A stretch of DNA of 64,000 bases from an uncultured Lachnospiraceae bacterium (lineage in GTDB: Bacteria > Bacillota > Clostridia > Lachnospirales > Lachnospiraceae), in contig CALWRS010000003.1 in assembly GCA_944384025.1 (NCBI GenBank), positions 124,001-188,000 of the forward strand. The letters are read 5' to 3'. The notes beneath the pieces are model-generated. The model was not told where the DNA came from. It searched no databases and worked only from the letters and a program-made list of their open reading frames with translations. The position numbers and the translations under genes are program-made. Positions 1 to 64,000 of this stretch are shown in pieces. Position 1 is the stretch's first letter, and every line of letters starts with the position of its first letter.

Positions 1-693
1 CGGGAGAACGTAGGAAAAAATGCACAGGGCAGAAGCGGTTTGTATTATATTGGAGGGTCGGAAATTTTGCCGCCGCCCCTCTCTGCGGAAGAGGAAACTT
101 GTCTGATTCAGCGCATGGACGAAGGCGACCGTGTGTCTGCGCGCAATCAGCTTGTGGAGCACAATCTTCGGCTGGTCGTCTATATCGCGAAGAAATTTGA
201 CAATACGGGAGTAGGCGTTGAGGACTTAATTTCCATTGGCACAATTGGCCTTATGAAGGCGATCAACACGTATAAATCCGACAAGAAAATCAAGCTTGCG
301 ACGTATGCGTCGCGCTGCATCGAAAACGAAATTCTTATGTATTTGCGGCGCTTCAGCCGCCTGCGCTCGGAGGTTTCTATTGACGAGCCGCTCAATATCG
401 ACTGGGACGGAAACGAGCTTTTGCTATCGGACGTTTTAGGAACAGAAGAGGACGGGATTTTGCGCCCTATGGAGGAAGCGGTTGACTTAATGCTTTTGCG
501 AAAAGCCATGAAAAAGCTTTCGCCAAGGGAGCGGCTGATTATTGACTTGCGCTACGGTATGAGCGACGGGGAAGGGAAGGAAAAGACGCAAAAGGAAGTG
601 GCGGATATGCTTGGCATTTCGCAGTCGTACATATCCAGACTGGAGAAGAAAATAATCCGCCGCCTGAAAAAGGAGATGCTTCGGCTGGAGTGA
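1..693 (+). CDS. sigE: RNA polymerase sporulation sigma factor SigE (5' partial)
   Basis: Mother-cell sigma factor that directs early sporulation genes. The conserved start of the mature protein, [13 protein letters not shown], begins at nucleotide 43. It is followed by region 2 ([25 protein letters not shown]) and a C-terminal region 4 helix-turn-helix ending in [18 protein letters not shown]. The frame is open all the way to base 1, and a TTG at 40 would be an internal codon of the usual pro-protein. I therefore read the gene as starting upstream of the window, with most of the pro-sequence removed by SpoIIGA missing. The product has about 217 visible residues against roughly 239 for full-length pro-SigE. 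In most spore formers sigG follows directly, but here another gene intervenes. The identity is firm; only the 5' end is unresolved. Confidence 0.95.
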
Positions 694-766
694 TTCTAAA
701 GAGAATCATACGAAAAAAATGCCAAAAAAAATTCCCGAGAATTAGAGAAAATGACAGTGGAAAAAA

Positions 767-783
767 TGTTACAGAAATGTTAA
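767..783 (+). promoter_or_regulatory. WalR-like direct-repeat box upstream of the wall-anchored protein gene
   Basis: The sequence reads TGTTAC, five bases, TGTTAA. This fits the WalR (YycF) consensus TGTWAH-N5-TGTWAH with an 11-bp period. It lies 48 bp before the start codon of the secreted protein gene at 831. It also overlaps a possible promoter (TGGAAA at 758-763, TAAGAT at 781-786, 17-bp spacer). WalR is known to control wall-metabolism genes, so the context fits. Binding is inferred only. Confidence 0.4.
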
Positions 784-830
784 GATTACGCCGTGGTGAA
801 TTCACAGAAAATTTCATGGAGGTAAGTGAA

Positions 831-1505
831 ATGAAAAAGTTACTTGCAACAGTATTGGCGCTTTCCTGCGCTATGGCAATGCTTGTTTGCACCGCAGCAG
901 CAACGGACGTTAATACCTCGATCGAAGGCGAATACGTTACTTCCGGTGCGGACGGATTTTCTTACGATTTTTCCTACATCGGAAAGACTCCGTCTGAAAT
1001 GGCAAAGATTACGGTAACCTTTACCGTTGGCGACGAAAGCTTGGGCTTTGGCGGAGCAATTGTTCTTAACACATGGGTAGATGGCTTCGGCTGGGCTTCC
1101 ACAGAGTGGGGCAACGACGGTGCGGGTAAGACCATTACCGCTGTATCGACCGGAAATGCAGGAGAGTATTCGATCTCTCTTGATACGACGGGTGCTTTCC
1201 ATGGAACCGGCGAAGCAGAAGAAGGCGTTTACAACAAGATCGTTGTTCAGCAGTACTGGGGAGATCCCATCACTGTAACGAAGGTAGAAGCGTATGATGC
1301 AAGCGGTGCTTTGTACTACAGTCTTCCGGCTACAGCGGAAACTCCTTCTACGGAAACTCCTTCCACGGAAACTCCTTCCACGGAAACTCCTTCCACGGAA
1401 GATACACCGCAGACTGGCGACGCTATGAGCATCGTTATGATTGCTGGTGTTGCTGCAGTAGCTCTTTGCGGCGTAGTTGTTTGCGCTAAGAAGAAAAACG
1501 CATAA
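831..1505 (+). CDS. secreted protein with sortase-type C-terminal anchor
   Basis: A 224-residue surface protein of unknown function. The ATG at 831 is chosen because GGAGG stands 8 bp upstream and a signal peptide begins there (MKKLLATVLALSCAMAML, cleavage probably after the TAAA near residue 24). Residues 25-165 look like one beta-rich extracellular domain that I cannot assign. Next come four TPSTE repeats (about 170-190), then TPQTGD at 192-197, a hydrophobic helix and the tail AKKKNA. That C-terminus has the layout of a sortase substrate with a non-LPxTG signal. The gene sits between sigE and sigG, has its own upstream WalR-like box and ends in a strong terminator, so it is probably transcribed separately from both sporulation genes. 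An in-frame upstream extension from 690 has no RBS and no signal peptide. Confidence 0.8.
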   Translation: MKKLLATVLALSCAMAMLVCTAAATDVNTSIEGEYVTSGADGFSYDFSYIGKTPSEMAKITVTFTVGDESLGFGGAIVLNTWVDGFGWASTEWGNDGAGKTITAVSTGNAGEYSISLDTTGAFHGTGEAEEGVYNKIVVQQYWGDPITVTKVEAYDASGALYYSLPATAETPSTETPSTETPSTETPSTEDTPQTGDAMSIVMIAGVAAVALCGVVVCAKKKNA

Positions 1506-1521
1506 TTCCTTTTTTGAAGGG

Positions 1522-1550
1522 AAAACGGGAGACATTGTCTCCCGTTTTTT
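1522..1550 (+). terminator. rho-independent terminator after the wall-anchored protein gene
   Basis: A perfect 12-bp stem (1522-1533 with 1537-1548), a three-base loop ATT, and a run of six T at 1545-1550. It isolates sigG from the upstream gene. Confidence 0.9.
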
Positions 1551-1573
1551 GTGTTTTTTTCCAGTATAATTCC

Positions 1574-1603
1574 GGTAGCAATCGAGAATCCTTTAGGTAG
1601 CAA
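1574..1603 (+). repeat. pair of GGTAGCAA direct repeats upstream of sigG
   Basis: GGTAGCAA occurs at 1574-1581 and again at 1596-1603, 22 bp (two helical turns) apart, between the terminator and the sigG RBS. This could be a factor-binding site or part of the forespore promoter. I could not fit a convincing SigF-type -35/-10 pair. Confidence 0.25.
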
Positions 1604-1626
1604 AAGTTACCCGGAGGATTCTTTTT

Positions 1627-2436
1627 ATGGCTGGCTACAAAGTAGAAATATGCGGGGTCAACACGGCAAAGCTTCCGCTTTTGACGGAAGAGGAAAAGAA
1701 GATTCTGTTCGAGAGGATTAAAAAAGGGGATCGCGAAGCGCGGGAAATCTACATCAAAGGAAACCTCCGGCTTGTGTTAAGCATTATACAACGTTTTGCC
1801 TCAAGCAACGAAAACGCGGACGATTTGTTTCAAATTGGGTGCATTGGCCTGATGAAGGCAATCGACAATTTTGATACAACACAGATGGTAAAGTTTTCGA
1901 CGTACGCTGTGCCGATGATTATCGGCGAGATACGCAGATATCTCCGGGACAACAATACGATTCGCGTCTCGCGCTCCTTGCGAGATATTGCCTACAAGGC
2001 TGTTTCTGCAAGGGAAAGCTTGCGAAGAGAAAACGACCGCGAGCCGACAATGGAGGAGGTTGCAAAGGCTATTTCGCTTCCGGTAGAAGACGTTGTAAAT
2101 GCGTTTGACGCAATCCAGACGCCGGTTTCGTTGTTTGAGCCGGTGTTCTCTGACAACGGCGACGCTTTGTATATTATGGATCAAGTTTCCGACCGGAAAA
2201 ATTTAGAGGAAAACTGGGTGGAGGAAATTTCTCTAAAAGAGGCAATTCGCCGCCTTCCGGAGCGGGAGCACCGGATTATTCAGATGCGCTTTTACCAGGG
2301 GAAGACGCAAATGGAGGTCGCCGAGGAAATTCACATTTCGCAGGCGCAGGTTTCGCGGCTGGAAAAATCCGCCATTCAAAGTATGCGCACCTACTTGTCG
2401 GATGCGCAGCCGCAAGGGAAGCGAGGGCATGCATAA
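1627..2436 (+). CDS. sigG: RNA polymerase sporulation sigma factor SigG
   Basis: Late forespore-specific sigma factor. The N-terminus MAGYKVEICGVNTAKLPLLT matches the conserved SigG start. Region 2 follows (NLRLVLSIIQRF, DLFQIGCIGLMKAIDNFD, FSTYAVPMIIGEIRRYLRDN). Regions 3 and 4 end in the helix-turn-helix EVAEEIHISQAQVSRLEKSA. The length of 269 residues is slightly above the usual 260. The ATG at 1627 has CCGGAGGA about 9 bp upstream. A terminator lies on each side, so the gene is monocistronic. That is consistent with forespore-specific control, although I cannot point to a definite SigF promoter. Confidence 0.96.
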   Translation: MAGYKVEICGVNTAKLPLLTEEEKKILFERIKKGDREAREIYIKGNLRLVLSIIQRFASSNENADDLFQIGCIGLMKAIDNFDTTQMVKFSTYAVPMIIGEIRRYLRDNNTIRVSRSLRDIAYKAVSARESLRRENDREPTMEEVAKAISLPVEDVVNAFDAIQTPVSLFEPVFSDNGDALYIMDQVSDRKNLEENWVEEISLKEAIRRLPEREHRIIQMRFYQGKTQMEVAEEIHISQAQVSRLEKSAIQSMRTYLSDAQPQGKRGHA

Positions 2437-2463
2437 GCTTTGTTTTTTTGCGGGAAGGAAAGC

Positions 2464-2497
2464 GGACGCAGAAGGAAGAACTTCTACGTCCTTTTTT
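2464..2497 (+). terminator. rho-independent terminator after sigG
   Basis: An 11-bp stem with one C/A mismatch (2464-2474 with 2481-2491), a six-base loop, and a T-run that begins directly after the stem. Confidence 0.85.
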
Positions 2498-2528
2498 GTT
2501 GCTTTTCTTTTGGCAACGGTCTTGTTTT

Positions 2529-2557
2529 TTGACATGGAATCAGGTAATATAGATACT
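2529..2557 (+). promoter_or_regulatory. predicted sigma-A promoter for folD
   Basis: TTGACA at 2529-2534, a 17-bp spacer, GATACT at 2552-2557. It is downstream of the sigG terminator and 58 bp before folD, and may drive the run of genes to the terminator at 9256. Confidence 0.55.
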
Positions 2558-2614
2558 GCACGCAAAGCGTTTAAAGACGCACAAGCGATTAGAAAAGAAA
2601 GGCAGTGACCGACC

Positions 2615-3448
2615 ATGATAATTGATGGAAAAAAGATTAGTGCAGAAATAAAAAACGAGTTAAAAGAAGAGGTTGCGGCTTTAAAGGAAAAAGGCGTTCG
2701 GATTTGTCTGGCCGTTATTCAAGTAGGAGAGGATAAAGCGTCGAGCGTATATGTAGCGAACAAGAAAAAAGCTTGCGCTTACATTGGAATTGACTCGCTT
2801 TCTTACGAGCTTCCAACGAGCACTACGCAGGAGGAGCTGCTTTCGCTTATTAGCGAGTTAAATGCCCGGGCGGACGTAAACGGAATTCTTGTGCAGCTGC
2901 CGCTTCCGAAGTCGATTGACGAAGACGCGGTTATTCGCGCCATTGCTCCCGAAAAGGACGTGGACGGCTTTCACCCTGTAAACGTTGGCCGGTTAAATAT
3001 CGGGCAGGACGGCTACGTGTCCTGTACGCCCGCCGGTGTTATTCAGCTGTTAAAGCGCTCCGGCATTGAAATTGAAGGGAAGGAATGCGTTGTCGTAGGC
3101 AGAAGCAACATTGTCGGCAAGCCCATGGCCGCGCTTCTTCTGCGCGAAAATGCAACGGTAACGGTTTGCCACTCCCGGACGAAGCGCCTTGCGGAAGTTA
3201 CAAAGCGCGCGGATATTTTAGTCGTGGCCATCGGAAAGCCGCTGTTTATTACAAAAGAGTATGTAAAGGAAGGCGCTGTAGTTATTGACGTAGGCATCCA
3301 CCGCGACGAAAACAACCGCCTTTGCGGCGACGTAGATTACGAGCAGGTAGCGCCCGTTGCTTCGGCGATTACGCCTGTTCCGGGCGGCGTTGGCCCGATG
3401 ACGATTGCCATGCTGATGGAAAACTGCGTAAAGAGCGGCCGCTTGTGA
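2615..3448 (+). CDS. folD: bifunctional methylenetetrahydrofolate dehydrogenase / methenyltetrahydrofolate cyclohydrolase
   Basis: Interconverts 5,10-methylene-, 5,10-methenyl- and 10-formyl-tetrahydrofolate using NADP, feeding purine synthesis and formyl-Met-tRNA. Visible motifs are YVANKKKAC with the catalytic lysine region, [10 protein letters not shown], the [11 protein letters not shown] substrate loop, the Rossmann segment [13 protein letters not shown] and the C-terminal [14 protein letters not shown]. The 277-residue length is normal. The gene is first in a closely packed run: rimO starts 13 bp after its stop. One-carbon supply also fits the purine genes further along the window, but there is no physical link. 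Confidence 0.97.
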
Positions 3449-3461
3449 AAAGGAGGGGCCT

Positions 3462-4793
3462 TTGAAAGTCTGTCTGATTTCTTTGGGATGTGATAAAAAT
3501 CTGGTGGACAGCGAGTATATGCTTGGGCTTTTGCAAAAAGGCGGGCACACCTTTACCGACGTTTTGGAGGAAGCGGAGGCAATTGTAATTAATACCTGCT
3601 GTTTTATTGGCGACGCTAAAGAAGAGAGCATCCGGACGATTTTAGAAATGGCGCAGTACAAAAAGACCGGCTCGCTTAAAAGGCTGATTGTTGCCGGCTG
3701 CCTTTCACAGCGCTATGAAAAAGAGATTCGCGGGCAGCTCCCGGAAGTAGACGCTGTTTTGGGCACTGCGTCTTTTGAAGACATTTTGCCTGCGCTTTTG
3801 GCGCCAAGCGGATACGTTTCCATGCGGGAGTTAAGCTATTTGCCGCTGCCGGAGTGCAGGCGGGTTCCTTCCGCAGAAAATTACGTCTCTTATTTGAAAA
3901 TAGCCGAAGGGTGCGATAAGCGCTGCACATATTGCGTGATTCCGCGTGTGCGCGGGAATTACCGCTCTGTGCCGATGGAGCGGCTTTTAGAAGAAGCAAA
4001 GGAGCTTGCGCGGCAGGGCACGAAGGAATTGATTGTGATTGCGCAGGAGACAACGCTTTACGGCGTAGATATTTACGGGAAAAAGATGCTTCCAAAGCTT
4101 TTGCAGGAGCTTTGCAAAATTGAGGAGCTTTCTTGGATTCGGCTGATGTATTGCTACCCGGAAGAAATTACGGAGGAGCTGATTGCCGTTTTGCAAAAAG
4201 AGCCGAAAGTGTGCAAGTATTTGGATTTGCCAATCCAACACGCAAGCGACGCAATCCTCCGCGCTATGGGGCGAAGGACGACAAAGGCGGAGATTTCCGC
4301 GCGGATTACACGTTTGCGAAAGGCCGTTCCCGGAATTGCTTTGCGCACGTCGCTGGTTGTAGGATTTCCGGGGGAAACCGAAGAAGATTTGGAAATTTTA
4401 CTCTCTGCGCTAAAGGAGTGGCGGCTTGAGCGCGTTGGCGTTTTCCCGTACTCAAAAGAAGAGGGAACGCCCGCAGCGAAAATGAAGCCGCAGCTTACAA
4501 AGCGCATAAAGGAGCAGCGCAGAAAACAAGTGATGCTGCTTCAGCAAGAAATTAGCGCTGCGTTTGGAGCGTCCCTTGTAGGGAGCGTGCAGCAGGTGCT
4601 TGTGGAAGGCTATTTGCCTGCGGAAGAAGTTTATGTCGGACGTACGTACCGGGATGCGCCCGGCGTGGACGGAAACGTTTTCTTTCCTTCGGACTGCTCT
4701 TTTTTGTCCGGAGATATTGTGCCGGTTTACATAACGGAAGCGAACGAATACGATTTGATAGGGGAGGTTGCCGCAAATGAATTTACCGAATAA
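3462..4793 (+). CDS. rimO: ribosomal protein uS12 methylthiotransferase RimO
   Basis: A radical SAM enzyme that adds a methylthio group to the conserved aspartate of ribosomal protein S12, using two 4Fe-4S clusters. The N-terminal UPF0004 domain starts MKVCLISLGCDKNLVDSEYM and holds the first cluster cysteines. The radical SAM motif CDKRCTYCVIP (CxxxCxxC) lies near residue 150, and a TRAM domain ends the 443-residue protein. The start is TTG at 3462, preceded by AAGGAGG at the right spacing. SLGCDKN near the N-terminus favours RimO over MiaB. The last 17 bp overlap pgsA, which suggests translational coupling. Confidence 0.94.
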   Translation: MKVCLISLGCDKNLVDSEYMLGLLQKGGHTFTDVLEEAEAIVINTCCFIGDAKEESIRTILEMAQYKKTGSLKRLIVAGCLSQRYEKEIRGQLPEVDAVLGTASFEDILPALLAPSGYVSMRELSYLPLPECRRVPSAENYVSYLKIAEGCDKRCTYCVIPRVRGNYRSVPMERLLEEAKELARQGTKELIVIAQETTLYGVDIYGKKMLPKLLQELCKIEELSWIRLMYCYPEEITEELIAVLQKEPKVCKYLDLPIQHASDAILRAMGRRTTKAEISARITRLRKAVPGIALRTSLVVGFPGETEEDLEILLSALKEWRLERVGVFPYSKEEGTPAAKMKPQLTKRIKEQRRKQVMLLQQEISAAFGASLVGSVQQVLVEGYLPAEEVYVGRTYRDAPGVDGNVFFPSDCSFLSGDIVPVYITEANEYDLIGEVAANEFTE

Positions 4794-5334
4794 AATCACG
4801 ATGTTTCGGGTCTTTTTGATTCCGGTTTTTGTTATTCTGCTTATGCTAGATGAAATTCCTTACTACAATTTTATCGCGCTTGCAGTTTTTTCCGTTGCTT
4901 GCTTTTCCGACTTTCTGGACGGATATCTTGCCAGAAAGTACCACTTGATAACGACATTCGGGAAGTTTATGGATCCTTTAGCAGATAAAATCCTTGTATG
5001 CACGGCGATGATTCTTCTTATCGGGCTTCAGAAAATTCCTGCGGTTGTTGTCGCGGTCATTATGGCGCGGGAGTTTATTATCAGCGGCTTTCGTTTGATT
5101 GCTTCGGACAAGGGCATTGTTATTGCCGCAGGGTATCTGGGCAAGTTTAAAACGGCGGCGCAGATGTTTATGTGTATTTTCCTGCTGTTTACGGCGGACG
5201 ATTCCTACAACAAGTATCTGTTTTTCCGGATTATCGATGTTGCGGGCGCAGTCTTTATGTGGCTTGCGCTGATTCTTACAGTAGTGTCTTTGGTGGACTA
5301 CATGTGGAGAAACCGAAGCGTATTAAGCGATTGA
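4777..5334 (+). CDS. pgsA: CDP-diacylglycerol--glycerol-3-phosphate 3-phosphatidyltransferase
   Basis: A membrane enzyme that makes phosphatidylglycerol phosphate, the first committed step of anionic phospholipid synthesis. It carries the CDP-alcohol phosphatidyltransferase signature D-x2-D-G-x2-A-R-x8-G-x3-D-x3-D, beginning DFLDGYLARKYHL and ending in KFMDPLADK. About five hydrophobic segments are visible. ATG 4777 is preferred over the in-frame TTG at 4768, because GGGGAGG ends directly before that TTG and leaves it no spacer. The resulting 185 residues is a typical length. The gene overlaps the end of rimO. Confidence 0.93.
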   Translation: MNLPNKITMFRVFLIPVFVILLMLDEIPYYNFIALAVFSVACFSDFLDGYLARKYHLITTFGKFMDPLADKILVCTAMILLIGLQKIPAVVVAVIMAREFIISGFRLIASDKGIVIAAGYLGKFKTAAQMFMCIFLLFTADDSYNKYLFFRIIDVAGAVFMWLALILTVVSLVDYMWRNRSVLSD

Positions 5335-5341
5335 AAAATTT

Positions 5342-6619
5342 ATGAAAAACATTGTTGTGATTGGCGGCGGGGCTGCCGGGATGATGACGGCGGCAATGGC
5401 GGCCGGTGAGCACCAGCGTGTTTGGCTGCTTGAAAAAAATGAAAAGCTCGGGAAAAAACTGTATATTACCGGAAAGGGACGCTGTAATTTAACGAACGCA
5501 TGCGACATGCAGGAGCTTCTTGCCCATGTAATGACAAACGGGCGTTTCTTATACAGCGCCTTTAGCGGCTTTAGCAACTGGGATACGATTGCTTTTTTCG
5601 AAGAGCTTGGCATGAAAACGAAAATCGAGCGGGGGAATCGTGTCTTTCCAGAGTCGGACCACGCGTACGACGTAACGGACGCGCTAAGCCGCGAGCTGCG
5701 AAGGAAAAAAGTTTCGGTTCGTCTTAAGTGCGAAGTGCGCTCTGTTTTGACAAATCAAAACGCGCAGGTTTGCGGCGTGAAGCTTGCAAACGGCGAATGC
5801 ATTCCGGCGGACGCGGTTGTTGTGGCGACGGGAGGTCTTTCTTATCCTTCCACCGGCGCAACGGGCGACGGCTATCGTTTTGCAAAGGAGACGGGACACG
5901 AAGTAACTAGGTGCGTTCCGTCTTTGGTTTCTTTAACGGTGCGGGAAGATTGGTGCCGGGAGCTGAGCGGGCTTTCGCTCAAAAACGTTGCCGTTTGCTT
6001 TGAAGACAAAAATGGCAAAGAGCTGTTTAGCGGCTTTGGCGAGATGCTTTTTACGCACAGAGGCGTTAGCGGGCCGGTTATTTTAACGGCTTCCGCACAG
6101 GCATCTACGGCGCTTTGCCAATCGGTTTTGTATCTGGATTTAAAACCGGCGCTTTCCATAGAACAGTTGGAGCGGCGGCTGCAGCGCGAGTGCGAGGCGG
6201 CGGGCGGCAGACAGCTTCGCGCTATCTTATCGGCCCTGATGCCGGCGTCTCTTGCCGGAGCGCTTTGTGCGATTTCACCGGTAAGCGCGAAACGAATCGG
6301 AGCGCAGATTACGCGGGAAGAAAGAGCCCGTTTGGCGCAGTTTATCAAGCGGATTCCGCTTTCCATCGCAGAGCTTGGCGGCTTTACGGAAGCTGTAGTT
6401 ACAAAGGGCGGCGTTGCGGTTTCGCAGATTACGCCCGCAACTATGGAATCCCGCTTAATAAAAGGGCTTTTTTTTGTAGGAGAAGTGCTGGATTTAGACG
6501 CCTTAACCGGCGGCTTTAATTTGCAAATTGCGTGGTCAACGGCGGCCGCCTGCGCGCGGGCATTGTCCGGAGGCGGCGAAAGAAAGGATAGGAAAAATGC
6601 GAAAGCAAATAGCGATTGA
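5342..6619 (+). CDS. NAD(P)/FAD-dependent oxidoreductase, HI0933/YhiN family
   Basis: A flavoprotein of the HI0933-like family, whose physiological reaction is not settled. The dinucleotide-binding motif VIGGGAAGMMTA is at the very N-terminus. The family sequence LGKKLYITGKGRCNLTNA follows, then VVATGGLSYPSTGATGDGY near residue 160, and a C-terminal FAD contact segment FFVGEVLDLDALTGGFNLQ. The 425-residue length is normal. ATG 5342 lies 7 bp after pgsA with only a weak RBS, so translation may be coupled. Its 3' end overlaps cmk by 23 bp. This flavoprotein-cmk-ispH order recurs in Clostridia, which supports the call but not a function. Confidence 0.88.
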   Translation: MKNIVVIGGGAAGMMTAAMAAGEHQRVWLLEKNEKLGKKLYITGKGRCNLTNACDMQELLAHVMTNGRFLYSAFSGFSNWDTIAFFEELGMKTKIERGNRVFPESDHAYDVTDALSRELRRKKVSVRLKCEVRSVLTNQNAQVCGVKLANGECIPADAVVVATGGLSYPSTGATGDGYRFAKETGHEVTRCVPSLVSLTVREDWCRELSGLSLKNVAVCFEDKNGKELFSGFGEMLFTHRGVSGPVILTASAQASTALCQSVLYLDLKPALSIEQLERRLQRECEAAGGRQLRAILSALMPASLAGALCAISPVSAKRIGAQITREERARLAQFIKRIPLSIAELGGFTEAVVTKGGVAVSQITPATMESRLIKGLFFVGEVLDLDALTGGFNLQIAWSTAAACARALSGGGERKDRKNAKANSD

Positions 6620-7268
6620 CGGCCCGGCAGGTGCAGGGAAAAGCACGGTAGCCAGAGCGGTAGCACAAAAGCTGGGATACGTCTATATTGACACAGGTGC
6701 GATGTACCGCGCAATGGCGCTGTACTTTCTAAGAAAAGGAATTGACACGCAGGATTGTGCGGCAATAGAAGCGGTCTGCGACGGCGCGGATATTACCATT
6801 TCCCACGAAGACGGGGAGCAGCAGGTGTTTCTAAACGGAGAAAACGTCAGCAAAAGTATTCGTACGCAGGAAGTAAGCCAAGCGGCAAGCGTTGTGTCCG
6901 CAGTGCCAAAAGTGCGCGAGAGAATGCTTGTATTGCAGCGGCGTCTTGCGCAGACAAAAGACGTTGTGATGGACGGAAGGGACATCGGCACGTGCGTTTT
7001 GCCGGATGCGCCCTGCAAAATCTTTTTAACCGCCCGCGTGTCGGAGCGGGCAAGGCGGCGGTTTGAGGAATACGCTGCAAAAGGCGAAGCGGCGGACTTA
7101 GCGACCATCGAGCGAGAAATTGCGGAGCGCGACGAAAGAGACCGGACGCGCAAAATTTCTCCGCTTCGGCAGGCGCAAGACGCCGTCTGTGTGGATACTT
7201 CGGATATGACGATTGCGCAGGTAATCGAGCGCGTGCTTGCAATTGCCGGGGGAAGCGCATGGAAATAA
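6597..7268 (+). CDS. cmk: cytidylate kinase
   Basis: Phosphorylates CMP and dCMP with ATP. It has the P-loop IDGPAGAGKSTVARAVA at the N-terminus, YIDTGAMYRAMAL, the NMP-binding segment MDGRDIGTCVLPDAPCKIFL, and the lid RDERDRTRKISPL. ATG 6597 is used because it follows AGGATAGG and starts directly before the P-loop, giving 223 residues. The longer in-frame form from 6528 would add an implausible basic leader. It overlaps the flavoprotein upstream by 23 bp and ispH-rpsA downstream by 10 bp, so the three are probably co-translated. Confidence 0.95.
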   Translation: MRKQIAIDGPAGAGKSTVARAVAQKLGYVYIDTGAMYRAMALYFLRKGIDTQDCAAIEAVCDGADITISHEDGEQQVFLNGENVSKSIRTQEVSQAASVVSAVPKVRERMLVLQRRLAQTKDVVMDGRDIGTCVLPDAPCKIFLTARVSERARRRFEEYAAKGEAADLATIEREIAERDERDRTRKISPLRQAQDAVCVDTSDMTIAQVIERVLAIAGGSAWK

Positions 7269-9214
7269 AAGTTGCGAAAACAGCCGGATTTTGCTTTGGC
7301 GTAAAACGAGCGGTTGACACGGTGACGCAGCTTGCAGGCCAAGCCGGGAAACCGGTTTATACGTACGGTCCCATTATCCATAACGAAGACGTTGTGAATT
7401 CTTTGGCAAGACAAGGCGTTCGTATTTTGCATACGCTTGACGAAGCGCTTGCCCTGCCGGAAGGGACGATTGTAATTCGCTCGCACGGCGTCAGCGAAGA
7501 GACGTATAGGCGGATGCTTGCGCATAGCAAGGAGACGAACGGAGCGGTTACAATCGTAGACGCTACGTGTCCGTTTGTGAAAAAAATTCACGGGATTGTG
7601 CAGCGCGAGAGCGAGGCGGGGAAGCATATTTTAATTTGCGGAGACGCGGCGCACCCGGAAGTGCGGGGCATTGTCGGCTGGTGCAAAGCAAGGGCGACCG
7701 TAATCGATTCCCCAGAGGAGGCAAAAGACTTTGCGAAGGAATGCTGCGAACCGTTTTGCATGGTAGCGCAAACGACATATAACTACAAGAAATTTAACGA
7801 TATGGTTGAAATCCTTGCGGATTTGCGGTATCATAGGGGCGGTAGTGTGGTTAATACTATCTGCAATGCCACGGAGGAAAGACAGGCAGAGGCACAGGAA
7901 CTGGCGCGAAACTGCGACGCTATGGTTGTCATCGGCGGGCGGAACAGTTCCAACACCAGAAAGTTATTTGAGCTATCCAGGCAGATCTGTAAAAATACTT
8001 TCTACATTCAGGCAGCGGATAATTTAGAGCTTGATGTTTTTCATTCTTTTCGTAGCGTAGGTATTACAGCAGGGGCTTCCACCCCAAGAAATATTATTGA
8101 GGAGGTTCATAAAAGCATGTCAGACATGAGTTTTGAACAATTATTGGAAGAGTCATTAAAGACAATACACAACGGAGAGGTAGTCAGCGGTACAGTTATT
8201 CGTGTCAAAGAAGATGAGATCGTATTGAACATTGGATATAAAGCAGACGGTGTAATTACCCGCAGCGAATACACGAACAAGCCGAACGCAGACCTTCGAG
8301 AAATGGTACAGGAAGGCAGCACACTGGAGGCAAAGGTGATTAAAGTGAACGACGGAGACGGACAGGTACTTTTAAGCTGCAGAAAGCTGATGGGAGAGCG
8401 CGTCAGCCAGATTCTAATGGACGCGTACGAAAACAAGACGGTTTTAAAAGGAACGGTTGCCAGCGTAGAAGCGCAGGGCTTGATTGTAGTTCTGGATGAG
8501 ACCCGCATCTTTATTCCTGCCAGCATGGTATCGGATACTTACGAAAAGGATTTGACTAAGTATCAGGGTCAGGAAATTGAGTTCCTGCTTGTAGAATACG
8601 ACGTAAAATCCAGAAAGAAGAGAATTATCGGAGACCGCAAGCAGCTTCTGATTGCGCAGAAGAAGGAAAAGATGGAAGCGCTGCTTTCTCGTATCCAGGT
8701 TGGCGACGTCATTGACGGCGTAGTAAAGAACGTAACGGATTTCGGTGTATTTATTGACATCGGCGGCGTAGACGGACTGCTTCACATTTCGGAAATGAGC
8801 TGGGGACGTATTGAAAACCCGAAGAAAGTATTCAAGCCCGGCGACGAAGTAACCGTATTTATTAAAGACATTAAAGGCGAGAAGATCGCTCTTAGCATGA
8901 AGTTTGCAGACCAGAACCCTTGGGCGAACGCACAGGAGCGTTACGCTGTTGGAACGGTAGTAACGGGAACGGTTGCAAGAATGACAAGCTTTGGCGCGTT
9001 TGTAGAGCTTGCTCCGGGCGTGGATGCGCTCTTGCACGTTTCTCAAATTTCCCACGAGCGCGTGGAAAAGCCCGCAGATGTTTTGCAAATCGGGCAGGAA
9101 ATTGAAGCCGTTATTGTCGATTTCAAGCCGGAGGAAAAGAAAATCAGTCTGAGCATGAAAGCGCTTGAAAACGCTTCGGAACAGGAAGAACCGGCTGAGG
9201 ACGAAGAAGCTTGA
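7259..9214 (+). CDS. ispH: IspH (HMBPP reductase) fused to ribosomal protein S1-like domains
   Basis: One 651-residue chain. Residues 1 to about 285 are IspH (LytB), the 4Fe-4S enzyme that makes IPP and DMAPP in the MEP pathway. Its three cluster cysteines are in AGFCFGVKRA (C12), DATCPFVKKI and TICNATEERQ, with the catalytic TEE motif and the HGVSEE histidine present. After a short linker come four S1 RNA-binding repeats (about 300-370, 385-455, 470-540, 557-627), and the last two carry typical GVFVDIGG and GAFVELAPG cores. The tail is acidic. The fusion is known from many Clostridia, where it supplies both IspH and the S1-like protein. It overlaps cmk by 10 bp and is closed by a terminator. 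Confidence 0.95.
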   Translation: MEIKVAKTAGFCFGVKRAVDTVTQLAGQAGKPVYTYGPIIHNEDVVNSLARQGVRILHTLDEALALPEGTIVIRSHGVSEETYRRMLAHSKETNGAVTIVDATCPFVKKIHGIVQRESEAGKHILICGDAAHPEVRGIVGWCKARATVIDSPEEAKDFAKECCEPFCMVAQTTYNYKKFNDMVEILADLRYHRGGSVVNTICNATEERQAEAQELARNCDAMVVIGGRNSSNTRKLFELSRQICKNTFYIQAADNLELDVFHSFRSVGITAGASTPRNIIEEVHKSMSDMSFEQLLEESLKTIHNGEVVSGTVIRVKEDEIVLNIGYKADGVITRSEYTNKPNADLREMVQEGSTLEAKVIKVNDGDGQVLLSCRKLMGERVSQILMDAYENKTVLKGTVASVEAQGLIVVLDETRIFIPASMVSDTYEKDLTKYQGQEIEFLLVEYDVKSRKKRIIGDRKQLLIAQKKEKMEALLSRIQVGDVIDGVVKNVTDFGVFIDIGGVDGLLHISEMSWGRIENPKKVFKPGDEVTVFIKDIKGEKIALSMKFADQNPWANAQERYAVGTVVTGTVARMTSFGAFVELAPGVDALLHVSQISHERVEKPADVLQIGQEIEAVIVDFKPEEKKISLSMKALENASEQEEPAEDEEA

Positions 9215-9255
9215 GAGATACCGGGAGGATTCTTTTTGGAAAAATCCTGAGAAGG

Positions 9256-9296
9256 AAAAAGCACAATGGGAACGTCGGAAGCCCATTGTGTTTTTT
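9256..9296 (+). terminator. rho-independent terminator after ispH-rpsA
   Basis: A 9-bp stem (9262-9270 with 9282-9290), an 11-base loop and six T. An upstream A-tract could make it act in both directions. It separates the folD-to-ispH group from plsX. Confidence 0.85.
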
Positions 9297-9332
9297 CATC
9301 TAAAAAAACAACAGGAAGTTGCGGAGGTTATT

Positions 9333-10355
9333 ATGGGAAAAGAAATTCGTGTTGCAGTGGACGCTATGGGGGGAGACAACGCGCCTAAGGAAACGGTCAA
9401 GGGCGCGGTGGAGGCAGTTGTAGAGTCGCCGGACATTTTTGTATACCTTGTCGGGAAAGAAGAAGTGCTGCAAAAAGAGCTTGCCGAATATACTTATCCG
9501 AAGGAGCGGCTGGAAGTCGTAAACGCGACGGAGGAAATTAGCTGCGACGAAGCGCCGGTAACTGCCATAAAGCGCAAAAAAGACTCTTCGATTGTTGTAG
9601 CGCTAGAGCTTGTAAAGCAAAGGAAGGCGGACGCTTTTGTTTCTGCTGGAAGCACGGGAGCCGTGCTTGTAGGAGGTCTTACGATTGTAAAGCGCATTCC
9701 GGGTGTGGAGCGGACGCCGCTTGCGCCGCTCATTCCAACCGAGCACGGTGTTTCTTTGCTGATTGACTGCGGAGCAAACGTAGACGCAAAACCTTCCTGG
9801 CTTGTGCAGTTTGCAAAAATGGGTTCCATTTACATGAAGCATGTCGTTGGCGTGGAAAATCCCCGGGTGGCTTTGGTAAATGTCGGTTTAGAGGAAGAAA
9901 AAGGAAATCAGCTGATTAAAGCGACGTATCCGCTTTTAAAAGAGTGCGGGGACATTAACTTTACCGGCTTTATTGAAGCGCGCGAAATTCCGCACGGCGC
10001 GGCGGACGTTATTGTGTGCGACGCATTTGTAGGAAACGTAATTTTAAAGCTTTACGAAGGGCTTGCGGCGACGCTTGTGTCAAAAATCAAAGAGGGGCTA
10101 AAGAGTACGCCCGTTAGCACGATTGGCGCGGCGCTTGCAAAGCCGGCCTTGAAAAAAACGCTGAAGTCCTTTGATACTGCGGAATACGGCGGAGCGCCGA
10201 TGCTTGGCCTAAACGGGCTTGTTGTAAAGACGCACGGAAGCGCAAAGAGCGTGGAAGTGAAAAACTCCATCAAGCAATGCGCTACTTTTATTGCGCAGGA
10301 AATTGAGAAAAAAATCCGGGAAAATCTGACTCCGGAAGAAAATACATCGGTATAA
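9333..10355 (+). CDS. plsX: phosphate acyltransferase PlsX
   Basis: Converts acyl-ACP to acyl-phosphate for phospholipid synthesis. The protein opens with VAVDAMGGDNAPKETVKGAV, the conserved PlsX start. It continues with SAGSTGAVLVGG and VALVNVGLEEEKGN, and the C-terminal half has FTGFIEAREI and DAFVGNVILK. ATG 9333 follows GCGGAGG at good spacing and gives 340 residues. The in-frame extension back to 9165 would run through the upstream terminator and is rejected. The gene leads a plsX-acpP-rnc-smc-ftsY run. I did not see a FapR-type operator in front of it. Confidence 0.95.
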   Translation: MGKEIRVAVDAMGGDNAPKETVKGAVEAVVESPDIFVYLVGKEEVLQKELAEYTYPKERLEVVNATEEISCDEAPVTAIKRKKDSSIVVALELVKQRKADAFVSAGSTGAVLVGGLTIVKRIPGVERTPLAPLIPTEHGVSLLIDCGANVDAKPSWLVQFAKMGSIYMKHVVGVENPRVALVNVGLEEEKGNQLIKATYPLLKECGDINFTGFIEAREIPHGAADVIVCDAFVGNVILKLYEGLAATLVSKIKEGLKSTPVSTIGAALAKPALKKTLKSFDTAEYGGAPMLGLNGLVVKTHGSAKSVEVKNSIKQCATFIAQEIEKKIRENLTPEENTSV

Positions 10356-10391
10356 CGGAAAACGTAAAAAAGTCTGGCAGGGAGGAAGAAG

Positions 10392-10628
10392 ATGATCTTC
10401 GAACAGCTTCGCCATCTGATAGCGGACGCGCTGCAAATGGCTCCGGAAGACATTGCTGAGAACATGTCGTTTCGGGACGATTTGGGAGCGGATTCGCTGG
10501 AAGTTTATCAGATTGTAATGGCTGCGGAACAGGCGTTTGACGTCGAACTGGAAAATAAGATGTCGGACGCATTGGTGCAAACGGTCGGCGAACTGAGGGA
10601 GCGGATTGCCGCCGCAAGAAATACATAA
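10392..10628 (+). CDS. acpP: acyl carrier protein
   Basis: A small acidic carrier of fatty-acyl intermediates, 78 residues. Ser35 in the motif GADSLEVYQIVMAAEQAF is the 4'-phosphopantetheine attachment site. The start has GGGAGGAAGAAG directly upstream. It sits 36 bp after plsX and 22 bp before rnc, the standard Firmicute order. The region before the serine (FRDDLGADSL) and the helix III sequence look normal. Confidence 0.95.
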   Translation: MIFEQLRHLIADALQMAPEDIAENMSFRDDLGADSLEVYQIVMAAEQAFDVELENKMSDALVQTVGELRERIAAARNT

Positions 10629-10650
10629 GTCGAAATCATCGGAGAACATT

Positions 10651-11382
10651 ATGAATTACGAGGAAAACAGACGGCTTTCGGATTTGGAGGCGAAAATCGG
10701 CTACACGTTTCGGGAGCGTTCGCTGCTGCGGCTTGCGGTTACGCATAGCTCTTATGCGCACGAACACAGTCGTTTGTCGGGCGAAGCAAAGCATAACGAG
10801 CGGCTGGAGTTTCTTGGAGACGCTGTTTTGGAGCTTATTGCAAGCGAGTATATCTTTTTCCACCACAAAGAAATGCCGGAAGGGAAAATGACCAAGCTGC
10901 GGGCCAGCATGGTCTGTGAGCCGTCTTTAGCGATATGCGCCAGAGACGTGTCCCTCGGAGATTTTTTGCTGCTTGGCAGAGGAGAGGATTTGACCGGCGG
11001 CAGAAGCCGTGATTCCGTCCTTTCCGACGCGTTTGAAGCAGTTATTGGCGCGATTTATTTAGACGGAGGATACGAGGCCGCCGCCGCGTTTGTCCGCCGG
11101 TGGGTAATGCAAAATCTGGAGCAGGAGCAGCTGTTTCGGGATTATAAGACGACGCTGCAGGAGATTGTGCAAAAGCGCTACCAGCATTCGCCGGAGTACG
11201 TGCTTGTGGAAGAAAGCGGTCCGTCGCACCGGAAAAAATTTGTAGTTCAGGTAAAGGCGGGAGAACGCGTGCTTGCTTCCGGAACGGCTGTCTCAAAAAA
11301 AGCGGCGGAACAAGACGCGGCGCTAAAAGCGATTCACCGTTTGCAAGGAAAGGGGACGTCGGATGTTTTTAAAGAGCATTGA
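10651..11382 (+). CDS. rnc: ribonuclease III
   Basis: A double-strand-specific endoribonuclease for rRNA and mRNA processing. The signature NERLEFLGDAVLELIASEY lies near residue 50. The second acidic site, DAFEAVIGAIYLDGG, is near 115. A C-terminal double-stranded RNA-binding domain runs from about residue 165 (DYKTTLQEIVQKRY) to KKAAEQDAALKAI. ATG 10651 follows CGGAG and gives 243 residues. The frame opens further upstream at 10606, but that overlaps acpP and lacks an RBS. The last 20 bp overlap smc. Confidence 0.95.
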   Translation: MNYEENRRLSDLEAKIGYTFRERSLLRLAVTHSSYAHEHSRLSGEAKHNERLEFLGDAVLELIASEYIFFHHKEMPEGKMTKLRASMVCEPSLAICARDVSLGDFLLLGRGEDLTGGRSRDSVLSDAFEAVIGAIYLDGGYEAAAAFVRRWVMQNLEQEQLFRDYKTTLQEIVQKRYQHSPEYVLVEESGPSHRKKFVVQVKAGERVLASGTAVSKKAAEQDAALKAIHRLQGKGTSDVFKEH

Positions 11383-14300
11383 AGTACACGGATTCAAAGC
11401 ATTTGCAAACAAGATCCGTTTTGAATTCGACAAAGGAATTACCGGCATTGTCGGCCCAAACGGAAGCGGAAAGAGCAATGTAGCGGACGCCGTGCGCTGG
11501 GTTTTGGGAGAACAAAGCCCAAAACAGCTTCGCGGAAGCAGTATGCAAGACGTTATCTTTTCCGGAACGGAAACGCGAAAGCCGATGGGCTTTGCTTACG
11601 TTACGCTGACGCTTGATAATACCGACCATTGGCTCCCGATTGAATTCGAAGAAGTGACCGTTGGGCGAAGGGTGTATCGTTCCGGCGAGAGCGAGTATTT
11701 AATTAACGGCGCGGTGTGCCGTTTGCGCGACGTTCAGGAGCTGTTTTTTGACACTGGCGTCGGAAAAGAAGGCTATTCCATTATTGGACAAGGGCAGATT
11801 GACAAAGTTCTAAGCGGCAAGCCGGAAGAACGGCGGGAAATTTTTGACGAGGCTGCCGGAATTACCAAATACAAAAAAAGAAAGACGATGGCGGAGCGCG
11901 ATTTGGAGGCGGAGCGCACAAATCTTACGCGTGTTTCCGACATTATCGCCGAGATTGCAAATCAGCTTGGGCCGCTGGAAAAGCAGGACGAAAAAGCGAG
12001 AATTTATTTAAAATACAAAGAAGAGCTTAAGCATCTGGAAGTCAACCAGTTTTTGCTGGAATACGAGCGCAGCGCGGCATTAAAAAAAGAACTGGAAGAG
12101 AAATACCAAATCGCCTCCGGAGATCTTTCAAAGGCGCGGCAGGATTTTGAGCAGGCAAAAGAAGAATACGACCGATTGCTTGACCGGCTTGAGCGGCATC
12201 AAGCCAGCTTGCAGGACGCGCGGGAGAGGCGCGCGGAGGCTATGCTGGAAGCGGAAAAGGCAAGCGGTGAAATGAATGTGCTTTACGAGCAAATCAGCGC
12301 CCTGAAAGACCGAAGAGAGAGCGCTTCTGCTCGGCTAAACACCTTGTCGGAGACGCTTGCGGCGCGGCAGGAGTCCCTTTTGGAATCCAACCGCCAGCAA
12401 GAGGAATACAAGCGCCAGATGGACGAGCTGTTTGTGGCGCAGCAAAACGCAGAAAGGGCGCTTGGGGAAATGAAAACCGGCATCCACGCGCTTTTGCAGC
12501 AGGAAAAAGAATGCGGGGAATTGCGCATTCAGACGTTAAACAGCAGTGCAGAGCTTAAAGCAGAGCTGCTTCGCTGCAATACGCTTTTGGAGCAGCAAGC
12601 AATTGCGCGGGCAGAAGCGAACGCCCGTCTTTTGCGCTGCAAAACGGAAGCTGACCGGGCGGATAGCGCGGTGCAGGCTGCAAAGCAGGCGCTTAAAGAC
12701 GCGGCCGATGCCGTGTGTGCGGCGGCCGATGCCCTGCAGGAAATGGAAGAAAAAACAAAGCGCCTTTCGGAGCAGCTAAAGCAGGAAGAAGCGAAGCGGG
12801 CAGCGCTGCAGGAAGAGATTGTTCGCGATACGTCGCGGCTTGAGGCGCTGCAAAACCTGCTGGAGCGATACGACGGTTTTGGAAACGCAGTTCGCAAGTG
12901 TATGGAGCAAAAAAAGAACTTCCCGGGAATTCACGGCGTTGTCGCTGAGCTGATTGCCGTAGAACCGCTTTATGAAACTGCGATTGAGACGGCGCTTGGC
13001 GGCAATTTGCAAAATATTATTACCGATACGACCGAGACGGCAAAGCTTTTAATTTCTTTCTTGAAAGACAATCGCCTTGGCCGCGCTACGTTTCTTCCGC
13101 TCTCCGGCATTCGGGCAAAAAAAGAAGAATTTTCTGCGGAAATTCTTTCCGGCGCAGGCGTCATTGGCACGGCAAACAGCCTTATAAAAAGCGATTCCAT
13201 ATACGAGGAAGCGTTCCGGTATTTGCTTGGCCGCTTTTTGGTGGTCGATACGATTGACCACGCAATAGCCTTAGAAAAGAAGCATCAGCACTCCCTTCGG
13301 ATTGTGACGCTTGACGGAGAGCTGTTCCAGCCGGGCGGTTCGATTTCCGGCGGCGCGTACAAAAACAACAGCAACCTGCTTGGCCGCAGAAGAGAAATGG
13401 AGAAGCTTGAGGAATCGCTTAGACAAAAGCGAAGCCGCCTAGAGCCGCTTGCGGCAAATACCGAGAAGCTGCACGATAAGCGCAGGCAGCTGCGGGAGCT
13501 TCAGGAAGAAAAAAAGACTGCCCTGCAGGAGCTGTACGTTCGGCAAAATACGGCAAAACTGGAATTAAACCATGTGCAGCAGGAAACGCAGGAACTGCTT
13601 GGAAGCCGCAACGCTATCCGAGAGGAGCTGCGGCAGCTTGAGCAGCAGATTGCGCAAGGCAAGCAGGAAGCCGGCGCTTTAGAAAAGCGCATTCAGGAAA
13701 CCGAAGAGGTTACTCTTTTGCACGAGCAAACGGCTGCTAAAGTGCAGCAGGAGTTAAGTGCGGCGCGCGAAGAAGAAGATAGGCAAAGCGCGGAAGCGGT
13801 GCGCGTACTGACGGAATATTCCGGCTTACAGCAAAACGTGCAATACCGCAAGGAAGAAATCAACCGTTTGACACTGGAAATCCACGAATTGCAAAGAGAG
13901 CACGACGCGGTTTTGGCGGCGGCGGAAAAGGACAATGCGGAAGTTTTGCAGCGCAGCGAGCGGATTGACGCGCTTTTGGCGGAAAAAGAGCGCTGGCAGG
14001 CGGCGATTGTTGAGCTAGACGGAAGGATTGAAGAAACCGGACGCCTTGCAGACGAAATTACAAAGCAAAACAAAAGCTTTTTTGAAAAGCGCGAGCGTCT
14101 ATCAAACCAGATTTCCCAGCTTGACCGGGAGGCTTTCCGACTGCAAAGCCAGCAGGAAAAGCTCGAAGAGCAGCTGGCGGATCAGACCCGCTATATGTGG
14201 GAAGAATACGAAATCACATACGCGCTGGCAACGGAAGACCGGGATGAAGAAATCACGAATCCCGCCCTTACGCGAAAGCAAATTTACGAGTTAAAAGGAA

Positions 14301-14923
14301 AAATCCGAGGCCTTGGCGACGTAAACGTAAACGCAATCGAAGAATACCGCGCCGCAAAAGAGCGCTACGAATTCCTTTGCGGACAAAAGGACGATATTAA
14401 GGCGGCGGAAGAGTCGTTAGTCGGAATTATAAACGACCTTGAAGTGCAAATGCGGCGGCAGTTTACCGAAACCTTTGCGCAAGTGCAGCAGCGGTTTGAC
14501 AAAGTTTTCCGCGAGCTGTTTGGCGGCGGAAGAGGAACGCTGGAGCTTCAGGAATGCGACGACGTACTGGAGGCCGGAATTTTAATCATTGCGCAGCCTC
14601 CGGGAAAGAAATTGCAAAACATGATGCAGCTTTCGGGCGGAGAAAAGGCGCTTACCGCAATTTCTTTGCTGTTTGCCATCTTGGATTTAAAGCCTTCTCC
14701 TTTTTGCCTGCTGGACGAGATTGAGGCGGCTTTGGACGATTCGAACGTTACGAGGTTTGCACAATATTTGCACAAACTGACCAAGGAGACGCAGTTTATT
14801 GTCATTACGCACCGGCGCGGAACAATGGCGGCCGCCGACGCCCTGTACGGAATTACGATGCAGGAAAAAGGTGTTTCGACGCTTGTTTCGGTCAGCCTGA
14901 TCGAAAAAGATTTGGACAAATAA
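11363..14923 (+). CDS. smc: chromosome partition protein SMC
   Basis: A condensin ATPase that organises and segregates the chromosome with ScpA and ScpB (not in this window). It has 1186 residues. The N-terminal head has Walker A GPNGSGKSNVADAVRWVLGE. Two long coiled coils (about 165-500 and 670-1025) flank a hinge that contains GVVAELI and QPGGSISGGAYK. The C-terminal head has the ABC signature LSGGEKALTAISLLFAI and Walker B CLLDEIEAALDD. It overlaps rnc by 20 bp, and its stop shares bases with the region before ftsY. The smc-ftsY adjacency is the usual Firmicute one. Confidence 0.97.
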   Translation: MFLKSIEVHGFKAFANKIRFEFDKGITGIVGPNGSGKSNVADAVRWVLGEQSPKQLRGSSMQDVIFSGTETRKPMGFAYVTLTLDNTDHWLPIEFEEVTVGRRVYRSGESEYLINGAVCRLRDVQELFFDTGVGKEGYSIIGQGQIDKVLSGKPEERREIFDEAAGITKYKKRKTMAERDLEAERTNLTRVSDIIAEIANQLGPLEKQDEKARIYLKYKEELKHLEVNQFLLEYERSAALKKELEEKYQIASGDLSKARQDFEQAKEEYDRLLDRLERHQASLQDARERRAEAMLEAEKASGEMNVLYEQISALKDRRESASARLNTLSETLAARQESLLESNRQQEEYKRQMDELFVAQQNAERALGEMKTGIHALLQQEKECGELRIQTLNSSAELKAELLRCNTLLEQQAIARAEANARLLRCKTEADRADSAVQAAKQALKDAADAVCAAADALQEMEEKTKRLSEQLKQEEAKRAALQEEIVRDTSRLEALQNLLERYDGFGNAVRKCMEQKKNFPGIHGVVAELIAVEPLYETAIETALGGNLQNIITDTTETAKLLISFLKDNRLGRATFLPLSGIRAKKEEFSAEILSGAGVIGTANSLIKSDSIYEEAFRYLLGRFLVVDTIDHAIALEKKHQHSLRIVTLDGELFQPGGSISGGAYKNNSNLLGRRREMEKLEESLRQKRSRLEPLAANTEKLHDKRRQLRELQEEKKTALQELYVRQNTAKLELNHVQQETQELLGSRNAIREELRQLEQQIAQGKQEAGALEKRIQETEEVTLLHEQTAAKVQQELSAAREEEDRQSAEAVRVLTEYSGLQQNVQYRKEEINRLTLEIHELQREHDAVLAAAEKDNAEVLQRSERIDALLAEKERWQAAIVELDGRIEETGRLADEITKQNKSFFEKRERLSNQISQLDREAFRLQSQQEKLEEQLADQTRYMWEEYEITYALATEDRDEEITNPALTRKQIYELKGKIRGLGDVNVNAIEEYRAAKERYEFLCGQKDDIKAAEESLVGIINDLEVQMRRQFTETFAQVQQRFDKVFRELFGGGRGTLELQECDDVLEAGILIIAQPPGKKLQNMMQLSGGEKALTAISLLFAILDLKPSPFCLLDEIEAALDDSNVTRFAQYLHKLTKETQFIVITHRRGTMAAADALYGITMQEKGVSTLVSVSLIEKDLDK

Positions 14924-14937
14924 TGCGAGGTGAATCG

Positions 14938-15870
14938 ATGAGTGAGAAGAAAGGCTTCTTTGCCCGCCTGCGGGTCGGCATGAGCAAAACAAGAAACAGC
15001 CTAGCAAGCGGGCTGGACGCTTTGTTTCACGGCTTTTCCAAAATTGACGAAGAGTTTTACGAGGAACTGGAAGAGCTTTTGATTATGGCCGATATTGGCG
15101 TAACGGTGACGCAGGACATTTTGGAGGATCTTCGGGAAAAAGTGAAGGAGCGGCACGTAAAGGAGCCGGAAGAGTGCAGGCAGCTCCTTATGGAAGCTAT
15201 CAAGGAGCAAATGCTGACGCCGGAAGATGCGTATCGGTTTACGCAGGAACGCTCGGTTGTTCTTGTTGTGGGCGTAAACGGCGTCGGGAAAACGACGACA
15301 ATCGGAAAGCTTGCCGGTCTTTTTCGAAACTCCGGCAAAAAGGTGCTTTTGGCGGCGGCAGATACGTTTCGCGCTGCCGCGGCTGAGCAGTTAACGGAGT
15401 GGTCAAACCGCGCAGGCGTGGACATTATTTCCGCAAAGGAAGGCGCAGACCCTGCTGCAGTCGTATACGACGCCCTGCAGGCTGCAAAGGCAAGAAATAC
15501 GGACATTTTGCTTTGCGATACGGCCGGCCGCTTGCACAACAAAAAGAACTTAATGGAAGAGCTTGGAAAAATCAGCCGCGTCATCGACCGCGAGTACCCG
15601 GAAGCTTACCGGGAGACGCTTGTCGTTTTGGATGGGACAACCGGACAAAACGCGCTTATTCAGGCAAAGCAGTTTCATGAGATTGCAAACGTCACCGGTA
15701 TCGTTATTACAAAGCTGGACGGAACGGCCAAGGGCGGTATTGCGATAGCAATCCAGCGTGAGCTTGGAATTCCGGTGAAGTATATTTGCGTCGGCGAAGG
15801 AATTGAAGACTTGCAGCGCTTTGATGCGGACGCCTTTGTGGAGGCGCTTTTTTCCAGAGAAGAAGCATGA
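14938..15870 (+). CDS. ftsY: signal recognition particle receptor FtsY
   Basis: A membrane-associated SRP GTPase that delivers ribosome-nascent chains to the Sec translocon. The N-domain helical bundle (residues 1-95) is followed by the G domain: GVNGVGKTTTIGKLA (G1), DTFRAAAAEQL, DTAGRLHNKKNLMEEL (G3), and ITKLDGTAKGG (G4). The protein has almost no acidic A-domain, as is common in Firmicutes. ATG 14938 is chosen over ATG 14923 because GCGAGGTG sits just upstream of it. That gives 310 residues. Confidence 0.95.
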   Translation: MSEKKGFFARLRVGMSKTRNSLASGLDALFHGFSKIDEEFYEELEELLIMADIGVTVTQDILEDLREKVKERHVKEPEECRQLLMEAIKEQMLTPEDAYRFTQERSVVLVVGVNGVGKTTTIGKLAGLFRNSGKKVLLAAADTFRAAAAEQLTEWSNRAGVDIISAKEGADPAAVVYDALQAAKARNTDILLCDTAGRLHNKKNLMEELGKISRVIDREYPEAYRETLVVLDGTTGQNALIQAKQFHEIANVTGIVITKLDGTAKGGIAIAIQRELGIPVKYICVGEGIEDLQRFDADAFVEALFSREEA

Positions 15871-15972
15871 AAATTACGGTCCCGGCAAAGTGCATAAAGG
15901 CGTGCAAGTTAACAGGGAAAAAGCCTTGGCAATATGTCGAAAAGTTTTCCTGAAAATTTGCGCTTCTGCCTA

Positions 15973-16001
15973 TTGTAGCGCGAGGCGGGAACCAATATAA
16001 T
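15973..16001 (+). promoter_or_regulatory. predicted promoter for recA-recX
   Basis: TTGTAG at 15973-15978, a 17-bp spacer, TATAAT at 15996-16001, 31 bp before the recA ATG. I looked for a GAAC-N4-GTTC type LexA box in 15871-16032 and saw none. Confidence 0.65.
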
Positions 16002-16032
16002 AAAAAAAACAAACGGAAAGGAAAAGGGGAAA

Positions 16033-17052
16033 ATGGCCTCAGAGGATAAGAAAAAAGCGCTTGAGTCGGCGCTGGCGCAAATTGAAAAATCGTACGGAAA
16101 AGGTTCCGTAATGAAACTTGGAGAAAGCGGCGCGCACATGCAGGTGGAATCCGTTCCCAGCGGCTCGCTGAGTCTGGATATTGCCCTTGGAATCGGCGGA
16201 TTTCCCAGAGGCCGTGTCGTAGAAATATACGGTCCGGAGTCCAGCGGTAAGACGACGGTTGCTTTGCACGCGGTTGCCGAAGTGCAAAAGCGGGGCGGGA
16301 TTGCCGGGTTTATTGACGCGGAGCACGCACTGGATCCCGTTTATGCGCGCAGCATCGGCGTAGATATTGATAATCTTTACATTTCACAGCCGGATAACGG
16401 AGAGCAGGCGCTGGAAATTACGGAAACGCTCGTTCGCTCCGGCGCAGTGGATATCGTAATTGTAGACTCGGTTGCGGCGCTTGTGCCAAAAGCGGAAATT
16501 GACGGAGAAATGGGAGACTCGCACGTGGGTCTTCACGCCAGATTGATGTCGCAGGCGCTTCGGAAGCTGACCGGAATTATAAGCCGCTCCAACTGTATTG
16601 TTATTTTTATTAACCAGCTTCGCGAAAAAGTAGGCGTTATGTTTGGAAATCCGGAAACGACTACCGGCGGACGCGCCCTAAAGTTTTACGCTTCCGTGCG
16701 GCTTGACGTGCGCAGAATCGACGCGCTTAAAGTAGGTGGAGAAACGATTGGAAACCGCACCAGAGTCCGCGTTGTGAAAAACAAAGTTGCGCCGCCGTTT
16801 AAAGAAGCCGAGTTTGACATTATGTTCGGAAAAGGGATTTCGCGCACCGGCGACTTGCTTGACTTGGCGGTAGAGTGCGAGATGATTAACAAAAGCGGCG
16901 CGTGGTTTGCGTACGAAGGAGAGAAAATCGGACAAGGCCGCGAAAACGCAAAGAAATATTTGCAGGAGCGTCCGGAGCTTATGGAGGAAATCGAGCAAAA
17001 AATCCGCGATTACTACAACTTAGACGGCGCGCCGGAGGACGCAACAGAGTAA
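16033..17052 (+). CDS. recA: recombinase RecA
   Basis: A DNA-dependent ATPase for homologous recombination and SOS induction, 339 residues. Walker A is [17 protein letters not shown] near residue 64. It has the conserved [13 protein letters not shown], Walker [21 protein letters not shown], and the L1/L2 region [18 protein letters not shown]. It has its own promoter and precedes recX by 1 bp. The C-terminal acidic tail is short (DGAPEDATE). Confidence 0.98.
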
Positions 17053-17053
17053 T

Positions 17054-17704
17054 ATGAAAATTACAGCGCTTGTACCAGAAGGGAAAACGAAGGACAGAAT
17101 TTATCTGGACGAGAAGTATGCCGGTATTTTGTCCCGCCGGGACATTGCCGCCGCCGGACTTTTTGAAGGAGGCGAGCTAACGAAGGAAGCCTGGGCAAAA
17201 ATAGAAGAAGAGTTTCTTTTGCCGGCAGGAAGAAAAAAGGCGCTGGATTTGCTTTTGGCGCGGGAGAGAACTAGGAGGGAGCTTGAGGAGCGATTACTGC
17301 TTGCAGGCTACACGCAGGAGCAGACAGTGCGCATTTTGCAATACGTAGATCAGTTTCCTTATCTGGACGACGTCCGCTACGCCCTGCACTATTTTTGCGC
17401 CGCAGGGAAGCGAAAAAGCTTTCGGCAGATGCAATACGAACTCCGGGGAAAGGGAGTTTTAGAGGAAGATATTTCCGAGGCGTACCGGCAGTTTCTTTTG
17501 CAAATGCAGGAAGAGACGAGTTGCAATGGACAGGAAAGCTTTGCGGAGCGAGGCGACGCGGAAAAGGCAGCGATTCGCGCTTTTGTACAAAAGCGGCTTC
17601 GCGGGAGAGCCTTGGAAGAAAACGAACGGGAACGCTTGTATGCTTCTTTGATGCGAAAAGGATTTTGCAGCGAGGATATAAGGGCGGTTTTACGGGAATA
17701 TTAA
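17054..17704 (+). CDS. recX: regulatory protein RecX
   Basis: Modulator of RecA filament activity. The 216-residue protein has an N-terminal extension typical of Firmicute RecX, followed by the triple three-helix repeats. The first contains RTRRELEERLLLAGY, the second FPYLDDVRYALHYF and SFRQMQYELRGKGV, the third RLRGRALEENERERLYASLM and KGFCSEDIRAVL. It starts one base after the recA stop, so it is co-transcribed. A strong terminator lies directly after the stop codon. Confidence 0.88.
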   Translation: MKITALVPEGKTKDRIYLDEKYAGILSRRDIAAAGLFEGGELTKEAWAKIEEEFLLPAGRKKALDLLLARERTRRELEERLLLAGYTQEQTVRILQYVDQFPYLDDVRYALHYFCAAGKRKSFRQMQYELRGKGVLEEDISEAYRQFLLQMQEETSCNGQESFAERGDAEKAAIRAFVQKRLRGRALEENERERLYASLMRKGFCSEDIRAVLREY

Positions 17705-17742
17705 AAAGAACGGTCTTGCATTTATGTGAGACCGTTCTTTTC
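17704..17742 (+). terminator. rho-independent terminator after recX
   Basis: A 13-bp perfect stem (17704-17716 with 17729-17741), a 12-base loop, and the T-run merged into the stem end. The complementary A-run may make it active on both strands. Confidence 0.85.
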
Positions 17743-17790
17743 TGGAACAGTCTTCCAATTTATTACTTCACTTACCTTTTGAAAAACGGC

Positions 17791-17819
17791 TTGCATTTCC
17801 CACAACACGAGGATATAAT
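17791..17819 (+). promoter_or_regulatory. predicted promoter for the decarboxylase operon
   Basis: TTGCAT at 17791-17796, a 17-bp spacer, TATAAT at 17814-17819. It lies 90 bp before the first gene of the operon, leaving an 80-base leader. Confidence 0.65.
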
Positions 17820-17852
17820 GGTAATTGGTGTAAATTGGACACTTTTGTTAGC

Positions 17853-17877
17853 CGAAACGCCTCAAGAATGCGTTTCG
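17853..17877 (+). promoter_or_regulatory. leader hairpin before the carboxyltransferase gene
   Basis: A perfect 8-bp stem CGAAACGC / GCGTTTCG with a nine-base loop in the 5' leader. No T-run follows, so it is not a terminator. It could stabilise the message or bind a regulator. Confidence 0.35.
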
Positions 17878-17908
17878 AAATCGATGATAAAAAAACGGAG
17901 GGCTGAAC

Positions 17909-19336
17909 ATGAGTAGTACAGCAAAATTGTCAGCAAAGGATCGTATTTATACTTTGCTTGACAACAACAGTTTTGTTGAGATTGGCGCGCTTGTGACAAA
18001 GCGAAGCACGGATTTCAATTTGCAGCAGACAAAAGCTCCGGGAGACGGTGTGGTGACGGGATACGGCGTGATCGACGGCAGCCTTGTGTACGTTTATTCA
18101 CAGGACGCGGCTTCCCTTCACGGAACCATGGGAGAAATGCACGCAAAGAAAATTGTTAACCTCTACCGCCTTGCCATGAAGACCGGTGCGCCTGTAATCG
18201 GCCTTGTGGACTGCGCGGGGCTTCGTCTGCAGGAAGCGACGGACGCGCTTGCCGCATTTGGACAAGTATACCAGTGCCAGGCGATGGCGTCGGGCGTTAT
18301 TCCGCAGATTACTGCTGTTCTTGGCGGCTGCGGCGGCGGTATGGCCGTACTTGCTTGCATGAGCGATTTCGTATTTATGGAAGAAAATCAGGGAAAGCTG
18401 TTTGTGAATTCGCCTAACGCAATCGAAGGAAATTATGTAAATAAATGCGATACTGCATCGGCTTCGTATATGGCGGAAGGCGGCAGTGTTGATTTTGTAT
18501 ACCCGGACGAGGTTTCTTTGCTAAACGGAATTCGCCAGCTTGTAACGGTAATTCCGGCAAACAACGAATCCGAAGTGCTGCAGGAAGAATGCACGGACGA
18601 CTTAAACCGTGCCCTGCCTGCATTTGCAGAGGAGCTTTCGGATTGCACGCAGGCCATTCGCGACCTGTCCGACAACGGATTTTTCCTAGAAACGAAAGCT
18701 TCTTATGCGAAAGAAATGACGACCGGCTTTATAAAATTAAATGGAGCGACGGTCGGCGTAGTTGCAAACCGGGAGCTGGATGCGAGCACGGAAAAGAAGC
18801 AGAAATTCGACCCGGTATTAACAACGCGGGGATGCTATAAGGCAGAAAAGCTGGTGAAGTTCTGCGACGCTTTTGGAATTCCGGTTTTAACACTAACAAA
18901 TGTAACCGGCTTTTGCGCAGCAAAAAGCGAGGCAAAAGGAATTGCAACGGCAGTGGCAAAGCTGACGTACGCTTTTGCAAACGCTACGGTGCCAAAGGTA
19001 AACCTTGTAACGAAGAAGGCGTATGGCAGCGCGTACGTAGCGATGAATTCCAAGTCCATTGGCGCAGATATGGAATATGCGCTTTCGGATGCGGAAATCG
19101 GAACGATGGATGCAAATCTGGCAGCGCAGATTATTTCGGCAGGCGATTCTTCCGAAGTTGCCGAAACAGCGAAGGAATACAAGGAGCTTTGCCTGAATGC
19201 AGCAAGCGCGGCAAAACGAGGCTACGTAGACGCCGTGTTCTCGCCAGAACAGGCGCGTGCACAGCTTGTATACGCCTTTGAAATGCTCTGCTCGAAAAAG
19301 GAAAGCCGCCCCGGCAAAAAACACGGCACGGTTTAG
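17909..19336 (+). CDS. acyl-CoA carboxyltransferase subunit (MmdA / transcarboxylase 12S-like)
   Basis: Belongs to the carboxyl transferase family of methylmalonyl-CoA decarboxylase alpha and transcarboxylase 12S. These move CO2 between an acyl-CoA and biotin. The first half has GVVTGYGVIDGSLVYVYSQD and a glycine-rich oxyanion segment, VLGGCGGGMAVLACMSD. The second half has the crotonase-type fold with LTNVTGFCAA, KKAYGSAYVAMNSKSIGAD and GTMDANLAAQII. At 475 residues it is slightly shorter than the usual 500-520. It heads a five-gene operon with gamma, biotin-carrier and beta pump subunits plus a second carboxyltransferase at 21710. The acyl-CoA substrate cannot be read from sequence: methylmalonyl-CoA is most likely, malonyl- or glutaconyl-CoA less so. 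Confidence 0.82.
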   Translation: MSSTAKLSAKDRIYTLLDNNSFVEIGALVTKRSTDFNLQQTKAPGDGVVTGYGVIDGSLVYVYSQDAASLHGTMGEMHAKKIVNLYRLAMKTGAPVIGLVDCAGLRLQEATDALAAFGQVYQCQAMASGVIPQITAVLGGCGGGMAVLACMSDFVFMEENQGKLFVNSPNAIEGNYVNKCDTASASYMAEGGSVDFVYPDEVSLLNGIRQLVTVIPANNESEVLQEECTDDLNRALPAFAEELSDCTQAIRDLSDNGFFLETKASYAKEMTTGFIKLNGATVGVVANRELDASTEKKQKFDPVLTTRGCYKAEKLVKFCDAFGIPVLTLTNVTGFCAAKSEAKGIATAVAKLTYAFANATVPKVNLVTKKAYGSAYVAMNSKSIGADMEYALSDAEIGTMDANLAAQIISAGDSSEVAETAKEYKELCLNAASAAKRGYVDAVFSPEQARAQLVYAFEMLCSKKESRPGKKHGTV

Positions 19337-19348
19337 TGAGGTGGAGAT

Positions 19349-19699
19349 ATGAACCTATTTTTTGCAATATCAAAAGAAACGCTGCTTCGCGCCGGACAAA
19401 ACTCGATTCTTGGCATCGTTATCGTCTTTGCGGTTCTTTTGCTTATCTGCTTCCTGATTGGCATATTGCGGTATTTTGGAAGTGCTCCGCAAAAGGAAGA
19501 AGTGCAGGAACAAGCCGTAGAACAGACGCAGACGCAGGTGCAGACCGTTTCGCAGGAGACGGACGATTTGGAATTGATTGCAGTTATTACCGCTGCAATT
19601 CATGCATACGAGCAGGAGCAGGGAGTGGAAATCCCTGTGGATGCGCTGATTGTGCGTTCTATTAAGAAGATAAATAAAACAAGATGGCAAAAGGCCTGA
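19349..19699 (+). CDS. sodium pump decarboxylase gamma subunit (OadG-like)
   Basis: A small single-span membrane subunit that anchors the carboxyltransferase to the sodium-translocating beta subunit. The 116-residue protein has one hydrophobic helix (about 20-45, SILGIVIVFAVLLLICFLIG). A Gln/Glu/Thr-rich linker follows (about 50-75), then a short soluble domain, LIAVITAAIHAYEQEQG. Family members are poorly conserved, so the call rests on layout and operon position. GTGAGGTGGAG precedes the ATG. Confidence 0.75.
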   Translation: MNLFFAISKETLLRAGQNSILGIVIVFAVLLLICFLIGILRYFGSAPQKEEVQEQAVEQTQTQVQTVSQETDDLELIAVITAAIHAYEQEQGVEIPVDALIVRSIKKINKTRWQKA

Positions 19700-19716
19700 A
19701 TGCAAGGAGGAAAACC

Positions 19717-20112
19717 ATGAAAACTTATACCATTACCGTGAACGGAAACGTTTATGAAGTTTGTGTTGAAGAGGGCGCGGGCGCGGTAGAAGCTCCTGCT
19801 GTTGCAGTAGCGCCGCAGGCTGCACCGAAAGCGGCTCCGAAGCCAGCAGCGCAGGCTGCGCCAAAAGCAGCTCCGAAGCCGGCAGCTTCCGGTGCGCAGG
19901 GTGACGTAAAAGTAACCGCTCCTATGCCTGGAAAGATTTTGAAGGTAGTCGCTTCAGCCGGCGCTTCCGTAAAGAAAGGCGACGTCCTTGTTGTTCTTGA
20001 AGCTATGAAAATGGAAAACGACATTGTTGCTCCGCAGGATGGAACTGTTGTCAGCGTCAATGTTTCGGCAGGACAGAACGTAGAGCCGGGAGAAGTATTG
20101 GCAACTATGTAA
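19717..20112 (+). CDS. biotin carboxyl carrier subunit
   Basis: Carries the CO2-biotin intermediate between carboxyltransferase and membrane decarboxylase. The 131-residue protein has the biotinylation motif EAMKMEN with Lys98. It also has a lipoyl/biotinyl domain, VTAPMPGKILKV to PGEVLATM. Residues 24-60 are an Ala-Pro-Lys linker made of APKAAPKPA-type repeats, which serves as a swinging arm. ATG 19717 follows AAGGAGG. The longer in-frame ORF from 19684 overlaps the gamma gene and lacks an RBS. It resembles the transcarboxylase 1.3S and MmdC subunits. Confidence 0.93.
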   Translation: MKTYTITVNGNVYEVCVEEGAGAVEAPAVAVAPQAAPKAAPKPAAQAAPKAAPKPAASGAQGDVKVTAPMPGKILKVVASAGASVKKGDVLVVLEAMKMENDIVAPQDGTVVSVNVSAGQNVEPGEVLATM

Positions 20113-20154
20113 CCGGCGTCCGGCCGATACGAGAAAACAGGAGGGAAACACAAA

Positions 20155-21615
20155 ATGAGCTATATTACCGACACCTTGGCATACCTTTTGAAAAGTACCG
20201 CATTTGCAACCCTGACATGGGGCAATTTACTGATGATATGCGTTGCACTGTTTTTTCTGTACCTTGCCGTTACAAAAGATTACGAGCCACTTCTGTTGGT
20301 TCCCATTTCCTTTGGAATGCTGCTTGTTAACTTATACCCCAGTATTATGGCGGAACCGATTGCGTCTGTAGAAACGTACTACGACACACAGGGCGAGAAG
20401 ATTTTCACCATGAACGACGGCGTAATTTCCTTTGACAAATATTCTAATAGCAAACTGTCAGTTAGCTATACAAATAAAACTACCGGAAATCCGGTAGAGG
20501 GCATGCCGTCAGATCCGGAAGAAGCGTACAAGACGCTTACGGAAAAGTACTACATGGACGAAGTTCATATATCGTACAGTCTAAAAGAAGCTACGACAGC
20601 TACAGAAGTCGTAAGCTACGACATGTTTGAAGGAGAAGCTTACAACTTTGAAGTCAAGGATTTTGGCAGAAGAGAAGAGACGTCGCAGGCAGGCGGAATT
20701 CTGTATTACTTCTTCCAGTTAGACGAATGGGCAATCCTCCCGTGCCTGATTTTTATGGGCGTAGGAGCGATGACCGATTTCGGCCCGCTCATTGCAAATC
20801 CGAAAAGCTTTTTGCTTGGCGCCGCTGCGCAGCTTGGAATTTTTGCCGCATATTTTGCAGCAATCTTCCTTGGGTTTGGTGACAAGGCAGCCGCCGCGAT
20901 TTCCATTATCGGCGGCGCGGACGGCCCGACCTCCATTTTCCTGGCAGGAAAGCTTGGGCAGACGGAGTATATGGGACCGATCGCGGTTGCGGCATATTCT
21001 TACATGTCGCTTGTTCCAATTATTCAGCCGCCGATTATGCGACTTTTGACAACAAAAGAAGAGCGTGCGATTAAAATGACGCAGCTGCGGCCGGTTTCCA
21101 AGAGAGAGAAGATTCTTTTCCCTATTCTTGTAACCGTTGTAGTTGTTGCAATTTTGCCGGATACAGCTCCGCTTATCGGCTGTTTGATGCTTGGCAACTT
21201 GTTCCGGGAGTCGGGCGTTGTTCGCCAGCTTCAGGAAACAGCGTCGAACGCATTGATGTACAGCGTCGTTATTTTGCTTGGAACGTCGGTTGGCGCAACA
21301 ACGAGCGCAGAAGCCTTTTTAAAGGTTGATACGCTGAAAATTGTTGCCCTTGGTCTGATTGCCTTCGCAATTGGAACGGCGGGCGGCGTGCTTTTAGGAA
21401 AGGTTATGTGCAAGCTGACCGGCGGAAAGATTAATCCGCTGATTGGTTCGGCAGGCGTTTCGGCAGTGCCAATGGCGGCCCGCGTATCGCAGAAAGTTGG
21501 AGCGGAAGAAGATCCAACCAACTTCCTTTTGATGCATGCAATGGGGCCAAACGTGGCAGGCGTAATCGGAACTGCGGTTGTAGCCGGTGTGTTTATGGCT
21601 GTTTTCGGTGTATAA
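20155..21615 (+). CDS. sodium ion-translocating decarboxylase beta subunit (OadB-like) with an extra loop
   Basis: A polytopic membrane subunit that decarboxylates carboxybiotin and exports Na+. The conserved core has ILPCLIFMGVGAMTDFGPL, and IIGGADGPTSIFLAGKL with Asp256 at the position of the essential beta Asp203 of the Klebsiella enzyme. It ends with NPLIGSAGVSAVPMAARVSQ and NFLLMHAMGPNVAG. At 486 residues it is longer than the usual 375-435. The excess is a hydrophilic stretch of about 115 residues (62-178) between the first two membrane segments and the core. It has no hydrophobic runs and probably faces the outside. The AGGAGG RBS is strong. Confidence 0.88.
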   Translation: MSYITDTLAYLLKSTAFATLTWGNLLMICVALFFLYLAVTKDYEPLLLVPISFGMLLVNLYPSIMAEPIASVETYYDTQGEKIFTMNDGVISFDKYSNSKLSVSYTNKTTGNPVEGMPSDPEEAYKTLTEKYYMDEVHISYSLKEATTATEVVSYDMFEGEAYNFEVKDFGRREETSQAGGILYYFFQLDEWAILPCLIFMGVGAMTDFGPLIANPKSFLLGAAAQLGIFAAYFAAIFLGFGDKAAAAISIIGGADGPTSIFLAGKLGQTEYMGPIAVAAYSYMSLVPIIQPPIMRLLTTKEERAIKMTQLRPVSKREKILFPILVTVVVVAILPDTAPLIGCLMLGNLFRESGVVRQLQETASNALMYSVVILLGTSVGATTSAEAFLKVDTLKIVALGLIAFAIGTAGGVLLGKVMCKLTGGKINPLIGSAGVSAVPMAARVSQKVGAEEDPTNFLLMHAMGPNVAGVIGTAVVAGVFMAVFGV

Positions 21616-21642
21616 AGATTAAAGCAAGAGAAAAAATTGGGC

Positions 21643-21671
21643 TTTGCGTTATAAGCGCCGCTTAACGCAAA
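21643..21671 (+). promoter_or_regulatory. intergenic hairpin between beta and alpha pump genes
   Basis: TTTGCGTT pairs with AACGCAAA and inner AAGC pairs with GCTT around a GCC loop, with a two-base bulge. There is no T-run. It is likely an mRNA processing or stability element that sets the ratio of the last two subunits. Confidence 0.35.
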
Positions 21672-21709
21672 CCGTTACGAAAAAAGTGGCGCAGAAATGA
21701 GGATGAAAA

Positions 21710-23122
21710 ATGGCAGATCAGGTAAAACGACCGGTAAAGATTACGGAAACCATTTTGCGAGATGCGCACCAGTCGCTGATTGCGACCAGAATGCCTACCG
21801 AGCTTATGCTTCCGATTGTTGAGAAAATGGATCAGGTAGGATACCATTCCGTAGAGTGCTGGGGAGGGGCGACGTTTGACGCCTGCCTGCGCTTCTTAAA
21901 GGAAGACCCGTGGGAGCGCCTGCGAAAGCTTCGGGACGGATTTAAAAACTCCAAGCTGCAGATGCTGTTTCGCGGCCAGAACATTCTGGGATACAACCAC
22001 TACGCAGACGACGTAGTCGAATACTTTGTTCAGAAGTCGGTGGCAAACGGAATCGACATTATCCGTATTTTCGACTGCTTGAACGATTTGCGAAATCTGG
22101 AAACGGCAGTTAAAGCCACAAAGAAAGAAAAAGGACATGCGCAAATTGCGCTGTCGTATACGCTTGGCGACGCGTACACGCTGGAATACTGGGAGCAGAC
22201 CGCAAGACAGATTGAAGAAATGGGCGCGGACTCCATTTGCATTAAAGACATGGCGGGCCTTTTGGTGCCGTACGAAGCATCAAAGCTTGTAAGCGCCTTA
22301 AAGGCGGGCTCGAATTTGCCAATTCAGCTGCATACGCATTATACTTCCGGCGTTGCATCCATGACTTACTTAAAGGCAGTAGAGGCAGGCTGCGATATTA
22401 TCGACTGCGCAATGTCTCCGCTTGCGCTTGGTACCAGCCAGCCTGCAACGGAAGTTATGGTGGAAACGTTCCGCGGAACGCCGTTTGATTCCGGACTGGA
22501 TCAAAACCTGTTGGCAGAAATTGCAGATTATTTCCGCCCTTACCGCGAAGAGTGCTTAGCGAGCGGACTTTTAAATCCGAAGGTGCTTGGCGTAAACATT
22601 AAGACGCTTATGTATCAAGTACCGGGCGGAATGCTCAGCAACCTTGTTTCGCAGCTTAAGGAAGCTCGTGCGGAGGACAAGTACGAAGCGGTTTTGGAGG
22701 AAGTTCCAAGAGTTCGCAAGGACTTCGGCGAGCCGCCGCTTGTTACGCCTTCTTCGCAAATTGTCGGAACGCAGGCAGTTTTAAACGTGCTTCAGGGTGA
22801 GCGCTACAAGCTGGTAACAAAGGAATCGAAGAAGATTCTCTCCGGAGAGTTCGGCCAGACTATTAAGCCGTTTAATAAAGAAGTACAGAAAAAGTGCATT
22901 GGCGATACGGAACCGATTACGTGCAGACCGGCGGATTTAATCCCGCCGCAGCTGGATAAGTTCCGGGAGGAATGCAAAGAATGGATTCAGCAGGACGAAG
23001 ACGTTTTGTCTTACGCGCTGTTCCCGCAGGTAGCAATGGATTTCTTCCGATACCGTCAGGCGCAGCAGACGAAAGTCGATGTGACTGCTGCTGAAGCAGA
23101 AACAAAATCGTATCCCGTATAA
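21710..23122 (+). CDS. oxaloacetate/pyruvate carboxyltransferase subunit (OadA / transcarboxylase 5S-like, no biotin domain)
   Basis: A 470-residue TIM-barrel carboxyltransferase that exchanges CO2 between oxaloacetate/pyruvate and biotin. The barrel starts KITETILRDAHQSLIATRMP and has IRIFDCLNDLRN, DSICIKDMAGLL with the metal-bridging lysine region, and QLHTHYTSG with the two metal histidines. A C-terminal conserved carboxylase domain follows (about 300-450). It lacks the biotinyl domain present in classical OadA, so it must use the separate carrier encoded at 19717. It lies 94 bp after the beta subunit, with a hairpin between, and ends in a strong terminator. Together with the 12S-like protein at 17909, this set has the composition of a transcarboxylase plus the pump subunits. 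Confidence 0.88.
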   Translation: MADQVKRPVKITETILRDAHQSLIATRMPTELMLPIVEKMDQVGYHSVECWGGATFDACLRFLKEDPWERLRKLRDGFKNSKLQMLFRGQNILGYNHYADDVVEYFVQKSVANGIDIIRIFDCLNDLRNLETAVKATKKEKGHAQIALSYTLGDAYTLEYWEQTARQIEEMGADSICIKDMAGLLVPYEASKLVSALKAGSNLPIQLHTHYTSGVASMTYLKAVEAGCDIIDCAMSPLALGTSQPATEVMVETFRGTPFDSGLDQNLLAEIADYFRPYREECLASGLLNPKVLGVNIKTLMYQVPGGMLSNLVSQLKEARAEDKYEAVLEEVPRVRKDFGEPPLVTPSSQIVGTQAVLNVLQGERYKLVTKESKKILSGEFGQTIKPFNKEVQKKCIGDTEPITCRPADLIPPQLDKFREECKEWIQQDEDVLSYALFPQVAMDFFRYRQAQQTKVDVTAAEAETKSYPV

Positions 23123-23138
23123 TACGATAATCTTTGAG

Positions 23139-23186
23139 CGCCGCAAAACAGAGCAGGACATTTGTCTGTTTTGCGGCGTTTGTTTT
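23139..23186 (+). terminator. rho-independent terminator after the decarboxylase operon
   Basis: A 14-bp perfect stem (23139-23152 with 23165-23178), a 12-base loop and a T-rich tail. Confidence 0.85.
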
Positions 23187-23214
23187 GGAATGGGAAAGGC
23201 ATGAAGGCTTTTTT

Positions 23215-24417
23215 TTGGGAATTTATAATTTTTTGAGCCGGTTTTTTCGGGGATTTCATACCGGTTACGTCTGGGCAAAAAAATACAAATCGCTCTATTT
23301 GCTGTTAGGACTTCTTGCACCTGCAAAAAAGTATCCGGAAACAAAAAATCGCCATCGCTATGGAATTGTCGTTTGTGCGCGAAACGAGGAAAAGGTAATT
23401 GGAAACTTGATTGATTCCATACATAAGCAAAGCTATCTGGCGGAATATATGGAAATCTTTGTAGTGGCGGACAATTGCAGCGACGCTACGGCGGATATTT
23501 GCCGGGCGAAAGGCTGCACGGTATACGAGCGAAACGACCCGGCTCATGCGCGAAAAGGCTACGCGATGCGGTTTCTTTTTGAGCAGATTCGTCGCGATCG
23601 TGGGCTTGACAGCTTTGACGGATACGTGGTTTTTGACGCGGACAACTTGCTTCATCCCAACTTTATGACGGAGCTGAATAAAGCTTTTGACACCGGAGCC
23701 GGTGTTGTAGTCGGCTACCGCAATACGAAAAACTTTGATACGAACTTTATTTCCGCCGGTTACGCAATACATTTTATGGCCAGCGTTGTAACGTATCACC
23801 GGCCCCGCGTTTGGCTAAAAAGCAGTACGCACATTGCGGGAACCGGTTACGTTATTGCTTCCCGCTTGTTAAAAGATGGCTGGAAGTATACGTGCCTGAC
23901 GGAAGATACGCAGTTTACGATGAATACTGTTGCGGCGGGAGAGTACATTGCCTTTTGTGAGGAAGCGGAATTTTTTGACGAGCAGCCCTATGAACTGCGC
24001 GTTATGGCGCGTCAGAGAATTCGGTGGATCAAAGGACGAATGTATTCCTTCTTTTCGACTTGCCTAAATTTAATACGGGGGATTTTTACAAAAGGCTGGC
24101 GCGGATTTGCCTGCTACGATATGTTTTGCTACGGATTTCCGACGAGTACCTATTACGGATTCCGAAGGCTTTTGATTCCGCCGCTAAAATACATTCTCTC
24201 CGGTTTGTGGGCGTTTGCCGTTGGCAATCTTGCTATATCGCAGGTGGATCCGGCGCGTTCGATAAAAATGTGGTTTTCAATTGTCGGTTCTTTTCTGGCA
24301 GTTGCCGCTCTGTTTACAAGAGCACAGTGGAAGCCGATTAAGCACGATGCGGCAATCTCCATTGACGAGTTAGGTCTTGGCGGTTCGTCGTCGGAACGTT
24401 TGCAGCAGCAAAAATAA
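23215..24417 (+). CDS. membrane glycosyltransferase, family 2
   Basis: A processive-type GT2 enzyme, probably for an exported or surface polysaccharide. After an N-terminal amphipathic segment it has GIVVCARNEEKVIGNLIDSI, the acidic metal site VVFDADNLLHP, TEDTQF (acceptor base) and RQRIRWIKGR (the QxxRW motif). Two or three membrane helices follow from about residue 320. I start it at TTG 23215, which has GAAGG seven bases upstream and gives 400 residues. The ORF opens at 23134, but that part lies inside the upstream terminator. An alternative TTG is at 23233. The last 48 bp overlap the convergent flippase gene. The acceptor and sugar are unknown. Confidence 0.8.
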   Translation: MGIYNFLSRFFRGFHTGYVWAKKYKSLYLLLGLLAPAKKYPETKNRHRYGIVVCARNEEKVIGNLIDSIHKQSYLAEYMEIFVVADNCSDATADICRAKGCTVYERNDPAHARKGYAMRFLFEQIRRDRGLDSFDGYVVFDADNLLHPNFMTELNKAFDTGAGVVVGYRNTKNFDTNFISAGYAIHFMASVVTYHRPRVWLKSSTHIAGTGYVIASRLLKDGWKYTCLTEDTQFTMNTVAAGEYIAFCEEAEFFDEQPYELRVMARQRIRWIKGRMYSFFSTCLNLIRGIFTKGWRGFACYDMFCYGFPTSTYYGFRRLLIPPLKYILSGLWAFAVGNLAISQVDPARSIKMWFSIVGSFLAVAALFTRAQWKPIKHDAAISIDELGLGGSSSERLQQQK

Positions 24418-25914
24418 GGCGCCGTAGCCGACGCAAAACGCAGCCAACAGGAAAAATTGTTTTCCGCTTCGCTCGTAAAAGAGACGACGAAGCGGAAAGA
24501 AAAGCGGCAGCAGCAAAAGCGTTGCAGAAGCGGGCCGCAAAAGAGAACCACGAAGGTCAAACCGAAGAAAACCAGTCTGCCCAAGGGTGTGAAGGTCTAA
24601 AATCAGCAGCACAAGCGTGCCGATTAAAGAGGCAAGCAAGTAGCCCAAAAGGCGTAAGCGCGGAATGAAAAGCAGCTGCAAAAGCAGCCGAAGAACGCAG
24701 CTGATGACCGAATTGCGAAACGTAAGGTTGGTCTTAGACAATCCGTTTCCAATACTTGCCACCGTCTGCGAAGCGTAAAGAAACGGGCATTGCAAGGCGA
24801 ACAGAGACAAATAAGCGCCCGCGCGGGAATTATCAAATACAAGAAGGCAAAGCGGCTCGCCGAATAAAAAGAACAAGCCGGTTACAAGAAATCCAAGCAA
24901 AAACGTGTACCGCAAGGCAGTGCGGATTGTTATTTGCAATAGCGTGCGGTTTCCGGCGGCGTGCGCTTCGGATACGGTTGGAAGCAAGAGAATGGAGAGC
25001 GCGCTTGTAATGGCCGTTGGGAAAAATAAAAACGGCATGACCATTCCGCTTATTACGCCAAGTTCGCCTAGAGCGGAGCCGGAATCCATTCCGGAACGAC
25101 GAAGCAAAGCCGGAATCAGAATGGTTTCGTAGCTATGCAAAAGGCTGAGCACCAGATGGTTTGCCGTTAGCGGAAGCGCGATGGAAAGAATGGACGGAAG
25201 CCCTCGTCCACTGCTTCCGGCTCCTTTTAAAATAGCGGCGGGAGACGGCAGCTTTGTTTCCTTTGCTTCCGTAACGAGGAGGCAAAGAAGGCTGACGAGA
25301 GCGGAGGCAATTTCTCCGGCAACTACACCGGCGGCTGCCAGCTCGCACGTTACTTCGTGCGGTGCGCCTGGAAAAGAATAAAGAGCCAGAGAACTGCCAA
25401 GCAAGACAAAAACAATACGAACCGTTTGCTCAAGCAGCTGCGTTCCGGCGGGTACCCCGGAACGTTTTTTTCCGTAGAAATATCCGTTCAGGCAGGCAGT
25501 TACGCCGCAAAACGGAAACATAACGGCCAGTATTTTTAAGGAAGCGGCGGTTTGCGGAGCTTCCAGTATATGAAAGGCAATTTGTTCTGCGAAGAAAAAG
25601 ACAAGAAGCGCCAGCCCTCCCGCGAGTAAAATACATAAAAGAAGCCCTGTAAATAGAATGCGCCGCGAAAGCCGGACTTTATTTTGCGTACGCTCTGCGC
25701 CAGCTTCAGCGACCAGCTTGCTGATTGCCGTTTGGATGCCGGATGCGTAGAGTGTAAAGCAGATGCCGGATATCGGGAAAATCAGCTGGTAAAGTCCCAT
25801 GCGTTCTTCGGACATGGCGCTTGCCAAGTAGATTTTGTAAAAAAAACCCATCAGACGGGAGATGAGTCCTGCGGCGGTTAGGATGATCGTTCCTTGAAGC
25901 AATTTGTTTTTCAT
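24370..25914 (-). CDS. polysaccharide/lipid flippase, SpoVB-like (MOP superfamily)
   Basis: A 514-residue integral membrane protein with about 14 hydrophobic helices, of the MATE/MOP oligosaccharide flippase type. The N-terminus LLQGTIILTAAGLISRLMGFFYKIYLA is close to SpoVB and stage V sporulation proteins. These move lipid-linked murein or polysaccharide precursors across the membrane. GGAGAGGA lies 9 bp before the ATG (reading the - strand). In a spore former a role in spore cortex synthesis is plausible. The convergent GT2 gene suggests a shared glycan pathway as an alternative. Its 3' end overlaps that gene. Confidence 0.82.
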   Translation of the reverse strand: MKNKLLQGTIILTAAGLISRLMGFFYKIYLASAMSEERMGLYQLIFPISGICFTLYASGIQTAISKLVAEAGAERTQNKVRLSRRILFTGLLLCILLAGGLALLVFFFAEQIAFHILEAPQTAASLKILAVMFPFCGVTACLNGYFYGKKRSGVPAGTQLLEQTVRIVFVLLGSSLALYSFPGAPHEVTCELAAAGVVAGEIASALVSLLCLLVTEAKETKLPSPAAILKGAGSSGRGLPSILSIALPLTANHLVLSLLHSYETILIPALLRRSGMDSGSALGELGVISGMVMPFLFFPTAITSALSILLLPTVSEAHAAGNRTLLQITIRTALRYTFLLGFLVTGLFFLFGEPLCLLVFDNSRAGAYLSLFALQCPFLYASQTVASIGNGLSKTNLTFRNSVISCVLRLLLQLLFIPRLRLLGYLLASLIGTLVLLILDLHTLGQTGFLRFDLRGSLLRPASATLLLLPLFFPLRRLFYERSGKQFFLLAAFCVGYGALFLLLQTFRRRTAKT

Positions 25915-26052
25915 AGAAGCGTATCCTCTCCGCCATAGCCTTTTTCCAGTTTATGGGAGATTTGAAAAAATATACCGGAAATTTTTTGGAGGAAAAAAAG
26001 GAAAAGCGATTTTTTTGTTGAATAATAATACAGGGAATTTTCGGAGGTGGGC

Positions 26053-27066
26053 ATGACAAACATTAGAGAAATGCTTGAACAAAGGGAGCGGCAAATGCTT
26101 TCCCCATATGCAGCTTTTTCCGACGCCAGCAAAGGACGCAAAAAAGAAGAAGCCGCGTGCGACATTCGCCCTGTTTTTCAAAGGGATCGCGACCGGATCA
26201 TTCACTCGAAGTCTTTTCGGCGGCTGAAAGATAAAACGCAAGTGTTTTTGACGCCAGAGGGCGATCACTATCGTACCCGCATGACGCATACGCTGGAAGT
26301 CTCGCAGATTGCGCGTTCGATTTCCCGGGCGCTTATGCTAAACGAAGACCTTACGGAAGCAATTGCTCTTGGACATGACCTTGGGCACACGCCGTTTGGA
26401 CATGCCGGAGAGCGCGCGTTAAACCGAGTTTGTCCGGAAGGCTTCCGGCACCAGGAGCAGAGCGTGCGTGTTACGGAGCTTCACGAAAAGGAAGGCCGTG
26501 GGCTGAATTTGACACTCGAAGTGCTAGACGGCATAAAAAACCATCAAACGGCCGGCCGTCCGGCAACGTTAGAAGGAGCGGTTGTCCGCTTAGCGGATAA
26601 AATCGCTTACGTCAATCACGACATCGACGACGCGATTCGCGGTCGGATTATTTGCGAAGAAGATCTCCCCGGAGAATTAACGGAGGTTCTTGGGCACAGC
26701 CTGAAGGAGCGGCTGAATACGCTTGTGCACGACATTGTAACAAACAGCTACGGAAAGTCGGAGATTATCATGTCGCAGCCTGTAGAGAGCGCGATGTTTG
26801 CTTTGCGAAAGTACATGTTCGCAAGCGTATACACGAACCCGGTTGCAAAAGGGCAGGAGAGCAAGGCGGAACAGATGATAGAGATGCTCTACGCGTACTA
26901 CCGGACGCATCTGGATTTTTTGCCGGAAGAGTATCTTCGCTTAGCAGAACAAAGAGGGGAATCGGCGGATCGCATTGTAGCCGACTACATTGCGGGGATG
27001 ACGGACAAGTATGCCGTCAGTCGCTTTAGCGATATTATGATTCCAAAAGCTTGGGGTGTTTACTAA
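26053..27066 (+). CDS. dgt: deoxyguanosinetriphosphate triphosphohydrolase-like protein
   Basis: An HD-domain dNTP triphosphohydrolase that releases tripolyphosphate and tunes dNTP pools. Metal-binding motifs are RTRMTHTLEVSQIARSI, then ALGHDLGHTPFGHAGERAL, and the distal aspartate in KIAYVNHDIDDAIRG. ATG 26053 is preferred to GTG 26047 because GGAGG overlaps the GTG. This gives 337 residues. It shares one base with the dnaG start (TAATG), so dgt-dnaG-rpoD is probably one unit. I see no convincing sigma-A promoter in the 138 bp between it and the divergent flippase gene. Confidence 0.93.
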   Translation: MTNIREMLEQRERQMLSPYAAFSDASKGRKKEEAACDIRPVFQRDRDRIIHSKSFRRLKDKTQVFLTPEGDHYRTRMTHTLEVSQIARSISRALMLNEDLTEAIALGHDLGHTPFGHAGERALNRVCPEGFRHQEQSVRVTELHEKEGRGLNLTLEVLDGIKNHQTAGRPATLEGAVVRLADKIAYVNHDIDDAIRGRIICEEDLPGELTEVLGHSLKERLNTLVHDIVTNSYGKSEIIMSQPVESAMFALRKYMFASVYTNPVAKGQESKAEQMIEMLYAYYRTHLDFLPEEYLRLAEQRGESADRIVADYIAGMTDKYAVSRFSDIMIPKAWGVY

Positions 27067-28844
27067 TGTATTACTCTGACCAGATTATTGACGAGGTGCG
27101 CAGCCGAAACGATATCGTGGATGTTGTGGGGTCGTACGTAAAATTAAAAAGGAGCGGGAGCGGTTATCAGGGCTTATGCCCTTTTCACAGCGAGAAAACT
27201 CCTTCGTTTCACGTAAATCCTTCGCGCCAGACGTATAAGTGCTTTGGCTGCGGAAAAGGCGGGAACGTCTTTACCTTTTTGATGGAATACGAAAATTTCT
27301 CGTTTCCCGAAGCCTTGCGCTATCTCGCGGAGAGAAGCGGCGTAGAGCTTCCGAAAGAAGACGTTTCCAAACAGCAGCAAAAGCGCGCCGAGGAGCGCAG
27401 CCGCCTTCAGGCCGTATATAAAGAAGCGGCTACGTATTACTACCAAAGACTTCGCTCCCCGGCAGGGCAGAACGCATACCGGTATTTGCTTGAGCGCGGT
27501 CTTAGCGAAGAGACAATTATAAGATTCGGATTGGGCTACAGCGACAGCAAGCTGTATCCGCTTTTGAAAAAAGAAGGGTATTCCGACGAGTTTTTAAGCA
27601 AAAGCGGACTGTTTACGTATACGGAAGAGCGCGGCGTAAGAGACAAGTTCTGGAACCGGGTCATGTTTCCTATTATGGATGCAAACAGCAAGGTCATTGC
27701 ATTTGGCGGTCGGGTTATGGGCGACGGAATGCCCAAGTACTTAAATTCTCCTGAAACAGAGATTTTTGAAAAGAGCCGCCACCTATACGGCTTGCATGTG
27801 GCGCGCAGGACAAAACGTCCGTATATGCTTCTTTGTGAAGGATATATGGATACAATTGCGCTGCACCAAGCGGGATTTGACAACGCTGTGGCGTCGCTTG
27901 GCACCGCGCTGACCGGACTGCAGGCAAATCTTTTGCGCCGTTATACGAAGGAAGTAGCGATTACGTACGACAGCGACGGAGCCGGGCAGAAGGCGGCGCT
28001 TCGCGCAATTCCTATTTTGCGGGAAGCGGGAATTAAAACGCGCGTTGTAAATTTGCGTCCGTATAAAGACCCCGACGAGTTTGTGAAGGCACTTGGCGCT
28101 AGGGCATACGAAGAGCGCGTAGAGCAGGCGGAGAGCAGCTTCTTTTTTGAGCTTCGAGTTTTGTCGGAAGAGTTTGACAGAAACGACCCGGAAGATAAGA
28201 TGCGTTTTTACCAAGAAGCGGCAAAAAAAATGCTTTTGTTTCCGGACGAGCTGGAGCGCAACACATATATACAGGCATTTTGCAAAGAATATTATGTTCC
28301 GGTTGACGAATTTCGTAAGCTGGTTAATCGGCTGGGCAGTCAGTCGTCGTTTCAGAAAAACTACGAAGAAGTTCGTGCAAAAGACCGCAAGGAGTTCTCA
28401 CAGCGAAGCAAGCCGGAGAACGGTCTTCGAACCGCGCAGAAGCTTTTGCTTACGTGGTGCGTGGAGCAGCCGGAATATTTCTCATTGCTTGATGGCATAT
28501 TAGCGCCGGAGGATTTTGAAGAAGGTATTTTTCAAAGCGTAGCGGAAAAATGCTTTTTACAATACCAGGAAGCGGGACGGGTAGACCCTGCGCAGTTAAT
28601 CAGCCGATTTGAAACAAAAGAAGAACAGACGTTAGCGGCGGATATTTGTTCCGCGCGTCTTTACGACGAGTTAAAGCCGGAGGAGCGCCGGAAAGCCTTT
28701 GCCGATACGGTAATTCGCATTAAAAGCCGCAGCCTGGAGCTTGCGGGCGCTAAGGCGGTGCAGGAAAACGATGCAAACCGGCTGCTCACCTTGATGAAGG
28801 AAAAAAAGGAACTTTCGGCGCTTCACAAACGCCTGTTAGGATAA
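27066..28844 (+). CDS. dnaG: DNA primase DnaG
   Basis: Makes RNA primers for replication. The N-terminal zinc-binding domain has C-x2-H, then C-x2-C ([29 protein letters not shown]). The TOPRIM centre follows, with [16 protein letters not shown] and [14 protein letters not shown], and a C-terminal DnaB-interacting helical domain from about 440. The protein has 592 residues. ATG 27066 overlaps the dgt stop. A longer in-frame start at 27051 would add five residues and lacks support. Confidence 0.97.
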
Positions 28845-28893
28845 GCAACACAGAAAAAAGAAGCCCGGTCGTTCCGGGGGACGGAGGTTTCCA

Positions 28894-30048
28894 ATGGAAG
28901 AGGAAAAACAGGAAGAAAAGAAAATCGAATCGGAACAGGAGACCAAAGCGGATAGTTTTTACCGCTTTCAGGAAAAACTGGGGCAATTGCAGGAATTTGC
29001 AAAATCCAAGAAGAACGTGCTGGAATACCAGGAGATTATTGACTTCTTTGAAGGGATTCCTTTGACGCCGGAAAGCCTTGAAAAAGTCTACGACTACTTA
29101 GAGAGAAATAACGTAGACGTTTTGCGCAAAGACAGCGTTGACGAAATTGAGGAGATTCCGGTGACCGTGGAAGAAGAGCCGGAGCTTGAGACGATAGACT
29201 TGTCGGTTCCCGACGGTGTCAGCTTAGAAGATCCGGTTCGCATGTATCTAAAGGAAATCGGCAAGGTGCCGCTTTTAACGGCGGAAGAAGAAGTTGCCTT
29301 ATCCGAGCGGATGGAGCAAGGCGACGAAAGCGCCAGAAAGCGCCTTGCGGAAGCAAATTTGCGGCTTGTAGTCAGCATTGCCAAGCGTTATATGGGGCGC
29401 GGAATGCAGTTTCTGGACTTAATTCAGGAAGGAAACTTAGGACTGATTAAAGCAGTTGAGAAGTTCGACTACAAAAAAGGCTATAAATTTTCCACCTACG
29501 CAACTTGGTGGATTCGGCAGGCAATCACGCGGGCGATCGCCGACCAAGCCAGAACGATCCGTATCCCCGTGCATATGGTAGAGACGATTAACCGTTTAAT
29601 CCGCGTACAGCGCCAGCTCTTGCAGGAGCTTGGCAGAGAGCCAAGCATGGAAGAGATTGCAAAGGCAATGCGGCTTCCGGTGGAGCGCGTTTTGGAAATT
29701 CAGAAAATATCGCAGGAACCAGTTTCTTTGGAGACGCCTATTGGCGAAGAAGAGGACAGCCATTTGGGAGACTTTCTTCCGGATGAGAACATGCCGATGC
29801 CGGTTGATGCTGCGTCTTTTTCGATGCTGCGGGAACAGCTCTACGACGTTTTAGGAACGCTAACGGACCGAGAGCAAAAGGTGCTGCGACTTCGCTTTGG
29901 GCTGGATGACGGAAGGCAGCGTACTCTTGAGGAGGTTGGGCGCGAATTTGACGTTACCAGAGAGCGAATCCGGCAGATTGAAGCGAAGGCACTGCGAAAG
30001 CTTCGGCATCCGTCAAGAAGCCGGAAGCTGCGCGATTATCTGGAATAA
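28894..30048 (+). CDS. rpoD: housekeeping RNA polymerase sigma factor RpoD (SigA)
   Basis: The primary sigma factor. A charged, helical region 1.1 (residues 1-100) is followed by 1.2 ([21 protein letters not shown]). Region 2 is [20 protein letters not shown] and [17 protein letters not shown]. The 3.0 helix [15 protein letters not shown] is present. Region 4 ends [19 protein letters not shown] with [10 protein letters not shown] as the -35 recognition helix. 384 residues is normal. A GGACGGAGG RBS stands before the ATG. dnaG-rpoD is the classical macromolecular-synthesis arrangement. Confidence 0.98.
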
Positions 30049-30065
30049 GGCGCTAATTAAAGGTT

Positions 30066-30758
30066 ATGCATTTATCAGAACGATTAAAAATGGTTGCGGG
30101 GCTTGTTGCGCCCTGTAAGACGCTGGCGGACGTTGGCTGCGACCACGGCTACTTGTCAATCTGGCTTTTGCGGCAAGGCGTATGCAGCAGGGCGATTGCG
30201 ATGGATTTGCGGGAAGGACCGCTTTTCCATGCGAAGGAGAACCGGCGTTTTTTCCACATGGAAAACCGGATGGAGCTTCGGCGCTCGGACGGGCTTGCCA
30301 TGCTAAAAGAAGGCGAAGCGGACGCAATTGTGCTAGCTGGTATGGGAGGCGCGCTGATGCAAACGCTTTTAGAGCGGGACATGCTTTGTGCAAAAGGCGC
30401 TTCTCAGCTTATTTTGCAGCCGCAGTCGGAAATTCCGGAAGTGCGAAAATTTCTCCATAGAGCGGGTTTTCGGATTCGCGCGGAGCAGATGTGCTTTGAA
30501 GCCGGAAAATATTATACGGCCATGCGCGCAGAGCCGGGGACGGAACCGGCGTATACGCAGGAAGAGTATTTGGCAGGAAAACGGCTGATAGAGGTCTCGC
30601 ACCCGGTGGCAGCGGCATATATTGCACTGTTGGTAGAAAAACGCCGCCGCGTGCTGGAGGGACTTTCCCTTGCCGACCCGGAAAAGGTCGTAGAAAATCT
30701 GAAAAACGCGCAGGAAGCGCTTCAGACGGCACAGCGGGCACTGGCGCAGCTTGGATAG
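30066..30758 (+). CDS. trmK: tRNA (adenine22-N1)-methyltransferase TrmK
   Basis: A class I SAM methyltransferase that modifies A22 in the D-loop region of tRNA. The SAM-binding motif LADVGCDHGYLSIWLLRQG is near residue 20 and VLAGMGGALMQTLL near 90, both typical of TrmK. A C-terminal helical coiled-coil region follows. It sits 17 bp after rpoD, the conserved Firmicute position (YqfN). The weak RBS suggests coupling. 230 residues fits the family. Confidence 0.9.
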   Translation: MHLSERLKMVAGLVAPCKTLADVGCDHGYLSIWLLRQGVCSRAIAMDLREGPLFHAKENRRFFHMENRMELRRSDGLAMLKEGEADAIVLAGMGGALMQTLLERDMLCAKGASQLILQPQSEIPEVRKFLHRAGFRIRAEQMCFEAGKYYTAMRAEPGTEPAYTQEEYLAGKRLIEVSHPVAAAYIALLVEKRRRVLEGLSLADPEKVVENLKNAQEALQTAQRALAQLG

Positions 30759-30776
30759 AAGAAAGAGGAAGGTAGG

Positions 30777-32270
30777 ATGCAGGAAGAACAAGCAATTCAT
30801 GGGGAAATGGAAGGGCGCCGGATTTATGCGCGGGGGCTTACGATGCTTTTAATGGCGGCGCTAAAAAACTTATACGGATTAGAAGCGGCAAGCAGCTTTC
30901 GCGTGGAACATCGTCTTGGAGATGGGCTGTATTGTGAAAGCGGGGCAATCGAATTTAGCGACGCTGTGCGGGACGCTTTGCAGGCGGAAATGCATCGTCT
31001 TGTAGAAAAAAATTGCCCTATAGAAAAAGAAGTTATGGATGTAAAGAGCGCCGCCCGCTTGTTTGGAGAAGCGGGAATGCGCGATAAAGCGCAGGTTTTG
31101 CGTTTTCGGCGAAACTCTCGAATGACGCTGTATTGTCTTGATGGCTACCGCGATTACTTTTACGGGCCGATGCCGCCTTTTACCGGCTGCCTTTCGTGTT
31201 TTGCATTGCATCGGTATCGGGAAGGCATTCTTCTTATGCTTCCGGAAGACCTTTCTGCGATGCAGGTTGCAAAGCCGGTTTTGCGTGAGAAGCTGTATGC
31301 AACGCTTCAGGAAGCAAATCGCTGGGGACGCGCGATGGGCGTGGAAACGGTTGGAAATCTAAATAACGTAATTTCAAGCGGCGGGATTGAAAATCTGATT
31401 TTGCTGCAGGAGGCGCTGCAGGAGCGTAAAATCTCTGAATTGGCGGAGATTATCGCGAGGCGGGAAGGGTGCAAGTTTGTGATGATTGCCGGGCCGTCTT
31501 CTTCCGGAAAAACGACGTTTTCGCACCGTTTGTCCATTCAGCTTCGTTCCCTTGGACTGCGTCCGCACCCTATTGCCCTTGACAACTACTATAAAGACCG
31601 GGAGCTTGCGCCGAAAAATCCCGACGGAACGTACGATCTAGAATGCCTAGAGGCTCTTGACGTAGCGCTTTTTAACGAGCAAATGACGGCGCTTTTGCGC
31701 GGCGAAACCGTATCGATGCCAGAGTTTAATTTTAAAACCGGCAAGTCGGAGCGACGTGGGAAGATGCTGACGCTTCGAAACGATGATATTCTCGTTATTG
31801 AGGGAATTCACGGCTTAAACGACGCGCTTTCCTACTCTTTGCCAAAGGAGAGCAAGTACAAAGTTTATATTAGCGCGCTGGCGGAATTGAATCTCGATTT
31901 GCATAACCGTATTTCGACGACCGACGGCAGACTTTTGCGGCGGATTGTGCGCGACGCAAGGACACGGGGCAGCTCGGCAAGGGAAACGATTTCCATGTGG
32001 CCCTCGGTTCGCCACGGAGAAGAACACTACATCTTCCCGTTTCAGGAAGACGCAGACTATATGTTTAACTCTGCGCTTATTTACGAGTTTGCAGTTTTAA
32101 AACAATACGCAGAGCCGCTTTTGTTCGGCATTCCGGAAGACTGCGCAGAGTGGGTAGAGGCGAAGCGTCTTTTGAAGTTTTTGGACTTCTTCCTTGGAAT
32201 TCCAAACGATTCGGTTCCGCGCAATTCGATCTTGCGCGAATTCATCGGAAACAGCTGTTTTACAAGCTGA
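30777..32270 (+). CDS. nucleoside (uridine-like) kinase with N-terminal ThrRS-like domain
   Basis: A cytoplasmic P-loop kinase of the phosphoribulokinase/uridine kinase family. The kinase half has Walker A GPSSSGKTTFSHRL at residues 239-247, IALDNYYKDRE, MPEFNFKTGKSE and VIEGIHGLND. The first 230 residues resemble the second additional domain of threonyl-tRNA synthetase (HRLGDGLYCES, FGEAGMRDKA) and lack a TGS domain. This architecture is common in Clostridia, and the true substrate is uncertain. It has 497 residues and overlaps a small terminator at its stop codon. Confidence 0.87.
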   Translation: MQEEQAIHGEMEGRRIYARGLTMLLMAALKNLYGLEAASSFRVEHRLGDGLYCESGAIEFSDAVRDALQAEMHRLVEKNCPIEKEVMDVKSAARLFGEAGMRDKAQVLRFRRNSRMTLYCLDGYRDYFYGPMPPFTGCLSCFALHRYREGILLMLPEDLSAMQVAKPVLREKLYATLQEANRWGRAMGVETVGNLNNVISSGGIENLILLQEALQERKISELAEIIARREGCKFVMIAGPSSSGKTTFSHRLSIQLRSLGLRPHPIALDNYYKDRELAPKNPDGTYDLECLEALDVALFNEQMTALLRGETVSMPEFNFKTGKSERRGKMLTLRNDDILVIEGIHGLNDALSYSLPKESKYKVYISALAELNLDLHNRISTTDGRLLRRIVRDARTRGSSARETISMWPSVRHGEEHYIFPFQEDADYMFNSALIYEFAVLKQYAEPLLFGIPEDCAEWVEAKRLLKFLDFFLGIPNDSVPRNSILREFIGNSCFTS

Positions 32271-32288
32271 AAAAGCGCTTGCTTTTTT
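32270..32288 (+). terminator. weak terminator after the nucleoside kinase gene
   Basis: A 7-bp stem AAAAAGC / GCTTTTT with a GCTT loop and terminal T. It begins at the last base of the stop codon. It may be only partly effective, letting transcription reach rnpB. Confidence 0.5.
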
Positions 32289-32311
32289 GGGCGCGGAAAT
32301 GGTAAGATAAG

Positions 32312-32674
32312 TCGGAGCGGCACAGATGGTCGCGCCGCGTCTGCGGTGAGGAAAGTCCGGGCTATACAGGGCAGGGTGCCGGATAACGTCCGGTGGAGGC
32401 GACTCTAAGGCTAGTGCAACAGAAAAGAAACCGCCGTCCTTTTTGGGCGGTAAGGGTGGAATGGCAGTGTAAGAGACTACCGCCTTTCTGGTAACAGGAA
32501 GGGCTGTGTAAACCCCACTCATAGCAAGACCAGACAGAAGGCGATACGGCGGCCCGTCGTGCCTTCGGGTAGGTTGCGTTTTCGGTGCGAAAGCGCCGGA
32601 AGGAGCTGCATGGTAACATGCAGTCAAGAAAGATGACCATCGAATACAGAACCCGGCTTATCGTGTGGCTCCAG
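32312..32674 (+). ncRNA. rnpB: RNase P RNA (bacterial type A)
   Basis: The catalytic RNA of RNase P, which matures tRNA 5' ends. Conserved segments are GAGGAAAGTCCGGGC (32348-32362), AGTGCAACAGAAA, GTAAACCCC and ACAGAACCCGGCTTA (32646-32660). The P1 helix forms from 32314-32323 and 32663-32672 with one mismatch. The length of about 360 nt and the loop pattern fit the ancestral type A rather than the Bacillus type B. A strong terminator follows within 2-5 bp. Exact ends are estimates. Confidence 0.95.
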
Positions 32675-32675
32675 A

Positions 32676-32717
32676 GCCTCTTTCAGGGATTTTCTTCCTG
32701 AAAGAGGCTTATTTTTT
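32676..32717 (+). terminator. rho-independent terminator after rnpB
   Basis: A 12-bp perfect stem (32676-32687 with 32697-32708), a nine-base loop and TTATTTTTT. Confidence 0.9.
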
Positions 32718-32735
32718 ACGAATCGGCATAAAAAT

Positions 32736-32763
32736 TGTAACAATTCTGTAACAACTCCGTAAC
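32736..32763 (+). promoter_or_regulatory. triple WalR-like direct repeat upstream of the SleB-type hydrolase
   Basis: TGTAAC (32736), TGTAAC (32747) and CGTAAC (32758) recur every 11 bp. The first two match TGTWAH-N5-TGTWAH exactly; the third differs in its first base. A possible -10, CATAAA, stands at 32783-32788. The box begins 19 bp after the rnpB terminator and is 205 bp before the hydrolase gene. WalR regulates wall hydrolases, which makes it the leading candidate. PhoP-type regulators also use 11-bp direct repeats. Confidence 0.45.
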
Positions 32764-32889
32764 AAACCCTACTGTCGTATTGCATAAATTTCATGGGAAA
32801 AAGCCCGGTTGTTTTTATCTATTTTGACGGAGGTGACAAAAATCCCCAAAACTTGCGCGGACAGGTTTCACGAAATTGCCGTAGGGTCA

Positions 32890-32918
32890 TTGACACGATT
32901 TGGAAATTCAGGTAAAGT
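32890..32918 (+). promoter_or_regulatory. predicted sigma-A promoter for the SleB-type hydrolase
   Basis: TTGACA at 32890-32895, a 17-bp spacer, TAAAGT at 32913-32918, 50 bp before the start codon. Confidence 0.6.
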
Positions 32919-32968
32919 TTCCGTAACCTCTTTAGAAGAGGGTTAAATACATTTCAAGGAGAAAACAT

Positions 32969-33934
32969 ATGGATAGTAGAAAGACCTTTCTACGAAAGAC
33001 AATTTGTACGCTCCTCATTCTTTCGCTGTTTGTAGCGGGATGCTTTTCCGTAAACGTTTGGAAGCGCGGCTGGAAGAAGGCGAAGGCGGCAGATTGGGAT
33101 ACCACGGTTCTTTTGGTTCCAAGAGCAGAACGGTCCTTAATACTGATTGAGGAAGATGGAGAAATTCGTACGGAGCTATTGTACGATTTGGTAGAAAACG
33201 AGCAAATATTCTCGGAAGATACTTTTAACAATATTCTGGAAAGCCCTGAATGGGACGATTTGGAACGTGCGCAATGGGAGCTGCTTCTTCAGCGTACAAG
33301 AATGCAGCAGCAGTTAGAAGCCATGTATGCGCAGCGCCAGGAAGCTTTGCTTTCGGAATACGGAAAATACCGAGAGGAGCTAAAAGCGGCTGAAGAAGCC
33401 TTAAGAGAGCAGGAGGCGAGAGAGCAGGCTGCGAAAGAACAGGCAGCAAAAGCGCAGGCAGCAAAAGAGCAGGCCGCAAAGGAACAGGCTGCAAAAGAAG
33501 AAGCAGCAAAAAAAGCGGTTTACTGCGTTGTCAACTATCGAGGAAGTGAAAAAATAACGATCACACAGGAAGACTATCAGTGTCTGCTGCGGATTGTGCA
33601 GGCGGAAGCCGGCGGAGAAGATACGTACGGCAGACGGTTGGTAGCAAACGTAATATTAAACCGTGTTCTAGACGACGAATTTCCAAACAGCGTTGTAGGC
33701 GTTGTGTTCCAAAAGGGTCAATTTTCACCGATTCGAAACGGAGCTTATGACCGCGCTGTAGTTTCGGAGTCTACAAAAGCTGTGGTAAATGAAGTGCTAA
33801 AAGACGGCGTAGATGAGGCAAACGGCGCGTTGTACTTCTTTGCAAGAAAGTACACCAGCGCGGAAAAAGCTGCCTGGTTTGATACAGCGCTAACAAAAGT
33901 AGCCGAGCATGGCGTACACGAGTTTTTTAAGTAG
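32969..33934 (+). CDS. exported cell-wall hydrolase, SleB/CwlJ type
   Basis: A likely peptidoglycan hydrolase. The 321-residue protein has an N-terminal signal or anchor helix (residues 9-25, TICTLLILSLFVAGC), and the cysteine could be lipidated. Residues 100-180 form a charged coiled coil that ends in Glu-Gln-Ala-Ala-Lys repeats. The C-terminal Hydrolase_2 domain (about 195-321) starts ITQEDYQCLLRIVQAEAGGE, with the catalytic glutamate in QAEAGGE, and contains FPNSVVGVVFQKGQFSP. Similar proteins act in vegetative wall turnover or spore cortex lysis. The upstream WalR-like box favours the vegetative role. SD AAGGAG precedes the ATG. Confidence 0.88.
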   Translation: MDSRKTFLRKTICTLLILSLFVAGCFSVNVWKRGWKKAKAADWDTTVLLVPRAERSLILIEEDGEIRTELLYDLVENEQIFSEDTFNNILESPEWDDLERAQWELLLQRTRMQQQLEAMYAQRQEALLSEYGKYREELKAAEEALREQEAREQAAKEQAAKAQAAKEQAAKEQAAKEEAAKKAVYCVVNYRGSEKITITQEDYQCLLRIVQAEAGGEDTYGRRLVANVILNRVLDDEFPNSVVGVVFQKGQFSPIRNGAYDRAVVSESTKAVVNEVLKDGVDEANGALYFFARKYTSAEKAAWFDTALTKVAEHGVHEFFK

Positions 33935-33947
33935 AATACGAGAAAAA

Positions 33948-33992
33948 TGGGAAGAGGGCTTCGTCTTTTGGCAAAGCCCTCTTCCCACTTTT
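33948..33992. terminator. bidirectional terminator between the hydrolase and the convergent membrane-protein locus
   Basis: A 14-bp perfect stem (33948-33961 with 33974-33987), a 12-base loop, CTTTTA on the + side and ATTTTTC on the - side. It serves both converging genes. Confidence 0.8.
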
Positions 33993-34245
33993 ACTTAAGA
34001 CTATCTCGGAAATCTTGCAGTTCTTCCTTTGCCTTTTCGATGTCTTTACCGTAGAGTTCACTACGAATATCCGAATACAGGCTGTAAAGATCGCTTCTTA
34101 CGTCCGACCAGTCGCCGTATACTTCACTGCGGGCATCGCTCCACCAATCATATGAATCACTGCGGGCATCGCTCCAGTCGCTGTAGGGGATACTATCCTT
34201 AGCGTCATCGATAATTCCGTCATAATAGTAATCTTTTATATCCTC
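33991..34245 (-). pseudogene. out-of-frame repeat tail (SDxRSD-type) of the membrane-protein gene
   Basis: On the - strand a frame with no start codon is open for 84 codons after a TAA at 34246-34248, and ends at TAA 33991-33993. It encodes an acidic, aromatic repeat: YSDWSDARSDSYDWWSDARS, then YGDWSDVRSDLYSLYSDIRS, then a charged helix EKAKEELQDFRDSL. The frame is -1 relative to the membrane protein upstream and overlaps its last codons. It reads as a true protein segment, not chance, because the repeat unit (D/S)-(W/Y)-S-D-x-R-S recurs four times. I interpret it as the C-terminal domain of the gene at 34236-34763, separated by loss of one base near 34240-34245. A programmed frameshift is an alternative. 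Confidence 0.75.
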
Positions 34246-34763
34246 TTAGTTATCAGCAGCCAAATCGCGCCAACAAACGTAACGACGGCGGCAAATAGCA
34301 GGAGATAATAGCCGATACTCCAAGCGTACCTGTCATCCGAAATACAGTCTTCTTTTAAAACGAAGTTATTAAAACAAAGCAGACCAAAAATCAGCAGGTC
34401 AAAGATCATAACGCCGATGGGCTTTTTAAAGATAGCGAAGAGAGCTGTGATGGCCAAAAACCCGCAGATAATCCAAATAATGATTGACTCAACTAGACCT
34501 TCATCCTCCCCGTACGCGCCTGTTATGAGCTTATTTAATGAAATTAAAGGGAGACGCTCCAGTTCATCAGCGGTTACATCCATTGACTCAACTTCTATTC
34601 GGTGGGGATGCTCTTCAATGTAATCTTTGGTATCGCCGACTGCGGTTATGTACGGCAGGAATAGACCGATTACCATAAGCACTACGCCAGCAAGTGTCAC
34701 CGCAAAGGAAGGAGCAAAGCTTCTTTTTGCGCGCTGTTTTGAATTCAATTCTGTGTTGTTCAT
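34236..34763 (-). CDS. four-helix membrane protein, C-terminus cut by a frameshift
   Basis: Function unknown. The 175-residue product starts at the ATG at 34763, with GGAGGA seven bases upstream on the - strand. Four hydrophobic helices are visible: about 20-41, 99-118, 121-140 and 152-170. A loop of about 50 hydrophilic residues between helices 1 and 2 contains DYIEEHPHRIEVESMD. The frame stops right after the last helix in LLITKRI. A repeat-rich acidic tail continues in the -1 frame (33991-34245), so the intact protein would be about 255 residues. The locus is flanked by a bidirectional terminator and the divergent threonine synthase gene. Confidence 0.7.
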   Translation of the reverse strand: MNNTELNSKQRAKRSFAPSFAVTLAGVVLMVIGLFLPYITAVGDTKDYIEEHPHRIEVESMDVTADELERLPLISLNKLITGAYGEDEGLVESIIIWIICGFLAITALFAIFKKPIGVMIFDLLIFGLLCFNNFVLKEDCISDDRYAWSIGYYLLLFAAVVTFVGAIWLLITKRI

Positions 34764-34892
34764 GTCCGTGTCCTCCAAAAAGATTTTTTAATAGTGGTAG
34801 CTCGCTGCAAAAAAGTGTATCTTTACAGAAAATTATCGGTTTCCTATGTACTTGCCCGATAGCGGAAAGTCGAGTTTGTAGCAGGGAAACGG

Positions 34893-34920
34893 TTGCATAT
34901 TTCCCGCCGATGTGTATAAT
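34893..34920 (+). promoter_or_regulatory. predicted promoter for threonine synthase
   Basis: TTGCAT at 34893-34898, a 16-bp spacer, TATAAT at 34915-34920, 61 bp before the ATG. Confidence 0.6.
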
Positions 34921-34981
34921 GAAATGGAAAGTTTCAGAAGAAAAACAGCGGGCGAGGGAGCGCTCCGCTTTGGAGGATAAT

Positions 34982-36469
34982 ATGGATCTTATGTATAAAA
35001 GTACACGAAGTGAGGAAGGATTTGTAACTGCCTCGCAGGCAATTTTGCAAGGGTTGGCAGCGGACGGCGGTTTGTTTGTTCCAACAGAGCTGCCGAAGCT
35101 TTCCCTGCGCATGGAGCAGCTTTGCAAAATGTCGTATCAGGAGACAGCGTACGAGGTGATGCGTCTGTTTTTGACGGACTTTACGGAGGAAGAGTTAAAA
35201 AGCTGTATCCAAAACGCGTACGACAGTAAGTTTGACACCGAGGAAATTGCTCCGCTTGTTAAGGCGGGGAATGCGTATTACTTAGAATTGTTCCACGGAG
35301 CGACAATCGCCTTTAAGGATATGGCGTTAAGTATTTTGCCGCACCTTATGACGACGGCGGCAAAGAAAAACAACAGCCACGAAGAGATTGTCATTCTCAC
35401 CGCTACTTCCGGAGATACCGGAAAGGCGGCGCTTGCAGGTTTTGCGGACGTTTCTGGCACGAAAATCATTGTCTTTTATCCAAAGCACGGCGTAAGTCCG
35501 ATTCAGGAACGGCAGATGGTAACGCAGCGCGGAGAAAACACGTTTGTAATCGGCATCGAAGGAAATTTTGACGATGCGCAGACCGGTGTGAAAAACATGT
35601 TTGGAAATGAGGAACTGAAGGAGAGGATGCTGAAGAAAGGCTACCGTTTTTCATCGGCGAACTCCATCAACATCGGACGGCTTGTTCCGCAGGTAGTTTA
35701 TTACGTTTACGCTTACGCGAAGCTGCTTGGCGAAGGGAAAATAAGCGACGGAGAGCGGATTAACGTTGCCGTTCCGACTGGGAACTTCGGGAATATTCTG
35801 GCGGCGTACTACGCGAAACATCTGGGTGTGCCTATTGGCAAGCTTTTGTGCGCTTCCAACGAAAACAAGGTGCTCTACGACTTTTTCGCGACCGGCCGGT
35901 ACGATCGAAACCGCGATTTCATCCTGACGAATTCGCCCTCGATGGACATTTTGATTTCCAGCAACTTAGAACGCCTGCTTTATCATATTTCCGGCAATCG
36001 GGCTGCGGATACGCGTGCGCGGATGGAGCAATTAAAAGCCGAAGGCTGTTATGAAATTACGCAGGAGATGAGAAAGCAGCTTGCGGATTTTTACGGGGGG
36101 ACGGCAGACCAAAAGCAAACCGGAGAAGCGATTGCGTCGCTTTACGAACAGACCGGATACGTGTTAGATACGCACACAGCCGTTGCGTCTTACGTATATG
36201 AGCAATATCGGCAGCAGACCGGCGATCAAACAAAGACGGTGATTGCTTCTACGGCGAGCCCGTATAAGTTTGCAAGAAGCGTAATGGAGGCAATTTGGGG
36301 CAAGCCCAGCGAACTTTCGGATATGGAATTGATTGACCGTCTTTGCGAGACGTCGCTTGTTGCCATTCCAAACGCGGTAGAAGAGCTTCGAAACGCGCCC
36401 ATTCGTCACAAAAAAGTCTGTGAAACGAGTGCGATGCAAAAAGAAGTCGAGGCTATTTTGGAACTGTAA
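34982..36469 (+). CDS. thrC: threonine synthase
   Basis: A PLP enzyme that converts O-phosphohomoserine to threonine. The 495-residue protein starts MDLMYKSTRSEEGFVTASQA. It carries the PLP lysine in LFHGATIAFKDMALSILPHL, the phosphate-binding loop TATSGDTGKAALAGF and the glycine-rich VAVPTGNFGNILAAY. ATG 34982 follows TTGGAGGATA. The longer open frame from 34694 crosses the promoter and is rejected. The length and the N-terminal domain place it in the longer (E. coli/yeast-like) class. The next gene follows after 12 bp. Confidence 0.95.
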   Translation: MDLMYKSTRSEEGFVTASQAILQGLAADGGLFVPTELPKLSLRMEQLCKMSYQETAYEVMRLFLTDFTEEELKSCIQNAYDSKFDTEEIAPLVKAGNAYYLELFHGATIAFKDMALSILPHLMTTAAKKNNSHEEIVILTATSGDTGKAALAGFADVSGTKIIVFYPKHGVSPIQERQMVTQRGENTFVIGIEGNFDDAQTGVKNMFGNEELKERMLKKGYRFSSANSINIGRLVPQVVYYVYAYAKLLGEGKISDGERINVAVPTGNFGNILAAYYAKHLGVPIGKLLCASNENKVLYDFFATGRYDRNRDFILTNSPSMDILISSNLERLLYHISGNRAADTRARMEQLKAEGCYEITQEMRKQLADFYGGTADQKQTGEAIASLYEQTGYVLDTHTAVASYVYEQYRQQTGDQTKTVIASTASPYKFARSVMEAIWGKPSELSDMELIDRLCETSLVAIPNAVEELRNAPIRHKKVCETSAMQKEVEAILEL

Positions 36470-36481
36470 GAGTGGAGAAAA

Positions 36482-37690
36482 ATGAATTACGACTTACTCA
36501 AAAACCGCCTGCATGAGGTCATGCAGGCGGAAATCCGTCAAAAGGAAGCTATAGGCACGCAGCTTCGCGTTTTTCATAAAAATCGGGAAGTGTTTTGGGA
36601 GTGCTTTGGAATCGATAATATAAACACAGGGCGCGAGGTTCGAAAAGACGACATCTATCGCCTGTTTTCCATGGCAAAGCCAATTACCGGCGTGGCGGTT
36701 TATACCCTTTGGGAGCAGGGCAGGCTGTCGCTTGACGATACGGTCGCTCAGTACTTACCGGGCTTTTCCTCCATGCAGGTTTATACGCCGGAAGGGGCAG
36801 TGCCTGCAAAGCGCGAAATAACGATTGCGGATTTGCTGCACATGGTCTCGGGTCTGGAGTATCCGCACCCGGGCAACCCCGTCGCCGCTATGCTGTGCGA
36901 CTTTTATGGGGAGCAGGAAGCAAAATCGCCCGATCAGATGCTTTCAACTGTGGAATTTTGTAATCGGCTCGGCAGCTTTCCGCTTTTATTTCAGCCGGGC
37001 GAGCGCTGGAATTACGGAGCTTCGGCGGATGTACTTGGCGCGGTTGTGGAAGTTGTGAGCGGGAAATCGTTTCGTGCTTACTTAAAAGAGGCAGTGCTTG
37101 ACCCGCTTGGTATGCAGGATACAGATTTTTACGTTCCAAAGGAGAAGCTGGAGCGCTTTGCCAGCATGTACATCCGAGACGAACACGGCATGTTTCGCCT
37201 AGAAGAGCCGACGTTTCTTACGTTAAAGCAGCGTCATATTCCGCCTGCTTTTGAATCCGGTGGAGCTGGGCTTTTATCGACGCTTTCGGATTACAGCCGC
37301 TTTGCGCTTATGCTTTTAAATAAGGGGACGCTTCCGGCAGAGTGGGGCAAAGACGGGAAGGCGGTTACGATTCTTCGCCCGCAGACCGTTGCGAAAATGA
37401 CAACGCCGGGGCTTAGTAAGAGCCAGCGAAAGCAGTGCGGCTGGGAATCGATGCGCGGCTTTAGCTACGGCAATTTGATGCGGATTTTAGTTGCGCCGGA
37501 CGAAGTTTCGTATCATCCGGCATTTCCAGGAGAGTTTGGATGGGACGGCTGGACCGGCAATTACGTTTGTATGGATCCGGTCAATGAAATGCTGTTTGTG
37601 TATATGGTGCAGCAGGCAAACGGCTGCCGGCCGCAAATGTACGACCGTATTAAACAGACAATTTACGCGGGACTTTCGGATGCATGCTGA
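36482..37690 (+). CDS. serine hydrolase of the beta-lactamase-related (class C / family VIII esterase) type
   Basis: A 402-residue penicillin-binding-fold hydrolase, substrate unknown. The catalytic Ser63 and Lys66 are in RLFSMAKPITG. The second motif tyrosine is probably in RWNYGASADVLG, and the third motif region is near GWDGWTGNY. No signal peptide is seen, so the protein should be cytoplasmic. That argues for an esterase or amidase rather than a resistance beta-lactamase. It is 12 bp downstream of thrC and ends in a terminator that overlaps its stop codon, so it may be co-transcribed with thrC. Confidence 0.85.
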   Translation: MNYDLLKNRLHEVMQAEIRQKEAIGTQLRVFHKNREVFWECFGIDNINTGREVRKDDIYRLFSMAKPITGVAVYTLWEQGRLSLDDTVAQYLPGFSSMQVYTPEGAVPAKREITIADLLHMVSGLEYPHPGNPVAAMLCDFYGEQEAKSPDQMLSTVEFCNRLGSFPLLFQPGERWNYGASADVLGAVVEVVSGKSFRAYLKEAVLDPLGMQDTDFYVPKEKLERFASMYIRDEHGMFRLEEPTFLTLKQRHIPPAFESGGAGLLSTLSDYSRFALMLLNKGTLPAEWGKDGKAVTILRPQTVAKMTTPGLSKSQRKQCGWESMRGFSYGNLMRILVAPDEVSYHPAFPGEFGWDGWTGNYVCMDPVNEMLFVYMVQQANGCRPQMYDRIKQTIYAGLSDAC

Positions 37691-37707
37691 AAGTCCCGCG
37701 TGCTTTT
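37667..37707 (+). terminator. terminator overlapping the end of the serine hydrolase gene
   Basis: An 11-bp perfect stem (37667-37677 with 37689-37699), an 11-base loop, then GTGCTTTTTT. The 5' arm lies within the last codons. Confidence 0.8.
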
Positions 37708-39528
37708 TTACTTTCGATTGGAACGCTTTCTTTGCAGCGAGTCTAAAATCTTTTTGCGGATGCGAAGGCTCTTAGGCGTAGCCTCCAAAAGCTCGTCCGT
37801 ATCGATAAATTCCAGACACTGCTCCAGACTCATTACCCGCGGCGGGACTAGGCGCAGCGCTTCGTCTGCGGAGGAGGAGCGGGTGTTTGTAAGCTGTTTT
37901 CTCTTACAGACGTTTACTTCTACGTCCTCCGCTTTTGCATTTTGCCCAACGACCATGCCCGCATACACTTTCGTGCCGGGACCGATAAAGAGCGCACCGC
38001 GCTCCTGCGCGTTAAACAAGCCGTAGGTAATCGCTTCGCCGGACTCAAAAGCTATCAGGCTGCCTTGCGAGCGGTAGTTTAAATCGCCCTTATAAGGAGC
38101 GTAGCCTTGGAAAATCGTATTCATAATGCCTTCGCCTTTGGTGTCCGTTAAAAACTCTCCGCGATAACCAATCAGACCGCGCGCGGGAATTAAAAACGTA
38201 AGCCGCGTGGAGCCGGAGGCGGAAGTGCTCATGCTTTGCAGCTCGCCTTTTCTTGCCGAGAGCTTTTCAATTACGGTGCCGGCGTATGCCTCCGGAACAT
38301 CTATGACGCATTCCTCCATCGGCTCTAATTTTTTTCCGTTTTCGTCGTAATGGTAAATTACTTCCGCTTTGCTTACGGCAAATTCGTAGCCTTCCCGGCG
38401 CATATTTTCAATCAATACGGAAAGATGCAGCTCGCCCCGTCCGGAAACTTTAAACGCTTCGGTAGTGTCCGTTTCTTCCACACGAAGGGATACGTCTGTG
38501 TTTAACTCGCGAAACAGCCGGTCGCGTAAATGGCGGGAAGTTACAAATTTGCCTTCCTGTCCCGCAAGCGGGCTGTCGTTTACAAGAAAGGTCATAGAGA
38601 TCGTAGGCTCAGAAATTTTCTGGAACGGGATGGGGGAGGGCGCTTCGGGAGAGCAAATTGTATCGCCGATATGCAAATCGGCAATGCCCGAAATTGCTAC
38701 GATGGAGCCGATTCCCGCCTCGTTTACCTCTACTTTTTTCAATCCGTCAAATTCGTAGAGCTTACTGATTTTTACTTTTTTTTGCTTGTCCGGCGCGTGA
38801 TGATTTACAATGACGCAGTCTTGATTGACGCGGATTACGCCGTTATCAACTTTGCCAACGCCAATGCGCCCAACGTACTCGTTGTAGTCGATTGTACTGA
38901 TAAGCACCTGCGTCCCCGCGTCCGGGTCGCCCTCGGGTGCGGGAATGTATTCGAGAATCGTCTCCAAAAGCGGCTCCATGTTTTTGGCTTCGTCGGACAA
39001 TTCCACCATGGCGATTCCGCACTTTGCCGATGCGAAAACAAACGGACAATCCAGCTGTTCGTCGTCCGCATCCAAATCCATCAGCAGTTCCAAAACCTCG
39101 TCGATGACTTCTTTCGGGCGCGCCTCTGGACGGTCAATCTTGTTAATACAGCAGATGACCGGAAGATGCAGCTCCAGCGCTTTTTTTAAAACAAATTTCG
39201 TCTGCGGCATAGGGCCTTCAAAAGCGTCAACAACAAGGATTACGCCGTTTACCATTTTTAAAACACGCTCCACCTCGCCGCCAAAGTCAGCGTGTCCGGG
39301 CGTGTCGATAATATTGATTTTTGTTCCCTTGTAGAATACAGCCGTATTTTTCGAGAGAATGGTAATTCCTCTCTCCCGCTCTAAGTCGTTGCTGTCCATA
39401 ACTCGTTCTTCCACAACCTGACCGGTCCGAAACACGCCGCTTTGCTTAAGCAGCTCGTCAACAAGCGTTGTCTTGCCGTGGTCAACGTGGGCAATGATTG
39501 CAATATTTCGAATATCGTTTCGTTTCAT
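37708..39528 (-). CDS. typA: ribosome-associated GTPase TypA/BipA
   Basis: A translational GTPase linked to 50S assembly and stress adaptation. The 606-residue protein has G1 [19 protein letters not shown], the switch region [14 protein letters not shown]3 [16 protein letters not shown] and G4 [13 protein letters not shown]-like domains and the BipA-specific C-terminal domain follow ([19 protein letters not shown]). It is transcribed on the - strand from a promoter at 39570-39598, with SD GGAAAGG. Its 3' end abuts the serine hydrolase terminator. Confidence 0.96.
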
Positions 39529-39569
39529 TTATCGTCTACCTTTCCGACCGTTCTCACAGCCCTGTGGCT

Positions 39570-39598
39570 ATCTTACCCAATCGTCCATGCTTTTTCAA
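39570..39598 (-). promoter_or_regulatory. predicted promoter for typA
   Basis: On the - strand, TTGAAA (39598-39593), a 17-bp spacer, TAAGAT (39575-39570), about 42 bp before the start codon. Confidence 0.55.
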
Positions 39599-39677
39599 GA
39601 GGGACATGTCACAATCTTTGGAAAGATCGACCGTCTTTTTTTGGCGAATGCTGTCATAAAAAATGGTAAAAAAAGCC

Positions 39678-39706
39678 TTGAAATGGAATTTTTTACCAGT
39701 TATAAT
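39678..39706 (+). promoter_or_regulatory. predicted promoter for the OB-fold protein gene
   Basis: TTGAAA at 39678-39683, a 17-bp spacer, TATAAT at 39701-39706. It is divergent from the typA promoter. Confidence 0.65.
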
Positions 39707-39757
39707 AGCCTCTGCAACGCATAAGATGTTGTGACATAAGAAGGGAGTGTAAAAAAA

Positions 39758-40396
39758 ATGACGGATAAAGTCTTTGAGAACAATCAGGTCAGCATTGCCG
39801 GTCAGGTGACCGGCGGATTTGTATTCAGCCACGATGTATTTGGGGAAGGCTTTTACATGCTGGAAATTTCGGTGAGTCGCTTAAGCGATTCCTACGACGT
39901 GATACCGGTGATGGTATCGGAGAGGCTGATTAATGTGGAGGAGCCGATCGAAGGCCGCTTTCTGGTCGTAAACGGCCAATTCCGTTCCTATAATCGTCAC
40001 GAGGAGAACAAAAACCGGCTTTTGCTTTCGGTTTTTGCCAGAGAAGTTTTTGTCTGCGACGAATTGCCCGAAGACCCGGAAATAAAACCGAACCATATTT
40101 ATTTGGACGGGTATGTGTGCAAGACGCCTATTTACCGGAAAACACCGCTTGGAAGGGAAATAGCGGACTTGTTGCTTGCTGTAAATCGTCCATACGGAAA
40201 ATCGGACTATATACCGTGTATTTGCTGGGGAAGAAACGCGCGTTTTGCGGAAGGCTTTACCGTGGGAGGTCATATTCAGCTTTGGGGCAGGATTCAGTCC
40301 CGTGAATACCAAAAGAAAATTTCGGAGACAGAATTTGAAAAGCGGATTGCGTACGAAGTGTCGGTTAGCAAGCTCGAATATCTGACGGAGGAATAA
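39758..40396 (+). CDS. SSB-like protein with two OB-fold regions
   Basis: A 212-residue protein resembling single-stranded DNA-binding proteins. The first half has beta-strand patterns NQVSIAGQVTGGF and GEGFYMLEISVSRLSD. The second half repeats the SSB-like layout with HIYLDGYVCKTPIYRKTPLG, then DYIPCICWGRNARFAEGF and IQLWGRIQSREY, as in IPCVAWGRNAE of typical SSB. It lacks the acidic SSB C-terminal tip, so it is not the main SSB. It may be a paralogue seen in Clostridia. It has its own promoter and stands alone. Confidence 0.7.
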   Translation: MTDKVFENNQVSIAGQVTGGFVFSHDVFGEGFYMLEISVSRLSDSYDVIPVMVSERLINVEEPIEGRFLVVNGQFRSYNRHEENKNRLLLSVFAREVFVCDELPEDPEIKPNHIYLDGYVCKTPIYRKTPLGREIADLLLAVNRPYGKSDYIPCICWGRNARFAEGFTVGGHIQLWGRIQSREYQKKISETEFEKRIAYEVSVSKLEYLTEE

Positions 40397-40424
40397 AGCG
40401 CCCCTCGTACAGGCGTTTCCTTTC

Positions 40425-40453
40425 TTGACATGCCGTTTGTAGAATGATAAAAT
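40425..40453 (+). promoter_or_regulatory. predicted promoter for dapA-dapB
   Basis: TTGACA at 40425-40430, a 17-bp spacer, TAAAAT at 40448-40453. The leader contains a small TCCCGC / GCGGGA hairpin just before the RBS. Confidence 0.65.
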
Positions 40454-40509
40454 ATCCTACAAAATGAAGTGGAGATACATATCCCGCGCGGCGGGAGATG
40501 GGAGGAAAT

Positions 40510-41406
40510 ATGTCTGTTTTTACTGGTTCTGCTGTTGCTATTGTAACCCCTTTTACCGAACAGGGAGAAATTAATTATCCTGCGTTTGCAAAACTGATTG
40601 AATTTCAGATAGCAAACAAAACGGACGCAATTGTCGTTTGCGGAACAACGGGAGAAGCGTCAACGCTGACGCATGAGGAGCATCTGGACTGCATCCGCTT
40701 CTGTGTAAAACAGGTTGGCGGAAGAGTTCCCGTAATTGCCGGTACCGGCTCAAATTGCACGGAAACTGCTATTTATTTGACGCAGGAGGCTGACCGCGCC
40801 GGTGCGGACGCTATGCTTGTCGTAACGCCTTACTACAACAAGGCTACGCAAAAAGGCTTAATTGCGCACTACACGGCGATTGCCGCTTGCACGAAAAAAC
40901 CTCTGATTCTTTATAACGTGCCGTCGCGCACAGGGTGCAATATAAAACCGGAGACGGCGGCTTGTTTGTTTCAAAACGTTGAGAACATCGTAGGTATAAA
41001 AGAAGCTTCCGGAGATTTGTCCGCCGCTGCCGAAATTATGGCAAGAACGAACGGCGAAATGGATTTATATTCCGGAAACGACGACCAAGTAGTTGCTATG
41101 ATGGCGCTTGGCGCAAAGGGTGTTATTTCAGTGCTCTCAAATATCATTCCCGAAGAAGTACACGAAATGGCGGCCAGCTATTTAAGAGGAGATGTCGAAA
41201 AGGCAAAGAAGCTGCAGCTTGACTACTTTTTCCTTGAGAAAGCAGCATTTTGCGAAGTAAATCCGATCCCTATCAAAAAAGCAATGAACCTGATGGGTCT
41301 TGAAGCAGGAACGCTTCGCCCTCCGCTTACGGAAATGGAAGAGCAAAACGTTGCCCGGCTGCGAGCGGAAATGGAAAAAGTAAACTTACTTCGGAGGGAC
41401 GCATGA
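40510..41406 (+). CDS. dapA: 4-hydroxy-tetrahydrodipicolinate synthase
   Basis: Condenses pyruvate with aspartate semialdehyde, the first step to diaminopimelate, lysine and spore dipicolinate. The TIM-barrel protein has SAVAIVTPFTEQGEINYPAF, the conserved VVCGTTGEASTLTHEEH, and MLVVTPYYNKATQKGL with the proton-relay tyrosine. The Schiff-base lysine is in NIVGIKEASGDLS. ATG 40510 follows GGAGGA and gives 298 residues. The in-frame ATG at 40498 is too close to any RBS. The stop overlaps the dapB start by 4 bp. Confidence 0.96.
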   Translation: MSVFTGSAVAIVTPFTEQGEINYPAFAKLIEFQIANKTDAIVVCGTTGEASTLTHEEHLDCIRFCVKQVGGRVPVIAGTGSNCTETAIYLTQEADRAGADAMLVVTPYYNKATQKGLIAHYTAIAACTKKPLILYNVPSRTGCNIKPETAACLFQNVENIVGIKEASGDLSAAAEIMARTNGEMDLYSGNDDQVVAMMALGAKGVISVLSNIIPEEVHEMAASYLRGDVEKAKKLQLDYFFLEKAAFCEVNPIPIKKAMNLMGLEAGTLRPPLTEMEEQNVARLRAEMEKVNLLRRDA

Positions 41407-42173
41407 TTCGGATTGTTTTGCGTGGCTGCAATGGTCACATGGGAAAAGTCGTAAGCGACATTGTTGCAAACGACCAAGAGACGGAAATTGTTGCGGGGAT
41501 TGATCTGACCGGGCAGCAGGGAACTTCTTACCCGGTTTACCGCGACCTTGCCTCCGTAAAAGAAGAAGCAGACGTTTTGATTGATTTTTCCGCTCCGAAG
41601 GAGCTGACGGAGCTGCTTTGCGACGCAAAGAAAAAAATGCTTCCGATGGTTCTTTGCTCTACGGGCTACACAGAGGAGCAGCTTGAGGAAATTCGCGTGG
41701 CGTCGCAGCAGCAGCCGCTTTTCCGCTCTGCGAATATGTCGCTTGGCATTAGCGTAGTGACGCGGCTTATTAAGACGGCGGCCGCAGTTTTGACACAGGA
41801 AGGGTTTGACGTGGAAATCGTGGAGCGGCATCACCGCCGGAAGTTAGACGCGCCAAGCGGAACGGCGCTTGCTCTTGCACAGTCGATACAGGAAGTGCTT
41901 AGCGAGCCTTATGACTGCGTATTTGACCGTTCGGGAAGAAGAGAGCCCAGACCGATGAAAGAAATCGGAATTTCCGCCGTTCGCGGAGGAAGCATCGTAG
42001 GCGAGCATGAAATTATCTTTGCCGGACGAGACGAAGTTATTGAAATTAAGCACAGCGCGTACTCCCGTGAGATTTTTGCTACGGGAGCCGTTGTCGCGGC
42101 AAAATATATGACGGGGAAAGGCCCGGGACTGTACAGCATGAGCGAAGTTGCGGACTTGCTGTGTAAAAAGTAA
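41403..42173 (+). CDS. dapB: 4-hydroxy-tetrahydrodipicolinate reductase
   Basis: The second enzyme of the diaminopimelate branch, a NAD(P)H reductase. The Rossmann motif is LRGCNGHMGKVVSDIV. The signature ERHHRRKLDAPSGTALALA holds the catalytic His and Lys, and SVRGGSIVGEHEI-type sequence is present at residues 195-205. 256 residues is normal. It is translationally coupled to dapA (ATGA overlap). A palindromic intergenic block starts directly after its stop codon. Confidence 0.96.
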   Translation: MIRIVLRGCNGHMGKVVSDIVANDQETEIVAGIDLTGQQGTSYPVYRDLASVKEEADVLIDFSAPKELTELLCDAKKKMLPMVLCSTGYTEEQLEEIRVASQQQPLFRSANMSLGISVVTRLIKTAAAVLTQEGFDVEIVERHHRRKLDAPSGTALALAQSIQEVLSEPYDCVFDRSGRREPRPMKEIGISAVRGGSIVGEHEIIFAGRDEVIEIKHSAYSREIFATGAVVAAKYMTGKGPGLYSMSEVADLLCKK

Positions 42174-42256
42174 ATCAGATAGGAGATGCCCCCCGCCTCT
42201 ATAGGTGGGGGGGTAACAAATTTGTATCAGTGGCGGGTGTCAATCCCCCATCTGAT
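42174..42256 (+). other. hairpin-rich palindromic block after dapB
   Basis: An outer stem joins ATCAGATAGGAGAT (42174-42187) with ATCCCCCATCTGAT (42243-42256), 12 of 14 paired. An inner hairpin pairs CCCCCCGCCT with AGGTGGGGGG around CTAT (about 42189-42208). The palindrome ACAAATTTGT follows, then GGCGGG, which could compete for the CCCGCC arm of the inner hairpin. No ORF or T-run. It may be a structured leader RNA for the following gene, an intergenic repeat, or the remnant of a palindromic mobile element. Confidence 0.5.
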
Positions 42257-42319
42257 ATACGCTCCGCGAGGATGCGCAGGAATACAGACAGGAGAAAGCC
42301 GGAATACGGAAGGGAATAC

Positions 42320-42673
42320 ATGAAAGACAGTGTGATCGGGAAGCCGCTTCGCGAGGAGAAGAGGCTTCGGTATCGGGGACGGAATCATTCCGGATTAGGA
42401 CAGTTATCATGGATGCTGGGAGCCATTGGCTGGGGCATCCTGTTTTTGCTTGTCTGCGAAGCAAGGAAACCGCAGGCAGATGCAGGAAGAATAGGCTCTT
42501 TGGCGATGCTTTTGTTTTTGCTTTCGCTTGGCGGAATTGCGGCGGCGGCAAAGGGGATGAAAGAGAGCAATGTCTTTTATAAGTCCGTGCTGCTTGGCGC
42601 GGTTTTAAACAGTATGCTGGCGGTAACGCTGTTTGCCCTGTACTTAATCGGGGCGGTAGGAGGAATTTCATGA
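42320..42673 (+). CDS. small membrane protein of unknown function
   Basis: A 117-residue protein with a basic N-terminus (REEKRLRYRGRNHSGLGQ) and three hydrophobic helices: about 33-51, 60-80 and 92-115. The second and third are separated by KGMKESNVFYK. No enzymatic motif is seen. ATG 42320 is chosen because GGAAGGGA lies five bases upstream; the longer frame from 42230 starts inside the palindromic block. Its stop overlaps the M29 peptidase start (ATGA), so the two are co-translated. It may belong to a small clostridial membrane family (DUF6142-like layout), but I am not sure. Confidence 0.65.
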   Translation: MKDSVIGKPLREEKRLRYRGRNHSGLGQLSWMLGAIGWGILFLLVCEARKPQADAGRIGSLAMLLFLLSLGGIAAAAKGMKESNVFYKSVLLGAVLNSMLAVTLFALYLIGAVGGIS

Positions 42674-44745
42674 CGGAATACTGGGTGGAAAACGACGCGC
42701 TTAGGGAGCGCTACGAATTGATGCGCGAACGCCTGCAGGCGGTCCTTGCTGAGACGGCGCCGGAAAATATGCCGCGTGCGCAGGACATCGTCGAGTTCGG
42801 AAGGGAAACGGCGGCGTTTGGGCTGCTTCTTTGCGAAACGCTTGAGGAGTCTTTAAGCAAGGAGCTGCAAAAGCGTTCCTTGCAGGAACTTTCGGAGCGC
42901 AACCGCCTTCTCTATGAAGGCATTCAGGGATTGGCATACGAAACGTCCTTTACGAATCCGGAATATGCCGTAAGGCGCTTTGGAAAAACCATTGGAAGAG
43001 TTTGCGCGGCAGTGGCGGCGGAGCTGCGTGCAATGCTTCCTCACGCATATGCAGGGCAGCGAGTTCCGATTACGTATGCGCTGGAGTTATTTGTAGAAAT
43101 TTATAACTTGCTTTTGGACGGAGCGGACGCGCAGGCGCTTCGCCGCGCACTGTTTTATTATGTCCACGATTATTGCGGAGAGTATCTGGAAATGCGCATG
43201 GTAGAGACGCGCTGTCCGGAGGCAGGATTTTATTATGACATTGTTATGAACGAATCCCTTGCGGATAATCGATATTTGTATCTGTTTGGAGAATACATTT
43301 CTTCTACGGAGCTTAAGACGGCGGAATTCCTGCGCGGGCTGCCGCAGCAGACAATCGCGCAAATGGCGGACACGTTTGTGGACGGTTATGTCCGGGGGTT
43401 TCAGACGATGCGCATGGATTTTTCAAAGAAGAAAATCGTAGAGCTTAGAACGGCGCTCGGTTTTGAGCGCGTAACGAAAGAAGCTATCCGGCGCTTTGAA
43501 GATATGGGAAAGCAGGTCGTTTTGTTTGCGCAAAGCAGGAAGATTCTTATGCGGCGCTACGGGCGGCCGGGCGGCGTTTATGGAACCGCAGCAAACAAAC
43601 AGTACGATTACGATCACCGAAACGACCTTTTTCTTGTTTTAAACAAACGGCTGCTTGAAGTTTACGAGCGTATGTTAAAGAAAAGCTATGAGCGGTGCGC
43701 CGAGCAGTGCCGCGTGTATGCGGGACCGGCAGTGCAGGAGACGTTTGGACAACCCGGTTTTGAACCAAAGACCAAAGATGCGGTTATTACGGCGGACGAG
43801 CGTTTGCGAAAGCTTCTTGTGAAAAAAGCGGAGCTTTCCGGAAGAATTGCCGAGAAGTATCTCCCGTCCGACGAAATTTCCTTTACGATTATTGCCTACC
43901 CGGTGCCGGACATCGGAGAAAATTTTGCGGAAATTTTCCACGAAACCGTTTTTGTAAATACGTTAGATAACGAAACGTACCGCCAAATCCAGCAAAAGCT
44001 GATAGACGTTTTGGATCGGGGGACGGCGGTTCATATTCGGGGAGCGGGAGAAAACGAAACCGATTTGACAATCGCACTTTACGAAAAGAAAGACCCGGAA
44101 AAAGAGACGGCTTTTGAAAACTGCACGGCGGACGTTAACATTCCGCTAGGCGAAGTATTCACGTCGCCGAAGCTAAAAGGGACGAACGGGCTTTTGCATG
44201 TGCGGCAAGCTTACCTAGACGGAAACTGCTACCGCGATCTTCGCGTTCGGTTTTGCGACGGCATGATAAGCGATTATTCGTGCAATAACTTTGCTACAGA
44301 GGAAGAGAACAGGCAGTACTTCCGGGAAAACGTTATGAAAAACCGAGAAACGCTCCCGATGGGTGAGTTTGCCATTGGAACCAATACAACCGCGTACCAA
44401 ATGGCGAAAAAGTTTGGAATTTGGCAAGTACTCCCTATTCTGATCGCTGAAAAAACAGGGCCGCATTTTGCAGTCGGCGATACGTGTTACTCTCACGCAG
44501 AGGACCATAAGGTCTATAATCCCGACGGGAAGGAGATTGTCGCGCGGGAGAATGAGTGCTCGCGTTTGCGCAATACGGAGCCGGAAAAGGCGTATTTTCA
44601 CTGCCACACCGACATTACGCTCCCGTATGACGAGCTGGAGTCGATTACGGTGCTTTGTGCAAACGGAAGCGAGCTGCCGGTTATCGCCGGAGGAAAATTT
44701 GCGGTTCCCGGGACGGAATTGTTAAATGAACACATTAAAAATTAA
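42670..44745 (+). CDS. M29-type aminopeptidase with N-terminal extension
   Basis: A metallo-aminopeptidase of the AmpS/thermophilic M29 family. The C-terminal half (about 330-690) has NCTADVNIPLGEVFTSPKLK, GEFAIGTNTTAYQM and AEKTGPHFAVGDTCYSHAED, which supply the metal glutamates, histidines and aspartate. The first 300 residues are a helical extension not present in classical M29 enzymes. At 691 residues it is much longer than the usual 400, as in a group of clostridial homologues. It starts within the stop of the small membrane protein and is 19 bp upstream of purE. Function in peptide use is inferred. Confidence 0.85.
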   Translation: MTEYWVENDALRERYELMRERLQAVLAETAPENMPRAQDIVEFGRETAAFGLLLCETLEESLSKELQKRSLQELSERNRLLYEGIQGLAYETSFTNPEYAVRRFGKTIGRVCAAVAAELRAMLPHAYAGQRVPITYALELFVEIYNLLLDGADAQALRRALFYYVHDYCGEYLEMRMVETRCPEAGFYYDIVMNESLADNRYLYLFGEYISSTELKTAEFLRGLPQQTIAQMADTFVDGYVRGFQTMRMDFSKKKIVELRTALGFERVTKEAIRRFEDMGKQVVLFAQSRKILMRRYGRPGGVYGTAANKQYDYDHRNDLFLVLNKRLLEVYERMLKKSYERCAEQCRVYAGPAVQETFGQPGFEPKTKDAVITADERLRKLLVKKAELSGRIAEKYLPSDEISFTIIAYPVPDIGENFAEIFHETVFVNTLDNETYRQIQQKLIDVLDRGTAVHIRGAGENETDLTIALYEKKDPEKETAFENCTADVNIPLGEVFTSPKLKGTNGLLHVRQAYLDGNCYRDLRVRFCDGMISDYSCNNFATEEENRQYFRENVMKNRETLPMGEFAIGTNTTAYQMAKKFGIWQVLPILIAEKTGPHFAVGDTCYSHAEDHKVYNPDGKEIVARENECSRLRNTEPEKAYFHCHTDITLPYDELESITVLCANGSELPVIAGGKFAVPGTELLNEHIKN

Positions 44746-44764
44746 AAACAGGAAGGTAAAAGCT

Positions 44765-45277
44765 ATGGCAAAAGTAGGGATTGTAATGGGAAGCGACTCC
44801 GACCTGCCGGTTATGAAAAAGGCGGCGGAGATGCTGGAGAAATTTGGTATTGCATACGAGATGACGATTATATCGGCGCACCGGATGCCCGACGTATTCT
44901 TTTCTTACGCGTCGCAGGCAAAGGAAAAGGGCTTTGACGTTATTATTGCGGGCGCAGGCGGAGCGGCGCATCTTCCGGGAATGTGCGCAGCGATTTTCCC
45001 GTTGCCGGTTATTGGTGTTCCGATTCACACAAAAACGCTTTCCGGCGTAGATTCTTTGTACTCGATTGTACAGATGCCCTCCGGAATACCGGTGGCAACC
45101 GTTGCGATTGACGGCGCTGCAAATGCTGGAATTCTCGCTGCAAAAATGCTTGCAATCGGAAACCCCGCGCTTTTAGAGAAGATAGAAGCGTACCGGGAAG
45201 AACTGAAGGCGGGCGTTATGAAAAAGAAAGAAAAAATTGAGGACGTTGGATATCGGGCCTATATGCAGGAAGTATAA
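44765..45277 (+). CDS. purE: N5-carboxyaminoimidazole ribonucleotide mutase
   Basis: Purine synthesis step 6. The 170-residue protein has [28 protein letters not shown] with the catalytic histidine, and [15 protein letters not shown] 44765 follows GGAAGG; the frame opens further upstream inside the peptidase gene. No purK is present in the window. The protein could be class I (needing PurK) or class II, and I cannot decide from these motifs alone. Confidence 0.95.
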
Positions 45278-45306
45278 TGCCGATAGAAACGAAAGGAGAA
45301 AAATAT

Positions 45307-46332
45307 ATGGATTACAAGAATGCAGGCGTGGATATTGAAGCCGGATACAAAGCGGTTGAGCTGATGAAGCAGCACGTTAAAGAGACGATGCGTCCGGAAG
45401 TGCTTGGTGGACTCGGCGGTTTTTCAGGAGCTTTTTCCTTAGACGGCTTTAAAAACATGAAGCACCCGACGTTAGTTTCCGGAACGGACGGCGTTGGCAC
45501 AAAGCTTAAGCTGGCTTTTTTGCTTGATAAGCACGACACGATTGGCATCGACTGCGTGGCGATGTGCGTAAACGACATTGCGTGCGCAGGCGGCGAGCCG
45601 TTGTTTTTCCTTGACTACATCGCTTGCGGAAAGAACTATCCGGAAAAAATTGCGACCATCGTTAAGGGCGTTGCCGAGGGCTGCAAGCAGGCGGGTTGCG
45701 CGTTAATTGGCGGAGAAACAGCGGAAATGCCCGGCTTTTATCCGGAAGACGAGTACGACTTGGCGGGCTTTGCCGTTGGAATTGTCGATGCGCCGGAAAT
45801 TGTGACCGGCGAGAGCGTGAAAGCCGGAGACGTTATTATCGGCATTGCTTCGTCTGGAATTCACAGCAACGGGTATTCGCTTGTCCGCAAGGTATTTGAA
45901 ATGCGGGCGGATGTTTTAAACCGCTACAACGAAGCGCTTGGCGCTACGCTTGGTGAGGCGCTGCTTACGCCAACGAAAATCTACGTAAAGGCGCTAAAGG
46001 CGTTAAAGAGCGGCGGCGTTACCGTAAAGGCGTGCAGCCACATTACCGGCGGCGGTTTCTACGAAAACATCCCGCGGATGCTTCCGGAAGGAAAGATGGC
46101 GAAAATTCGCAAGGGAAGCTACGAAGTTCCGGCGATTTTCCAGATGCTTGCAAAAGAAGGAAATATCGAAGAGAAGATGATGTACAATACATACAACATG
46201 GGCATTGGCATGATGATCGCAGTTTCCCCTGAACAGGCCGACAAGGCGCTTGCGCTTCTTTTGGCAGCAGGAGAGACGGCTTATGCGGTCGGTGAAATTT
46301 GCGACGGAGAGAAAGGAATTGCTTTATGCTAA
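45307..46332 (+). CDS. purM: phosphoribosylformylglycinamidine cyclo-ligase (AIR synthetase)
   Basis: Purine step 5, ATP-dependent ring closure of FGAM. The protein begins [20 protein letters not shown]. It has [48 protein letters not shown] and [22 protein letters not shown] 45307 follows GAAAGGAG and gives 341 residues. It overlaps purN by 7 bp. Confidence 0.96.
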
Positions 46333-46958
46333 GGATTGTAGTTCTGGTCTCCGGCGGCGGAACGAACTTGCAGGCGATTATCGATAGCATTTCAAACGGC
46401 AAAATTACAAATACTAAGCTTTGCGGCGTAATCAGCAACAAAAAAGACGCTTATGCGCTCTTACGCGCCGAAAAAGCCGGTGTGCCGGGCGTAAGCGTTT
46501 CGAAAAAAGATTACGCTTCCGGCGAACAGTTCCACGAAGCTTTGCTTGCCGCAATCGATTCTTTTTCTCCGGATTTGGTTGTACTCGCCGGCTTTTTAGT
46601 AATTTTACCGAAGCAGCTTGTGGAAAAATACGAAGGAAGAATCATCAATATTCATCCGTCTTTGATTCCTTCTTTTTGCGGAGACGGGTTTTATGGGCTG
46701 CATGTGCACGAGGCGGTTTTGGCGCGCGGTGTAAAAGTGACGGGAGCGACGGTGCATTTTGTAGACAGCGGTACCGATACCGGGTCGATTTTGCTGCAAA
46801 AGGCAGTTTCGGTGCAGCCGGGTGACACGCCGGAAGTTTTGCAGCGGCGCGTAATGGAAGAAGCGGAATGGAATATTCTTCCTGCCGCCATTGACGGAAT
46901 AGCAAACGGACGATTTAAAAAAGACGCAAATGGCAATTACTACATGGAGGAAAAGTAA
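46326..46958 (+). CDS. purN: phosphoribosylglycinamide formyltransferase
   Basis: Purine step 3, formyl transfer from 10-formyl-THF to GAR. It has [17 protein letters not shown] at the N-terminus, [20 protein letters not shown] with the catalytic His, and [20 protein letters not shown] with the catalytic Asp. ATG 46326 overlaps the purM end. 210 residues is typical. The start is coupled to purM translation. Confidence 0.96.
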
Positions 46959-46959
46959 G

Positions 46960-48234
46960 ATGAACGTTATGATTATCGGCGGCGGCGGAAGAGAACACGC
47001 GATTGCTGTTTCAGTGGCAAAAAGCAGCCGTGTTACAAAGCTTTACTGCGCGCCTGGAAATGCGGGGATTGAAGAAGTTGCGGAATGTGTGCCGATTGGC
47101 GTAATGGAGTTTGACCGGCTTGTTGCCTTTGCGAAGGAAAAAGAAGTGGATTTGACGATTGTCGGTCCGGACGACCCGCTTGTAGGTGGTCTTGCCGACG
47201 CTTTTGAAGCGGCCGGTATCCGCGTATTCGGGCCTCGGAAAAACGCAGCCATCATCGAGGGCAGCAAAGCGTTTGCAAAAGATTTGATGAAAAAGTATGG
47301 TATCCCGACGGCAACATACGAAGTGTTTTCCGATGCCGACGCTGCAACAGAGTACTTACAGACCGCCAAATTCCCGATTGTCCTAAAAGCAGACGGCTTG
47401 GCGCTTGGAAAAGGCGTTCTGATTTGCAAAAATTTGCAGGAAGCGCTAGAAGGCGTTAAAGAGATTATGCTTGATAAGCATTTTGGCAGCGCGGGAAATC
47501 AGATGGTAATTGAAGAGTTTATGACGGGACGCGAAGTTTCGGTTTTGGCGTTTTGCGACGGCACGACAATCAAGACCATGACAAGCGCACAGGATCATAA
47601 ACGTGCAAAAGACGGTGACCAGGGCTTAAATACGGGCGGTATGGGAACGTTTTCGCCAAGTCCTTTTTATACGGCAGAGATTGACGCATTTTGCCAAAAG
47701 CACATTTATCAGCCGACGATGGATGCAATGAAAGCAGAGGGACGCGATTTTGTCGGCGTGTTGTTTTGCGGCTTGATGCTGACGGCGGACGGTCCGAAAG
47801 TGCTGGAGTATAACGCGCGCTTTGGCGATCCAGAGACGCAGGTTGTGCTTCCACGCATGAAAAACGATATTATCGACGTGATGGAAGCCTGCATTGACGG
47901 ACGGCTCTCGGAAATCGAGCTGAAATTTGCGGACAATGCGGCAGTTTGCGTCGTACTTGCGTCCGCAGGATACCCGGAGCATTACGAAAAAGGCTTTGTC
48001 ATTACCGGACTTGAGAATTTTTCCGGAAAAGAAGGGTATGCCGTGTTCCACGCAGGAACCAAAAAAGATGCGCAGGGCGCAGTTGTGACAAACGGCGGAC
48101 GCGTGCTTGGTGTAACCGCGCTTGGCGAAGATTTAAAGCAGGCGAGAAAAAACGCATATGCGGCGACCGCGTGGGTGCAGTTTGCGAATAAATACATGCG
48201 AAACGATATCGGAAAAGCGATTGACGAAGCGTAA
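46960..48234 (+). CDS. purD: phosphoribosylamine--glycine ligase (GAR synthetase)
   Basis: Purine step 2, an ATP-grasp ligase. The N-domain starts MIIGGGGREHAIAVSVAKS. The ATP-grasp core has FPIVLKADGLALGKGVLI, then EEFMTGREVSVLAFCDG and LEYNARFGDPETQVVL with the Mg-binding residues. SD GGAGG lies about 10 bp upstream of ATG 46960. The longer frame from 46930 is inside purN. 424 residues is normal. The purE-M-N-D group lacks purF, L, C, B and H in this window. Confidence 0.96.
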   Translation: MNVMIIGGGGREHAIAVSVAKSSRVTKLYCAPGNAGIEEVAECVPIGVMEFDRLVAFAKEKEVDLTIVGPDDPLVGGLADAFEAAGIRVFGPRKNAAIIEGSKAFAKDLMKKYGIPTATYEVFSDADAATEYLQTAKFPIVLKADGLALGKGVLICKNLQEALEGVKEIMLDKHFGSAGNQMVIEEFMTGREVSVLAFCDGTTIKTMTSAQDHKRAKDGDQGLNTGGMGTFSPSPFYTAEIDAFCQKHIYQPTMDAMKAEGRDFVGVLFCGLMLTADGPKVLEYNARFGDPETQVVLPRMKNDIIDVMEACIDGRLSEIELKFADNAAVCVVLASAGYPEHYEKGFVITGLENFSGKEGYAVFHAGTKKDAQGAVVTNGGRVLGVTALGEDLKQARKNAYAATAWVQFANKYMRNDIGKAIDEA

Positions 48235-48274
48235 AAAATCAAACAAATGCGCTATTTTGGGACAAATTTCCTCT

Positions 48275-48303
48275 TGAATTTGCACAATTCACGCAATATA
48301 ATG
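48275..48303 (+). promoter_or_regulatory. predicted promoter for the SH3b-repeat wall protein
   Basis: TTGAAT at 48275-48280, a 17-bp spacer, TATAAT at 48298-48303, 44 bp before the ATG. Confidence 0.65.
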
Positions 48304-48346
48304 AGACTACAGTAGAAAAAATGCGTTTTTGAGAGGAACAGTGAAA

Positions 48347-51300
48347 ATGAAACGACACCTTGCATTTGCACTGATTGTTTGTTTTCTAGTACAATCAATG
48401 CTCTTCCTTTCCCCTTCGCTAACGCAGAGCGCGCAGGCGGCGGAACTCTCTGCTTATTGCACGGCAAATACGCTGAATGTACGCAGGGGACCGGGAACTT
48501 CTTATGCAATTCTGACTTCCGGCGGAAGTCTGGTACAGCTACATAAAAATGACAAAGTTACCGTTCTTGGCACGAGCGGCGACTGGTATCAGGTACGCCT
48601 TACATTTAAAGGCAATACGGTAACCGGTTATTGTCTAAAAACTTATATAAAAACGTCCGGAAGCGTGACTCCCACGCCTACGCCGCAGACGTCTACTTCG
48701 AGCGCCTACGTTTTGGCAACAGTGACAGCCAACTCCTTAAATGTGCGAAGCGGAGCAAGTACGTCTTATACAAAGCTTACAAACCTGAAAAAGAACACGC
48801 GGATTCAGGTATACGGCAGCAAGAAAAACAGCAGCGGCGAAGTGTGGTACCAAATGAGCGTTACCGTAAAAGGAAAGAAAATCAGCGGCTACATGCTTAG
48901 TACTTACATTAAGCTTTCTAAGCCGCTTTCTTCCATTGTGACGTCTACGCCAAGCGCAACGCCTGCGCCGGGCGGGACGCAGAGTGCAAAGCTTGGATAC
49001 GTTAACGCAAATCAGCTAAATATTCGCTCCGGAGCGGGGACAAGCTATAAAAAGTATGCGACGCTTGGGAGAAATACGAACGTCACGGTTCTAGGCGAAA
49101 AGAAAGATAGCAGTGGCGATTTGTGGTATCAGGTGAAAGTGAAGTACAACGGAAGCGACCTGAACGGCTATATGCTTGCGAAGTACATTGTCATTACAGG
49201 CAATGCGTCGACGGCAACAAACACGCCAACGCCGACGCGGGCGGCAACAAACACGCCAACGCCAACGCCGACGGCAACGAACACGCCAACACCAACACCG
49301 ACGGCAACGAACACGCCAACACCGACGCCGACGGCAACGAACACGCCAACACCGACGGCAACAAATACCCCGACGCCAACAGCTACAAGCACGCCAACAC
49401 CGACAAGCACGCCGACACCGACGTACAGTGTTGCCGCGACGATCAACGCTTCTTCTCTTAACCTTCGAAGCGGTCCGGGAACGGAACATACAAAGCTTGT
49501 GAATCTGAAGCGGAACCATCCGGTAACCGTGACGGGAATTGGCTACGACACGCAGGACGACCTTTGGTACCGCGTGAAAACGACGGTTAACGGTGTTTCT
49601 TACGAAGGATATATGCTCGCAGTTTACGTGGCGCTTTCTGCGCCGCTTCCGGAAGACGGCGGCAGCGCGGAGGAAGAAGGCAATTTGGCGGATGCGCCGT
49701 ATTTGCTCTTTGGCGTGCTAACGGGCGATTCCGTAAATATGCGTACGGGTCCTTCCACTTCTTATACGGTTTTGACGAAGCTTTCTAAGCAGCAGGCGGT
49801 GACCATTTACGGAACGGCGCTAACAGGAAGCACGGTTTGGTACCAAGTTTCCGTAGAAAAAGACGGAAAGACGCTGTATGGCTACGTGACAAGCCAATAC
49901 ATAGGATTAAAGCAGTGCGAATCCTTAAACGTCTGGGGCGAGTCTTTGTCTGCGCAAACTGTTTATAAAACGCCCGCAGGCAGCGCCTTTTTAGCATCGG
50001 ACGGAAAGAGCGCGGCGCTTGCAAAAGGGCAGCAGGTATGCATCCTTGGCGAGAAGCTGGTGAGCAGCATAAAGTGGGTGAAGATCGCCTTTGTGCAGGG
50101 AGACGAAGTTCTTTACGGCTACGTAAAACTTTCCGGAATCGGTTTTATAAAAGAGCCGGAGACGCATCCGTTTGCTCCTTATGAGCCGGATGCGGACTTC
50201 CTTGACGCTATGCGGGCGGAAGGATTTCCGGAGAGCTATTTGCCTTATCTGCTTTCGCTTCACCAAGAGCATCCGAATTGGACGTTTTCGGCGTACCAGA
50301 CCGGCCTAAGCTGGGCGGATGTAATTACAAACGAAGACGTCGTAGGTTACAATCTGATTCCAAATACCCGCGCTCTGCAATGGCTGTCTTTTGCCGCAGG
50401 AGCGTATGCGTGGGATAGGGATGCATTTGTCGTTTACGACGGAAGCTACTGGGTAACTGTATCAAATGCCGGGCTGCAATATTACATGGATCCTCGCAAT
50501 TGGCTGAGCGAGCAGTACGTTTTCATGTTTGAATCGCTTGCCGCAGACGCTTCCAACCAGACGCAGGAAGGCGTGGAGAGCATCCTAAAGGGAACGCCGA
50601 TGTACAAAACGAGTTTTAGCTACGTAGACGAAAACGGCAAGAAACAGAGCATTTTGTATTCGCAGGCGTTTATGAAGGCGGCGGAATACTCCGGCGTAAG
50701 CGCATACCACCTTGCTTCCCGCGTAAAGCAGGAAGTTGTTGTCAGCAGCACGAATTTTAGCCAAAGCGTTTCCGGAACTGTGGAAGGCTTTGAGGGCTTG
50801 TATAACTTTTACAACATTGGCGCATACAACAGTACGGTGAGCATGGGAGCTATTAAAAACGGTCTGAAATTTGCGAAATACGGCGGAACTTCCGCATCGC
50901 TGAATCAGTCGTCGCTCATCCCGTGGAACAACCGTTACCGCGCTCTTGTGGGCGGTGCGTACTACATTGGCTACAGCTACATCCGCCGGGGGCAGGATAC
51001 GATTTACCTGCAGAAGTTTAACGTAACCGACAACAGCACCTACGGCCACCAGTATATGGCAAATGTAGAAGCGCCCAAGTCGGAGGCGTACAAAGTTTAT
51101 CTTGCTTACAGTGCTATGGACGATTACGAAAATATGTCCATTCACTTTAGCATTCCGGTTTACAACGATATGCCGGAAAAAGCAGTTTCAGAGCCTGCTT
51201 TGGTGAAAAATCCGAACAATTACCTAAAGACGTTGACGGTTAAAGATTCGCTTGGCAACACGCTGACGCTTACTCCTTCCTTCCGCTACAATACGCTTAG

Positions 51301-51487
51301 CTACAGCGCGAAGGTAAGTTCTGGGGCAACCTCGGTTACGATAAGCGCGTCCGCAGTTGCTTCGTCGGCTGTGCTTGTTGGTGGCGCAGGCACGCACAAG
51401 CTCTCAAACGGCAGCAACGCGTTTGAGGTTCAGGTTCGGGCAGCGGATGGAACGGTACGCAGCTATAAGATCAATATAACCAAATAA
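48347..51487 (+). CDS. secreted SH3b-repeat protein with glucosaminidase-like and cadherin-like domains
   Basis: A 1046-residue exported protein, probably a wall-bound autolysin. A signal peptide (residues 1-33, ending SAQAAE) is followed by five clear bacterial SH3 domains, each with the signature LNVRxGPGTSY or a variant. They start near residues 36, 124, 218, 365 and 466, and a sixth degenerate one is near 525. Residues 285-360 are a Thr-Pro-Ala-Asn linker between SH3 domains 3 and 4. The region 620-930 contains a glucosaminidase-like part ([31 protein letters not shown]). The last 90 residues form a cadherin-like beta-sandwich ([11 protein letters not shown] to YKINITK). It stands alone between its promoter and a terminator. 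Confidence 0.85.
49203..49420 (+). repeat. coding tandem repeat (Thr-Pro-Ala-Asn linker)
   Basis: Degenerate tandem copies of units such as ACGGCAACGAACACGCCAAC encode [10 protein letters not shown]-type repeats within the SH3b protein. The near identity at the DNA level makes length variation by slippage likely. Nothing else in the window repeats in this way. Confidence 0.85.
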
Positions 51488-51490
51488 CTA

Positions 51491-51525
51491 AAAGAGGGAG
51501 CAACATCGTATGCTTCCTCTTTTTT
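51491..51525 (+). terminator. rho-independent terminator after the SH3b protein gene
   Basis: A 12-bp stem with one G-T pair (51491-51502 with 51511-51522), an eight-base loop and a T-run. Intron-derived copy 1 begins 2-3 bp after it. Confidence 0.85.
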
Positions 51526-51527
51526 CA

Positions 51528-51714
51528 TGTTCGCCCGCCATGGGCGGGCGAACATGAAAGACTAGCCGCATTTGGGCTAGTCTCCATGAGCAACTACTAC
51601 GCCGAGAGGCGTGTCACTTGTTAAGTTGATTGAACCGCCGCTTGCGGAACCGCATGAGCGGTGGTGTGAGAGGTCGGAAATTCCTCAATTAGAGGAATTT
51701 CCTCCTACTCGATT
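51528..51714 (+). mobile_element. group II intron-derived 3'-end element, copy 1
   Basis: A 187-bp sequence repeated at 58244-58430. It opens with an 11-bp GC-rich hairpin (51529-51553), then AGACTAGCC / GGCTAGTCT, then ACGCC-GAGA-GGCGT with a GNRA tetraloop. It ends with intron domains V and VI. Domain V (51634-51665) has a 9-bp lower stem with the CGC triad, a 2-nt bulge TG and a 4-bp upper stem capped by GAAC. Domain VI (51668-51710) has an 11-bp hairpin and GAG-AGG pairing with CCT-A-CTC, leaving A51707 bulged as the branch point. The 3' end is GAT. There is no reverse transcriptase and no domain I. Class C introns are known to insert beside terminators, which is what is seen here. Confidence 0.7.
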
Positions 51715-51725
51715 TGGTGTTTGCG

Positions 51726-51754
51726 TTGACAAATTGAGCGCGTGTTGTTATACT
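51726..51754 (+). promoter_or_regulatory. predicted promoter for gntR-clpC-radA
   Basis: TTGACA at 51726-51731, a 17-bp spacer, TATACT at 51749-51754, starting 12 bp after intron-derived copy 1. Confidence 0.75.
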
Positions 51755-51767
51755 TGCGATATAACAA
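51745..51767 (+). promoter_or_regulatory. dyad operator overlapping the gntR promoter
   Basis: TTGTTATA (51745-51752) and TATAACAA (51760-51767) form a perfect 8-bp inverted repeat around seven bases. It covers the -10 box. The position suits autorepression by the GntR-type protein encoded just downstream. Confidence 0.6.
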
Positions 51768-51809
51768 ATGACTGAGCGAAGGCACGGTTGCGTACCGGTT
51801 GGAGGAAAT

Positions 51810-52196
51810 ATGTTTGTCAGAATTGATTTTGATAGCGACGAAGCGTTTTACATTCAATTGCGAAATCAGATTATTATGGGGATCGCCATGTCGGAACTTC
51901 AGCAAGGCGAAAGTCTGCCAAGCGTGCGTGATCTTGCGGACAGCATAGGAATTAACATGCATACGGTAAATAAAGCGTATGCGACTTTAAAACAGGAAGG
52001 CTACGTCCGCCTAGATCGGCGCAGAGGCGCTGTAATTGCTGTGGACGCAAACAGACTGATTGCCGAGCAGGAGCTTAAAGAGCAGCTTCGCACGGTAGTG
52101 GCGAGAGCGCTTTGTAAAGATTTGGATCCTGATGAAATACGCCAGACGCTTGACGAGGTGCTGCGGGAGTTTCGGGCAGCGCCGGAGAGTAAATAG
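51810..52196 (+). CDS. GntR-family transcriptional regulator, YtrA type
   Basis: A 128-residue repressor-like protein. Its N-terminal winged helix has FDSDEAFYIQLRNQIIMGIA, then LPSVRDLADSIGINMHTVNK and YATLKQEGYVRLDRRRGAVI. Its short helical C-terminal region for dimerisation is the YtrA layout, with no effector-binding domain. ATG 51810 follows TTGGAGGAAAT. A dyad overlaps its own promoter. It is 22 bp upstream of clpC and takes the place that ctsR-mcsA-mcsB hold in Bacillus, so it may control clpC and radA. Confidence 0.88.
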   Translation: MFVRIDFDSDEAFYIQLRNQIIMGIAMSELQQGESLPSVRDLADSIGINMHTVNKAYATLKQEGYVRLDRRRGAVIAVDANRLIAEQELKEQLRTVVARALCKDLDPDEIRQTLDEVLREFRAAPESK

Positions 52197-52218
52197 AAAT
52201 TAAAAATGAGGAACGAAT

Positions 52219-54699
52219 ATGAGGCAGCTTTTTACGGATAACGCAAAACAGGCCATCGCCTACGGCGAGAGCCTTGCAGAAAAAAAATACGAAAACTACT
52301 TTGGAACAGAGCATTTGCTGCTGGGTCTTTTGGCAACGGAAGGCGTAGCGTCGCGCGTGCTTAAAGCGAATCAAGTTCATTTTACCGAGCTTGTGGAGCT
52401 TTTGGAAACGCTGGTACTCTCCCGCGTGGAAAGGCATGAGCAAAACCTAGAAGGGAAGCTTCGGAGGACGCCCGGCGTGCTTGCCGTTTTGGAACAGTCT
52501 GTACGCATAGCGGAATCTATGAAAATGAAAGAAGCCGGGACGGAGCATCTGCTTTTAGCGCTTTTAAGGGAAAAAGACTGTGTGGCGCTTCGGATGCTAA
52601 ATACTTCGCATGTGAATTTGCAGCGGCTGTATACCGACACGCTAAAAGCTATGGGCATGGATCCTGCAGAGAGAAAGCTGGAAGTAGCGAAGCTAAAGGG
52701 CAGAAAAGGAAACCGCCCTTCGGCCACGGAGCAGTATTGCAGCGACATGACGCGCAAAGCCGCGCAGGGAGAACTGGATCCGGTTGTCGGCAGAAAGGCA
52801 GAGACGGAGCGAGTTATTCAAATTCTTAGTCGCCGTACGAAAAACAATCCCTGTCTGATTGGAGAGCCCGGCGTAGGAAAAACCGCAGTGGTTGAGGGAC
52901 TTGCGCAGCGCATTGCAAGCGGGCTTGTTCCGGAAGAGCTGGCGGATAAACGCATCCTTACCATGGACATGTCTTCGATGGTTGCAGGCTCCAAGTACCG
53001 GGGCGAGTTTGAAGAGCGCATGAAAGCTCTGATGATGGAAGTGAAAAACGCGGGAAATATTATCCTGTTTATCGATGAGATGCATACGATGATTGGAGCG
53101 GGAAGCGCGGAAGGTTCTTTGGACGCCGCAAATATTTTAAAGCCTGCTCTTTCACGCGGAGAAGTGCAGGTGATTGGCGCGACTACGCGCGAGGAATATC
53201 GGAAGTACGTGGAAAAAGACGCGGCGCTTGAAAGACGCTTCCAGCCGGTTCCGGTGGAAGAGCCAAGTGAAGAAGAGGCGCTGGAAATTTTGCAAGGGCT
53301 TTGCGACCGCTACGAGAAGCATCATAAAGTTGTTTATGAACCGGAAGCCCTAAAGGCGGCGGTGAAGCTCTCCAAGCGTTATATTAACGACCGGTTTTTG
53401 CCGGACAAGGCGATTGACCTGATGGACGAAGCCGCCAGCCACGTGCGGCTTGGGCAGGACACGCACATGGAAGCTTTAATGGATCTAAACAAAAAGCTCT
53501 CGAGGTTTGCAGCAAAGAAAGAGGAACTGCTGCTTGCAGGGAAGCTCTCGGAAATTGCCGCAGTGAAGCGTGCGGAGCAGAAACTGCAAGGAGAAATCGA
53601 GGAAATTACGAAAAAGCAAAGCGAAAAAGAAGTTCCTATCGTTACTTCGGCGGCAGTTGCGGAAGTAATTTCGCGCTGGTCGGGGATTCCTGTAAGAAAG
53701 TTAAACGAGTCGGAGAGCGAGCGTCTGCTTCGGATGGAAGAAGAGCTGCACCGGCGCGTGGTAGGGCAGGAGGAGGCCGTAAAAGCAATTTCCAGAGCCG
53801 TGCGCAGAAGCCGGGTTGGCCTTAAGGATCCTTCGCGTCCGATTGGTTCTTTTTTACTGCTTGGACCAACGGGCGTTGGAAAAACAGAGCTTTGCAAAGC
53901 GCTCGCGGAAGTATTGTTTGGCGACGAAAATGCAATGATTCGCATTGACATGTCCGAATATATGGAAAAGCACAGCGTATCGAAAATGATCGGTTCGCCG
54001 CCCGGCTACGTCGGCTTTGAAGACGGCGGGCAGTTAAGCGAGCGCGTACGGAAAAAACCGTATTCAGTTGTTTTGTTTGACGAGCTTGAAAAAGCGCATC
54101 CGGACGTATTTAACGTCCTGCTTCAGGTGCTTGATGACGGCAGGATTACAGATTCTAGTGGACGGCGGATTGATTTTCGAAACACGGTAATTATGATGAC
54201 GTCGAATGCTGGAGCGCAGCGGATTATGTCGCCAAAGCAGCTTGGATTTGCTTCTGTGCAGGATGAACACGCAGATTATGAGCGGATGAAGGGCGGCGTT
54301 ATGGAAGAAGTAAGGCGCATGTTCCGCCCCGAATTTTTAAACCGGATTGACGAGACGGTTGTGTTCCACTCCCTGACCGAAGAAGAGTGCAAGGAAATTA
54401 CGGCGCTTTTGTGCGAGCAGCTGGCAAAACGGTGCAAGGAAGCAAAAGGGATCGTACTGCGGTTAGATCCAAGTATGCTTACGTATCTTGCGAAAAAAGG
54501 GCACGACCCGAAGTACGGTGCAAGACCGCTTCGAAGAGCAATCCAAAACGAATTGGAAGATTTGTTAGCAGAGCGAATGCTTCAGGGGACGATTCGGGAA
54601 AACGACACAGTAACGGTGCGTTATGAAGACGGTGTAAAATTACAAGTGCGAAAAAAACCGGCGCCAAGAAAAAAAGCCGAGACGGCAAGTGCGCCTTAA
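52219..54699 (+). CDS. clpC: ATP-dependent Clp protease ATP-binding subunit ClpC
   Basis: An AAA+ unfoldase that works with ClpP and adaptors. The 826-residue protein has two Clp-N repeats (1-145). AAA-1 has Walker [17 protein letters not shown] and Walker [17 protein letters not shown] middle domain with a UVR-like stretch (about 410-470) follows. AAA-2 has [35 protein letters not shown] and sensor 2 [19 protein letters not shown]. No N-terminal zinc finger is seen. It follows the GntR gene by 22 bp and precedes radA by 9 bp. Confidence 0.95.
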
Positions 54700-54708
54700 G
54701 GGGTGACT

Positions 54709-56076
54709 ATGGCAAAAGCAAAAACGATATTCTTTTGTAAAGAGTGCGGACTGGAGTCTGGCAAATGGCTGGGACAGTGTCCGGGCTGCAAAGCTTGGGA
54801 CAGCTTTGTCGAAGCCCCAAAAGAAGCGACCGGAGGACGGCGGAGCGGCGCACGCAGCTTGCAATCTAGAAAGCCGGTAACGCTAAAAGAAGTCCGGATG
54901 GAAGAAGAGGAGCGTCTTTGCACGGGAATGTCGGAGCTAGACCGCGTCCTTGGAGGCGGTATCGTTGTCGGTTCGCTAGTTTTAGTCGGAGGAGATCCGG
55001 GAATCGGCAAGTCTACGCTTCTTTTACAGATGTGCCGCTTGGTAAGCGCAGGAGGGACGTCGGTACTTTACGTCTCCGGAGAAGAGTCGCTTCGGCAGAT
55101 TCGTATGCGGGCAACGCGCATTGGGGAATTTTCGGATCACCTGAAACTGCTTGCGGAAACGCGGCTTCCGGTTATTACGGATACGGTGACGGAATTAAAA
55201 CCGGCAGTTGTTATTATCGACTCCATCCAAACGATGGTGGATCCGGAACTTGAGAGCGCGCCGGGAAGCGTCGGGCAGGTAAGAGAAATCACTTCTGCAC
55301 TTTTGCGGCTTGCAAAAGAAGAGGAAATTTCAATTTTTATTATCGGCCACGTTACCAAAGAAGGACAAGTCGCGGGACCTAGAATGCTTGAGCATATGGT
55401 GGACACGGTTTTGTATTTTGAAGGCGAGAGCGTATCGAGCTATCGTGTGCTTCGGGCTGTGAAAAACCGGTTTGGCTCCACAAACGAAATTGGCGTCTTT
55501 GAAATGCTTTCCACGGGACTTCACGAAGTGGAAAATCCGTCCGAACATATGCTTATGGGCATGCCGGAAGGAGAACCCGGCTCGGTTGTTACTGTAACGC
55601 TTGAAGGCACCCGACCGATTTTAGTCGAAGTGCAGGCACTTATTTGCCGCACAAGTTTTCAGCTGCCAAGAAGAACAGCGGTCGGTACGGATTATAACCG
55701 GTTAAACTTGTTGATGGCGGTTATGGAACGTCGGCTTGGCGTGCAGCTTTCGGGCTGTGACGCGTATATTAACGTTGCGGGCGGTATGCGGGTGACGGAA
55801 CCGGCGCTTGATTTGGGAATGGTGCTTGCAATTCTCTCCGGATATCGAAATCAGGCGCTTCCCGTTCGCAGTGTTGCTTTTGGGGAAGTGGGACTGACCG
55901 GAGAAGTTCGTTCGGTTTCGCAGTCGCGCCTGCGGGTTCGCGAGGCCGCAAAACTCGGATATACAACGTGCATTCTTCCGCAGGCGGACTTGCAAGCCGC
56001 GCAGGAAGAACTGCCGGACGGAATTACCTATATCGGAATAAAAAATTTAACGGAACTGAAGAAATTGTTTCACTAG
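54709..56076 (+). CDS. radA: DNA repair protein RadA (Sms)
   Basis: A RecA-related helicase for recombination intermediates. The N-terminal zinc finger is FFCKECGLESGKWLGQCPGC. Walker A is LVGGDPGIGKSTLLLQMCRL, the RadA-specific motif is VKNRFGSTNEIGVFEM, and the C-terminal domain is Lon-protease-like (about 275-455). ATG 54709 is used; a GTG at 54703 would add two residues. 455 residues is typical. The clpC-radA adjacency is conserved in Firmicutes. Confidence 0.96.
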   Translation: MAKAKTIFFCKECGLESGKWLGQCPGCKAWDSFVEAPKEATGGRRSGARSLQSRKPVTLKEVRMEEEERLCTGMSELDRVLGGGIVVGSLVLVGGDPGIGKSTLLLQMCRLVSAGGTSVLYVSGEESLRQIRMRATRIGEFSDHLKLLAETRLPVITDTVTELKPAVVIIDSIQTMVDPELESAPGSVGQVREITSALLRLAKEEEISIFIIGHVTKEGQVAGPRMLEHMVDTVLYFEGESVSSYRVLRAVKNRFGSTNEIGVFEMLSTGLHEVENPSEHMLMGMPEGEPGSVVTVTLEGTRPILVEVQALICRTSFQLPRRTAVGTDYNRLNLLMAVMERRLGVQLSGCDAYINVAGGMRVTEPALDLGMVLAILSGYRNQALPVRSVAFGEVGLTGEVRSVSQSRLRVREAAKLGYTTCILPQADLQAAQEELPDGITYIGIKNLTELKKLFH

Positions 56077-56112
56077 AGAAGGTGTCCCGTTTTAAGATGG
56101 AGGAAGACACGA

Positions 56113-57498
56113 ATGAAAAAGGCGAAGCTGCTTTTGGGATTTCTGTTTGTTTGTCTGTTTGCAGGCTGTGGAAAAGAAGAGCCCGGCACTAGTTTGCAAA
56201 TGAAGGAAGTAACACTCTTTGAACATGCCGTCTCCTATTCACCGGGAGCGGATTCGCAAGCAGACGCGGAACGCGTGGTGGACGCAGAAGGGTATTACAT
56301 TGTAAACGATATGGTATATGTGATGTCAGATACGCTAAATATCCGTTCCGAGCCAAGCGCCGAATCTGCGATGATCACTACCGTTACGTATGGTACGGCG
56401 CTGCAGCGAACAGGAGAAGGCGAGGATGGCTGGGATCGTATTCTTTACGACGGACAGACGGCCTACGTCAGTCAGGCATACTTGATTACCGTGCCTATTC
56501 AAGAAGAGCGGGAATTTACTTTTTCGCAGGCGATGCTCTCTATTGTGGACACCTCCCGGCAGATTTACAGTTACGATTCCATGTGCGAAGATTTGACGCA
56601 GCTTCGGGAAGCATACGGCGCACATATGCAGTTAAACGTGCTTGGAACGACCAGAGACAACCGGAATATTTTTGAAGTTGTTATTGGAAATGCCGATGCG
56701 CCGCTGCAAGTGACGATTGTTGGCACGCTGTGCGGTACAGAGTACATGACAAGCCTTGTGTGCATGAAGCAGATTGAATATTACCTTTGCTTTTACGAAA
56801 CAGGCAATTACCGAGGGCTTCGCTATCAGGACTTGTTTGATCAGGTAGCCATTCGAGTTATCCCGATGCTAAATCCCGACGGCGCGACGATCAGCCAGGA
56901 ATATTTAACCAAAATTGAGCACAAGGAGATTCAGGACGATTTGCGCCGCTGGTTCGAGCGCGAGCAAAGCAACGGTGGAACCAGCCTGAATCTGGACAAT
57001 TACCTGATGTTCTTTAATGCAAACGGCAACGGTGTAGATATCCGCAAAAATTTTGCGTATCGCTGGGAGGATGCAGAGTCGACGGATGCGCCGGGCTCCG
57101 GCGGATATAAAGGAGATACGGCCGGAAGCGAAGCGGAGACAAAAGCGCTTCTTCACTTGCTTGCAAACGAGCCGCAGAACCTGCTTCTGGCATATCACAC
57201 TTCGGGTTCGCAGATTTCTTGGAATTTTGGACAAGCCGCTGATGTGCTTGAAAAAGGCAAGCGATATGCAGAAGCTTTAGGCGCTATCATGAATTACGAA
57301 TCGAATGCAAGTTCCCTTGAAAGCGCCGCCTACGGCAGCTTGTGCGGTTACGTTGCGAACGAAGAGAATGTACCGGCTTTGCAGCTGCAGCTTGGAAACG
57401 GTTCGGCACCGCTTTCGCTTAACGAATTCAACGCGATTTGGAACGCGTGCAGAGAGTCTTGGGCAGCGGTACAGCTGGAATTAATAGCGACACAGTAA
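56113..57498 (+). CDS. lipoprotein with SH3 and M14 carboxypeptidase-like domains, probably inactive
   Basis: A 461-residue exported lipoprotein. The lipobox LFAGC places the lipidated cysteine at 19. An SH3b-like domain spans about 62-127 (DTLNIRSEPSAESAMI). The M14-like domain follows (135-461). The family HxxE zinc motif is replaced by LCGTEYM, with Cys207 where His is expected. His362 of the third zinc ligand remains (LLLAYHTSG). The catalytic Glu appears as Gln426 (ALQLQLG), and the substrate-binding Asn-Arg pair reads Arg-Lys in DIRKNFAYR. These substitutions suggest a binding rather than catalytic role. It lies 36 bp after radA, on the same strand, and ends with a terminator. Confidence 0.75.
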   Translation: MKKAKLLLGFLFVCLFAGCGKEEPGTSLQMKEVTLFEHAVSYSPGADSQADAERVVDAEGYYIVNDMVYVMSDTLNIRSEPSAESAMITTVTYGTALQRTGEGEDGWDRILYDGQTAYVSQAYLITVPIQEEREFTFSQAMLSIVDTSRQIYSYDSMCEDLTQLREAYGAHMQLNVLGTTRDNRNIFEVVIGNADAPLQVTIVGTLCGTEYMTSLVCMKQIEYYLCFYETGNYRGLRYQDLFDQVAIRVIPMLNPDGATISQEYLTKIEHKEIQDDLRRWFEREQSNGGTSLNLDNYLMFFNANGNGVDIRKNFAYRWEDAESTDAPGSGGYKGDTAGSEAETKALLHLLANEPQNLLLAYHTSGSQISWNFGQAADVLEKGKRYAEALGAIMNYESNASSLESAAYGSLCGYVANEENVPALQLQLGNGSAPLSLNEFNAIWNACRESWAAVQLELIATQ

Positions 57499-57520
57499 GG
57501 AGCGGATTTTCCGCTCCTTT
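57499..57520 (+). terminator. rho-independent terminator after the M14-like lipoprotein gene
   Basis: An 8-bp stem GGAGCGGA / TCCGCTCC with a three-base loop and a short T-run, directly after the stop codon. Confidence 0.75.
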
Positions 57521-57560
57521 AAAAATGCCCTCCTGTAAAAACTTCCCCGTTCTGTATTGC

Positions 57561-57573
57561 TTTTTTTTTTTTT
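57561..57573 (+). repeat. 13-base poly-T tract upstream of the zinc-ribbon protein
   Basis: A homopolymer of 13 T, followed by TAAAAT (57576-57581) and TATACT (57587-57592), either of which could be a -10. A tract of this length in a promoter region could vary in length and alter expression. Confidence 0.6.
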
Positions 57574-57619
57574 GATAAAATGCAAGTATACTACAGCTCT
57601 ACAGAAAGGAGGGATTCCG

Positions 57620-57661
57620 ATGATACCAGCAGCTTTCCAAGAAGCCGGAAGTAAAATTTAA
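57620..57661 (+). CDS. possible 13-residue leader peptide
   Basis: The short frame MIPAAFQEAGSKI has AAGGAGG eight bases before its ATG, a stronger RBS than many genes here. It ends 45 bp before the zinc-ribbon gene. It could be a leader peptide or a chance ORF. Its sequence shows nothing that points to a regulated amino acid. Confidence 0.3.
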   Translation: MIPAAFQEAGSKI

Positions 57662-57705
57662 AAACAGCAAACTTATGAAAAATGAAGAAAAGTGAGGGGA
57701 AAAGT

Positions 57706-58194
57706 ATGGCTTTAATTAAGTGTCCCGAATGTGGGAAGGAATTTTCAGAATTGTCGGACAAGTGTCCCAACTGCGGAAGATCAAATCAGGTACCGACGCA
57801 AAATCCAATAGGAGTAAAAATAGAAGTAAAAAAAGGAGTATGGTCGACAGGCAGACTGGTAATAGGAATTCTTTCGATTTTGCTGTTTTTCGTCATCAGC
57901 TTTCAGTCGTGTGCGGCCGGGATTTCCAACAGTTTAGAGGATAATGGTTCCAATTCGGGAAGCCTTGGTTTTGGGCTGGCCGTATTTGTATTGATTGCCG
58001 GAATTATTGGGATTTGCGTGAGAAATTCCGGTTCTAGGGGCGGCGCAATTGCTTCGACTATTTTTTACTGGTTAGGAGCGATTTTAACAATCGGAACCGG
58101 GGATACTTATCCGGACTTGCCAATCTGGGGCGTTATTTCCTTTGTATTTGGGCTAGTATTTCTTATTGCCGGCATCAAGACGAAAAAATCATAA
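57706..58194 (+). CDS. zinc-ribbon membrane protein of unknown function
   Basis: A 162-residue protein with an N-terminal zinc ribbon, IKCPECGKEFSELSDKCPNC (two CxxC pairs). A polar linker leads to four hydrophobic helices: about 46-64, 86-105, 112-128 and 136-155. The layout is a common one in Firmicutes, with the ribbon on the cytoplasmic side, and its role is not known. ATG 57706 has GAGGGG upstream. The frame opens 24 bp earlier without an RBS. The gene is flanked by terminators and lies next to intron-derived copy 2. Confidence 0.75.
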   Translation: MALIKCPECGKEFSELSDKCPNCGRSNQVPTQNPIGVKIEVKKGVWSTGRLVIGILSILLFFVISFQSCAAGISNSLEDNGSNSGSLGFGLAVFVLIAGIIGICVRNSGSRGGAIASTIFYWLGAILTIGTGDTYPDLPIWGVISFVFGLVFLIAGIKTKKS

Positions 58195-58200
58195 AAAAGA

Positions 58201-58243
58201 AAATCCAAACCGTTCCAAAGCGGAATACGGTTTGGATTTTTTG
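58201..58243 (+). terminator. rho-independent terminator after the zinc-ribbon gene
   Basis: A 12-bp perfect stem (58201-58212 with 58228-58239), a 15-base loop and a T-run. Intron-derived copy 2 begins at 58244. Confidence 0.85.
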
Positions 58244-58430
58244 TGTTCGCCCGCCCATGGCGGGCGAACATGAAAGACTAGCCGCATTTGGGCTAGTCTC
58301 CATGAGCAACTACTACGCCGAGAGGCGTGTCACTTGTTAAGTTGATTGAACCGCCGCTTGCGGAACCGCATGAGCGGTGGTGTGAGAGGTCGGAAATTCC
58401 TCAATTAGAGGAATTTCCTCCTACTCGATT
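58244..58430 (+). mobile_element. group II intron-derived 3'-end element, copy 2
   Basis: By eye, identical to copy 1 (51528-51714), except that the three-base loop of the first hairpin reads CAT here and ATG in copy 1. Branch-point adenine is A58423, and the intron-like 3' end GAT falls at 58427-58429. The next base, 58430, is the 3' terminal nucleotide of the tRNA-Ala gene on the other strand. Like copy 1, it starts just after a terminator T-run and runs on the + strand. It has no ORF. Confidence 0.7.
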
Positions 58431-58502
58431 GGAGATAGGGGGACTCGAACCCCTGACCTATGCGTTGCGAACGCATCGCTCTCCCAACTGAGCTATATCC
58501 CC
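58430..58502 (-). tRNA. tRNA-Ala (anticodon CGC)
   Basis: The 73-nt cloverleaf starts GGGGATATAGCTCAG. The anticodon stem ATGCG/CGCAT has loop TTCGCAA with anticodon CGC. The T arm is GGGGTTCGAGTCCCC, and the discriminator is A. The acceptor has the G3-U70 wobble pair that defines alanine identity. CCA is not encoded. The gene lies 5 bp from the tmRNA gene on the same strand. Confidence 0.95.
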
Positions 58503-58507
58503 GAAAG

Positions 58508-58863
58508 TGGACCTGAGGGGAGTCGAACCCCTGTCCGAAAGCCCTTCCATTGCAGCATCTCCCATTACAGTTTACCTATCCGGCTGCAAGGCAGCCCGTT
58601 CCCTCCGAAAACCGCCGATAAACGGGCAGCGTTCTTTAGTAGCTTCATAATACGCCCGCGCAGGCAAAGCTTACTGCGCGTCGTTTCCTACAAAGTCGAT
58701 GCCTGACTTCTAAGGTGTAGGTGCCTTAGAGCAGACAGCTGCCGTTAGGCAGCAAGTGCAAGATTATTATCTGCGTTTATATTTAGAAGTTTGGTTTTTA
58801 CATGGTCCAACCCATGAATGGCTTCCGCAATTTCAAAACCCCCGTCGAAACCGGTACAAGCCC
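58508..58863 (-). ncRNA. ssrA: transfer-messenger RNA
   Basis: Rescues stalled ribosomes and tags the released peptide. The 3' part, GGACAGGGGTTCGACTCCCC and CAGGTCCA, pairs with the 5' end GGGCTTG, with a G3-U70 pair. The 5' region has the conserved GTTTCGACGGGGG. The tag frame on the - strand is at 58774-58745, after TAAAC, and reads ADNNLALAA then TAA, a typical clostridial degradation tag. The length is about 356 nt. CCA is not encoded. Confidence 0.95.
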
Positions 58864-58896
58864 GGAAAGAAGATGGGATTTCTCCATCGGTACTTC

Positions 58897-58925
58897 ATTA
58901 TATCGAGGATAAAGCAGTGTGTCAA
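58897..58925 (-). promoter_or_regulatory. consensus promoter for ssrA (and tRNA-Ala)
   Basis: On the - strand, perfect TTGACA (58925-58920), a 17-bp spacer, perfect TATAAT (58902-58897), 34 bp before the tmRNA 5' end. Confidence 0.9.
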
Positions 58926-58959
58926 GAAAAAATATTCCCGATTTTTCTGCTGAAGGGGG

Positions 58960-58988
58960 TTGACATTTTTAAAACGCTGTAGTAGTAT
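58960..58988 (+). promoter_or_regulatory. predicted promoter for the T-box / leuA operon
   Basis: TTGACA at 58960-58965, a 17-bp spacer, TAGTAT at 58983-58988. It diverges from the ssrA promoter. Confidence 0.7.
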
Positions 58989-58994
58989 AACACA

Positions 58995-59286
58995 CATAGT
59001 TTTTGAAATTGCGTTGAAGAGGAATAGTAACAGCGGAGTTTCCTACAGAAAGCTGTTGGTAGATGCGAAACAGTGGAAACAGAGTTGTGAACTCGCCTTG
59101 GAGCTGCCGGTTGAAGGCTTTGCTGTGTAGATCGTGCCGGATTCCCACCGTTAGAAGGGAAGAGCATATGGCCGTTTGGTTCCGTGCTCGGTTGAGTGCA
59201 TGGAGAAATCCGTGAAGTAGAGTGGTAACGCGAGAAGAAAATCGTCTCTACCGAAACAGGTCAGTTGTTTCGGTAGTTTTTTTTTT
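58995..59286 (+). promoter_or_regulatory. T-box leader, probably leucine-specific
   Basis: A tRNA-sensing leader before leuA. It holds a long stem I region with an AGAAAGC element, a candidate specifier CTC in GTGAACTCGCC near 59085-59097, and the T-box core AGAGTGGTAACGCGAG at 59219-59234. A terminator follows: a 10-bp perfect stem (59248-59257 with 59267-59276) and about ten T. The T-box core can pair with uncharged tRNA to prevent terminator formation. The CTC (Leu) assignment is tentative, but it fits the downstream genes. Confidence 0.85.
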
Positions 59287-59327
59287 CTTCAAAACGCGTA
59301 GTGGAATAGGGAAAATGGAGGAAAGTT

Positions 59328-61004
59328 ATGGAGAATTTTAAAAAGTATACGCGGCAGTTTTTTGAGGCGCCCAAAACAGCTATGAAGTGGGCGCAGAAAT
59401 CGTACATCGACAAGGCGCCGGTTTGGTGCAGCGTGGATTTGCGGGACGGAAACCAAGCGCTTATTATTCCTATGAGCCTGGAAGAAAAATTAGAGTTTTT
59501 TACGCATTTGGTGCGCGTTGGCTTTAAGGAAATCGAGATTGGATTTCCGGCAGCTTCGGAGACGGAGTACGAATTTTGCAGAACCCTGATTGAAAAGAAC
59601 ATGATTCCGGACGACGTGACGATTCAGGTTCTTACGCAGTCCAGAGAGCATATTATTGCAAAGACTTTTGAAGCGTTAAAAGGAGCGAAAAACGCAATCG
59701 TCCACCTTTATAACTCTACGTCTCTTGCGCAAAGAGAACAGGTTTTCCGGAAGAGCCGGGAGGAGATTAAGGAGATTGCCGTCTCCGGCGCAAAACTTTG
59801 TAAGCAGTACCGGGAAAAGGAGAGTGGAAATTTCCGCTTTGAGTATTCTCCGGAAAGCTTTACTGGAACGGAGCCGGAATATGCGCTGGAAGTATGCAAC
59901 GCTGTGCTTGACGTCTGGGAACCCAAAGAAGGGGATCCGGTTATTATTAACCTGCCGGTAACGGTTTCGCATTCGATGCCGCATGTGTATGCAAATCAGG
60001 TAGAATACATGTGCGATAACTTAAAATACCGCGAGCACGTCGTCGTCTCGCTGCACCCGCACAACGACCGCGGATGCGCCGTGGCAGACAGCGAAATGGG
60101 ACTGCTTGCCGGAGCTGACCGAATCGAAGGGACGCTGTTTGGAAACGGAGAGCGCACGGGAAATGTAGACATCGTCACGCTTGCTATGAATATGTTTTCG
60201 CAGGGCGTTGATCCGGAACTGGATTTTAGCAATCTGCCGGAGATTACCGCCGTGTATGAAAAAGTAACGCGTATGAAAGTATACGAGCGGCAGCCATACA
60301 GCGGACAGTTGGTATTTGCAGCGTTTAGCGGTTCGCATCAGGACGCAATTGCCAAGGGAATGAAATGGAGAGAAGAAAACAATACCGAGCTGTGGACGGT
60401 TCCGTATTTGCCGGTTGACCCTACCGACATTGGACGCGTATACGAAGCGGACGTGATTCGGATTAACAGCCAGTCCGGCAAGGGCGGCATTGGCTATTTG
60501 CTGGAAAAGAATTACGGCTTTAGCCTTCCGCCGAAAATGCGGGAAACCTTCGGCTATCAGGTGAAGAGCGTCTCTGACCATCTTCACAAAGAATTGATGC
60601 CGGAGGAAGTGTACGAAATCTTCCGCAAAAATTACGTAAATTTGGAAGAACCGGTTAAGGTTCCGGAAATTCATTATGTGCAATGCGACGGCATTGAAGC
60701 CAAACTTACGATGGAATATATGGGAAAGACGATTGTGGCAACCAACACCGGAAACGGGCGGCTTGACGCAATTAGCAACGCGCTCAAATCGTTCCTTCGC
60801 CTGTCGTACTCGATTGAAACTTATACGGAGCATGCATTGGAAAACGGCTCATCTTCCGACGCCGCTTCCTATGTATGCATTCTGGACAGTGAAGGGAAAC
60901 GCTTCTGGGGCGTTGGCGTGGATCCCGATATTATTACTTCTTCTGCAAAGGCGCTTGTGAGCGCGATTAATAACAAACTGAAGACGGAGGAACCAAACGC
61001 ATGA
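59328..61004 (+). CDS. leuA: 2-isopropylmalate synthase (long LeuA2 type)
   Basis: Condenses acetyl-CoA with 2-oxoisovalerate, the first step of the leucine branch. The barrel has WCSVDLRDGNQALI, GFKEIEIGFPAASETEYEF, HPHNDRGCAVADSEMGLLAG with the metal histidines, and FGNGERTGNVD. The C-terminal allosteric domain lies after residue 430. The 558-residue length and sequence fit the fungal-like/actinobacterial LeuA2 class. SD GGAGGAAAG precedes the ATG. It follows a T-box and overlaps ilvB by 4 bp. Confidence 0.95.
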   Translation: MENFKKYTRQFFEAPKTAMKWAQKSYIDKAPVWCSVDLRDGNQALIIPMSLEEKLEFFTHLVRVGFKEIEIGFPAASETEYEFCRTLIEKNMIPDDVTIQVLTQSREHIIAKTFEALKGAKNAIVHLYNSTSLAQREQVFRKSREEIKEIAVSGAKLCKQYREKESGNFRFEYSPESFTGTEPEYALEVCNAVLDVWEPKEGDPVIINLPVTVSHSMPHVYANQVEYMCDNLKYREHVVVSLHPHNDRGCAVADSEMGLLAGADRIEGTLFGNGERTGNVDIVTLAMNMFSQGVDPELDFSNLPEITAVYEKVTRMKVYERQPYSGQLVFAAFSGSHQDAIAKGMKWREENNTELWTVPYLPVDPTDIGRVYEADVIRINSQSGKGGIGYLLEKNYGFSLPPKMRETFGYQVKSVSDHLHKELMPEEVYEIFRKNYVNLEEPVKVPEIHYVQCDGIEAKLTMEYMGKTIVATNTGNGRLDAISNALKSFLRLSYSIETYTEHALENGSSSDAASYVCILDSEGKRFWGVGVDPDIITSSAKALVSAINNKLKTEEPNA

Positions 61005-62671
61005 AAATATCAGGTGCGAGAATTATTATGGAAACGCTGATTGAGCAGGGAGTTGACGTTGTTTTTGGCTATCCCGGCGGTCAGGTTATCAATATTTTTG
61101 ACGAACTGTACCGGTATCAGGACCGGATTCATCACGTCTTGACGGCGCACGAGCAGGGCGCTTCCCATGCAGCGGACGGATACGCGAGAGCTACGGGAAA
61201 GGTCGGCGTTGTTATTGCGACTTCCGGCCCCGGCGCTACCAACCTGGTTACCGGTATTGCAACGGCGCATCTGGACTCCGTACCGCTTGTAGCTATTACC
61301 GGAAACGTGCCGTGCAGCCTGATTGGTCGCGACAGCTTTCAGGAAGTGGATATTATGGGCGTGACCATGCCGATTACAAAGCATAACTTTATCGTTAAAG
61401 ACGTGACGAAATTAGCCGATACGCTTCGGCTTGCGTTTCGGATTGCAAAGTCCGGACGTCCCGGACCGGTGCTTATAGATATTCCAAAGGATGTGCAGGT
61501 AAATACATGCGAATACAGCCCCGAGCCTGCGGTGCAGGCAGACGAAAAGCCGGTTGCTTCCGACGAAAAGCTGCTTGCTGTAGCAAAGCTGCTTGGGGAA
61601 GCGAAGCGCCCATACATTTACTGCGGCGGCGGTGTGTTGACCGCCAGCGCTACGCAGGAAGTGCTTAAGCTTGCACAAAAGCTCGACGCGCCGATTGGAT
61701 GCAGCATGATGGGTATTTCTGCCATCCCGACGTCGCACCCGCTGTTCCTTGGAATGCAAGGAATGCACGGGCATTACGCTTCTTCCATGGCGGAGCACGA
61801 AGCGGATTTGATTTTGGCGGTTGGCGCGCGCTTTAGCGACCGTGCGACCGGAAATACGAAAAAATTTGCGCCGAATGCAAAGATTGTGCATATCGATATC
61901 GACGGCGCAGAGCTTCAGAAAAACGTTCCGGTTTACCTTGGAATCGAAGGCGATATTAAAGACGCCGTAGACAGATTGGCGGAAATGGTAAGCGAGCAAA
62001 CGCTTCCGGAGTGGCAGGAGAGAATACGAGAGCTTCGCGAAATCGAAAAGACGGCGCCGCAGTCCGGAAAAACGTTGACGCCGTACCGCATCATTGATAT
62101 AATGAGTGAAATTACGGACGAGGACACGATTGTGACGACCGACGTCGGACAGCACCAGATGTGGACGGCACAGCGCTATCCGTTCGAAAAACCTCGTACT
62201 TTTCTTTCCAGCGGCGGACTTGGAACGATGGGCTTTGGCATGGGCGCGGCAATCGGCGCACAGATGGCAACCGGCAGACGCGTTGTTTTAGTTACCGGAG
62301 ACGGAAGCTTTGGCATGAATTTGAACGAACTGGCAACTGCGGTAACGAACCGGATTCCGATGGTGATTGTCATTATGAACAACGGCGTGCTTGGCATGGT
62401 GCGTCAGTGGCAGACGCTGTTTTTCCAGAAGCACTACTCGAACACGACGCTTGCAAGACAGACAGATTTTGTAAAGCTTGCGGAAGCGTTTGGCGCAGTA
62501 GGTATGCGCGCGGCAGATCCGAAAGCGTTTGAGGAAGCATTCCGGATGGCGTTTACGATGGACGGCCCGGTTGTAATTGACTGCTTGATTGACGAGGACG
62601 AATTTGTTCTTCCGATGCTGCCTCCGGGCGGCTCCATGGACGATGTGATTACCGAGATTAAGGAGGAATGA
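61001..62671 (+). CDS. ilvB: acetolactate synthase large subunit
   Basis: A ThDP-dependent enzyme that makes acetolactate or acetohydroxybutyrate for Val, Leu and Ile. It has the catalytic glutamate in VLTAHEQGASHAADGYARA, the FAD/substrate region GRDSFQEVDIMG, and the ThDP motif GDGSFGMNLNELATA ending in NNGVLGM. The 556-residue length is standard. The ATG overlaps the leuA stop, and the gene ends 5 bp before ilvN. Confidence 0.97.
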   Translation: MKISGARIIMETLIEQGVDVVFGYPGGQVINIFDELYRYQDRIHHVLTAHEQGASHAADGYARATGKVGVVIATSGPGATNLVTGIATAHLDSVPLVAITGNVPCSLIGRDSFQEVDIMGVTMPITKHNFIVKDVTKLADTLRLAFRIAKSGRPGPVLIDIPKDVQVNTCEYSPEPAVQADEKPVASDEKLLAVAKLLGEAKRPYIYCGGGVLTASATQEVLKLAQKLDAPIGCSMMGISAIPTSHPLFLGMQGMHGHYASSMAEHEADLILAVGARFSDRATGNTKKFAPNAKIVHIDIDGAELQKNVPVYLGIEGDIKDAVDRLAEMVSEQTLPEWQERIRELREIEKTAPQSGKTLTPYRIIDIMSEITDEDTIVTTDVGQHQMWTAQRYPFEKPRTFLSSGGLGTMGFGMGAAIGAQMATGRRVVLVTGDGSFGMNLNELATAVTNRIPMVIVIMNNGVLGMVRQWQTLFFQKHYSNTTLARQTDFVKLAEAFGAVGMRAADPKAFEEAFRMAFTMDGPVVIDCLIDEDEFVLPMLPPGGSMDDVITEIKEE

Positions 62672-62676
62672 TATCG

Positions 62677-63174
62677 ATGGAACGACATGTAATAGCGGTT
62701 CTTGTGGCAAACGTATCCGGCGTTTTAAGCCGCGTCTCCGGAATGTTTACGCGCAGAGGATTTAACATTGACAGTTTGACGGTGGGCGAGACGGAGTCGA
62801 GCGATTTCTCAAGAATTACCGTATCTTTCCACGGCGACAGCGCAGTGCAGGAGCAGGTAGTAAAACAGCTTGCAAAGCTGCACGACGTAAAAGAGGTCGA
62901 GGTGCTTCGGCCGGAAGAGACCGTATCGCGTGAGCTTTTGCTTGTGAAAGTGAAAAACGATTCGGAAACAAGACAGGACATTTTGGCTGCGGCAAACGTC
63001 TATCGTGCGAAGATTATTGATTATTCCCTTGAGGCGCTTTGCTGCGAGATTACCGGAGAAACGTCGAAGGTAGAAGCGTTTATTGAATTGATGAAGCCCT
63101 TTGGCATTTTGGAAATGTGCCGGACTGGTCTGGTGGCTTTGGAAAGAGGCTGTAACTGCCTGAAAACAAAATAG
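62677..63174 (+). CDS. ilvN: acetolactate synthase small (regulatory) subunit
   Basis: The regulatory partner of IlvB that confers valine feedback control. The N-terminal ACT domain begins VIAVLVANVSGVLSRVSGMF, followed by RRGFNIDSLTVG, and a second domain from about residue 80 completes 165 residues. ATG 62677 is preferred to ATG 62668 because AGGAGG ends one base before the latter. It is in the leuA-ilvB-ilvN-ilvC operon. Confidence 0.95.
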   Translation: MERHVIAVLVANVSGVLSRVSGMFTRRGFNIDSLTVGETESSDFSRITVSFHGDSAVQEQVVKQLAKLHDVKEVEVLRPEETVSRELLLVKVKNDSETRQDILAAANVYRAKIIDYSLEALCCEITGETSKVEAFIELMKPFGILEMCRTGLVALERGCNCLKTK

Positions 63175-63199
63175 ACAGTTGCCATATATAATTTTATAA

Positions 63200-64000
<801 letters not shown>

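What the first reader, a model, noticed from the sequence alone, without database searches (positions are those of the whole stretch)
51528..51714. ORF-less mini group II intron derivative retaining only domains V and VI
A 187-bp element, present twice in the window, ends in a domain V with the CGC triad and 2-nt bulge, and a domain VI with a single bulged adenine 6 nt before a GAT end. It has no reverse transcriptase, no GUGYG 5' end and no domain I, so it cannot splice by known rules. Two copies with the same borders suggest it moved or was copied as a unit. This would be a non-autonomous, intron-derived mobile element.
Basis: partly seen in the sequence, partly recalled or inferred. Interest (0 to 1): 0.75.

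Follow-up and report, generated by a model that had tools for sequence, protein, structure and literature searches.

The report
Shrunken, copied mini group II intron
One bacterial genome carries four near-identical 185-letter remnants of a jumping self-splicing intron that lost almost all of its catalytic body but kept both ends, and they look as if they spread to new places with help from the one complete copy in the same genome.

Summary
The element is real, and its parent is in the same genome: one full-length group IIC intron (1,852 nt, contig C1) whose reverse transcriptase is intact and 76% identical to E. rectale MarathonRT. Two internally deleted forms share the parent's outer ends: 265 nt (2 copies, plus a 5' piece) and 185 nt (4 copies, two in the window). 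All 8 copies sit behind terminator-like hairpins, the IIC target. D5 and D6 are intact by a covariance model built from other genomes (96.9 bits, E 2e-24); Rfam itself gives no match. Parent nt 22-1692, where EBS1, D2, D3 and D4a lie, is deleted. The 5' module matches the inverse complement of the C1 5' junction over 29 nt (three copies) or 19 nt (W1), suggesting one founder made by strand switching at C1, later copied. A relative (G014) lacks the element at the three sites checked. My capped surveys found no amplified short form elsewhere, but many copies there could not be classified. Best reading: a non-autonomous group IIC derivative mobilised in trans by the parent's RNP. The mobilisation is inferred, not shown.

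The parts
51529..51713 (+). mini-intron copy W1 (185 nt, G1 to U185)
   Evidence: borders shared with the full-length parent at C1
51490..51523 (+). intrinsic-terminator-like stem-loop upstream of W1 (target structure of group IIC introns)
   Evidence: fold of 45 nt, -17.8 kcal/mol; no shuffle control made
51525..51528 (+). IBS1 (TCAT), complementary to the parent's EBS1 AUGA at nt 184-187
   Evidence: EBS1 position taken from PMC10190682 section 4
51529..51553 (+). 5' terminal hairpin: parent's first 21 nt completed into a perfect 11-bp inverted repeat with a 3-nt loop (ATG here, CAT in the other three copies)
51554..51561 (+). junction ATGAAAGA: 8 nt shared by the parent (nt 1693) and the inverse of the C1 copy's 5' exon; its ATGAAA also occurs in the parent's EBS1 loop
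51554..51624 (+). remnant of the 3' end of the RT/maturase ORF, with stop codon
51626..51632 (+). proposed 3' strand of the D4 basal helix (UUGAUUG); the complementary CAAUCAA is in the parent only (nt 379-385)
   Evidence: pairing inferred from complementarity, no covariation seen
51634..51665 (+). domain V
51667..51711 (+). domain VI with bulged branch-point A at 51707
58245..58429 (+). mini-intron copy W2, hairpin loop in the other orientation; 3' end adjoins a tRNA gene on the minus strand
58200..58240 (+). intrinsic-terminator-like stem-loop upstream of W2
   Evidence: fold of 45 nt, -20.8 kcal/mol; no shuffle control made
58342..58429 (+). D4 3' strand, D5 and D6 of W2

Best explanation
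It is a short, internally deleted, non-autonomous derivative of a group IIC retro-intron of the E. rectale/MarathonRT type. The founder most likely arose at the C1 copy, when synthesis of a DNA strand that had copied the intron's 3' part switched strands at an 8-nt shared stretch (TCTTTCAT), ran into the intron's 5' end and snapped back, closing a 5' hairpin. The short RNA was then copied to at least four terminators through an RNA intermediate, using the parent's machinery in trans. The details I think likeliest are these. The mini supplies its own D5, D6, branch A and ends, like the 3' half of an intron split in D4. The parent's D1 to D4a, with its exon-binding loops and bound maturase, supply target choice and the rest of the active site, and the maturase then makes the cDNA. 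Shown: parentage, shared borders, identical junction, terminator-like targets, copy numbers, absence from the same places in a relative. Inferred: strand switching, RNA intermediate, assembly in trans.
For: One intact IEP of this family in the genome (457 aa, TIGR04416 422 bits; RVT_1 and GIIM), at C1 only; the other 6 of 7 matches are C-terminal remnants. 324 of 427 residues identical to the PDB 7uim chain. C1 matches Rfam group-II-D1D4-3 and D1D4-1. The last 161 positions (with the flanking T) of all four minis equal the parent; W2, C11 and C4 are identical throughout, W1 differs only in the loop. 8 of 8 copies follow a hairpin with a T-rich run. The four bases before the insertion pair with parental EBS1 AUGA: TCAT in 2, TTAT in 1 (one G-U), TTGT in 4 (two G-U), TTTT in 1 (a mismatch). 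G014 has no match to the element and lacks it at W1, W2 and C11. Inverse match to the C1 5' junction: 29 nt in W2, 19 nt in W1. Only 2 of 1,664 possible right breakpoints lie 0-1 nt before an ATGAAAGA, a motif picked after seeing the junction. CAAUCAA, partner of UUGAUUG, found upstream in 17 of 20 loci with 300 or more IEP residues, 5 of the 17 from one genome. The bacterial intron Ll.LtrB split in DIV trans-splices in vivo (PMC3410883, passages).
Against: No transcript, lariat or new insertion has been seen. The short RNA lacks D4a, which the E. rectale paper calls the high-affinity maturase site, and the EBS1 loop, so it is a poor substrate by present knowledge. Only four copies exist, in one draft genome. 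Gene conversion between copies would leave the same borders. The C15 copy (5' part of the 265-nt form, then sequence found nowhere else in the genome) is unexplained. The 265-nt form joins nt 104 to nt 1692 without microhomology, so the strand-switch account fits the 185-nt form only. I did not locate EBS3 in the parent; nt 231 is not an A as in E. rectale.
Confidence: 0.55

Rival explanations
1. SINE-like copying without splicing: the parent's reverse transcriptase recognises the 3' end (D5/D6) of the mini transcript and copies it by target-primed reverse transcription at terminators, with no ribozyme step by the mini.
For: 5'-truncated copies of this intron family exist elsewhere, as in LINE-type copying: L035, L036 (also internally deleted), L029, L048 and L073. 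The mini keeps its 3' end.
Against: 4 of 4 minis and 2 of 2 complete 265-nt copies have the exact 5' border, which unspliced transcripts would not be expected to give. D4a is absent.
Confidence: 0.15
2. No mobility of the short form: full-length (or 265-nt) introns inserted normally, and later recombination between copies (gene conversion) spread the deletion to sites already occupied.
For: Parent and minis share 21 nt at the left and 160 nt at the right as possible crossover tracts; conversion would keep borders and targets.
Against: The left tract is very short; no site is seen with a mixed form; four short copies against one full-length copy need repeated conversion in one direction. G014 has no full-length intron at W1, W2 or C11 either, but it is another species, so this weighs little.
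Confidence: 0.15
3. Cis-acting mini-ribozyme: the junction ATGAAA, identical to the parent's EBS1 loop, serves as a new exon-binding site next to the 5' hairpin, so that the mini needs only the maturase.
For: ATGAAA lies at the junction of both short classes and is complementary to the 5' exon; RNAfold pairs UUCAU (W1) and UUUAU (C4) of the exon with AUGAA. 6 of 1,664 breakpoints would lie 0-1 nt before an ATGAAA, the EBS1 copy included.
Against: No J2/3 and no D1 receptors for D5 are left. The same coincidence is explained in the 185-nt form by the 8-nt microhomology with the C1 5' exon. W2 does not fold this way.
Confidence: 0.06
4. Assembly or binning artefact: collapsed repeats produced the short forms.
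For: Draft genome in 19 contigs; palindromic hairpin with flipped loop; C15 copy ends near a contig end.
Against: The four copies lie inside contigs of 62 to 265 kb with distinct flanks. Copies of this intron family in other drafts often lie at contig or locus edges instead: 41 of 80 loci had under 300 nt upstream.
Confidence: 0.05

Closest known systems
Eubacterium rectale group IIC intron with MarathonRT (PDB 7uim; PMC10190682, outline with abstract and the whole of section 4 read)
   Same: Parent's IEP 324 of 427 residues identical; EBS1 at nt 184-187 in both; CGC triad, branch A six nt before the terminal U; DNA stem-loop target
   Different: The E. rectale intron has all six domains; the mini lacks parent nt 22-1692 (rest of D1, D2, D3, D4a, most of the RT gene)
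ORF-less Thermosynechococcus elongatus TeI3 introns (PMC2882425, passages read)
   Same: Deletion derivatives with one shared breakpoint, multiplied and mobilised by a related IEP in trans
   Different: Those have the ORF in DIV deleted; the internally deleted TeI3n (DId to DIVa1) is reported as a fragment
Euglena group III introns (PMC4424553 and PMC2882425, passages read)
   Same: About 90-120-nt introns thought to depend on trans-acting factors
   Different: They keep DI-like and DVI parts and lack DV, the opposite set, and lie in chloroplast genes
Bipartite or tripartite trans-splicing group II introns (PMC3410883, passages read)
   Same: A piece with D4 3' strand, D5 and D6 can work with a separate 5' piece
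   Different: Here the short piece has its own 5' end and exons and sits at several sites
Short internally deleted elements (SIDEs) of insect non-LTR retrotransposons (PMC6740152, title and start of abstract in the listing only)
   Same: Short internally deleted form of a retroelement, amplified
   Different: Derived from an insect CR1 element, not a group II intron

Membership tests
Group II intron (ribozyme, six domains) | D5 with catalytic triad and 2-nt bulge | tested here: met
   CM from 23 sequences of other genomes, 96.9 bits, E 2e-24; both-sided changes in 11 of 28 pairs of the D5/D6 model
Group II intron (ribozyme, six domains) | D6 with bulged branch A near the 3' end AY | tested here: met
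   A at 51707, end AU
Group II intron (ribozyme, six domains) | D1 with exon-binding sites, D2, D3 and J2/3 in cis | tested here: not met
   parent nt 22-1692 deleted
Group II intron (ribozyme, six domains) | 5' end GUGYG | tested here: not met
   GUUCG in element and parent alike
Group II intron (ribozyme, six domains) | splicing to a lariat | not testable with these tools
   no RNA data
Group IIC (bacterial class C) lineage | insertion directly after intrinsic terminators | tested here: met
   8 of 8 copies follow a hairpin and T-rich run (no shuffle control)
Group IIC (bacterial class C) lineage | parent's IEP of class C, without endonuclease domain | tested here: met
   RVT_1 and GIIM only at E <= 0.001; best solved relative is the E. 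rectale IIC maturase; class judged by that similarity, no class model was run
Non-autonomous mobile element | several copies with the same borders and junction at different sites | tested here: met
   4 copies of the 185-nt form, 2 complete copies of the 265-nt form
Non-autonomous mobile element | sites without the element in relatives | tested here: met
   3 of 3 sites checked (W1, W2, C11) lack it in G014, C11 also in G004; the other sites were not checked; flanks beyond the terminator diverge, so the empty site is not base-exact
Non-autonomous mobile element | movement driven by the partner observed | not testable with these tools
   experiment needed
Rfam group II D5/D6 (Intron_gpII) | match to the Rfam model | tested here: not met
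   no match at gathering or E <= 10; none in the parent's 3' end at E <= 1

The most novel reading that the evidence does not exclude
A bacterial genome in which minimal introns, reduced to 5' end, D5, D6 and 3' end, are spliced and mobilised in trans by the D1-D4 scaffold and maturase of one full-length intron. This would be a natural, living counterpart of the step proposed between self-splicing group II introns and small introns served by trans-acting RNAs (spliceosome-like).
Probability: 0.25. Interest if true: 0.92.

Novelty: new variant of a known kind. Interest (0 to 1): 0.64.

Why it matters
The bacterial ORF-less introns I read about (T. elongatus) have the ORF deleted and otherwise resemble whole introns. 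A multiplied form without D1 beyond nt 21, D2, D3 or the maturase anchor would set the minimum that a group II RNA needs to move, and would make the trans-scaffold idea of spliceosome origin testable in a bacterium whose partner enzyme is a close relative of MarathonRT, for which structures exist. It also suggests that D5-based surveys requiring an RT or D1-D4 nearby can miss such elements.

Tried and rejected
Rfam search for Intron_gpII: no match in window or parent; replaced by a model from relatives. Search for the 185-nt-specific junction elsewhere: 0 in genome contigs and 0 in viral contigs, exact 19-mer only; phages none; plasmids 269 records with a match, 1 of them covering at least 80% of the query (a Roseburia plasmid with ltrA under the match); of the 20 listed, 15 list ltrA under the match and 5 list nothing (the other 249 were not seen).

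Mini-like intron L213 of an uncultured Lachnospira looked like an independent short form, but its filler looks like an insertion-sequence end and has about 35 matches in that genome: rejected as a parallel. L178 and L209 are ordinary ORF-less introns with the ribozyme kept, with the same flanks in two MAGs. G133:C43 and G124:C15 are internal deletions with a 5' end, one seen in each genome and both decayed.

Survey limits. In the family search 72 of 299 genomes matched, own genome included, with at most 2 candidates scored per genome in the rows shown. The R1 search covered 34 of the 40 genomes; in the own-genome R1 search 150 of 739 candidates were scored. I fetched 40 of the regions found and classified the 18 with the most upstream sequence: 6 had no IEP match, 1 (L321) had a parental 5' end, at full-length distance; none had one close to D5. 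That test used the own parent's first 170 nt, so diverged 5' ends would be missed. Of the other 22, all close to contig edges, 12 show the IEP's C-terminal part running to within about 10 nt of the edge, as expected of longer copies; the rest show little or nothing. G124's further copies were not classified beyond that. D4 helix partner not found in L204 and L207; L193 held too little sequence upstream.

The neo-EBS1 idea was considered and ranked low, because the 8-nt microhomology explains the same letters.

Full report
What is there. The window holds two copies of the element, 51528-51714 and 58244-58430, 184 of 187 positions identical. The window's genome (1.92 Mb, 19 contigs, no name given) has four such copies (C3 twice, C11, C4), two longer copies (C8, C9), one 5' piece (C15) and one full-length intron (C1). 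The outer borders are the same in all complete copies. Counting from the first intron G to the final U, the sizes are 185, 265 and 1,852 nt; the outer T on each side belongs to the target site. The family is probably Lachnospiraceae: contigs of a same-genus genome (G006, 19,672 bases) and a same-family genome (G141, 414,993 bases) have the lengths of named Lachnospiraceae records.

The parent. The C1 copy matches Rfam group-II-D1D4-3 (144 bits) and D1D4-1 (48 bits). It encodes a 457-aa protein with RVT_1 and GIIM domains, TIGR04416 at 422 bits, aligned with all 427 residues of the PDB 7uim chain, 324 identical. It is the only full-length IEP of this family in the genome; the other six of seven matches are C-terminal remnants in the short forms. 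In the E. rectale structure paper (PMC10190682, outline and section 4 read) EBS1 is A184 to G187, A188 adds a pair, the branch is A632 of 638 and D4a anchors the maturase. In the C1 parent nt 184-188 read AUGAA, and the bulged A lies six nt before the end. EBS3 was not located; nt 231 is not A.

What the short forms keep. The 185-nt form is the parent's first 21 nt, four added bases (GAAC) that complete a perfect hairpin, and parent nt 1693-1852, from ATGAAAGA in the RT gene's final codons onward: end of the ORF, 3' strand of D4, D5, D6. The 265-nt form is parent nt 1-104 joined to nt 1692-1852 without microhomology. A covariance model from 23 sequences of other genomes (of 94, near-duplicates removed), with both-sided changes in 11 of 28 pairs, scores both window copies at 96.9 bits (E 2e-24) and finds seven D5/D6 units in the genome. 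Rfam's library gives no D5/D6 match.

Targets. All 8 copies follow a hairpin with a T-rich run in RNAfold models (no shuffle control), the known habit of group IIC introns (PMC4424553 passages). The four bases before the insertion are TCAT (W1, C1), TTAT (C4), TTGT (W2, C11, C8, C9) and TTTT (C15); the first three pair fully with parental EBS1 AUGA if G-U is allowed, the last does not.

How the founder arose. In W2 (and its identical mates C11 and C4) a stretch of 29 nt, including the right half of the hairpin and ATGAAAGA, is the exact reverse complement of the C1 copy's 5' junction, 8 nt of exon plus 21 nt of intron; W1 shares 19 nt because its 3-nt loop is turned round. ATGAAAGA occurs once in the parent, at the breakpoint; 2 of 1,664 possible breakpoints would lie that close to it (the motif was chosen after seeing the junction). 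The simplest account is a strand that had copied the intron's 3' part, annealed through TCTTTCAT to the opposite strand at C1, copied the 5' end and snapped back. It predicts loop CAT, seen in three of four copies. This is inference, and it does not account for the 265-nt junction.

How it spread. Three short copies are identical and the fourth differs by a loop flip, so spread was probably recent. In the genus search (22 genomes, own included) the only other match was G006, 83% over 107 nt at contig starts. In the nearest relative by the tRNA/tmRNA segment (G014, 92%) the W1, W2 and C11 terminators are not followed by the element; flanks further down diverge, so these show absence, not a base-exact empty site. 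Copying in trans by the parent is the best account: exact 5' borders in 6 of 6 complete short copies argue for reverse splicing, and the mini's UUGAUUG could pair with CAAUCAA of a parental D1-D4 RNA (found in 17 of 20 loci with 300 or more IEP residues, 5 of the 17 from one genome). Bacterial Ll.LtrB split in DIV trans-splices in vivo (PMC3410883 passages). Gene conversion among copies remains a main rival.

How common. In the family search 72 of 299 genomes, own included, matched the element; every listed match outside the own genome lies in query 29-187, the 3' part. Among 40 genomes searched with the 267-base query (list cut), 34 of them again with the D5/D6 model, and 80 named loci, the copies I could classify were full-length, 5'-truncated, ORF-less or decayed; I saw no second case of an amplified short form with both ends. 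Many copies lie at contig or locus edges and could not be classified.

Known or new. Four of my ten literature searches were aimed at derivatives of this kind; in their listings (titles and starts of abstracts, the last cut at 20 of 29) I saw no report of a multiplied group II derivative lacking D1-D3. The other six showed none either, several cut at 15 or 20 rows. Only the open-licence PMC library was searched. Nearest precedents are the ORF-less T. elongatus introns, group III introns, split introns and insect SIDEs. PMC8919778 (passages) describes a survey that accepted a D5/D6 only with an RT domain or D1-D4 within 1,300 bases, which would probably pass over these copies.

Noticed in passing
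L131, L134 (G014:C34 and C58): Behind the same terminators where this genome has W2 and C11, the relative G014 carries similar-looking GC-rich intergenic sequence at both places, possibly its own dispersed repeat.
   Followed up: no
L018 (G000:C15:49884-50072): A 5' piece of the 265-nt form runs through the deletion junction and stops right after ATGAAAG, then continues into sequence found nowhere else in the genome; the contig ends soon after.
   Followed up: partly
window 51540-51542 and 58256-58258: The three-letter loop of the 5' hairpin is in opposite orientation in W1 versus W2, C11 and C4, a flip-flop as in palindromic ends.
   Followed up: partly
window 49206-49433: Stretch of short tandem repeats (copies spaced 12 to 30 nt, CGCCAACACCGACGGCAACGAA-like), perhaps low-complexity coding sequence.
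   Followed up: no
L252, L259-L271 (G319): About 50-nt insertion-sequence-like end with about 35 matches in an uncultured Lachnospira genome, one copy inside a broken group II intron.
   Followed up: partly
L178, L209: ORF-less group IIC intron with ribozyme kept, with the same flanks in two MAGs, one with a further 5' deletion.
   Followed up: partly
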